DNA of 32,569 nucleotides from an uncultured Bacteroidales bacterium (lineage in GTDB: Bacteria; Bacteroidota; Bacteroidia; Bacteroidales; Bacteroidaceae). The notes below the pieces were generated by a model that made no database searches, had not been told where the DNA came from, and worked only from the letters and a program-made list of their open reading frames with translations. Where the stretch lies: NCBI GenBank assembly GCA_902788275.1, contig CADAJV010000035.1, forward strand, positions 1-32,569, read 5' to 3'. Positions 1 through 32,569 of the stretch are shown one piece after another. The position numbers were made by a program, and so were the translations under genes. Each line of letters begins with the position of its first letter. Within the stretch, counting starts at the first letter, position 1.

Positions 1-68
1 CACGGAGTTAAAACTTTTTTCAAGGGGATTAGATTAAACTTAGGCAATGATCACGCAAAAGACTCGGA

Positions 69-182
69 ATAAAAGTCTCATGTCTATTCTAATCAACGCA
101 GTTATGCAATAAACATACAACTAACGCAGTCAGAATTGGTTGCATTATGAGTAATCTGTGCCAACATCTATATCATTACCAA
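69..182. repeat. Left copy of 114-bp terminal inverted repeat
   Basis: This segment matches the reverse complement of 32456-32569 base for base without gaps, with 6 mismatches in 114 positions (at 79, 100, 102, 140, 151 and 168). Beyond 182 the similarity stops at once. Below 69 it cannot be tested because the right copy runs into the window end. The mismatches show no codon periodicity and no conserved long reading frame is visible, so it looks non-coding or like the edge of a larger element. Confidence 0.9.
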
Positions 183-320
183 AAATAAAACGTTTTTTGC
201 CTGCATTCCTACATTTTTTCGGATAAATGACTGACAGTAACTGATTTACGTATGCAGGATAATGTAAGGAAGGGGGAGGAATTGATAATTGAATAACGAA
301 AACGAAAACAAAAACAAAAA

Positions 321-452
321 TATTTGAGGTTGGAGGTTTAGCGAGTTGATAGTTGAGAATTGAAAATTGATAATTGAATAACGAAAACGAAAATCCGTGA
401 GATCCGTTAGATCTGTGTTTTTTAACCACGGATTATTCGGATTGAACGGATA
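321..452. repeat. Intergenic repeat module, copy A
   Basis: A composite repeat: a TTTGAGGTTGGAGGTTT block, a run of TTGAAAA/TTGATAA heptamers, an AACGAAA run, then ATCCGTTAGATCTGTG and an ACCACGGATTATTCG block. It recurs almost unchanged at 2892-3029, which has one extra 6-base unit and a few substitutions, and in parts at 2646-2718 and 2799-2877. It is non-coding. The stretch 183-590 holds nothing else I can recognise apart from a possible promoter near 527. Confidence 0.85.
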
Positions 453-526
453 AGGATAACGAAAACTCGCGGCAAACAGACGTGTTAATAATTGAAAAAA
501 GGGGTGGCGGAATGATGAAAATTTAG

Positions 527-534
527 TAATTTTG
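527..534 (+). promoter_or_regulatory. Possible promoter -7 box upstream of vapE-like gene
   Basis: TAATTTTG matches the Bacteroidetes -7 consensus TAnnTTTG. No TTTG lies at the usual 19-20 base distance upstream. The start codon is about 270 bases away, with the TCGCG array between, so this is a weak call. Confidence 0.3.
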
Positions 535-590
535 TATCTGTAAATCCGGGGCTGGCAGTGGACAGCCTAACAGGGATTTCATGACATACT

Positions 591-717
591 GAATAGCGGA
601 ACTAATTGCGAGAAGGCTGAAAATAATCGCGTCGAGCCGAAATCTAATCGCGCTGAAGCTGAACGTTTCTTCGCGATAAAATTATTTCTCCTCGCGATAA
701 AATTGTTCCTCCCCGGA
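591..717. repeat. Iteron-like array of six units phased at about 21 bp
   Basis: Five units end in (T/A/C)(T)CGCG or TTGCG at 610, 631, 652, 675 and 696, and a sixth ends in CCCCGG near 717. The steps are 21, 21, 23, 21 and about 21 bases, close to two helical turns. Units 2-4 share a GCTGAAA/GCCGAAA core and units 5-6 share ATAAAATTnTT. The array sits 85 bases upstream of a VapE-type replication ATPase gene, where iterons of a replication origin would be expected, but that function is inference. Confidence 0.55.
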
Positions 718-801
718 ACAAGGTGTTTTCTTTGCATAATCAAGGATTCGCTCTTCACGCATAAAGTGTACGACACTTTCTATTAAAAACATAATACTCT
801 T

Positions 802-2646
802 ATGGAAAAAAGCAACATCAGTTTTACGATTGTCCGCATGGACAAATACCGGGTGGCTCACGTAAGCACAAAGCCAGCCGACAGTTTCTTTGAACGGATA
901 AAGAAGGATACCAAGAAGGGCGAAGTGTACAGGCTGCGCCAATATGTTGCGCTGCGTGGCAGCGACAACGGCTATAAGCGCAAGGGGCTGCTGCCTAGGG
1001 TGTACCTGCAGGCGGAGATGGAGAACGGCAACGACGGCTCACTGAAGGTGAAAGGGTGCCTCGGACTGACATGGCTGCACATCGGCGGTGTGAAGGGCTA
1101 TGCCGACGGGATGGCTGTGAAGAAGGCTGCCATGGCTCTGCCTATGACCTACGCGGCATTTACCGGTGCTGACGGCAAGAGCGTGGAGGTATTGGTGAGA
1201 GCTACGACAAACAGCGGAGTGATGCCGACAGAGGAGGAGGGCATCGACAAATTCTGCACGGCAGCATACAGGATTGCACTGAACACGTATGCTAACGTGC
1301 TGCCGCTGCTGGCAGAGGCGACGGCGATAAATGCCAGGTGCTGCATAGCGATGCCGCTGGACCCCGAGCCATACTACAACGCGCAGGCCGTGCCACTGAG
1401 GGTGGACGATGGATACAAGAATGCCGACGCCCAGGTGGCATACTCACCGCTGGAAGAGAAAAAGATCAGGGAGGAAGCGGCTAGCAGCAACAAAAGGGCG
1501 GCGATGACGAAGAAACTGATAGAGTATCTGGAGGAATACGAATTCAGATATAACGTGCTGCTGGGCAGGACGGAGTTTATAGACGTCAGGGACATTGGCC
1601 GGAAATGGATAATGCTGAGCGAGAGGACGATAGAGCGCCTGACCGTAGAGGCCACGATGAAGGGCATTGAGGTGCGCGACAAGGACGTGAGGCGCATAGT
1701 GACGTCAGACCTGGTGGCGGAATACCACGCCGCAAAGGAATATCTGAGGAGCGAAGAACTCTACTGGGACGGCAAGACGGACTATATCGGCATGATGGCC
1801 AGGAGGGTGAAGAACAACCTGCCGCAGTGGGAGGGATGGTTTAAGAAATGGTTTCTGTACATGGTGGCACAATGGGCTGGCATGCCGAAAGGACATGGCA
1901 ACAGCACGGTGCCACTGCTGATAGCAGGCCAGGGATACAACAAATCGACGTTCTGCCGCATGCTGCTGCCGCCGGAACTGCAGGACTACTACAACGACAA
2001 CCTGCAGGCTAACAATAAGACGCAGATGCTGAGAGCCATGCACCAATACCTGCTGATAAACCTGGACGAGTTTAACCAGATAAGCGCAAAGCTGCAGGCA
2101 GGATTTCTGAAAAACCTGCTGCAACTGGCGAACATAAAGGGACGGCGCTCTTACGGAAAGAGCGAGGAGGAGTTTGACCGCACGGCATCCTTCATTGCCA
2201 CGACAAACGAACCCAGCGTGCTGGCTGATCCTACCGGCAGCCGACGGTTTATAGGAGTGGAGCTGACAGCGCCCATCGATGTGAGCGGCGGGGTGAACTA
2301 CCGCCAAATGTACGGACAGGCGATGAAGATGCTGGACAGCGGCGAGCAATACTGGTTTTCGAAGGAAGAGGAGAAGGAGATTATGACGCACAACAGGAAG
2401 TATGTGATTGTGCCACCCGTGGTAGAACTGTTTCACGAGTACTTCGAGGTTGCACAAAATGCCGAAGACGGCAAATGGATGACGATTACGGCACTATACA
2501 ACTTCCTGCGAAAAAAAGGCGGCGCCGGACTGGACGTGGACTGCGTGTCGCAACTGGGACGGTATCTCTCGCCACTGTTCAACGACAGGAACAAAAAGAG
2601 ACTGCGTGACCAGACATGGTACTTGGTCAAGATGAAGGAGGGATAA
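802..2646 (+). CDS. VapE/VirE-like P-loop ATPase, primase-helicase type protein
   Basis: The 614-residue protein resembles the Bacteroidales VirE/VapE group (BT4734-like N-terminus, VapE ATPase domain, DUF3874-like C-terminus). A Walker A motif GQGYNKST lies at residues 376-383. A Walker B strand LLINLDEF ends with D422-E423, and GSRRF at 479-483 provides arginine-finger candidates. Known relatives are superfamily 3-like helicase ATPases found in phages, satellites and integrated elements. The N-terminal about 200 residues could be a primase-like or DNA-binding module, but I see no clear catalytic motif there. No integrase, capsid or mobilisation gene is near. The gene stands alone between copies of the same intergenic repeat, with a TCGCG array just upstream. 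The start has an A-rich upstream region and no Shine-Dalgarno. Family assignment is fairly sure; the job in the cell is unknown. Confidence 0.8.
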   Translation: MEKSNISFTIVRMDKYRVAHVSTKPADSFFERIKKDTKKGEVYRLRQYVALRGSDNGYKRKGLLPRVYLQAEMENGNDGSLKVKGCLGLTWLHIGGVKGYADGMAVKKAAMALPMTYAAFTGADGKSVEVLVRATTNSGVMPTEEEGIDKFCTAAYRIALNTYANVLPLLAEATAINARCCIAMPLDPEPYYNAQAVPLRVDDGYKNADAQVAYSPLEEKKIREEAASSNKRAAMTKKLIEYLEEYEFRYNVLLGRTEFIDVRDIGRKWIMLSERTIERLTVEATMKGIEVRDKDVRRIVTSDLVAEYHAAKEYLRSEELYWDGKTDYIGMMARRVKNNLPQWEGWFKKWFLYMVAQWAGMPKGHGNSTVPLLIAGQGYNKSTFCRMLLPPELQDYYNDNLQANNKTQMLRAMHQYLLINLDEFNQISAKLQAGFLKNLLQLANIKGRRSYGKSEEEFDRTASFIATTNEPSVLADPTGSRRFIGVELTAPIDVSGGVNYRQMYGQAMKMLDSGEQYWFSKEEEKEIMTHNRKYVIVPPVVELFHEYFEVAQNAEDGKWMTITALYNFLRKKGGAGLDVDCVSQLGRYLSPLFNDRNKKRLRDQTWYLVKMKEG

Positions 2647-3029
2647 GGAAAACAGGGATTATTTGAGGTTGGAGGTTTAACGAGTTGATAGTTGAGAATT
2701 GAAAATTGATAATTGAATGCCGCAGGCGGCACACAGATCACGCTGATTATTTTTAACTCACACTGATTTCACAGATAAACACAGATAAATTTAACAAAAA
2801 CGAAAACGAAAACGAAAATCCGTTAGATCCGTTAGATCTGTGTTTTTTAACCACGGATATAGCGGATTGAACGGATAAAGAAAACAGGGATTATTTGAGG
2901 TTGGAGGTTTAGCGAGTTGATAGTTGAAAATTGAAAATTGATAATTGAATAACGAAAACGAAAACGAAAATCCGTGAGATCCGTTAGATCTGTGTTTTTT
3001 AACCACGGATTATTCGAATTGCACGGATA
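2646..3029. repeat. Intergenic repeat modules, copies B, C and D
   Basis: Copy B (2646-2718) has the TTTGAGGTTGGAGG block and TTGAAAA heptamers. It is followed by GCCGCAGGCGGC, a perfect 12-base palindrome. Copy C (about 2799-2877) has the AACGAAA run and the GATCCGTTAGATCTGTG block. Copy D (2892-3029) is the full module and matches 321-452 nearly perfectly. Copies A and D are direct repeats that bracket the vapE-like gene. No gene is visible between 2647 and 3273. Confidence 0.85.
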
Positions 3030-3195
3030 GTTTTTAACAAAACCCGAGAAATATCTGTCCAGTCTCTTCCGAATCATTTTAGTTAAGGTTTTCTTTGTCT
3101 TCTTATTTTTTCTCCACACAGAATTTTCCTCCTGCCTCCTAAAAATATATGTTTTGAGAGAAAAGAAATAATAATAATACGAAATAGGTATATAT

Positions 3196-3230
3196 TTTGT
3201 ATGTGGATTGAAATGTTTTTTATATTTTTG
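3196..3230 (+). promoter_or_regulatory. Promoter of the capD-like gene
   Basis: TATTTTTG followed by C (3223-3230) fits the TAnnTTTG -7 box, and TTTG at 3196-3199 is a candidate -33 box. The 23-base spacer is longer than the usual 19-20. Transcription would begin near 3236, which rules out the most upstream ATG at 3208 and favours the start at 3274. Confidence 0.6.
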
Positions 3231-3273
3231 CCGAACAATGGAAATTGTGTATATTCACAAGCACACTGCAAAC

Positions 3274-5256
3274 ATGGAAAAAGAAGGCAATATCATAAAA
3301 AGGTTTTTCAACTGGTATTTCAGCAAGAATGTCCTACCCTACTGGGCCATATTGATTGCGGACACGATAATAGTGTTCATATCTGCCATATTCTCTTACT
3401 GGGTAACCAACAGCACGGTGAGTCTCTTTGACTACAGATGGGCTGTGCTATACACCTGTCTGATGTACACGGCGCTGAGCTGGGTGGGTGTAAGGCTGTT
3501 CAAGACCTACACCAGCGTGATGCGCTACTCAAGCATGGTGGACCTGCTGAAACTGGCATACGCCAACCTGACATCAATGGTGCTGTGCATAATAGCGATG
3601 TACTCGATGAAGGCACTGGGAGTGGAGCACCTGTCGGCCCTGTCGCTGCCCAACACGATATTGACATTTATCATCGCCTCAATGCTGATGTGGGGAATAA
3701 GGATAGCCGTGAAATCGATATACGAGAGCATCAACACCGGGCACCACATGGTGAGGACGCTGATATACGGTGCCATGACCGGCGGCGTGGGAATGGCCAA
3801 AAACCTGCGCTCGGGGCACCCGCGAAAATTTGAGCTCTGCGGATTTATCTCCCACGAAAACCGCATACACGGCATGAAGCTGGCCGGTGTGCCTGTCTAT
3901 ACGCTGGACGACGACCTTGAGGCCATCGTCAGGAAGGAGCGCATACAGGCTGTGCTGGTGAGCCCCTACAGGGTAATGGACTTCCGCAACAATCAGGAGA
4001 TACAGAACATTCTCATAGGAGCCGGATGTAAGATATTCATGGCTCACTACGCCAAGGAGGCCAGCATCAAGGACGGTGCCCTGACCGAGGAGGAGATGAT
4101 GAACATGCGCATCCAGGAGGTGAGCGTGGAGGATCTGCTGCCCCGGTCGGAGATAAACGTGGACATGAAGTCGGTAGCTAAGCAGCTGAACGGCAAGCGC
4201 GTGCTTATAACGGGCTCGGCTGGCTCCATAGGCATGGAGATAGTGCGGCAGGTGGCACAGTTCAAGCCCGCCAAGATGATGCTGATAGACCAGGCAGAGA
4301 CGCCGCAGCATGACGTGCGCCTGATGATGGCCAAGGACTATCCCGACGTGGAGTTTGAGGCCATAGTGACAAGCATAAGCCGCCGGACGAGGATGGAGTA
4401 CATTTTCAAGAGCTTCAGGCCAGACTATGTGTTCCACGCCGCAGCATATAAGCACGTGCCGATGATGGAGGACAACCCCAGCGAGGCTGTGCTTAACAAT
4501 ATCTACGGCACCAAGGTGATTGCCGACCTCAGCGTGGAGACTGGCGTGAAGAAGTTTGTGATGATTTCAACGGACAAAGCCGTGAACCCGACAAACGTGA
4601 TGGGATGCTCGAAGCGTATATGCGAGATATATGTGCAGAGCCTCGACAGGAAGCAGAAGCTGCAAGCCATAAAGAACAGGAAGTCGGGCGACATGCACAC
4701 GGATGACTACACACAGTTTGTGACGACGCGCTTCGGCAATGTGCTGGGCTCGAACGGCAGCGTGATACCCCTGTTCAGGGAACAGATAAAGAACGGCGGT
4801 CCGGTGACGGTGACCGACGAGAGGATAGTAAGATTCTTCATGCTGATACCCGAGGCCTGCAAGCTGGTGCTGGAAGCCGGCACTAAGGGCAACGGCGGCG
4901 AGATATTCGTCTTCGACATGGGCAAGCCGGTGAAGATTGCCGACCTGGCAAAGAGAATGATTGCACTGTCGAACGCAAAGAACGTGAAGATAGAATACAC
5001 CGGACTGCGCGAAGGAGAGAAACTGTATGAGGAGGTGCTGAACGAACTGGAAGGCACCAAGCCTACATTCCACGACAAGATACGCATCGCCCAGGTAAGG
5101 GAGTACGACTACGACGAGGTGTCGAAGGATATTGACGAGCTGGTGGAGCTGTCGAAACAGTACGACAACATGAAAACAGTACGCAAGATGAAAGAGATTG
5201 TGCCTGAGTACAAGAGCAATAACTCGGTGTACGAGGTGCTGGACAAGGAAGAGTAG
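3274..5256 (+). CDS. Membrane-bound nucleotide-sugar 4,6-dehydratase, WbpM/CapD family
   Basis: The protein belongs to the large WbpM/CapD/FlaA1-type short-chain dehydrogenases that make the first sugar nucleotide intermediate for capsule or O-antigen. With the start at 3274 it has 660 residues, with four hydrophobic segments in the first about 140. A CoA-binding-like domain follows at roughly 150-270, then a Rossmann domain with GSAGSIG at 314-320. The active-site block STDKAVNPTNVMGCSK has methionine (M443) where classical enzymes have tyrosine, plus K447, as is typical of this membrane-bound subfamily. In-frame ATGs at 3208 and 3238 are possible, but the promoter at 3223-3230 makes 3274 more likely. 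No other capsule gene is adjacent; a Wzi-like gene lies about 17 kb away. The exact sugar is not predictable. Confidence 0.9.
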   Translation: MEKEGNIIKRFFNWYFSKNVLPYWAILIADTIIVFISAIFSYWVTNSTVSLFDYRWAVLYTCLMYTALSWVGVRLFKTYTSVMRYSSMVDLLKLAYANLTSMVLCIIAMYSMKALGVEHLSALSLPNTILTFIIASMLMWGIRIAVKSIYESINTGHHMVRTLIYGAMTGGVGMAKNLRSGHPRKFELCGFISHENRIHGMKLAGVPVYTLDDDLEAIVRKERIQAVLVSPYRVMDFRNNQEIQNILIGAGCKIFMAHYAKEASIKDGALTEEEMMNMRIQEVSVEDLLPRSEINVDMKSVAKQLNGKRVLITGSAGSIGMEIVRQVAQFKPAKMMLIDQAETPQHDVRLMMAKDYPDVEFEAIVTSISRRTRMEYIFKSFRPDYVFHAAAYKHVPMMEDNPSEAVLNNIYGTKVIADLSVETGVKKFVMISTDKAVNPTNVMGCSKRICEIYVQSLDRKQKLQAIKNRKSGDMHTDDYTQFVTTRFGNVLGSNGSVIPLFREQIKNGGPVTVTDERIVRFFMLIPEACKLVLEAGTKGNGGEIFVFDMGKPVKIADLAKRMIALSNAKNVKIEYTGLREGEKLYEEVLNELEGTKPTFHDKIRIAQVREYDYDEVSKDIDELVELSKQYDNMKTVRKMKEIVPEYKSNNSVYEVLDKEE

Positions 5257-5300
5257 GCGTTTATAATTGATAATTGATAATTGAAAATTGAAAATTAGCC

Positions 5301-5386
5301 AAGTCCGGGAGTGAACAAAAGTGACCACGGATTGAACGGATAGAACGGATGTTTCTAGTCGCTGTGCGACCCGCAGATTTCGCAGA
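5301..5386. repeat. 86-bp direct repeat, first copy
   Basis: It matches 5642-5727 without gaps and with 5 mismatches. It begins at the dispersed word GTCCGGGAGTG and includes ACGGATTGAACGGAT. A GTCGC-TGT-GCGAC mini-hairpin is followed by CCGCAGATTTCGCAGA. Confidence 0.85.
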
Positions 5387-5536
5387 TGTGTGCAGATTCC
5401 GCAGATTTATTATCTCACACAGATTGCACAGATTGCACAGACTTGGATAAATTGAGAATTGAGAATTGATAATTGAAATTTAGCAAGCCAGTGGACATAA
5501 ACAAACACGAATTGCACGAATAACACGAATACCGAA

Positions 5537-5610
5537 GGTATCGCGAAGACTCTGTCAGTGGTCGCGCCTTGGCGCGGGCTGACAAAAAAGAGTCTGAGAG
5601 CGAAGCGGCA
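5537..5610. repeat. Structured hairpin element, copy 1
   Basis: On the plus strand, GGTATCGCGA is followed by AGACTCTGTCAG (5547-5558). A central TGGTCGCGCC-TT-GGCGCGGG segment comes next, then CTGAC (5579-5583), an A5 bulge, AGAGTCT (5589-5595) and GAGAGCGAAGCGGCA. The two arms pair as a 12-bp stem interrupted by a 5-base bulge. Copy 2, on the other strand at 14056-14153, has a different stem sequence but the same stem length, the same bulge position, and the same flanks and loop words. Confidence 0.75.
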
Positions 5611-5641
5611 TAGTTGATAGTTGATAATTGATAATTATACC

Positions 5642-5727
5642 ATGTCCGGGAGTGGACAAAAGTGAACACGGATTGAACGGATTGAACGGATGTTTTTAGT
5701 CGCTGTGCGACCCGCAGATTTCGCAGA
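5642..5727. repeat. 86-bp direct repeat, second copy
   Basis: Second copy of the module at 5301-5386, with 5 mismatches in 86 bases. The GTCGCTGTGCGAC hairpin and the ACGGAT words are conserved. Confidence 0.85.
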
Positions 5728-6061
5728 CTTATTTTTGATTTCGCTGATTTATTAGGTCACACAGATTTCACAGATTACACGGATTTTTTTTCTGACCACG
5801 GATCTCACGAATTGACACGAATATTTTTAGATGACAGACTACGGTCTGCTTTGTTAACAAAGGTTGCTTTTGTTTTGAAGTACCTCTGAAAGCGAGTTTT
5901 CATGGTTCTTCTCCCAAAAATCAACTCATCATCTAAAAAGAATTCTTATCTGTGTTAATCCGTTTTATCTGTGTTCGTTAAACTACTATTTTTCTTGACC
6001 ACGGATTGCACGAATTACTACGAGTGGAGGGTAAAAAAGCCTCTATTGAAAATCAAAGACA

Positions 6062-6097
6062 AAATAAATCCCCGATGGAGACATCGGGGATTTATTT
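6062..6097 (-). terminator. Terminator of the cysteine-rich protein gene
   Basis: A perfect 16-bp inverted repeat (arms 6062-6077 and 6082-6097) encloses a GAGA tetraloop. The stem core is CCCCGATG/CATCGGGG and the outer part is A/T rich, giving T-rich tails on both strands. It lies 22 bases past the stop codon of the minus-strand gene that begins at 6817. Confidence 0.85.
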
Positions 6098-6118
6098 CTT
6101 GTGATGAAGGGAGAGTGA

Positions 6119-6817
6119 TTACTTCTTGCAGCCCTTGCACTTGGAGCAGTCTTTCTTACAGTCAGTGCACTTGGTGCAGCCCTTCTTGCAGTCCTTGCAC
6201 ATAGTGCAACCTTTCTTGCAATCAGCCTTGGCACACTGCTTCTTGTCCTTGGGGCATGGCTTCTGGCAATCCTTCATGCCGTGGCCCCTGAATCCACGGT
6301 GGCCCTGAGGACCGGCATGGCGCTGGGGCATGATGCTACGCTCAATCATCTTGTCGGTGCGCCAGGCCTGAAACTGCTCGGGGGTGAGTATCTCGGAGAG
6401 AGCCTTCACATAAGGCATCGGCTGATGGCCGGCAGCTTTATCGCATTTCTGACCATCCTTGTTGCAGTCGCCCTTGTCGCAGTCTTTCTTGCCCTTGGGG
6501 CATTCAGCCTTGGCAGCGTCTTTCTTGCAGTCGGCCTTGTCGCATTTCTGCTTGTCCCTGGGGCACTCGGCCTTCTGGCCCTTGGGGCATGCCTTACGGC
6601 TGAGGACCTTGGTGTTGAGGTCGAGGAGCTTGGTCTTCTGGTCGGCGGTGAGGTCATAGGCCTTGGCCATGCGGTCGGTAATGATCTGTGCCTTCTGTTC
6701 GGGGGTGAGCATAGCACACTGTCCCTTATTCTGCTGGTCACACTTAGCAGGTTCCTGTGCCATCATTGTGGCGAGCCCCAGAATAAGACTGAGACTAAAA
6801 ATGATTGTTCTTTTCAT
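6119..6817 (-). CDS. Secreted cysteine-rich protein with LTxxQ motifs (DUF4890/Spy-like)
   Basis: The start at 6817 gives MKRTIIFSL, a signal peptide that probably ends after ATMMAQ (about residue 21). An ATG four codons upstream is the alternative. The 232-residue protein has LTPEQ or LTADQ motifs at 37-41, 56-60 and 144-148, the hallmark of Spy/CpxP/ZraP-like periplasmic helical proteins and of the related DUF4890 family. Unusually, it carries 23 cysteines, all after the signal peptide. The tail (200-230) is a regular ten-residue repeat CKKxCxxCxx, and an earlier lysine-rich segment (77-125) has ten-plus residue repeats with KCDKADCKK-like units. Histidines and glycines lie between. This suggests metal binding, as in ZraP, or disulfide-rich structure; neither is shown. 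It is a single-gene unit with a strong terminator. Confidence 0.75.
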   Translation of the reverse strand: MKRTIIFSLSLILGLATMMAQEPAKCDQQNKGQCAMLTPEQKAQIITDRMAKAYDLTADQKTKLLDLNTKVLSRKACPKGQKAECPRDKQKCDKADCKKDAAKAECPKGKKDCDKGDCNKDGQKCDKAAGHQPMPYVKALSEILTPEQFQAWRTDKMIERSIMPQRHAGPQGHRGFRGHGMKDCQKPCPKDKKQCAKADCKKGCTMCKDCKKGCTKCTDCKKDCSKCKGCKK

Positions 6818-7054
6818 TGTAATAAGCATTTTAGCGGATTAAACATTTTCTGTCTGTAAGACTGATGTGCCTACCCAAAGTTTAATCCTTACATATAAGT
6901 TTAACATTCTTTAAGCAAAGCGTTTCCGGGGGGGGGCTTTAGGTCCCGTAGAAATTAAAGGAAATAAAGGATATTTATAAACTTTGATTGGATGACAAAT
7001 ATTTCTGATGCTTCTGCTATTTCTGCGAGACTTCATAAAGAAAGTCATCATTTA

Positions 7055-7438
7055 TCAACTGGAGCGGCGCTTCTGTTCCTTGGCCAGTTCGGCAGGGATG
7101 CGGAAGGCGGCGTAAAGCTGGAAGATGGCGGCGATGAGGAGTGCTATGAGCCATTCGTTGTGGCGCATGTAGGTCATGTGATACTGATGACCAAACATTA
7201 GGGCACCGCTGAGAACCAGAAGGAGGGCACCGAAGATCTGCTGGCGGCGCAGACGGCGAATGACGACGCTGTCACCCTCGTAGCTGGCCAGCATCTGCAT
7301 GGAGGCGAACATCAGGGCGCCAGCACTATAGATATAGGGTGCCAGCTTGCTGTCGAGGGGATTGAGCATGGCACCGATGATGATAAGGACACCGCCAAGG
7401 CGGTAGATAAAGAGTTGGAGACTATTCAGCTGTTTCAT
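7055..7438 (-). CDS. Small integral membrane protein of unknown function
   Basis: The 127-residue protein starts at MKQLNSLQ; an ATG six codons upstream is the alternative. It has about four hydrophobic stretches (roughly residues 10-26, 34-52, 69-88 and 96-112). A basic segment RRLRRQQ sits between the second and third, and the tail AKEQKRRSS is positively charged. I do not recognise a named family. Its start overlaps the last 17 bases of the divIC-like gene, so the two are probably translated from one message. Confidence 0.7.
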   Translation of the reverse strand: MKQLNSLQLFIYRLGGVLIIIGAMLNPLDSKLAPYIYSAGALMFASMQMLASYEGDSVVIRRLRRQQIFGALLLVLSGALMFGHQYHMTYMRHNEWLIALLIAAIFQLYAAFRIPAELAKEQKRRSS

Positions 7439-7730
7439 CTTCAAATACGTAAACATCCTCGTTTTCGTTCTTCATATAATATTTCTCACGCGCAATGCGC
7501 ACCACGGCATTGGGGTCGCGCTGGAGCTCCATATACAGCCGCGTATCGCGCTCATACTGCGAGCGGTAGGCCTCGATCTCAGACCTTAGAGCGCTCTCCT
7601 CCTTGTAAAGCTGATAGCGATTGTAAAGGCTGTTGGAGTCGAGAAAGGCTATAAGGGCCACAAAGATAACGATGGTGGTGGCATACTTATGGCGACCTAA
7701 ATATCTGAAGAAACGCTTGATGATGAGCAT
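7422..7730 (-). CDS. Cell division protein of the DivIC/FtsB family
   Basis: The 102-residue protein has a short cytoplasmic N-terminus, one membrane segment (about residues 17-33) and a periplasmic coiled coil (about 36-70). The end AREKYYMKNENEDVYVFE is typical of Bacteroidetes septum formation initiators. These proteins act in the divisome with FtsL and FtsQ to activate septal wall synthesis. The gene is first in a two-gene unit with the small membrane protein. Its 5' untranslated region holds fourteen GGAGTGA-type heptamers directly upstream of the start, and a -7 promoter box lies at 7925-7932. Confidence 0.85.
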   Translation of the reverse strand: MLIIKRFFRYLGRHKYATTIVIFVALIAFLDSNSLYNRYQLYKEESALRSEIEAYRSQYERDTRLYMELQRDPNAVVRIAREKYYMKNENEDVYVFEDETAE

Positions 7731-7732
7731 GG

Positions 7733-7830
7733 GGAGTTAGGAGTTAGGAGTGAGGAGTGAGGAGTGAGGAGTTAGGAGTGAGGAGTGAGGAGTGAGGAGT
7801 GAGGAGTTAGGAGTTAGGAGTGAAGAGTGA
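7733..7830. repeat. Fourteen heptamers of GGAGTTA/GGAGTGA
   Basis: An exact 7-base period runs for 98 bases with only two main unit variants (GGAGTTA and GGAGTGA) and one AGAGTGA. It abuts the divIC start codon and lies in the leader of that gene. Downstream the period continues loosely as GTGCGAG and TTATTGG-like units up to about 7910. Confidence 0.95.
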
Positions 7831-7924
7831 GGAATTGGAATAAAAGTGCGAGAGTGCGGGAGTGCGAATCTCAAATAATTATTGTTTATTGGTTATTGAT
7901 TGTTGGTTTATGTGAATTTCATTG

Positions 7925-7932
7925 CAAAGATA
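7925..7932 (-). promoter_or_regulatory. Promoter -7 box for divIC-like gene
   Basis: On the minus strand the sequence is TATCTTTG followed by CAA, a full match to TAnnTTTG(C). It lies back to back with the sppA promoter at 7975. The predicted leader is about 190 bases long and contains the heptamer tract. I see no good -33 TTTG. Confidence 0.5.
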
Positions 7933-7974
7933 ACAAATGTTGGGAAGAAAAAAGCATGATTCGGCGAAAATCAT

Positions 7975-7982
7975 TACTTTTG
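7975..7982 (+). promoter_or_regulatory. Promoter -7 box for sppA
   Basis: TACTTTTG followed by CAA matches TAnnTTTG(C) and sits 21 bases before the ATG at 8004. This supports the start at 8004 over the longer reading frame that opens at 7827. Confidence 0.6.
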
Positions 7983-8003
7983 CAAATAAAAAACTTTATT
8001 ACT

Positions 8004-9809
8004 ATGTCAAGCAACACAAACCAAAAATTTCCGTGGACCAAGCATTTTTGGCTTAATGTCCTGTCGTCAACTGTCGGTTTTGTAATCGGCGCAGTAATAC
8101 TTACCTTCATAGGCATAGCCATCATTGTGGGCCTCATGGCGGGCGGCAGCAATGTTGCGTCGGTAAAGAGCAACAGCGTACTGCACCTGCACCTCAGCGG
8201 TGTGCTGAACGAGCAGCATCGCGACAATCCCCTGACGACCCTCATGGGCGACGATGAACCTACCCTCGGCCTCAACGAGATGCTCAAGGCCATCAAGATG
8301 GCCAAGGAGGACGATAACATAAAAGCCATCTGGCTGGAGGGCGGTGCTTTTGGTGCCGACCCCGCCTCGATGCAGGAGCTGCGCGGTGCGCTGGCAGACT
8401 TCAAGACATCGGGCAAGAAGATATACGCTTACGCCGACAACTACATGCAGGGCACCTACTACCTCTGCTCGGTGGCCGACAAGGTGGTGCTCAACCCCAT
8501 AGGTACGCTGGACTGGCACGGCCTGAGCTCGCAGATAACCTTCTACAAGGACCTGATGGCCAAGCTGGGAGTGAAGATGCAGGTGTTTAAGGTGGGTACA
8601 TACAAGAGTGCCGTGGAGCCATACACCGAGACACAGATGAGCCCCGCCAACAGAGAGCAGATAACGGCCTTCCTCGGCGATATATGGCAGACCTTCGTGA
8701 ACGACGTGAGCAAGAGCCGCAAGCTCTCTGCCGGGACGCTCAACGCCCTGGCCGACAAGTATATGGCCTTCACATCGGGCAAGGAGATAAAAGCCAGCAA
8801 GCTGGTGGACGAGCTGATGTATAAGGATGAGTTTACCGACATGCTGAAGAAAGCCCTGGGCGTAAAGGAGAAGGATGACCTCAACCTGGTGGAGCCCGAA
8901 GCCCTGTGTGAGACAGACCCGCAGGACATTGACCAGGACGACCAGGTGGCCATCTATTACGCCGAAGGCGAGATAGTGGATGTGGCCGAAGCCGGACTGA
9001 TGAGCGAAGCCTCGATAGTGGGCAGTAAGGTCAACAAAGACCTGCAGAAACTGGCCGACAACGACAAGGTAAAGGCCGTGGTGCTGCGTATCAACTCGGG
9101 CGGCGGCAGTGCCTATGCCTCAGAGCAGATGTGGCACAACATCAAGCGCCTGGCCAAGAAGAAGCCCGTGATTATCTCGATGGGTGGACTGGCAGCCTCG
9201 GGCGGCTACTATATGTCGGCCGGCGGCGACTACATCTTTGCCGAGCCCACGACGCTGACAGGTTCGATAGGCATCTTCGGCATGATACCCGATGCCAGCG
9301 AGCTGCTGACCAATAAGCTGGGACTGAAATATGACGTGGTGAAGACCAACAAGCTCTCCGACTTCGGCAACATAGGCCGCCCGTTCAGCGAGGAGGAGGG
9401 CAGTCGTCTGCAGAAATATGTGGAGAACGGATACAGCCTCTTCCTGAGTCGCGTGGCCGAGGCACGCAAGAAGACGACAGCCCAGATAGACAGCATTGCG
9501 CAGGGTCGTGTATGGACCGGCAGGCAGGCGCTGAAGCTGGGACTGGTGGATAAGCTCGGCACACTGAACGATGCCGTGAAATATGCCGCCGCCAAGGCCA
9601 AGATGGGCGATGACTATAATGTGGTGGAATACCCCGAGGTGCTGCCCTGGTATGCCGAGCTGGCACTGAGCAGCGCAGGAGAGCAGGCATACGCCGGCAA
9701 GCTGCGCGCCACCCTTGGCGAACTGTATGAGCCCTTCATTGCCATGCAGGGAGTGAAGAACGGCAGCAATGTGTTTGCACGCGTACCATACATTATAAAG
9801 ATTAAGTGA
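8004..9809 (+). CDS. sppA: Signal peptide peptidase SppA, 67-kDa long form
   Basis: SppA is a membrane-anchored serine protease with a Ser-Lys dyad that cleaves leftover signal peptides on the outer face of the inner membrane. The 601-residue protein has one membrane anchor near the N-terminus (about residues 17-45) followed by two S49 peptidase domains, the long arrangement known from E. coli. The general-base lysine is K201 in GTYKSAVEP and the nucleophile is S399 in LAASGGYYM. The frame is open back to 7827, but that extension is encoded by repeats and lies upstream of the promoter. lpxK and thiL follow on the same strand. Confidence 0.93.
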   Translation: MSSNTNQKFPWTKHFWLNVLSSTVGFVIGAVILTFIGIAIIVGLMAGGSNVASVKSNSVLHLHLSGVLNEQHRDNPLTTLMGDDEPTLGLNEMLKAIKMAKEDDNIKAIWLEGGAFGADPASMQELRGALADFKTSGKKIYAYADNYMQGTYYLCSVADKVVLNPIGTLDWHGLSSQITFYKDLMAKLGVKMQVFKVGTYKSAVEPYTETQMSPANREQITAFLGDIWQTFVNDVSKSRKLSAGTLNALADKYMAFTSGKEIKASKLVDELMYKDEFTDMLKKALGVKEKDDLNLVEPEALCETDPQDIDQDDQVAIYYAEGEIVDVAEAGLMSEASIVGSKVNKDLQKLADNDKVKAVVLRINSGGGSAYASEQMWHNIKRLAKKKPVIISMGGLAASGGYYMSAGGDYIFAEPTTLTGSIGIFGMIPDASELLTNKLGLKYDVVKTNKLSDFGNIGRPFSEEEGSRLQKYVENGYSLFLSRVAEARKKTTAQIDSIAQGRVWTGRQALKLGLVDKLGTLNDAVKYAAAKAKMGDDYNVVEYPEVLPWYAELALSSAGEQAYAGKLRATLGELYEPFIAMQGVKNGSNVFARVPYIIKIK

Positions 9810-9816
9810 CGGTTGA

Positions 9817-9928
9817 CTGTTTATGGTTTACTGTTTACTGTTTACCGTTTACGGTTTACGGTTTACGGTTTACGGTTTATGGTTTACTGTTTACGGTTTA
9901 TGGGTTACGGTTTACGGTTTACCGTTTA
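9817..9928. repeat. Sixteen heptamers of CGGTTTA/CTGTTTA
   Basis: A 7-base period runs for about 112 bases between sppA and lpxK with units CGGTTTA, CTGTTTA, CCGTTTA and TGGTTTA. It begins eight bases after the sppA stop. The reverse complement of the same unit (GTAAACA/GTAAACG) recurs six times at 12520-12561. Confidence 0.95.
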
Positions 9929-9989
9929 CAGATTTGAAATTGAACATTTAGGAGTTAGAAGGAGATAGAAGGAGATAGAGGACGTTAGT

Positions 9990-10080
9990 AAATTGAAAAT
10001 TGAGAATTGAAAATTGAAAATTACTTTCCGGACTTGGCTTCTATAACCAATAACCTATAACCTATAACGAAGGAGATAGA
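9990..10080. repeat. Mixed short-period repeats ahead of lpxK
   Basis: Four ATTGAAA-type heptamers are followed by TTTCCGGACTTGGCTTC, an inverted copy of the CCAAGTCCGG word. Four ATAACCT heptamers (10043-10070) and GGAGATAGA complete the stretch. The last unit supplies the GAAGGAGA ribosome-binding sequence of lpxK, and GGACTTGGC, which contains the TTG start codon, repeats the word at 10030. Confidence 0.8.
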
Positions 10081-10084
10081 GGAC

Positions 10085-11131
10085 TTGGCAGGAAAGAGTT
10101 TCATAACATATCCGGCGGTGCGGCCCCTGGCATGGATATACGGTCGCATAATGCGGGTGCGCAACAGGCGCTTTGACACTGGTAGTACGCCAGTGAGCAC
10201 CGTGGATGTGCCCGTAATCAGCGTGGGCAACCTCAGCGTAGGGGGCACGGGCAAGACGCCCATGTGTCGCTGGCTGCTGGGGGTGCTGACCGAGCAGGGA
10301 CTAAAGCCCGCCATGCTGTCGCGCGGCTACGGCAGAAACACGCAAGGATTCAGGCATGTGGACACCAACAGCACTGCCGACGAGGTGGGCGATGAGCCGC
10401 TGGAGGTGTTCAATGACTTTGACGGCAAGGTGCCGGTGTTTGTCTGCGAAGACCGTGTGCACGGCGCACAGCGCATGCTGCAGCATGACAGGAGTATCAA
10501 CGTCATAGTGCTGGACGATGCCTACCAGCACCGGTTTCTGCATCGCGACATCAACATACTGCTGACCGACTACAGCCGCCTCTACACCCGCGACCGCGTG
10601 ATACCCGAGGGACGACTGCGCGAGCTGCCCGAGGGAGCCGCCAGGGCCGACATAATAATCGTCACCAAGTGTCCGGCCGACCTCGGCAGAGAGGAGGCCG
10701 ACGCCCTGACACGCGAGCTGAAGCCAAGGGAAAGGCAGCAGGTGTTCTTCTCCGCCATCAAGTATGAGCCGCTAGACACAGACCTGAGCGACAAACGCTT
10801 GCTCATCTTTACCGGCATTGCCAATCCGCGACCGCTGGTGAGCCACTATGACGGCAAGGGACTGTCGATGGAGACACTGCAATTTGCCGACCACCACAGG
10901 TTTACCGACCGCGACATCAACAAGGTGGCGACGGCTGCCGACAAGGCCGACATAGTAATAACGACAGCCAAGGACTACAGCCGACTGCCCAAGGACATAC
11001 CCGACAGTCTGCGCAGTAAGCTGCACGTGCAACGCATAGGAGTGGAGATACTGCTGGGTCAGGAAGAAGAAGTAAGGAAGACCATATCTAAACTTTCTAC
11101 CCATACGCCAAGTCCGGGAAGTGGCCACTGA
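10085..11131 (+). CDS. lpxK: Tetraacyldisaccharide 4'-kinase LpxK
   Basis: LpxK transfers phosphate from ATP to the 4' position of the lipid A disaccharide at the inner membrane. The 348-residue protein has the family start pattern YP-x-WIYGRIMRVRNRRFD, a membrane-associating stretch, then the P-loop VGGTGKTP (52-59). SRGYGR and the acidic DDAYQHR block follow. The start is TTG at 10085, preceded by GAAGGAGA. The next in-frame Met is at residue 23, inside the conserved N-terminus, so TTG is the likely true start. The last nine residues (HTPSPGSGH) are encoded by a copy of the intergenic word CCAAGTCCGGGAAGTGG, so the C-terminus seems to have been rewritten by a repeat. sppA lies upstream and thiL downstream. 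Confidence 0.93.
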   Translation: MAGKSFITYPAVRPLAWIYGRIMRVRNRRFDTGSTPVSTVDVPVISVGNLSVGGTGKTPMCRWLLGVLTEQGLKPAMLSRGYGRNTQGFRHVDTNSTADEVGDEPLEVFNDFDGKVPVFVCEDRVHGAQRMLQHDRSINVIVLDDAYQHRFLHRDINILLTDYSRLYTRDRVIPEGRLRELPEGAARADIIIVTKCPADLGREEADALTRELKPRERQQVFFSAIKYEPLDTDLSDKRLLIFTGIANPRPLVSHYDGKGLSMETLQFADHHRFTDRDINKVATAADKADIVITTAKDYSRLPKDIPDSLRSKLHVQRIGVEILLGQEEEVRKTISKLSTHTPSPGSGH

Positions 11132-11155
11132 ATGACACAGGCATCGCGAAGCGGC
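11106..11155. repeat. Dispersed repeat words at the end of lpxK, with empty hairpin site
   Basis: GCCAAGTCCGGGAAGTGG matches the start of the 86-bp repeats at 5301 and 5642, the inverted word at 10030 and, more weakly, 12402-12420. Nine bases on, GGCATCGCGAAGCGGC (11140-11155) equals the joined flanks of the structured hairpin element without the hairpin. Confidence 0.7.
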
Positions 11156-11246
11156 AGTTATACAGACAGAAAATATATTTCAAGAATTAGAGAATTTTAT
11201 AATTCATGCTTAAAGGACTACTAATTTCACGAATCATACGAGAATA

Positions 11247-12290
11247 ATGGATAAGAGAACAGAAATATCTACCTTGGGCGAGTTTGGGCTCATCCGCCAC
11301 CTGACCGAAGACATAAAGACACAGCAGGCCAGCACCCACAAAGGTGTGGGCGATGACTGCGCAGTGATATCAGCCAACAACAGCGAGACACTGGTGACCA
11401 CCGACCTGCTGCTGGAGGGCATACACTTTGACCTGACCTACGTACCGCTGAAGCACCTGGGATATAAGGCTGCCTCAGTGAACATATCAGACATCTATGC
11501 CATGAACGGCACACCTACCCAGATGGTGGTGAGCCTCGGCATTAGCAAGCGCTTCAGCGTGGAGGACATGGAGCAGCTATACGACGGCATCAAGCTGGCA
11601 TGCCGGAACCACGGCGTGGATATAGTGGGCGGCGACACGACATCATCGCTGACAGGGCTGACCATCAGCATAACATGCATAGGCATGGCAGACAAGGAGG
11701 ATATTGTCTATCGTTCAGGAGCCAAGGACACCGACCTGGTATGCGTAAGCGGCGACCTGGGTGCTGCCTATATGGGACTGCAGCTGCTGGAGAGAGAGAA
11801 GGCAGTGTTTAACCAGCAAGGCAACAAGGACAAGGAGGTGCAGGCGCAGCCCGACTTCCAAGGGAAGGAATACCTGCTGGAACGACAGCTGAAGCCCGAG
11901 GCACGCGGCGATATCATCAAGAAACTGAAGGAGGCGGGCGTCAAGCCCACAGCGATGATTGATGTGTCGGACGGTCTGTCGTCGGAGCTGCTGCATATAT
12001 GCCACGAGAGCCACTGCGGATGCTCGGTATATGAGGAGCGCATCCCCATAGACTACCAGACGGGCATACAGGCAGAGCAGTTTGGCATCAGTGCCGTGAC
12101 CTGCGCCCTCAACGGTGGCGAAGACTATGAACTGCTTTTCACCGTGAGCCTCAAAGACTACGAGAAGATAAGTCAGATAGAAGGTGTCCACATCATCGGA
12201 CGCATACAGAAGGAAGAGCTCGGTGCACTACTGGTGACACGCGACGGAGCCGAATATCCGCTGCAGGCACAGGGGTGGCAGCACTTATGA
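11247..12290 (+). CDS. thiL: Thiamine-monophosphate kinase ThiL
   Basis: ThiL phosphorylates thiamine monophosphate to thiamine diphosphate, the last step in making the cofactor. The 347-residue protein has the AIR-synthase/ThiL fold signatures: GVGDDCAV with paired aspartates at 36-37, TTDLLLEGIHFD, NISDIYAM, VGGDTTSS and MIDVSDGLSSEL. Length is normal for the family. It follows lpxK by 115 bases with no clear terminator between, so it may be cotranscribed. No TPP riboswitch is visible upstream. Confidence 0.93.
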   Translation: MDKRTEISTLGEFGLIRHLTEDIKTQQASTHKGVGDDCAVISANNSETLVTTDLLLEGIHFDLTYVPLKHLGYKAASVNISDIYAMNGTPTQMVVSLGISKRFSVEDMEQLYDGIKLACRNHGVDIVGGDTTSSLTGLTISITCIGMADKEDIVYRSGAKDTDLVCVSGDLGAAYMGLQLLEREKAVFNQQGNKDKEVQAQPDFQGKEYLLERQLKPEARGDIIKKLKEAGVKPTAMIDVSDGLSSELLHICHESHCGCSVYEERIPIDYQTGIQAEQFGISAVTCALNGGEDYELLFTVSLKDYEKISQIEGVHIIGRIQKEELGALLVTRDGAEYPLQAQGWQHL

Positions 12291-12325
12291 AGAGCCAAGT
12301 AGAGAGGCGAGAAACTTTTCAGTTA

Positions 12326-12402
12326 GTCGCAAAGTCGCAAAGTCTCAAAGTCGCAAAGCCATTTTAATTTGACGATTAGACGATTTCACGATTGGACGAT
12401 TT
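12326..12402. repeat. Two octamer tracts
   Basis: Four GTCGCAAA units (12326-12357, one reads GTCTCAAA) are followed by four GACGATTA/GACGATTT/CACGATTG units (12371-12402). Both have an 8-base period but unrelated unit sequences. A diverged GCCGAATCCGG...ACGGAT module comes after. Confidence 0.9.
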
Positions 12403-12519
12403 AGCCGAATCCGGTAGCGGGCGATTACAAACACGGATCGTACGGATCTAACGGATAATCAAAATCCTCTAATTCTTGACAGAAAAAAATCTCTTGGCTC
12501 TTGATTCTCGCGATAAACC

Positions 12520-12569
12520 GTAAACAGTAAACAGTAAACGGTAAACGCTAACCGCTAACCCCGGGGTTA
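12520..12569. repeat. Six GTAAACA-type heptamers ending in a 14-base palindrome
   Basis: Units GTAAACA, GTAAACA, GTAAACG, GTAAACG, CTAACCG, CTAACCC run straight into TAACCCCGGGGTTA (12556-12569), a perfect palindrome. Its last three bases are the stop codon of the minus-strand DUF4369 gene. Confidence 0.9.
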
Positions 12570-13271
12570 AAAGTCGCCCTGCATGAGTCGCATATTGAAG
12601 CGGGCATCGCGCAGATAGCTCTGCACCTCAGGATTCTGAAGGAATGACTCGGGGGCGTGCTTGATGATTTTCTCTATCTGGGGAGTGATGACGGGATAGA
12701 AATACTGAGATGTGTATTCCATAAAATAGATAGGCCCAAGGACATTGTCGCTATTGCTACTGATGAAATTAGTCCATAGCTTGTCGAGACGATCCTGCAG
12801 GTTCTCATTGCGGCGCTCTATCTGCAGATGAGTGGCGGGGCCTGCACCGGCCATAATCAGTCGGGCGAGGCTGTGGGTGTTGTTCTGAATCTCGTTCTGC
12901 AAGCGTGCATTCTCATTAAGAAACTTATAGAGGCGCTCGTTGAGAGTGCCGCCACGTACCGTCTGCTCGGTGTCGGTGAAGCTTATCTGTATCTCGCCGC
13001 TCTCCAGCACGATAGGCAGCAGGCTGTTGGTGCCCATATAAAGCTGAGCCATGCACACAGTGTCGATGATGCCCTCAAAACCAAAGCGGCCATGCACCAC
13101 CTCGGCAGAGTCATAAGGAGCCACCGAGTTGTCGGCACTCATCACCTTGAGGTATAGCACATTGCCATCGTAGGTGGGTACCGACGAATTGCCCATGATA
13201 TTATACTGATCGCTGCACGAAGAGAGCAACGCCATCACGGGGGCTATGAGCATTATGACAAACTTGGGCAT
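12567..13271 (-). CDS. DUF4369-type lipoprotein
   Basis: The 234-residue protein begins with a lipoprotein signal whose lipobox is LSSC (cysteine at 19), so it should be lipid-anchored and exported. The N-terminal half (about 28-110), with short beta-strand motifs such as VHGRFGFEGIID and LPIVLESGEIQI, fits the DUF4369 domain of Bacteroidetes. That domain is often fused to a thioredoxin-like domain, which is missing here. The C-terminal half is helical and charged (NENARLQNEIQNN, RRNENLQDRLDKLW). Function is unknown. It is transcribed alone, divergently from slyD, with a -7 box 24 bases upstream of the start. Confidence 0.75.
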   Translation of the reverse strand: MPKFVIMLIAPVMALLSSCSDQYNIMGNSSVPTYDGNVLYLKVMSADNSVAPYDSAEVVHGRFGFEGIIDTVCMAQLYMGTNSLLPIVLESGEIQISFTDTEQTVRGGTLNERLYKFLNENARLQNEIQNNTHSLARLIMAGAGPATHLQIERRNENLQDRLDKLWTNFISSNSDNVLGPIYFMEYTSQYFYPVITPQIEKIIKHAPESFLQNPEVQSYLRDARFNMRLMQGDF

Positions 13272-13294
13272 GTCAGTTTATTGATTTTGACATG

Positions 13295-13302
13295 CAAAGA
13301 TA
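13295..13302 (-). promoter_or_regulatory. Promoter -7 box for the DUF4369 gene
   Basis: The minus strand reads TATCTTTG followed by CATG, a full TAnnTTTG(C) match, 24 bases before the start codon at 13271. No well-placed -33 TTTG is seen. Confidence 0.55.
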
Positions 13303-13429
13303 TTCGTTTATCTGCAAAGAAGTGAGTGTTTGGGCAATAATTAAGTGAGATTTTAGCATTATTTTTGATTTGCTCAACGTCATGCCGAGTTTTTTAACAC
13401 TTTATCTAAGTAATGTCGCAGTTTTTCAG

Positions 13430-13437
13430 TACCTTTG
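13430..13437 (+). promoter_or_regulatory. Promoter -7 box for slyD
   Basis: TACCTTTG followed by CAAC fits TAnnTTTG(C). The start codon is 34 bases downstream after an A-rich leader. This is the divergent partner of the box at 13295-13302. Confidence 0.6.
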
Positions 13438-13470
13438 CAACAAGAGTAATATAAAACCAACATAACCATT

Positions 13471-14025
13471 ATGGCAGAGAATAAATATTACAAGCTAAGC
13501 TATGAGCTCTTTGCCCACGACAAAGAAGGCGGCACCCCCATACTGGTGGAGAAGACCAGTGCCGACCACCCTTTTGAGTTCATAACAGGGCTGGGCTATA
13601 CCCTACCCGACTTTGAGCAAGAGATATCACAACTGGACGGTAGCGCGAAGTTTGACTTCGTCATTCCCTGCGAACGTGCCTACGGCGAATATGACGAGGC
13701 ACACGTCAAGACGCTGCCCAAGGAGATTTTTCGTGACAAAGACAACCATTTCGCCATAGAGAGCGTGTATCCCGGCAACGTCATTCCAATGGAGAACGAG
13801 GAGGGCATGCAGTTTGAAGGCCTGGTGAAGGAAGTGAACCCCACCAACGTAGTGGTAGACTTCAATCATCCGCTGGCAGGCGTGGACCTGCAGTTTCGCG
13901 GTGAGGTAATCAATAGCCACGAGGCTACCCCGCAAGAGATAACCGCCTTCCTCAACATTATGTCAGACGAATGTAGCGGCTGCGATGGCGGAGAGTGCGG
14001 ATGCGGGCACTGCCACGGGAAATAG
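13471..14025 (+). CDS. slyD: SlyD-like FKBP-type peptidyl-prolyl isomerase
   Basis: SlyD proteins are cytoplasmic prolyl isomerases and chaperones that also bind nickel through a metal-rich tail. The 184-residue protein has an FKBP part split by the chaperone flap: residues 1-70 contain LVEKTSADHPFEFITGLGYTLPDFEQEISQ-type sequence, about 75-125 is the inserted flap, and VVDFNHPLAGVDLQFRGEV closes the domain. The tail ECSGCDGGECGCGHCHGK has five cysteines and two histidines, as expected for metal binding. The tail is shorter than in E. coli. It is transcribed from its own promoter; a heptamer and hairpin region separates it from aroC. Confidence 0.88.
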   Translation: MAENKYYKLSYELFAHDKEGGTPILVEKTSADHPFEFITGLGYTLPDFEQEISQLDGSAKFDFVIPCERAYGEYDEAHVKTLPKEIFRDKDNHFAIESVYPGNVIPMENEEGMQFEGLVKEVNPTNVVVDFNHPLAGVDLQFRGEVINSHEATPQEITAFLNIMSDECSGCDGGECGCGHCHGK

Positions 14026-14055
14026 TTGATAGTTGAGAGTTGAAAATTGATAATT

Positions 14056-14153
14056 GCCGCTTCGCTCTCGAACTTCTTTATATCGGCCCGCGCCTAAAAA
14101 GCATCCTTGCTTTTTCGAGACGGCGAGACCACCGATGAAGTTCTCGCGATGCC
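14056..14153. repeat. Structured hairpin element, copy 2
   Basis: In plus orientation, GCCGCTTCGCTCTC is followed by GAACTTC (14070-14076), the bulge TTTAT and ATCGG (14082-14086). CCCGCGCC comes next, then an inner hairpin AAAAAGCA-TCCT-TGCTTTTT (14096-14115). The downstream arm is CGGCGAGACCA, CCGATGAAGTTC (14132-14143) and TCGCGATGCC. The outer stem is 7 + 5 bp with a 5-base bulge, the geometry seen in copy 1 (5537-5610, inverted). Flanks and loop words are conserved while both stem arms differ. It may also act as a terminator after slyD. Confidence 0.75.
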
Positions 14154-14160
14154 TGCAGCA

Positions 14161-14214
14161 TTGACAATTGAGAATTGAGAATTGAGAATTGAAAATTAAG
14201 AATTGAGAATTTAA
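14161..14214. repeat. TTGAGAA-type heptamers abutting aroC
   Basis: About seven units (TTGACAA, TTGAGAA, TTGAAAA and variants) run to within a few bases of the aroC ATG. The message therefore has no Shine-Dalgarno, only an A/G-rich repeat leader. A similar run lies at 14025-14056 just after slyD. Confidence 0.9.
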
Positions 14215-14217
14215 TTA

Positions 14218-15294
14218 ATGAATACTTTCGGACATATATTCAGGGTGACCTCCTTTGGCGAGAGCCATGGTCCCGCCATTGGCGGAGTGATTGACGGAAT
14301 GCCGGCAGGCATTGAGGTGGACGAGGACTTCCTGCAATGCGAGATGGCCCGGCGGCGTCCCGGACAGAGCGACCTCACCACCCAGCGCACGGAGGCTGAC
14401 AATGTGGAGCTGCTCTCAGGCGTGTTTGAGGGCAAGACAACAGGCACACCCATAGGATTTATGGTGCGCAACACCTCGCAGCACTCGGCCGACTACGACA
14501 ACCTGCGCCAGATATTCCGTCCCTCGCACGCCGACTACACATATCAGACCAAATATGGGCTGCGCGACCACCGCGGCGGCGGACGCTCATCGGCACGCGA
14601 GACCATCACACGAGTGGTGGGCGGTGCCTTCGCCAAGATGGCCCTGCGCCAACTGGGCATCAGTGTGCAGGCCTACACCTCACAGGTGGGCGACATAAAG
14701 CTCAACCACGACTACAAGGCCTACAACCTGAAGATGGCGGAGTATAACGCCGTGCGCTGTCCTGACCAGGTGAAGGCACAGGAGATGGCCAACCTCATCA
14801 ATGCCGTGAGGCTGGAGGGCGACACCGTGGGCGGAGTGATAAGCTGCGTGGTGAAAGGCTGTCCTGCCGGCCTCGGCGAACCAGTGGCTGGCAAGCTGCA
14901 CGCACAGCTGGGTGCCGCCATGCTCAGCATAAACGCCGCCAAGGGTTTTGAGTACGGCCTGGGATTTGCCGGTGCCGCAGGCAGAGGCTCAGAGCAGAAC
15001 GATGCCTTTGTGCCTGACGGAGCATCGCGCATCACCACCGCCAGCAACAACAGCGGCGGCATACAGGGCGGCATAAGCAACGGTCAGGACATATATTTCC
15101 GCGTGGCTTTCAAACCCGTGGCCACACTGCTGAGAGAGCAGCAGACCGTTGATCTGAACGGCAATGCCGTGGAGTTTAAGGCCAAGGGGCGTCACGACCC
15201 CTGCGTGCTGCCCAGGGCAGTGCCCGTGGTGGAGGCCATGACCGCCATGGTGATACTCGACAACTACCTGCTAAACAAGACTACTCACCTATAA
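14218..15294 (+). CDS. aroC: Chorismate synthase AroC
   Basis: AroC removes phosphate from 5-enolpyruvylshikimate 3-phosphate to give chorismate, using reduced FMN. The 358-residue protein has the family signatures [11 protein letters not shown] (H17), [44 protein letters not shown] and [12 protein letters not shown]. Length is normal. It is followed 15 bases later by the GH20 gene on the same strand, so the two are probably cotranscribed though functionally unrelated. Its product is the entry substrate of the trp operon about 9 kb downstream. The start is set by the family N-terminus [18 protein letters not shown]. Confidence 0.96.
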
Positions 15295-15309
15295 AAAAAG
15301 ACTAATACC

Positions 15310-17634
15310 ATGAACAGACTGCTAACTATACTCTTAGCCGCCACGCTGTGCCTGTGCATCAGTGCACGCAACTACCACATCATTCCCCAGCCCAAAGAGA
15401 TAACCGACAAGGAGGGAGTGTTTACCCTCACCAAGGGCACGAAAATATATGCAAGCGGCGATGCCAACATCAAGGTGGCCCAGTTCTTTGTCAACAAGCT
15501 CAACCGCTCCACGGGACTGGACATCACGCTGACCACCAAGAAGGGCAGTGCACAGATTGTGCTGCTACATAATAATAAGGTTGGAGGCGACGAGGCTTAC
15601 CGCCTGACCGTGGGCACCAGGCAAGTGGTGGCTGAAGCCAGGACCGACCGCGGCCTCTTCTACGCCATGCAGACCTTCATGCAGATGTTGCCGCCTCAGG
15701 TGGAGAGCGACAAGGTGGTCACCCCTGAAGAGGGATGGACAGCCCCTGCCGCCGTCATCAACGACGAGCCACGCTTTGCCTACCGCAGTTTTATGCTCGA
15801 CCCCTGCCGCCACTTCTTCAGCATAGACGACATAAAGAAGCAGATAGACATCATGGCACTCTATAAGGCCAACAATATGCACTTCCACCTGACCGAAGAC
15901 CAGGGCTGGCGCGTGGAGGTAAAGAAATATCCGCGCCTGACCGAGGTGGGAGCCACCGCCATAGGCCGTCCCAACACCGCCGATGGCAGCACGGGGCCCT
16001 CACGCTACTACTACACCCAAGAGGAGTTGCGCGACCTGGTGGCCTACGCCCAGGATAGGTTTATCAACATCATCCCCGAGTTTGAGATGCCCGGCCACGG
16101 ACTGGCCGCCATAGCCGCCTACCCGTGGCTCAGTTGTCGCGACGTGCAGGTGAAACCGCGCAGCGTGTGGGGAGTGGAGCCCATCATCATGTGCGCCGGC
16201 AAGGAGAGCACCTTCCAGTTCCTGCAAGATGTGGTGGATGAGTTGGTGCAGATATTCCCCTCCAAATATTTCCATATCGGCGGCGACGAGGCACCGCGCA
16301 ACGAGTGGAAAGCCTGCCCCTTATGCCAGAAGCGCGCCGATGAGCTGGGCTTCAACAATGAGCAGGGCCGCTCAAGGGAAGCGCAGCTACAGAGCTACGT
16401 GGTGACACGCATGGAGAAATACCTCAACAAATACGGCAAGAGCATCATTGGCTGGGACGAAATACTGGAGGGCGGCGGCCTCAACCCGACGGCCATCGTC
16501 ATGTCGTGGCGCGGCACCCGGGGCGGAGTACAGGCCGCCAAGGCCGGTCATCAAGCCATCATGGCCCCCAGCAGCGACGGCTACTACCTGGACTATTACG
16601 AAGGTGAGCGGGTGCTGGAACCCGTGGCTCCCACCTATGCCGCCAGCGTACCGCTGAGCCGCACCTATGGATATGAGCCCGTAGCCCCTGAGCTGGAGGG
16701 CGATCTGGAAAAATACATACTGGGGCCGCAGGGCAACCTGTGGGCAGAATATATTGCCGACCTCAACACCCTGGAGTTTAGATTCTATCCGCGCATACTG
16801 GCCATCATGGAGACTGGCTGGACGCCACGCGACAAGAAAGACTTTGCCGACTTCAGCCGCCGCGTTGACGAGGATACCTACCAGAGGCTGGAGGCTCACA
16901 ACGCCAAGTATTACATACCCATACCCGAGCAGCCCAAGGGTTCGTGTGACTTCATTGCCTTTACCGATGAGGCAGAGCTGGCCTTCCAGACCAGCCGCCC
17001 CGAGACCATGCGTTACACCCTTGACGGCAGTGAGCCGACACTGCAGAGCACACCCTACACCGCCCCCATACGCATCAGCCATGATGCCACGCTCAAGATA
17101 GCCACCCTGCTGCCCTCGGGCCTTAAGAGCCCCACACGCACCATCAGCGTGCAGAAGCAGAGCCTCTCCCCTGCCCTGCCCGAGCCCGACAGCCTCCGCT
17201 CAGGCCTCAGCCTGAACATAGCCGACGGTCTCTATACCAGCTGTGCCATGCTCGCCGCCAATGTGGAGTGGACGGGCACCACGGCCAAGGCCCTGGAGGA
17301 AATCACGCGGCAGAAGCATAACGGCTACTACTCAGCCGTAGCCGAGGGACTGGTAAGAGTGCCGCAGGACGGAGTATGGTTTTTCCGCGCCAACTATCCC
17401 GAGGTATGGATAGACGGCCGCAAGGTGGTAGATAACACCGACCACTGGGTGCTTGACGGCAACCGCGGAGGGCGTAGCATGGCCCTGGCCAAGGGACTGC
17501 ACAGGATAAAAGTCGTATTCCTTGGCTACAACGCCAGCGGACGTCCCACCTACTGGGACAATGGTCAGATACTGTGGCGCCATCAGGACGATGCACAATA
17601 CTCAAAAATCAAACCAGAAGCCCTCAGCCACTAA
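15310..17634 (+). CDS. Glycoside hydrolase family 20 beta-N-acetylhexosaminidase
   Basis: The 774-residue exported enzyme should remove terminal beta-linked N-acetylhexosamine from glycans. It has a signal peptide of about 19 residues, a GH20b-like N-terminal domain (about 20-145), and a catalytic barrel (about 150-525) with the Asp-Glu pair D326-E327 in HIGGDEAPR. NMHFHLTEDQGWRVEVKKYP and the tryptophan motifs VMSWRG and GNLWAEYI are also present. A chitobiase C-terminal-like segment (about 545-615, YTLDGSEPT) follows. A final PA14-like beta region (about 640-765, FRANYPEVWIDGRKVVDNTDHW) could bind sugar. Location is probably periplasmic. No SusC/SusD pair is nearby, so this is not part of a polysaccharide utilisation locus here. 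Confidence 0.93.
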   Translation: MNRLLTILLAATLCLCISARNYHIIPQPKEITDKEGVFTLTKGTKIYASGDANIKVAQFFVNKLNRSTGLDITLTTKKGSAQIVLLHNNKVGGDEAYRLTVGTRQVVAEARTDRGLFYAMQTFMQMLPPQVESDKVVTPEEGWTAPAAVINDEPRFAYRSFMLDPCRHFFSIDDIKKQIDIMALYKANNMHFHLTEDQGWRVEVKKYPRLTEVGATAIGRPNTADGSTGPSRYYYTQEELRDLVAYAQDRFINIIPEFEMPGHGLAAIAAYPWLSCRDVQVKPRSVWGVEPIIMCAGKESTFQFLQDVVDELVQIFPSKYFHIGGDEAPRNEWKACPLCQKRADELGFNNEQGRSREAQLQSYVVTRMEKYLNKYGKSIIGWDEILEGGGLNPTAIVMSWRGTRGGVQAAKAGHQAIMAPSSDGYYLDYYEGERVLEPVAPTYAASVPLSRTYGYEPVAPELEGDLEKYILGPQGNLWAEYIADLNTLEFRFYPRILAIMETGWTPRDKKDFADFSRRVDEDTYQRLEAHNAKYYIPIPEQPKGSCDFIAFTDEAELAFQTSRPETMRYTLDGSEPTLQSTPYTAPIRISHDATLKIATLLPSGLKSPTRTISVQKQSLSPALPEPDSLRSGLSLNIADGLYTSCAMLAANVEWTGTTAKALEEITRQKHNGYYSAVAEGLVRVPQDGVWFFRANYPEVWIDGRKVVDNTDHWVLDGNRGGRSMALAKGLHRIKVVFLGYNASGRPTYWDNGQILWRHQDDAQYSKIKPEALSH

Positions 17635-17659
17635 TCCTGACAAAAAAAACACAGAAAAA

Positions 17660-17691
17660 TTTGGTCATAATAAAAGATTGCACTACCTTTG
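17660..17691 (+). promoter_or_regulatory. Promoter of tRNA-Phe
   Basis: TTTG (17660-17663), a 20-base spacer and TACCTTTG followed by C (17684-17691) match the Bacteroidetes consensus well. The mature tRNA begins 17 bases downstream of the -7 box. Confidence 0.75.
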
Positions 17692-17707
17692 CACCGCAAT
17701 TTTAGAT

Positions 17708-17783
17708 GGTGCCATAGCTCAGTAGGTAGAGCATCGGACTGAAAATCCGTGTGTCCCCGGTTCGAATCCTGGTGGCACCACCA
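17708..17783 (+). tRNA. tRNA-Phe (anticodon GAA)
   Basis: A full cloverleaf can be drawn: acceptor GGTGCCA/TGGCACC, D stem GCTC/GAGC, anticodon GAA at 17741-17743 in loop CTGAAAA, T loop TTCGAAT, discriminator A at 17780, and an encoded CCA at 17781-17783. Two pairs are not Watson-Crick: T27-T43 at the top of the anticodon stem and C51-T63 in the T stem. Confidence 0.96.
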
Positions 17784-17789
17784 CAAAAG

Positions 17790-17823
17790 AAGCAGTTTTC
17801 CGCCAAAGAGAACTGCTTTTTTG
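17790..17823 (+). terminator. Terminator after tRNA-Phe
   Basis: AAGCAGTT (17790-17797) pairs with AACTGCTT (17811-17818), and the 3' arm runs into six T bases. It ends tRNA transcription before the Nudix gene, which has its own -7 box just after. Confidence 0.8.
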
Positions 17824-17835
17824 CTATTTTATTCT

Positions 17836-17843
17836 TAACTTTG
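17836..17843 (+). promoter_or_regulatory. Promoter -7 box for the Nudix gene
   Basis: TAACTTTG followed by CAAG fits TAnnTTTG(C). It lies directly after the tRNA terminator and 48 bases ahead of the ATG at 17892, which supports that start. Confidence 0.5.
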
Positions 17844-17891
17844 CAAGACAACCAAAGACTTACTCCTGTAACTCCTTTACTCCTTACTGCT

Positions 17892-18464
17892 ATGAAACAT
17901 TTCCCTGGCGATGACGACCGCAAATGGCAAGTGCTGAAATCAGAATACCTGTTTCGCCGTCCATGGCTGACGGTGAGGTGTGAGCATACCCTGCTACCCA
18001 ACGGCAATGAGTGTCCCGACTACTATGTGCTGGAATATCCCACGTGGATTAACATCATTGCCCTCGACAAGAAGGGGCGCATGGTGATGGTGAGGCAATA
18101 TCGCCACGCCCTCGGTGTGACGCGCTATGAGCTCTGTGCGGGAGTGGTGGACCCCACTGACAAGTCGCCGATGGAGGCTGCGCAGCGTGAGCTAATGGAA
18201 GAGACAGGCTACGGCGGCGGTCACTGGGAGGAGTTTGCCGTGCTGGCACCAAATCCAGGGTCGGCCAACAACCTCTCCCACACGTTTCTGGCCACCGACG
18301 TGGAGCCACTCTCCACCCAGCACCTGGAGAGCACAGAAGATATCACCGTACACCTCTTCACCCCGGCAGAGGTGATGCAGATGCTCAGCGAGGGGCAGCT
18401 GATACAAGCACTGCACGCCGCCCCTCTCTGGAAATATTTCTATCTACACCGACCGGCAGACTAA
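17892..18464 (+). CDS. Nudix hydrolase, ADP-ribose pyrophosphatase-like
   Basis: The 190-residue protein carries a Nudix box with REL-M-EETGY at 99-107, the metal-binding helix of these pyrophosphohydrolases. An upstream segment, VMVRQYRHALGVTRYELCAGVVD, is typical of the ADP-ribose/NDP-sugar group (AGxVE replaced by AGVVD). The box has one extra residue before its AAxREL helix. Substrate is inferred, not seen. The frame is open back to 17751 inside the tRNA gene, but the -7 box at 17836 and the family start favour 17892. Its stop codon overlaps the stop of the convergent AI-2E family gene by three bases. Confidence 0.85.
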   Translation: MKHFPGDDDRKWQVLKSEYLFRRPWLTVRCEHTLLPNGNECPDYYVLEYPTWINIIALDKKGRMVMVRQYRHALGVTRYELCAGVVDPTDKSPMEAAQRELMEETGYGGGHWEEFAVLAPNPGSANNLSHTFLATDVEPLSTQHLESTEDITVHLFTPAEVMQMLSEGQLIQALHAAPLWKYFYLHRPAD

Positions 18465-19525
18465 GAGGAGGCCCAGGCCTTTACCACGTACCTCTTATAG
18501 TAAGAGACAATGAGAGTGGTAAGCGGCAGGGCAATAATCATACCTATAATACCGAGCAGGTAACCCCAGACACTGAGGCTAAGCAAGATGAGATAAGGGG
18601 GCAGGCCAATAGCCTTGCCCATAATCTTGGGGGTGAGCACAGCATCCTCTATGATCTGCACAATAATAAAGACGATGGCAGCCCCAAGCAGCACGAGCCA
18701 GAAGTTCTGACCCGTCTCGGCAGACTTGAGTATGCAGAGGATGAAGGCCGGTATCAGACCCAGGGCATGGAGATAGGGAATGAAGCTGAGCACGCCCATG
18801 AGCACACCCATCGGTATGGCGAGGGGAAAATTGATTATACTGAAGCCGATGCAGAACAGGATGCCCACACACAAGGCTATCAGAAACTGGCCGCGGAAAT
18901 AGGCGTTCATGCCACTCTTAAGGTCGCTGGAAAGGCGAGAGGCAAAGCGCGAGTAGCGGTGCGGCACCAGGTTGCGCATACTGCGGCTCAGATGGTCGAA
19001 ATCGTAGAGGATAAAGAAAAAATACAGCAGAGCGATACCCCACGAGAACAGGCTGACAATGATGCCGGCCGTATGCTGCAGGAAGCGCATCATGCGCGGC
19101 ATGACAGCCTTGACCAATTCCAGGAACTGTCCATCGCGGAGCAGTTTGCCGACATTAATCTGGCTGAAATACTGGGCTATGAAATCCTCCACCTGAGTAT
19201 TGTAAGACCCCCGTCGCAAATAGTTATCGACAATGCCGATAAACCGATGGCAGTCGGCCACCACAGCAGGCATGATAAGCAGGATCAGACCTGTGATGAT
19301 TCCGCCCAGCAACAGCAGCGTGGCAGCCATAGCCAGACCACGGTATTTGAGCCGCGCCCGATGCTGGAAGAAATCCACCACGGGGTTGATAAGATAAGCC
19401 AGAAACCACGCTACGAAAAACGGCACGAGCACCACGCTGAGATAGTCGATAATCAGCACGGCCAGCACAACGCCGCCAACCACCAAGGCTGCACGCATAA
19501 AAGAATCGAATGTTATAGGCTTCAT
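18461..19525 (-). CDS. AI-2E family transporter (UPF0118 membrane protein)
   Basis: The 354-residue protein has seven or eight membrane segments. It shows the family patterns: an N-terminal pair with VPFFVAWFLAYLINPVVDFF, a soluble amphipathic middle (about 110-180), and late conserved FIPYLHALGLIPA and IIEDAVLTPKIMGKAIGLPP. Family members range from autoinducer-2 exporters to ion/proton antiporters, so the substrate cannot be named. It is a single-gene unit, convergent with the Nudix gene and divergent from rsmI. Its leader has four GGAGTAA-type repeats within 30 bases of the start. Confidence 0.88.
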   Translation of the reverse strand: MKPITFDSFMRAALVVGGVVLAVLIIDYLSVVLVPFFVAWFLAYLINPVVDFFQHRARLKYRGLAMAATLLLLGGIITGLILLIMPAVVADCHRFIGIVDNYLRRGSYNTQVEDFIAQYFSQINVGKLLRDGQFLELVKAVMPRMMRFLQHTAGIIVSLFSWGIALLYFFFILYDFDHLSRSMRNLVPHRYSRFASRLSSDLKSGMNAYFRGQFLIALCVGILFCIGFSIINFPLAIPMGVLMGVLSFIPYLHALGLIPAFILCILKSAETGQNFWLVLLGAAIVFIIVQIIEDAVLTPKIMGKAIGLPPYLILLSLSVWGYLLGIIGMIIALPLTTLIVSYYKRYVVKAWASS

Positions 19526-19526
19526 T

Positions 19527-19555
19527 GGAGTAAGGAGTAAAGAAGTAAGGAGTAT
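19527..19555. repeat. GGAGTAA heptamers in the leader of the AI-2E family gene
   Basis: Units GGAGTAA, GGAGTAA, AGAAGTAA and GGAGTAT begin one base outside the start codon. Related 7-base units TCCTAAC, TCCTAAT and TCCCAAT lie at about 19610-19630 ahead of rsmI. Confidence 0.8.
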
Positions 19556-19586
19556 GGGGTTAAAGCGAAAGTGTTTTTATTTGTTG

Positions 19587-19594
19587 CAAAATTA
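19587..19594 (-). promoter_or_regulatory. Promoter -7 box for the AI-2E family gene
   Basis: The minus strand reads TAATTTTG followed by CAAC, matching TAnnTTTG(C), 62 bases before the start at 19525. It is divergent to the rsmI box at 19638. Confidence 0.5.
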
Positions 19595-19637
19595 GCAATA
19601 AATCTTTATTCCTAACTCCTAATTCCCAATTAATTGT

Positions 19638-19645
19638 TATCTTTG
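19638..19645 (+). promoter_or_regulatory. Promoter -7 box for rsmI, nearly touching the start codon
   Basis: TATCTTTG followed by CAG matches TAnnTTTG(C). Only seven bases separate the box from the ATG at 19653, so transcription would begin at or within a few bases of the start codon. Confidence 0.6.
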
Positions 19646-19652
19646 CAGCACT

Positions 19653-20318
19653 ATGTTGTATATTGTACCCACACCTGTAGGCAACCTGGAGGACATCACC
19701 CTGCGCGCACTGCGTGTACTGAAGGAGGCTGACCTCATACTGGCTGAGGATACGCGCACCTCATCGGTGCTGCTCAAGCACTACGACATACACCGCCCGT
19801 TGCAGAGCTACCATAAGTTTAACGAGCACAAGGCAGTGGATATGTTGGTGGAACGACTGAAGGGCGGCGAGACGATGGCCTTGGTAAGCGATGCCGGCAC
19901 CCCTGGCATCAGCGACCCTGGCTTTCTGTTGGCGCGTGAATGTGTGAGAGCCGGAGTAGAAGTGCAATGCCTGCCCGGCGCCACGGCCTTTGTGCCGGCA
20001 CTGGTGGCCAGCGGATTGCCCTGCGACAAGTTTGTGTTTGAGGGCTTCCTGCCTCAGAAGAAGGGACGCATGACACGACTGCAGCAGCTGAGCGCCGAGG
20101 AGCGTACTATAGTGCTCTACGAGAGTCCCTACCGCGTGGTCAAGACACTGGAACAACTGGCCGAAGTGATGGGCCCCGACAGGCAGGTGGCCGTTTGCCG
20201 CGAGATAAGTAAGATGCACGAGCAGACAGTGCGTGGCACAATAAGCGAGGCACTCACTCACTTCAAGGAGCATGCACCCAAAGGCGAGTTTGTAATTATA
20301 ATCGGACAGAAGGATTGA
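19653..20318 (+). CDS. rsmI: 16S rRNA 2'-O-ribose C1402 methyltransferase RsmI
   Basis: RsmI methylates the ribose of C1402 in the 16S rRNA decoding centre, using S-adenosylmethionine. The 221-residue protein has the tetrapyrrole-methylase fold signatures: YIVPTPVGNLEDITLRAL at the start, AEDTRTSSVLLKHY, SDAGTPGISDPGF, PGATAFVPALVASGL and VLYESPYRV. Length is normal. The -7 box is only seven bases from the ATG, so the message may be leaderless. A run of TTGATAG heptamers starts at its stop codon, ahead of the coiled-coil lipoprotein gene. Confidence 0.95.
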   Translation: MLYIVPTPVGNLEDITLRALRVLKEADLILAEDTRTSSVLLKHYDIHRPLQSYHKFNEHKAVDMLVERLKGGETMALVSDAGTPGISDPGFLLARECVRAGVEVQCLPGATAFVPALVASGLPCDKFVFEGFLPQKKGRMTRLQQLSAEERTIVLYESPYRVVKTLEQLAEVMGPDRQVAVCREISKMHEQTVRGTISEALTHFKEHAPKGEFVIIIGQKD

Positions 20319-20352
20319 TAGTTGATAGTTGATAGTTGATAATTGAAAATTG
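20317..20352. repeat. TTGATAG/TTGATAA heptamers after rsmI
   Basis: Five units with a 7-base period start in the rsmI stop codon and end in ATTGCCGCACCAACGGC, a short imperfect palindrome. The same order, heptamers then a GCC-starting palindrome, is seen at 2684-2730 and 14025-14070. Confidence 0.9.
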
Positions 20353-20404
20353 CCGCACCAACGGCTAAACCTAAATAATACAGAAAACCATAAAGCCAAA
20401 AATT

Positions 20405-21247
20405 ATGAAACATTTCATCCCATTGATGATGGCCGCAGCACTTATGATTTCCTGCGGCCAGGGCGAGAAGAAAGAGAACCTGGTGAACGGTGACTCCGTA
20501 AACCAAATCATCAACCAGAAAGATGCAGAGATCAACAATCTGCTCGGCACCGTCAACGACATTCAGGACGGTCTGCGCCAGATTACCGAGGCTCAAGGGC
20601 GCATCAATACCCTGCGCGAGGGTGGCCAGGAAGGCGTAGCCGCTGACGACATACGCGAGCAGATGGCTTTTATCCAGCGCACCATGGAGCAGAACAAGCA
20701 GCGCATGACCGAGCTGCAGAAGCAGCTGGACAATGCCAACATCAATGCCAAAAACCTGCGTCAGACTATCGCATCGCTGCAGCAGCAGCTGGACGACAAG
20801 TCAACACAGATTGCCGCCCTCAAGGATGAGCTGGCTCGCAAGGATGCCAAGATACAGCAGCAGGCCGAGGAGATCAGCGCACTCAACAGCCACAACGCCA
20901 ACCTAAGCCAGGCCAACGAGGCCAAGGCACGCACCATCAGCCAGCAGGACAAGGACCTTAACCGCGGATGGTATGTATTTGGCACCAAGCGTGAGCTGAA
21001 AGACCATGGCATACTGCACCGCGGCGATGTGCTGCCACAGTCCTTCAACAGGAGCTACCTCACCGAGGTTGACATACGCAAACTTCACAGCATTCCCCTT
21101 GGGTCGAAGAGTGCTAAGATTCTCACCAACCATCCCGCCAGCAGCTACACCCTGGAGAAGGATGCCGACAAGAAATACACTCTGCAGATTACCGACCCCG
21201 CCTCCTTCTGGAGCATAAGCAGATACCTTGTCATACAAGTAAAATAA
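20405..21247 (+). CDS. Coiled-coil lipoprotein of unknown function
   Basis: The 280-residue protein has a lipoprotein signal with lipobox MISC (cysteine at 17). A long alpha-helical coiled coil (about 35-185) is rich in Gln, Asn and Ala (LQQQLDDKSTQIAALKDEL). A compact C-terminal domain (about 187-280) has a WYVFGTKRELKDHGIL motif and ends ...SRYLVIQVK. The layout suggests a periplasmic rod anchored to a membrane with a C-terminal binding domain. I recognise this as a type found in Bacteroidales but cannot name a function. It lies 19 bases ahead of hflX and is probably cotranscribed with it. Confidence 0.75.
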   Translation: MKHFIPLMMAAALMISCGQGEKKENLVNGDSVNQIINQKDAEINNLLGTVNDIQDGLRQITEAQGRINTLREGGQEGVAADDIREQMAFIQRTMEQNKQRMTELQKQLDNANINAKNLRQTIASLQQQLDDKSTQIAALKDELARKDAKIQQQAEEISALNSHNANLSQANEAKARTISQQDKDLNRGWYVFGTKRELKDHGILHRGDVLPQSFNRSYLTEVDIRKLHSIPLGSKSAKILTNHPASSYTLEKDADKKYTLQITDPASFWSISRYLVIQVK

Positions 21248-21266
21248 GACGAAAAGACCATAAGCG

Positions 21267-22550
21267 TTGAAGGAATTTATCATCTCTCAGGCCCAGGCGG
21301 AGACTGCCGTTCTGGTGGCCATCGTCACATCGCGACAGGACGAGCGCAAGACCGCCGAGTATCTGGACGAGCTGGAGTTTCTGGCCGAGACGGCCGGAGT
21401 GCGCACCGTCAAGCGCTTTACCCAGCGTGCCGAAGGGCCAAACACCACCACCTATGTAGGTTCCGGCAAACTGGCAGAGATTCGCGCCTATATAGAGGCC
21501 GAAGCTGAAGCCGAGCGCGAGGTGGGTATGGTGATATTTGACGATGAGCTCTCAGCCCGCCAGCTCCGCAACATTGAAAAGGAACTGAAGATAAAAATCC
21601 TTGACCGTACCACCCTCATACTCGACATCTTTGCCATGCGCGCCCAGACCGCCAATGCCAAGACGCAGGTGGAGCTGGCACAGTATCGCTATATGCTGCC
21701 ACGACTCAGCAGGCTATGGACCCACCTGGAGCGTCAGGGAGGCGGCAGCGGCTCAGGCGGAGGCAAGGGCTCTGTGGGACTGCGCGGCCCCGGCGAGACA
21801 CAGCTGGAGATGGACCGCCGCATTATCCTCAACAGGATGTCGCTGCTCAAAAAGCGCCTGGCGGAGATAGACAAGCAAAAGACCACCCAACGCCAGAACC
21901 GCGGACGACTAATCCGCGTGGCACTGGTAGGCTACACCAACGTGGGCAAGTCAACCATCATGAACCTCATGGCCAAGAGCGAGGTGTTTGCCGAAAACAA
22001 GCTCTTCGCCACGCTCGACACCACGGTGCGCAAGGTGACGGTGCAAAACCTGCCCTTCCTGCTCAGCGACACGGTAGGATTTATCCGCAAGCTGCCTACC
22101 GACCTTGTGGAATCCTTCAAATCCACCCTTGACGAGGTGCGCGAAGCCGACCTCCTCATACATGTGGTGGACGTAAGCCACCCCGACTTTGAGGAACAGA
22201 TAACGGTAGTGGACAAGACCCTGGCAGAACTTGGGTGTGCCGACAAGCCCACCATGATGGTGTTTAATAAGGTTGATGCATACTCCTTTGTAGAGAAGGA
22301 CGAGTTTGACCTCACCCCGTCAACCAAGGAGAACATGACGATGGACGAGCTGAAGCAGACATGGATTGCCAAGCTCGGCAACGACTGCGTCTTTATGTCA
22401 GCCCTGACCAAGGAAGGCATCGACGATTTCCGCCTGCAGCTCTACCAGCGTGTGAGACAGCTGCATGTGCAGAGGTTTCCGTACAACGATTTTCTATATC
22501 CCCTGGCAGAGGACCTGGACTTTGGGTCCGAATCACTGGAAAACATCTAA
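21267..22550 (+). CDS. hflX: GTPase HflX
   Basis: HflX is a ribosome-binding GTPase that splits stalled 70S ribosomes. The 427-residue protein has the HflX N-terminal domain (about 25-130, TYVGSGKLAEI). A glycine-rich linker and GPGETQLEMDRR come before the G domain, with G1 GYTNVGKST at 222-230, G3 DTVGFIRKLP and G4 NKVD. The start is TTG at 21267; the family N-terminus MKEFIISQAQAETAVLV supports it and no ATG is available nearby. It ends six bases ahead of the wzi-like gene, so the two are cotranscribed. Confidence 0.94.
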   Translation: MKEFIISQAQAETAVLVAIVTSRQDERKTAEYLDELEFLAETAGVRTVKRFTQRAEGPNTTTYVGSGKLAEIRAYIEAEAEAEREVGMVIFDDELSARQLRNIEKELKIKILDRTTLILDIFAMRAQTANAKTQVELAQYRYMLPRLSRLWTHLERQGGGSGSGGGKGSVGLRGPGETQLEMDRRIILNRMSLLKKRLAEIDKQKTTQRQNRGRLIRVALVGYTNVGKSTIMNLMAKSEVFAENKLFATLDTTVRKVTVQNLPFLLSDTVGFIRKLPTDLVESFKSTLDEVREADLLIHVVDVSHPDFEEQITVVDKTLAELGCADKPTMMVFNKVDAYSFVEKDEFDLTPSTKENMTMDELKQTWIAKLGNDCVFMSALTKEGIDDFRLQLYQRVRQLHVQRFPYNDFLYPLAEDLDFGSESLENI

Positions 22551-22556
22551 CAGACT

Positions 22557-24047
22557 ATGATAACAAGACGATTAATCCCTATTATCCTCATCGCGCTATC
22601 AGGCGTAATCGCCAAGGCTGAGGACAATCTACTCTCGCGCCTCGCTGACACCCTGCACCTGCGCACCGAGCTTACCGCCACAGCCAGCCATGGTGACTTC
22701 GCCCCCTACTGGATGAGCAACAACCGCTACGGAGTGGCCTCAGTGGGCACCAACTGGGGCACCATGCGCCTCGGCATCAGTCGTCGGCAAGAGAGCGATG
22801 CCGACCGCAAATGGCAGATGGGATGGGGCCTCGAGGTGGCTCCGCTGCTGGAGAAGCAGAACTCCCGCTTCGTAGTGCAGCAGGCATTCTTTGATGTGCA
22901 ATATAAGAAGGTACGCCTCTCCATCGGCGCCAAGGAGCGCCCCTCGGAACTGCGCAACCAGGCGCTGAGCGGCGGTGCACTGGCATCAGGCATCAGCGCA
23001 CGTCCCATACCCCAGGTGAGGCTGGAGCTGCCCGACTTCTGGACCATACCCGGCACACGCGGATGGCTGGCCCTCAAAGCACGACTGGGCTACGGATTCT
23101 ACACCGACGGCCAGTGGCAGCAGGGATTCGTAAATGAAAACGAAGTATTCAGCAAGCACTCACTATACCACACCAAGGCCGGATTCCTCCGCGTGGGCAA
23201 CGAGGAGAAATTTCCCGTCAGCGTGACCGGCGGACTGGAGATGAACACCCAGTTTGGCGGCAAGCACTATGTCAAGGGACATCCCGAAAAGACACTCAAC
23301 ATGAAGTCGGACCTCGGTGCCTTCTGGCAAGTGCTGGTTCTCAGCGGCGACGACCCCACCGACGGCATCTACTCCAACGAGATGGGCAACGTGACCGGCT
23401 CATGGCATCTCAGCATCGACTACAAGGGCAACGGCTGGGGAGCACGCGGCTATGCCGAACACTACTTTGAGGACCACAGCCAGCTCTTCTGGCAATACGG
23501 ATGGAAGGACATGCTCTGGGGACTGGAGCTCAACCTGCCCAAGAACCCCGTGGTCAGCGACGTGGTGTTTGAATACCTATACCTCAAGCACCAGAGCGGT
23601 CCCATCTACCACGACAAGACCGCCAACATTCCTGATCAGGTCAGCGCCACAGACAATTACTTTGGACACGGCATCTACGGCGCCTGGCAGCATGCAGGAT
23701 TCCTCTCAGGCACGGGCCTCGTCATACCGCCGATATACAACAGCGGCACTATCGGCATCCGCCACAACCGCATCTTCTCCCACCACTTCGGCATCATGGG
23801 CCACCCCACCGATGAGATAGGCTACCGCCTGCTCTACACCGACCAGAAGAGCTGGGGCACATACGGCACTCCGCTGATTGACCCGCAGTCGGGATGGACA
23901 CTAATGACAGAGGCCACCTATGCTCCGCGCAAGCTCAAGGGCCTCAGTTTCGCCCTGGCCTACGGCCACAACAGCGGCGAACTGCTGGGCAACAGCAACG
24001 GCGTGCAGCTTACCGTGGCATGGAATGGTATCATCAGAAAGAAATAA
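22557..24047 (+). CDS. Capsule assembly Wzi family outer-membrane protein
   Basis: The 496-residue protein has a signal peptide (about 1-21). A series of amphipathic beta-strands ending in aromatic residues follows (GWGLEVAPLL, FVVQQAFFDVQYKKVRLSIGAKER, LALKARLGYGFYTDGQW), as in an outer-membrane barrel. It matches the Bacteroidetes branch of the Wzi/capsule-assembly family, which is thought to hold or organise surface polysaccharide. The last strands end in QLTVAWNGIIRKK rather than a terminal Phe. It is followed nine bases later by a small lipoprotein gene. No capsule synthesis cluster is adjacent, so the ligand is unknown. Confidence 0.85.
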   Translation: MITRRLIPIILIALSGVIAKAEDNLLSRLADTLHLRTELTATASHGDFAPYWMSNNRYGVASVGTNWGTMRLGISRRQESDADRKWQMGWGLEVAPLLEKQNSRFVVQQAFFDVQYKKVRLSIGAKERPSELRNQALSGGALASGISARPIPQVRLELPDFWTIPGTRGWLALKARLGYGFYTDGQWQQGFVNENEVFSKHSLYHTKAGFLRVGNEEKFPVSVTGGLEMNTQFGGKHYVKGHPEKTLNMKSDLGAFWQVLVLSGDDPTDGIYSNEMGNVTGSWHLSIDYKGNGWGARGYAEHYFEDHSQLFWQYGWKDMLWGLELNLPKNPVVSDVVFEYLYLKHQSGPIYHDKTANIPDQVSATDNYFGHGIYGAWQHAGFLSGTGLVIPPIYNSGTIGIRHNRIFSHHFGIMGHPTDEIGYRLLYTDQKSWGTYGTPLIDPQSGWTLMTEATYAPRKLKGLSFALAYGHNSGELLGNSNGVQLTVAWNGIIRKK

Positions 24048-24056
24048 GTCACCCTT

Positions 24057-24476
24057 ATGAAAAACAGCATCACAAAGATATTATTGGTCGCAACCCTCCT
24101 GCTTGGCATGGGCAGCTGCGACAAGATGGAGGACAACGGCAACTTTGCCGGACTGTGGTACCTCAGCGAATGGAAGAGCCTGCCCGACGGCGAGATAAAG
24201 GCCGACAAGCAGAACCGCATATTCTATGCAGTGCAGCTTGACCTCATGAATTTTCGCGGCGGCGGCCACGGCTCCTACCTGTCACGATTCCGCCGCACGG
24301 CAGACAGCCTCTTTATCGGCACCGTGTATCATGGGTCCAAAGACGAAATAGTGGACATCACAGAGTTGGCCCCCTTCGGCGTACCTGCCGACGGCAAGTT
24401 TGCCATCGACAAGCTATCCAAGCAGACACTCGTCCTACGCAGCGACGATGCCGTGCTCACTTTCCGCAAATATTAA
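24057..24476 (+). CDS. Small lipocalin-like lipoprotein (DUF4847-like)
   Basis: The 139-residue protein has a lipoprotein signal with lipobox GMGSC (cysteine at 21). A domain of alternating beta-strands opens with FAGLWYLSEWKSLPDG, like the lipocalin-type DUF4847 proteins of Bacteroidales; that family name is from memory and less certain than the lipoprotein call. It is the last gene of the plus-strand run hflX, wzi-like, lipoprotein, and meets the minus-strand comF gene tail to tail with 21 bases between. No clear terminator is visible in that gap. Confidence 0.7.
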   Translation: MKNSITKILLVATLLLGMGSCDKMEDNGNFAGLWYLSEWKSLPDGEIKADKQNRIFYAVQLDLMNFRGGGHGSYLSRFRRTADSLFIGTVYHGSKDEIVDITELAPFGVPADGKFAIDKLSKQTLVLRSDDAVLTFRKY

Positions 24477-24497
24477 TATAGGCGCAACCGCCCTCAC

Positions 24498-25238
24498 CTA
24501 CTCCGCAGGGTTAGCCTTGCGGATGTTGTTTATCAGCTTCTTGCTCACAGCCAGCGAGAGGACAGATATCCTGATGTCTGGAATCTGACACAGCGTACGC
24601 CCACACTCCTGCACGGTGGAGGTGGTAGTAATAACGTCGTCCACCAGGAGCAGGTGCCTACCCTTCAGCCTGTCGGCAGCGCCGCGGCTCAGGTAGAAAG
24701 AATCCTTTACGTTAGCCGTTCGCTCAACGGCTGTGAGACGCGTTTGGCTGGTCTTATAAGGTCGGCGCCTGATGGCACCGATGTCAACAGGCAAGCCCGT
24801 GGCCTGACTGATGCCGCGTGCCAGTTGCTCGCTCTGGTTATAGCCTCGCCACACCCTTTTGGCAGTAGGAATGGGCATGGGTATAATGACGTCCACCCCG
24901 CTGAAGAAGCCGCGCTCCTTCAGCTCCAGGCTCATCAGCTTGCCCAGGTGGTTTCCAATCTCAGGATTGTTATGATATTTAAGGTCCAGCACCACGGCAT
25001 GCTGACCCTCCTGGCGATCGTAGGTCATAAATGCTGCCGCACGCACTATTGGCAACCGTTGCCAGAACGTGCGCTCCAGACCATTGCCCTCACTGCCGCT
25101 GGCATATTCCGACAGGTTAAGGTCCAGCAGACAGCTGCTACATACCGACTTCTCGTCCGCCATCAGTCGCTTGCCGCATACAACGCAGTGGCGCGGAGCC
25201 AGAAACTCCAGCACACTATTAAGAATACCGCCGGCCAT
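24498..25238 (-). CDS. comF: ComF family phosphoribosyltransferase-like protein
   Basis: ComF proteins aid DNA uptake in competent bacteria and handling of single-stranded DNA. The 246-residue protein has an N-terminal zinc site (C18, C21, C33, C36 in CVVCGK and CSSC) and a type I phosphoribosyltransferase domain with the PRPP loop LLLVDDVITTTST. The start at 25238 (MAGGILNSVLEF) follows the trpA stop by four bases; an ATG at 25250 overlaps trpA and is the alternative. Longer upstream extensions lie inside trpA. It is the last gene of the trp operon by position, with no gap for a promoter, so its expression should follow tryptophan supply. Confidence 0.9.
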   Translation of the reverse strand: MAGGILNSVLEFLAPRHCVVCGKRLMADEKSVCSSCLLDLNLSEYASGSEGNGLERTFWQRLPIVRAAAFMTYDRQEGQHAVVLDLKYHNNPEIGNHLGKLMSLELKERGFFSGVDVIIPMPIPTAKRVWRGYNQSEQLARGISQATGLPVDIGAIRRRPYKTSQTRLTAVERTANVKDSFYLSRGAADRLKGRHLLLVDDVITTTSTVQECGRTLCQIPDIRISVLSLAVSKKLINNIRKANPAE

Positions 25239-25242
25239 AGCC

Positions 25243-26019
25243 CTAGTCATTTTCCAGTGCCTCGTGCAGGGCAGCCACAGCATCGGCGGGACTGGCGGTC
25301 TGCTCCAGCAGTTTAACAAACTTGCTACCCACTATGCAGCCGGCGGCATGATGGTTGGCAGCCTCGCGCGTTGCCCTGTTGGAAATGCCGAAGCCCACCA
25401 AGGTCGGATTAGTCAGGCCCATCGTCTCAATACGCTCAAAATAGCTGATGGTCGGTGGACCGAAGGTGCGTTGCGCCCCAGTGGTGGCGTCGGTGGACAC
25501 CTGATAGATGAATCCATCGGTGTACCGGTCAATCAGGCGGATGCGCTCATCGCTTGTCTCAGGCGTGATAAGCATCACTATGCGCAGACCATAGCGGTCA
25601 GCCGTGGCTTTATAGTCGCGCAGGTAGAGGTCAAAGGGGAGGTCGGGAATGATGGCCCCGTCGATGCCGCAGTCTCTACACTGACGACAGAAGGCCTCGA
25701 AGCCGTAGTGGTAAATCACATTGAGATAGCCCATCAGCAGCAAGGGTATATGCACGCTCTGCCTCACATCCCTTAACTGGTCGAAGAGCAGGCGCAACGT
25801 CATACCGTTGCGCAGAGCCTTGGAGGCGGCGTCCTGTATGACAGGGCCATCGGCCATGGGGTCGCTGAAGGGAATGCCTATCTCCACCATGTCAACGCCG
25901 CCGTCCTGAAGGGCAAGCAGCGTAGGCACCGTACCATCGAGCGTGGGGTGGCCCGCACAGAAATAGATGGAGAGGATATCCTCCTTTGTGTTTGCAAACA
26001 GTTGGTTTATACGATTCAT
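25243..26019 (-). CDS. trpA: Tryptophan synthase alpha chain TrpA
   Basis: TrpA splits indole-3-glycerol phosphate into indole and glyceraldehyde 3-phosphate and passes indole to TrpB. The 258-residue TIM barrel has the catalytic E46 and D57 in VEIGIPFSDPMADG, and the phosphate loops GFGISN and GCIVGSKFV. It lies 15 bases after trpF. In most operons trpA sits next to trpB; here the two are at opposite ends of the operon, about 4.8 kb apart. Confidence 0.96.
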   Translation of the reverse strand: MNRINQLFANTKEDILSIYFCAGHPTLDGTVPTLLALQDGGVDMVEIGIPFSDPMADGPVIQDAASKALRNGMTLRLLFDQLRDVRQSVHIPLLLMGYLNVIYHYGFEAFCRQCRDCGIDGAIIPDLPFDLYLRDYKATADRYGLRIVMLITPETSDERIRLIDRYTDGFIYQVSTDATTGAQRTFGPPTISYFERIETMGLTNPTLVGFGISNRATREAANHHAAGCIVGSKFVKLLEQTASPADAVAALHEALEND

Positions 26020-26034
26020 AATTACACTTTTTTC

Positions 26035-26652
26035 CTATGATTTGATTATCTCAATAAATTGTTTTATCAGCGCCGAGTCCTTGAGGGCCGGTGCCGTCTC
26101 GAAGCGGCTGTTGAGGTCATACCCTGCCAGCATCGGGTGTTTCAGGGCCTTCACCTCGCGGACATTGTCGGGCGAGAGGCCGCCGCTGAGCAGAAAGGGA
26201 GTACTGCCCGTGTAGGCCTGCAGGAGGGCATGGTCAAACATCTGCCCGCTTCCGCCCCTGCTGTCGCAGTGAGTGTCAAACAGATAATAGTCTGCCGTCC
26301 CTTCATACTGCGCCACCCCCTGCAGGCTGGCAGCATCCTTCACACTGAACGCCTTGACTATCTTCACACCGGGCAGAGCCTTGCGCAGGTCGCGGCACAG
26401 CTGCGGCGACTCGTCGCCATGCAGCTGTACGAGGTCGAAGGCATAATCGCGCACCGTCCTGCATATATCGGCAAGGGGCGCGTCAACAAACACCGCCACG
26501 CGCTTGGCACGGCGCGACCGACCTTCAGCAGGCACCTCGCTAACATAGCGTAGCGAGCGAGGATAGAAAATCATGCCTATCCAGTCAACGCCAAGGGCCT
26601 CCACCTCCCTTATATTATGCGCGTCGCGCATTCCACATACTTTTATTATCAT
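26035..26652 (-). CDS. trpF: Phosphoribosylanthranilate isomerase TrpF
   Basis: TrpF isomerises phosphoribosylanthranilate to the carboxyphenylamino-deoxyribulose phosphate used by TrpC. The 205-residue barrel has the catalytic cysteine at position 6 (KVCGMRD). The aspartate-bearing LFDTHCDSRGGSG and the closing phosphate site LLSGGLSPDNVREV are also present. It is a separate gene from trpC, not a fusion as in enterobacteria. The gap from trpC is 37 bases. Confidence 0.96.
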   Translation of the reverse strand: MIIKVCGMRDAHNIREVEALGVDWIGMIFYPRSLRYVSEVPAEGRSRRAKRVAVFVDAPLADICRTVRDYAFDLVQLHGDESPQLCRDLRKALPGVKIVKAFSVKDAASLQGVAQYEGTADYYLFDTHCDSRGGSGQMFDHALLQAYTGSTPFLLSGGLSPDNVREVKALKHPMLAGYDLNSRFETAPALKDSALIKQFIEIIKS

Positions 26653-26689
26653 TGTTGCTGTTGGTAAGTGTGCGTTGTGGTTTAACAGC

Positions 26690-27478
26690 TCATATCATGG
26701 CTATAAAGTCTGCCAGAGCCTTGCCGGGGTTACCCTCGCGCATAAATCGCTCGCCCATCAGAAATCCGCTGTAGCCACACAGGCGCAGCATCCTTATGTC
26801 CTCGGCACTGCTGAGGCCGCTCTCGCTGATCTTCACGAACTCGGCAGGAATCTTGCGGGCAAGGTCCACGGAGGTCTGCACATCAGTGCGAAACACGTGG
26901 AGGTCGCGGTTGTTCACTCCCACCACGCTGATATCATCGCCGATATAGTTCAACTCGCTCTCGCCATGTATCTCCAGCAACGTCTCGAGGCCCAGCTCAC
27001 GGGCCGTGCAGGCCAGTGAGCGCAGCTCCGCCCTACCCAGGCAAGCAGCTATCAGCAGCACGGCATCGGCGCCCATCTCCCTGGCCTCGAAGACCTGATA
27101 CTCGTCAATCATAAAATCCTTGCGCAGTATGGGCAGGCTCACCAAGGGACGTGCCGTGCGCACATAGTCATTGCAGCCGCCGAAATAGGGCTCATCAGTC
27201 AGTATGGAGAGGGCCGCGGCGCCAGCCCGCTCATAAGCGGGCGGTATCTCGTCGGGGCGACCGCTCTCCTTTATCCAGCCCTTGGAGGGCGACTTGCGCT
27301 TAAACTCGGCAATGATGCCTGTGGGCGACTGCACAAGAGCTCCGCTGAGCGAACGCCCTGCCGGAGGCTCATCCATCAGGGCCTCCACCCTGCTATACAG
27401 CTCGCGCGGCGGCATCTGCTCTTTCATAGCCTCCAGGTCGTGCCGCTTCCTGGCACATATCTCTTCAAGAATAGTCAT
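26690..27478 (-). CDS. trpC: Indole-3-glycerol phosphate synthase TrpC
   Basis: TrpC closes the indole ring to give indole-3-glycerol phosphate. The 262-residue protein has the signatures AEFKRKSPSKGWI, LRKDFMIDEYQV, GVNNRDLHVF and SESGLSS. The ATG at 27478 (MTILEEICARK) fits the family; a TTG three codons upstream is possible. It starts 12 bases after the trpD stop. Length is normal and no fusion is present. Confidence 0.96.
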   Translation of the reverse strand: MTILEEICARKRHDLEAMKEQMPPRELYSRVEALMDEPPAGRSLSGALVQSPTGIIAEFKRKSPSKGWIKESGRPDEIPPAYERAGAAALSILTDEPYFGGCNDYVRTARPLVSLPILRKDFMIDEYQVFEAREMGADAVLLIAACLGRAELRSLACTARELGLETLLEIHGESELNYIGDDISVVGVNNRDLHVFRTDVQTSVDLARKIPAEFVKISESGLSSAEDIRMLRLCGYSGFLMGERFMREGNPGKALADFIAMI

Positions 27479-27490
27479 ACTTCCCAAATA

Positions 27491-28489
27491 TCAAATATCA
27501 CATAACTCCACGTATTTCTTAAACGCGGCAAGGGCCTTGCCGCTCTCCACAGACTCGCGGGCAATGGCAAGACACTCGTTAATGTCGTGCTCGGGCTCCA
27601 TCAGTTTTATGGCGTAGGCAGCATTGATAATCACCACATTCTTCTGACTGTCGGTGCCACTGTTGTTGAGCACATCATCAAATATCTTCATGGCCTGCAG
27701 CGCCGTGCTGCCGCCATATATCTCCTCAGGCTTGATACGGGCAAAGCCCAGATCCTCCGGCGCACGCACCAGTTCGCGCTCGCGAGTCTGAAATTTGAAG
27801 TCGCTGGTACCGGAGATTTCGTCGTAGCCATCGATACTGTTGACAATGCCGTACTTCACGTCTATCCGGCTCAGCGTGTTGTGGTAGAGGCGCACCTGCC
27901 CCAGCGTAGCCACGCCCAGCAGCTGATAGGCAGGACGGCAGGGGTTGACCAGCGGGCCCAGCAGGTTAAAGCACGTAGGTATGCTGAGTGCCTTGCGTAT
28001 GGGCCCCACAAACTTCATGCCGTAGGCAAAGAAGGGAGCGTGCAGATAGGTGAAGTTGCACACCTCCAGCGACTGGCGCAACCGTCCCTCATCTTTCTGA
28101 AACTTCACGCCGTGGTTCTCCAGCACCGAGCTGGCGCCTGACACCGACGTAGCGGCATAGTTGCCATGCTTGGCCACCTTATAGCCGGCGCCGGCCACCA
28201 CAAAGCATGCGCACGTCGAGATATTAAATGTATTCTTCCTGTCTCCGCCAGTGCCCACTATGTCTATCACTTCGCGGGTGCCAAGGTCAACGGGCACGCC
28301 GGTCTGCAGCAGGCCGTCGCGGAAGCCCAGCAGCACGTCGGGCGTTATGCCCTTGATCTGCAGGGCCATCAGCAAGGCAGCAATCTGCTCTGCAGGATAT
28401 TTCTCCTCGGTAATGTTGAGCATCACCTGCCTGATCTCCTCCCTCTTGGGGTACTCGCCTTCCACCAGGCGCATAAGTAAATCTTTCAT
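27491..28489 (-). CDS. trpD: Anthranilate phosphoribosyltransferase TrpD
   Basis: TrpD joins anthranilate to phosphoribosyl pyrophosphate. The 332-residue protein starts MKDLLMRLVEGEYPKREE and has the PRPP loop GTGGD at 79-83 and KHGNYAATSVSGASSVLE, as in other family members. The frame stays open 45 codons further upstream to a GTG at 28624. That extension is not family-like and includes a dispersed palindromic repeat, so I take 28489. The gap to trpG is therefore 147 bases, the widest in the operon and about the same as that between trpB and trpE. Confidence 0.94.
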   Translation of the reverse strand: MKDLLMRLVEGEYPKREEIRQVMLNITEEKYPAEQIAALLMALQIKGITPDVLLGFRDGLLQTGVPVDLGTREVIDIVGTGGDRKNTFNISTCACFVVAGAGYKVAKHGNYAATSVSGASSVLENHGVKFQKDEGRLRQSLEVCNFTYLHAPFFAYGMKFVGPIRKALSIPTCFNLLGPLVNPCRPAYQLLGVATLGQVRLYHNTLSRIDVKYGIVNSIDGYDEISGTSDFKFQTRERELVRAPEDLGFARIKPEEIYGGSTALQAMKIFDDVLNNSGTDSQKNVVIINAAYAIKLMEPEHDINECLAIARESVESGKALAAFKKYVELCDI

Positions 28490-28596
28490 CTCTTTATAGT
28501 TGGTTTCTTCGCAACCACCTTTTCTCGCCATGGCAGACTTGATGCAAGCATCATTCTGCTCATTTGGCTTAGCGAAAAGGTTGTAAATAGTTTGTT

Positions 28597-28624
28597 CACT
28601 GTGTCGCGCAGTTAGGCTGCGCAC
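28597..28624. repeat. Dispersed palindromic repeat in the trpG-trpD gap
   Basis: CACTGTGTCGCGCAGTTAGGCTGCGCAC can fold with GCGCAG against CTGCGC. Related copies lie at 30728-30754 in the trpB-trpE gap and, shorter, at 32353-32374 upstream of the operon promoter. Confidence 0.7.
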
Positions 28625-28636
28625 GAAAAGAGGCTG

Positions 28637-29200
28637 TCAGTGTTTCAGCCAGTTGGCCATAATCGTACGCCCCTCCGGCGTGAGCACCGACTCAGGGTGA
28701 AACTGTATGCCGCGTATGTCATATTCTTTATGGCGCAGTGCCATAATCTGGCCTTCGCAGCTGCTGGCTATCACCTCCAGCTCCGCGGGCAAGCCCTCAG
28801 CATCCACCACCCACGAGTGGTAACGCCCCACCTCTATCTCGTTGGGCAAGCCGGCAAAGAGATAGTCGTTTCTATCAATGCTCACAGGTGTCTGCACACC
28901 ATGAAAGACTTCACTCAGGTTCACCAGCTTGGCACCAAACGCCTCCCCTATCGCCTGATGTCCCAGACACACGCCCAGCATCGGCTTACTGCCCGCATAG
29001 GTGCGTATCACATCAAGCAGCAAGCCGGCCTCCTCAGGAATGCCGGGCCCTGGCGAGAGAATCAGCTTGTCGGCCAAGGCCAGCTGCCCCAGCTCAAACT
29101 GGTCATTGCGCACCACCGTCACATCCACGCCCAGCGACTTCACAAGATGCGCCAGGTTATAAGTGAACGAATCGTAGTTATCAATAATAGTAATCTTCAT
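28637..29200 (-). CDS. trpG: Anthranilate synthase glutamine amidotransferase subunit TrpG
   Basis: TrpG releases ammonia from glutamine for TrpE. The 187-residue class I amidotransferase has the nucleophile C78 in GVCLGHQAIGEAFG, the oxyanion loop SPGPGIPEEAG, and the His-Glu pair in FHPESVLTPEG. In many bacteria the same subunit also serves 4-aminobenzoate synthesis (PabA). A separate pabA is not in this window, so it could be shared. It lies between octamer repeats (upstream) and the 147-base gap before trpD. Confidence 0.94.
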   Translation of the reverse strand: MKITIIDNYDSFTYNLAHLVKSLGVDVTVVRNDQFELGQLALADKLILSPGPGIPEEAGLLLDVIRTYAGSKPMLGVCLGHQAIGEAFGAKLVNLSEVFHGVQTPVSIDRNDYLFAGLPNEIEVGRYHSWVVDAEGLPAELEVIASSCEGQIMALRHKEYDIRGIQFHPESVLTPEGRTIMANWLKH

Positions 29201-29208
29201 CTCTTGAC

Positions 29209-29272
29209 TTTTTAATTTTTCAGTTTTTCAATTTTTCAATCTTTCAATTTTTTAACCTTTTAACCTTTTAAC
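29209..29272. repeat. Octamer tract between trpE and trpG
   Basis: Units TTTTTCAA, TCTTTCAA, TTTTTTAA, CCTTTTAA and CCTTTTAA give an 8-base period that starts about eight bases from the trpG start codon and ends at the trpE stop. On the message it reads as A-rich TTAAAAGG units, which may stand in for a ribosome-binding region. Confidence 0.9.
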
Positions 29273-30700
29273 CTACATTTCCTCTGCCATGATTATTGCC
29301 TGTCTCAGCGCACCGAGCTTATTGTTAACCTCCTGCAGCTCATACTCCTCGTCGCTGCGGGCCACTATGCCGCCTCCGGCCTGAAACCACAGCTCATTGT
29401 TACGGCTTATGAAGGTGCGTATGATGATAGCCTGATTCAGGTCGCCGTTGAAGCCAAGGAAGCCTATGCACCCGCCGTAGGCACCGCGGTTGTGCGGCTC
29501 ATACTTGCTTATCAGTTCCATGGCCTTCACCTTGGGCGCACCGCTGAGAGTACCTGCGGGGAAGGTATCGACAAAAGTCTTGATGCTGTCGGCATCGCTG
29601 TCCATCTCGCCACTCACGCGGCTCACCAGGTGGATTACATGGCTGTAATACTGCATCTGCTTATAAGTGTCCACCCTCACATCGTGGCAGTTGCGCGACA
29701 GGTCGTTGCGTGCCAGGTCCACCAGCATCACGTGTTCGGCATTCTCCTTGGGGTCATTGCGCAGATACTCAGCGTTCTGCTGATCCTTCACCATGTCGCC
29801 CGTGCGCTTGGTAGTGCCCGCTATGGGGTCGATATAGGCGCGCCGGTGGCTGATGCGGCAGTGAGTCTCGGGCGAAGAGCCGAAGATGCGGAAGCCTCCG
29901 AAGTCGAAATAAAACAGGTAGGGCGAGGGATTGATGCGCCTCAGTGCGCGGTAGAGTTTGAGGTCATCGCCCTCATACTGCTGCACAAAGCGGCGGCTGA
30001 TAACAATCTGGAAAACATCGCCCCTCATGCAGTGGGCTATGCAGCGACGGATATTCTCTTTGTGCTGCTCATCGCTGAGCGTGCTGTGGCACTCGCCCAC
30101 GGGCCTGAAGGCAAACGTCTCTCTGTTGGCCGTATTCAGCAGATTCTCAATATGATTAAATGTCGGGTCCTCCCCCTCCGCTGACTGCATTTCGCTATCC
30201 GGAGTCATCTTCTCACTCATGCACACCATCTCCAGCGTATTGTGGTAGTGGTTAAACACCAGCAAGTTCCTATATAATATAAGGTATATGTCGGGCGCAT
30301 CGTTCTTCTCTGCCGGCTCGTCCATCACCCTGATATGCTCAAAGTATTTCACCGCGTCGAAGGCCGTGTAGCCGTAGAGTCCGCAGTAGCCGTTGGCATC
30401 GCCCTCCACACTGAACTGCGCCATAAACCCGCTGATGGCATCCTCGGGCGTATAGTCGGCGGCAATGAGGCCCTCCTCCACCCTGCCGTCGGGATAGGTG
30501 GCCCTCACCTTGCCGTGGTTAACGCAGATGCTCGCAATGGGGTTGAAACCGATAAACGAGTGGCTGTTCTCCTCACCATGATAATCGCTGCTCTCCATCA
30601 GGCACGACAGCGGCGAGATATCCCTCACCTTGATATACGCATTCACCGGCGTGTACCTGTCTGCCAGTATCGTCTTGCTCTTTAGTCTGTAAGTAAACAT
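29273..30700 (-). CDS. trpE: Anthranilate synthase component I TrpE
   Basis: TrpE makes anthranilate from chorismate and ammonia. The 475-residue protein has the feedback motif LMESSD (34-39), near the tryptophan site known in this family. It also has the chorismate-binding motifs RRFVQQYEG, FGSSPETHCRI, DPIAGTTKRTG and GTLSGAPKVKAMELI. The presence of LMES supports inhibition by tryptophan and argues against a PabB role. trpG follows after an octamer tract. Confidence 0.95.
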   Translation of the reverse strand: MFTYRLKSKTILADRYTPVNAYIKVRDISPLSCLMESSDYHGEENSHSFIGFNPIASICVNHGKVRATYPDGRVEEGLIAADYTPEDAISGFMAQFSVEGDANGYCGLYGYTAFDAVKYFEHIRVMDEPAEKNDAPDIYLILYRNLLVFNHYHNTLEMVCMSEKMTPDSEMQSAEGEDPTFNHIENLLNTANRETFAFRPVGECHSTLSDEQHKENIRRCIAHCMRGDVFQIVISRRFVQQYEGDDLKLYRALRRINPSPYLFYFDFGGFRIFGSSPETHCRISHRRAYIDPIAGTTKRTGDMVKDQQNAEYLRNDPKENAEHVMLVDLARNDLSRNCHDVRVDTYKQMQYYSHVIHLVSRVSGEMDSDADSIKTFVDTFPAGTLSGAPKVKAMELISKYEPHNRGAYGGCIGFLGFNGDLNQAIIIRTFISRNNELWFQAGGGIVARSDEEYELQEVNNKLGALRQAIIMAEEM

Positions 30701-30727
30701 ATCTCTTCTTTTTTTATATTATTCCTA

Positions 30728-30754
30728 CACTGTGCCGCGCAGATTGGCTGCGCA
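30728..30754. repeat. Dispersed palindromic repeat in the trpB-trpE gap
   Basis: CACTGTGCCGCGCAGATTGGCTGCGCA matches the copy at 28597-28624 closely, with the same GCGCAG/CTGCGC stem and a changed loop. Confidence 0.75.
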
Positions 30755-30762
30755 GGCCCATC

Positions 30763-30866
30763 CTTAACTTCTTAATCTTTTAACACTTTAACTTTTTAAT
30801 CTTTTAACTCTTTAACTTTTTAATCTTTTAATACTTTAACCTTTTAATCTTTTAACTCTTTAACCT
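30763..30866. repeat. Thirteen octamers at the end of trpB
   Basis: Thirteen 8-base units of TTTAATCT, TTTAACTC, TTTAACTT and close variants run for 104 bases. The tract starts in the trpB-trpE gap, contains the trpB stop codon at 30844-30846, and continues through about the last seven codons of trpB. Confidence 0.93.
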
Positions 30867-32031
30867 TTAAGTACGTTTCCATATCCTTGTCGCCACGGCC
30901 GCTCACCGTCAGCACCACCACATCGTCAGGCTCAAAATGCATTCTGGGCAGCACCGCCAGTATGTGGGCCGACTCCAGAGCCGGTATGATACCCTCCAGT
31001 CGCGTCAGTTCAAAGGCAGCCCGCAGCGCCTCGTCGTCATTCACCGACAGCACCTCGGCCCTCCTCTGCCGGGCCAGATTGCAGTGGACAGGCCCGATGC
31101 CCGGATAGTCGAGTCCCGCCGAGATAGAGTATGCCTCCTGTATCTGGCCGTCGTCGTCCTGCAGCACCATTATGCGGCTGCCGTGCAGTATGCCCACGCT
31201 GCCGCTGTGGATGGTTGCCGCCGTCTGCTTAGTGTCGCAGCCCAGTCCGCCGGCCTCAGCCAGCACCAGGCGTGTGCGCTCCTCGTCAAGGTAGTGGTAG
31301 AAAGTGCCGATGGCATTGCTGCCGCCGCCCACACAGGCCATCAGATAGTCGGGGTAGTCGCGGCCCGTCTTCTCCGTCAGCTGCCACTTTATCTCCTCGC
31401 TGATCACACTCTGTAGCCGTGCCACAATGTCGGGATAGGGATGCGGACCCACCGCCGAGCCGATGACATAGAATGTGTCCTGCGGATGGCAGCACCAGTC
31501 GCGGATAGCATCGTTCACAGCATCCTTCAGCGTCATATTGCCGCACGTCACGGCCCTCACCTCGGCACCCAGCATCTTCATGCGCTCCACGTTGGGTCGT
31601 TGGCGCGCAATGTCCGTCTTGCCCATATAGACCACACACGGCATATCCAGCAGCGCACAGGCCGTAGCCGTTGCCACGCCGTGCTGCCCTGCGCCCGTCT
31701 CGGCAATGATGCGCGTCTTGCCCAGCCGTTTGGCCAGCAGCACCTGACCCAGCGCATTGTTGATTTTATGCGCCCCCGTATGGTTGAGGTCCTCGCGCTT
31801 GAGCAGTATGCGGGCGCCATATCTGGCGCTCAGCTTATGCGCCTCATATAGCGGCGACGGCCGTCCCACATAGTCCCTCAGCAGCAGCCGGTACTCACGC
31901 TGAAAATCCTCACTCTCAATAATGCCGGCATACGCCCGCTGCAAATCCTCGGTACACTTATGCAGCACCTCGGGCACGAAGGCACCGCCAAACTCGCCGT
32001 AGAATCCGTTTGCATCAATGTTATAACTCAT
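30844..32031 (-). CDS. trpB: Tryptophan synthase beta chain TrpB
   Basis: TrpB uses pyridoxal phosphate to join indole and serine into tryptophan. The 395-residue protein is a standard TrpB1 form that pairs with TrpA. It has the cofactor lysine K89 in HTGAHKINNALGQ, the phosphate cup VGGGSNAIG, and the AETGAGQHGVATAT motif. It is the first gene of the operon, preceded by a leader peptide and a hairpin. Its last residues, KVKELKD, are encoded by the octamer tract that fills the following gap, so the C-terminus may be freshly altered. Confidence 0.96.
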   Translation of the reverse strand: MSYNIDANGFYGEFGGAFVPEVLHKCTEDLQRAYAGIIESEDFQREYRLLLRDYVGRPSPLYEAHKLSARYGARILLKREDLNHTGAHKINNALGQVLLAKRLGKTRIIAETGAGQHGVATATACALLDMPCVVYMGKTDIARQRPNVERMKMLGAEVRAVTCGNMTLKDAVNDAIRDWCCHPQDTFYVIGSAVGPHPYPDIVARLQSVISEEIKWQLTEKTGRDYPDYLMACVGGGSNAIGTFYHYLDEERTRLVLAEAGGLGCDTKQTAATIHSGSVGILHGSRIMVLQDDDGQIQEAYSISAGLDYPGIGPVHCNLARQRRAEVLSVNDDEALRAAFELTRLEGIIPALESAHILAVLPRMHFEPDDVVVLTVSGRGDKDMETYLKVKELKD

Positions 32032-32082
32032 CTCTTTTATCTTTAATCTGTTATCTTTTCTCTATTGTCTGCTCAAATAAAC

Positions 32083-32121
32083 CGGAAGCCCCGCCGTGAG
32101 TATCTCACAGCGGGGCTTCCG
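32083..32121 (-). terminator. Hairpin in the trp operon leader, likely attenuator
   Basis: A 12-bp GC-rich stem (CGGAAGCCCCGC with GCGGGGCTTCCG), one mismatch and a further 5 bp GTGAG/CTCAC close on a three-base loop. On the operon strand it is followed by GTTTATTTG, a modest T-rich tail. It lies between the leader ORF and trpB, 51 bases before the trpB start. Within the upstream leader GTGAGTA (at the leader ORF stop) is complementary to TACTCAC in this hairpin, which allows an alternative pairing. Confidence 0.8.
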
Positions 32122-32166
32122 TTTCTTCTATATCTTTTTATCACTTCAGCTCAGGCAATGACGCAG

Positions 32167-32229
32167 CTACTCACAATTATGAAATTCTGAGTTCTGCCAC
32201 CACCAAAAGTTGAAGAAATTGTGTATCAT
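32167..32229 (-). CDS. trpL: Tryptophan leader peptide with three consecutive Trp codons
   Basis: A 20-codon ORF encodes MIHNFFNF-WWW-QNSEFHNCE and stops in TAG. The three TGG codons are at 32197-32205. It starts about 28 bases after the promoter -7 box and ends 46 bases before the terminator-like hairpin. This is the arrangement of ribosome-mediated attenuation: when charged tRNA-Trp is short, a ribosome stalls at the Trp codons and changes leader folding. Directly after the codons, CAG-CTCA-AATT can pair with AATT-TGAG-CTG, giving an early 1:2 hairpin. No clear Shine-Dalgarno is seen, as is usual in this group. Confidence 0.85.
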   Translation of the reverse strand: MIHNFFNFWWWQNSEFHNCE

Positions 32230-32256
32230 CACGACATTTTGTTACGTTTTCGGCTG

Positions 32257-32287
32257 CAAATCTACACATTTTATTTTACCTGCCAAA
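32257..32287 (-). promoter_or_regulatory. Consensus promoter of the trp operon
   Basis: On the minus strand, TTTG (32284-32287), a 19-base spacer and TAGATTTG followed by C (32257-32264) match the Bacteroidetes housekeeping promoter exactly. It is the best promoter match in the window. Transcription should begin near 32250, about 20 bases before the leader peptide. Confidence 0.85.
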
Positions 32288-32352
32288 CAAAAAATCAATT
32301 TTTTCGCACATATTTCACAAATTAGATATTTTCCTCCCTTTTTTCCTCCCCG

Positions 32353-32374
32353 CAGTGTCGCGCAGCGCGGCTGC
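32353..32374. repeat. Short copy of the palindromic repeat upstream of the trp promoter
   Basis: CAGTGTCGCGCAGCGCGGCTGC shares the GTGTCGCGCAG...GGCTGC core with the copies at 28597 and 30728. The stretch 32290-32455 shows nothing else recognisable. Confidence 0.5.
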
Positions 32375-32455
32375 CATTCGCCACCTTACGCTGTGCCGTC
32401 ACCATCTCCGGATTATTAATTCTCTGCTCGCTGCGCCCAATCCCGTGCAAAAATA

Positions 32456-32569
32456 TTGGTAATGATATATATGTTGGCACAGATTATTCATAATGCAGCC
32501 AATTCTGACTGCGTTAGTTGTATGTTTATTGCATAGCAGCGTTGATTAGAATAGACATAAGACTTTTAT
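32456..32569. repeat. Right copy of 114-bp terminal inverted repeat
   Basis: This is the reverse complement of 69-182 with 6 mismatches and no gaps. It runs to the last base of the window, so its true outer end is not visible. Confidence 0.9.

What the first reader, a model, noticed from the sequence alone, without database searches (positions are those of the whole stretch)
5537..14153. Two-copy structured element with a compensatory 12-bp stem and an apparent empty site
Copies at 5537-5610 and 14056-14153 (inverted) share the flanks (GCCGCTTCGCTCTC and TCGCGATRCC) and the loop words (CCCGCGCC, GACCA). Their stems are AGACTCT/GTCAG in one and GAACTTC/ATCGG in the other. Both arms changed together and the five-base bulge kept its place. 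At 11140-11155 the flanks are joined with one TCGC copy and no hairpin, like precise loss or a pre-insertion state. This suggests selection on structure or a small mobile hairpin.
Basis: seen in the sequence. Interest (0 to 1): 0.78.

Follow-up and report, generated by a model that had tools for sequence, protein, structure and literature searches.

The report
Mobile DNA hairpins conserved by shape
The two hairpins belong to a family of roughly a hundred short DNA elements in one Bacteroidales-type bacterium; they keep their folded shape while their letters change and insert cleanly after a three-letter target, but the enzyme that moves them is unknown.

Summary
The copies (5530-5611 +, 14054-14160 -) belong to a family with 124 covariance-model matches in this genome, found in 9 of 19 genomes of the genus and, as two neighbouring copies, in one genome of another genus. 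In 80 own copies 19 of 22 pairs change on both sides while loop, bulge and GNA triloops persist.

It is a mobile unit, TGCC...GGCAA. With known copies masked, joining its flanks without target duplication recovers uninterrupted sites for 22 of 59 arrays (shuffled flanks 1-4); other joins give 0-2, except 8 at the 7-bp array period. One copy sits in frame in a gene that is uninterrupted in a close relative. It inserts after GAA/CAA and itself ends in CAA, which fits the exact head-to-tail arrays. The 11140 site is an internally deleted remnant.

Best explanation: a non-autonomous single-strand (HUH-type, IS200/IS605- or REP-like) element. No Y1 transposase was found in 8 of 9 carriers and no strand bias: the enzyme is inferred, not shown.

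The parts
5530..5611 (+). Copy 1 of the mobile hairpin element (82 nt, short P3 type)
   Evidence: 99.6 bits; left flank CACGAA, 3' end GCGGCAT
5530..5540 (+). Copy 1 head hairpin TACC-GAA-GGTA (GNA triloop), co-varied against the family consensus TGCC-GNA-GGCA
   Evidence: helix 1: 4 of 4 pairs change on both sides
5547..5553 (+). Copy 1 P1 5' arm AGACTCT (partner 5589-5595)
   Evidence: helix 2: 7 of 7 pairs change on both sides
5554..5558 (+). Copy 1 P2 5' arm GTCAG (partner 5579-5583)
   Evidence: helix 3: 4 of 5 pairs change on both sides
5559..5578 (+). Copy 1 internal loop TGGT / GG and P3 with its loop (CGCGCC-TT-GGCGCG)
   Evidence: in the TGGT type, T, G, and the C after the loop are invariant or nearly so
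5584..5588 (+). Copy 1 five-base A-rich bulge
5600..5606 (+). Copy 1 tail mini-hairpin GC-GAA-GC
   Evidence: (helix 5)
14054..14160 (-). Copy 2 (107 nt, with extra hairpin in P3) between an FKBP-like gene and aroC
   Evidence: 80.8 bits; no element in that gap in G011, G008, G013, G012, and a partial copy of another type (contig end) in G016
14137..14143 (-). Copy 2 P1 5' arm GAACTTC (partner 14070-14076)
14132..14136 (-). Copy 2 P2 5' arm ATCGG (partner 14082-14086)
14077..14081 (-). Copy 2 five-base bulge ATAAA
11140..11156 (+). Probable collapsed remnant of a copy (head 3' part fused to tail; GGCATCGCGAAGCGGCA); not an empty site

Best explanation
A family of non-autonomous mobile DNA elements, mostly 76-107 nt, each made of a GNA-triloop head hairpin, a long bulged hairpin (P1, A-rich bulge, P2, TGGT/GG-type internal loop, P3) and a GNA-triloop tail hairpin. 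Shown by sequence comparison: the ends are TGCC...GGCAA, insertion adds no target duplication, the site is mostly just 3' of GAA/CAA, copies mostly end in CAA and often abut head to tail, and the folded shape is kept while stem letters change. Inferred: because its own end imitates the target, new copies land beside old ones; and the unit moves as folded single-stranded DNA, recognised by shape by an HUH-type nuclease (as in IS200/IS605 and REP elements) that cuts after SAA at the left and CAA at the right. The enzyme has not been identified.
For: Family: 124 own-genome matches; 9 of 19 genus genomes. Covariation: 17 of 22 pairs in 27 own copies, 19 of 22 in 80 own copies, 21 of 22 in 53 copies (49 distinct) of relatives; 93.9-96.5% of cells paired; slid controls 27-44%. 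Searches use alignments fitted to the structure. Empty sites: with known copies masked, 22 of 59 no-duplication joins match within 3 of 26 bases; shuffled flank pairs 1 of 57, 1 of 58, 4 of 58, 1 of 59; joins shifted by -3 to -1, 2-6 and 9-12 give 0, by 1 one, by 8 two, by 7 eight (unmasked, 29 of 59 against 2-5). In-frame insertion absent in G016. Left flank GAA/CAA in 43 of 61 own arrays and 30 of 38 hand-picked copies elsewhere, background 3.3%; 15 of 18 close same-strand neighbours abut with zero gap. DNA-like features: GNA triloops in 65 of 68 heads and 59 of 65 tails that fit the search expression, known as extra-stable DNA minihairpins (titles of references in PMC11101458); G.T share of standard pairs 3.4% against 8.2% in 18 tRNAs of the fetched loci. 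E. coli TnpAREP needs an unpaired bulge in its REP stem (PMC8266576 passages).
Against: No Y1 transposase (PF01797) in this genome nor in 8 of the 9 carriers; the one carrier with a Y1 gene (G011) has no element in the 3.3 kb around it. No strand bias against local GC skew (42 vs 43 arrays), whereas IS608-type elements prefer the lagging-strand template. No GTAG/CGTC tag at the ends. In the coding insertion the join fits best with a 1-base overlap and two changed bases. 37 of 59 joins found no empty site in the sequence at hand; of the 22 that did, 9 are array-like and 2 still touch element letters, leaving 11 clean ones at 10 places. Group 3 TnpAREPs recognise unbulged hairpins, so a bulge is not a general mark of HUH recognition.
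Confidence: 0.6

Rival explanations
1. A structured non-coding RNA that spreads as a retroposed or otherwise duplicated RNA gene (a bacterial SINE-like element); the covariation reflects RNA function.
For: Strong covariation with conserved internal loop and bulge; RNA folding z -3.1 and -3.6.
Against: No Rfam match to the element (window and five loci searched); low G.U share compared with tRNAs (3.4% vs 8.2%); no consistent orientation to neighbouring genes (15 both opposite, 8 both same, 6 convergent, 4 divergent of 33 arrays, crude ORF calls); one copy interrupts a gene in frame; no target duplication of the kind expected of target-primed reverse transcription.
Confidence: 0.12
2. Site-specific recombination of small circles (integron attC-like or another tyrosine recombinase): circles with junction GGCAATGCC integrate at SAA sites.
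For: No target duplication, exact head-to-tail arrays, folded imperfect hairpin with fixed extra-helical bases.
Against: No GTTRRRY box at either end of 80 copies; targets share little beyond SAA; copies are dispersed over many contigs. Recombinase genes were not searched for.
Confidence: 0.13
3. A special case of the best explanation: a true REP-type element whose RAYT has been lost or is too divergent for PF01797 (for example the Bacteroidetes-specific TnpAREP subclass 2.6, flanked by 'atypical secondary structures').
For: PMC6006769 passages: subclass 2.6, mostly in Bacteroidetes, is flanked by atypical structures with copies elsewhere in the genome; E. coli REPs have a required bulge.
Against: PF01797 found nothing in 8 of 9 carriers, while the same search finds E. 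coli and four other controls; no GTAG/CGTC tag at the ends.
Confidence: 0.3
4. Immobile palindromes copied around by gene conversion and slippage, with stems repaired by hairpin templating.
For: Orthologous copies at a gdhA-like gene end differ as units between G000, G016 and G001; AT-rich arrays surround many copies.
Against: Templated repair would be expected to erase the bulge and internal loop, which are conserved; clean empty sites outside repeats.
Confidence: 0.05

Closest known systems
REP elements / REPINs mobilised by TnpAREP (RAYT)
   Same: High-copy palindromes, stem sub-families with alternative complementary residues (PMC3733652 passages), in E. coli a required bulge (PMC8266576 passages)
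   Different: Larger (mostly 76-107 nt against 21-65 in PMC6006769), three hairpins, no GTAG or CGTC tag at the ends (GTAG occurs only inside some GTA head loops), no Y1 gene in 8 of 9 carriers, own 3' end imitates the target
IS200/IS605-type single-strand insertion sequences and their non-autonomous derivatives
   Same: No target duplication (recalled for the family), fixed short target left of the unit and related motif at the right end, subterminal hairpins (PMC6006769 passages), head-to-tail junction as expected of a circle
   Different: No TnpA (PF01797) in the genome; TnpB was not searched; no lagging-strand bias; most of the unit is one long covarying hairpin
Rickettsia palindromic elements (recalled; only search listing and abstract starts seen)
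   Same: Palindromic repeats that also insert in frame inside genes
   Different: Different structure and taxon; here 42 of 61 arrays overlap no ORF call of 100 aa or more
Integron attC sites
   Same: Imperfect hairpin with fixed extra-helical bases and free stem letters (recalled)
   Different: No GTTRRRY boxes, copies dispersed over the genome

Membership tests
REP / RAYT-dependent repeat | GTAG (or CGTC) tetranucleotide at the hairpin foot | tested here: not met
   0 of 80 copies near the 5' end, 2 of 80 in the last 8 bases; GTAG does occur inside the head of copies with a GTA triloop (17 of 68)
REP / RAYT-dependent repeat | TnpAREP (Y1_Tnp) gene in the genome | tested here: not met
   0 in own genome; 1 of 9 carriers; carriers are 63-92% complete, so single absences prove little
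REP / RAYT-dependent repeat | Bulged stem maintained among copies (E. coli type) | tested here: met
IS200/IS605-like single-strand element | No target-site duplication, insertion 3' of a fixed short target | tested here: met
IS200/IS605-like single-strand element | Right end carries a short motif like the left target | tested here: met
   CAA at 48 of 61 own right ends, GAA/CAA at 43 of 61 left flanks
IS200/IS605-like single-strand element | Subterminal hairpins at both ends | tested here: met
   helices 1 and 5; helix 5 has only two pairs, mostly invariant
IS200/IS605-like single-strand element | Orientation bias to the lagging-strand template | tested here: not met
   42 vs 43 against local GC skew; local skew is a weak proxy
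IS200/IS605-like single-strand element | TnpA, guide-sequence pairing, single-strand dependence | not testable with these tools
   no enzyme identified
DDE-type MITE | Terminal inverted repeats plus fixed target duplication | tested here: not met
   duplications of 2-6 and 9-12 bp give 0 of 59 empty sites, 1 bp one, 8 bp two, 7 bp eight, the last being the period of flanking arrays
Integron attC | GTTRRRY core boxes | tested here: not met
   0 of 80 at either end
Known RNA family | Rfam match | tested here: not met
   window at gathering scores, five loci with element copies at E<=1: no match on a copy

The most novel reading that the evidence does not exclude
A superfamily of mobile DNA defined by shape rather than sequence: one architecture (head hairpin, TCG(G)CGA, P1, AAAA-type bulge, P2, GGT/GG-type loop, P3, GAG...CAA end) persists in two genera with entirely different stem letters. 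It is moved by a still unknown enzyme that is not a recognisable Y1 transposase, and its 3' end copies its own target so that it seeds tandem arrays.
Probability: 0.3. Interest if true: 0.75.

Novelty: new variant of a known kind. Interest (0 to 1): 0.56.

Why it matters
It offers a natural experiment: over a hundred copies of one folded DNA in a single genome, relatives of the same genus with and without it, and exact empty sites. The determinants of structure-based recognition, and the missing enzyme, can be sought by comparing genes of 9 carriers with 10 non-carriers. It also accounts for part of the repeat-filled intergenic DNA of this lineage.

Tried and rejected
A 9-bp target duplication looked likely: 9-base flank similarity z 5.7. 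It was rejected because the signal comes from 7-bp arrays (7+2) and joins with a 9-base duplication recover no empty site.

The outer stem GC.TCGC / GCGA.GC seen in folding has no covariation and competes with the head and tail hairpins, which do covary.

The Y1_Tnp gene of G011 (L085) as mover: no element in its 3.3-kb locus at E<=0.1, other palindromes around it, and three non-carriers also have Y1_Tnp genes.

Matches outside Bacteroidales for the junction word (Oscillospiraceae, Chloroflexi, Lentibacter, Deltaproteobacteria) have no visible element and score 20.9 bits or less, or not at all. The exact junction word is absent from the viral contigs and copy 1 has no BLAST match in the plasmid collection; the annotated phage and E. 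coli collections were not searched.

Several unmasked flank-join matches turned out to lie in 7-bp arrays or to touch other copies (for example L011); one search masks known copies and was used for the final counts.
Full report
1. The observation. The two hairpins exist at the stated places. Their full extent is 5530-5611 (+) and 14054-14160 (-). The 7-bp and 5-bp arms differ between the copies on both sides, and the five-base bulge stays (AAAAA, ATAAA). Both fold better than shuffles as DNA (z -2.9, -3.3) and as RNA (z -3.1, -3.6).

2. A large family. BLAST lists 40 matches in the genome. A covariance model from 27 own copies finds 124 at E<=0.01, with 150 of 1195 first-look candidates scored. 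The genome is 2.48 Mb in 93 contigs, 86.8% complete. Two relatives appear to be named assemblies, to judge from matching contig lengths: G016 = RUG13781 ('uncultured Bacteroidales') and G012 = HAN087 ('Prevotellaceae'). That RUG stands for rumen uncultured genomes is recalled, not shown.

3. Anatomy. Left flank SAA; head hairpin TGCC-GNA-GGCA; TCGCGA; P1 (7 bp); P2 (5 bp); internal loop TGGT / GG; P3; P2'; A-rich bulge; P1'; GAGA; tail hairpin GC-GNA-GC; GGCAA. Head loops are GNA in 65 of the 68 copies that fit the search expression, and tail loops in 59 of 65, out of 80 copies. Sub-types replace P2 and P3 by other stems, add a hairpin in P3 (window copy 2), or shrink to head plus GAAC-GAA-GTTC plus tail (G010, G015).

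4. Covariation. On the 27-copy alignment 17 of 22 pairs change on both sides, 96.5% of cells pair, and 0 of 500 shuffles reach any measure. On 80 own copies: 19 of 22, 93.9%; for the count of pairs 2 of 500 shuffles reach it, for the other measures 0. On 53 copies (49 distinct) from relatives: 21 of 22, 96.1%, 0 of 500. The last two alignments were fitted to the structure. Sliding the partner by 1-3 columns drops pairing to 27-44%. The outer stem suggested by folding shows no covariation.

5. Distribution. In 61 genomes (own included) 9 of the 19 of the genus have it, and none of 42 others; in G010 it is a single weak match (E 5.8e-4). In 399 genomes of the family 9 match at E<=1e-4: 8 of the genus and G310 of another genus. 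Only 75 and 11 candidates per genome were scored with stricter filters, and one search missed G010, so absences are weak for rare or diverged copies. A core-only model finds G310 again (E 5.5e-6) and 0 of 39 others, including the short forms of G010 and G015. G310 has two copies 19 nt apart with different stems but the same plan, including GAA|TG at the left, CAA at the right, TCGGCGA, GGT/G-type loops and a GAAAA bulge; the first scores only E 0.006 with the full model. The first has a GCA triloop in its head; the second does not fit GNA.

6. Mobility. The element was taken as TGCC...GGCAA and its two flanks (13 bases each) were joined, then sought in all sequence at hand, with known copies masked (59 of 61 arrays had enough flank). 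With no duplication, 22 of 59 arrays find a match within 3 mismatches and 10 within 1. Four sets of shuffled flank pairs give 1, 1, 4 and 1. Shifts of -3 to -1, 2-6 and 9-12 give none; 1 gives one, 8 two, 7 eight. Seven is the period of AT-rich arrays in which many copies sit; 9 of the 22 are array-like by that measure and two more touch element letters. The 11 clean ones lie at 10 places: L025 and L026 (one place), L112, L113, L018, L017:2047, L012:6566, L056, L017:12588, L022, L028. Without masking the count is 29 of 59 against 2-5. Window copy 2 is among the array-like ones; for window copy 1 no empty site was found. One copy lies in frame in a rhodanese plus metallo-hydrolase gene (L015, Pfam). 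G016 has the same gene without it, net 84 nt; there the join fits best with one base of overlap and two changed bases, so the left boundary may not be perfectly clean. At the FKBP-aroC gap that holds window copy 2, four relatives (G011, G008, G013, G012) have no element, and G016 has a partial copy (cut by a contig end) of another sub-type in the other orientation.

7. Target and tandem arrays. Left flanks end in GAA or CAA in 43 of 61 arrays (background 3.3%) and in 30 of 38 hand-picked copies of relatives. The element's last three bases are CAA in 48 of 61. A copy thus carries a target at its own end, and 15 of 18 same-strand neighbours within 200 nt abut with zero gap.

8. The site at 11140. 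GGCATCGCGAAGCGGCA holds the 3' part of the head and the end of the tail, joined at the shared GCGA(A). Clean empty sites contain neither. G016 has nothing there. Collapsed copies exist elsewhere (L176, L177). It is most simply a deletion remnant.

9. DNA or RNA. G.T pairs make up 3.4% of standard pairs in own copies, against 8.2% G.U in 18 distinct tRNAs of the fetched loci (cells are not independent, and decayed copies are included). GNA triloops make extraordinarily stable DNA minihairpins (Hirao 1994, Yoshizawa 1997; I saw the titles in the reference list of PMC11101458). Copies lie in both orientations to genes (crude ORF calls, 33 of 61 arrays scored; 19 arrays overlap an ORF call of at least 100 aa). 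This favours folded DNA, modestly.

10. What moves it. The behaviour is that of HUH single-strand elements: no duplication, fixed short target, imitation of the target at the right end, terminal hairpins, bulge. E. coli TnpAREP requires an unpaired bulge, while group 3 enzymes use unbulged hairpins (PMC8266576 passages), and a mostly Bacteroidetes TnpAREP subclass 2.6 has 'atypical secondary structures' whose copies lie elsewhere in the genome (PMC6006769 passages). But PF01797 finds nothing in this genome or in 8 of 9 carriers, and there is no strand bias (42 vs 43). The enzyme therefore remains unknown and the mechanism is inferred.

11. Novelty. Stem sub-families with alternative complementary residues are known for REPs (PMC3733652 passages), so mobile hairpins with changing stems are a known kind. 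The three-hairpin plan, the absence of tag and Y1 gene, the self-imitated target and the persistence of the plan in another genus are new to me. The search listings, and the passages seen in four papers, showed no description of this family; most subscription papers are not in that library.

Noticed in passing
L012:2295-2960 (G000 C17) and L091 (G016): An element copy split by about 590 bp of AT-rich DNA with near-inverted ends CCTCTATTG / CAATAGGGG; shared by both genomes.
   Followed up: partly
window 14010-14220 and many own loci: Intergenic arrays of 7-bp units (AATTGAT, AACTATC, AAATTTG) and a 20-bp unit (ATCTAAGAGCCTTGAAACGA) in which many elements sit; similar short repeats stand without the element in the aroC gap of G008 and G011.
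   Followed up: partly
window 11105-11135; L010, L067, L022, L100: Recurrent word CCAAGTCC(G/A)GA, often followed by GG(C)CACTGAA, next to elements; apparently another dispersed repeat.
   Followed up: no
L018 (G000 C21), L075 (G013): A tRNA-like 3' end (TCGCCTCTTTCCGACA) stands three times in G000, with an element between the second and third; G013 holds a near-identical element with the same right flank.
   Followed up: partly
L114 (G000), L095 (G016), L072 (G001): Element beside the 3' end of a gene that looks like gdhA (recalled, no family search); in G000 and G001 a segment of about 40 bp of the gene end is repeated after the element. The three copies differ in stems at this shared site.
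   Followed up: partly
L015:9875-11098: Gene for a rhodanese plus metallo-hydrolase protein carries the element in frame (28 extra residues).
   Followed up: yes
L085 (G011): Y1_Tnp gene with its own palindromes (CGCCCCTACGGGGC type), with no copy of this family in its 3.3-kb locus.
   Followed up: partly
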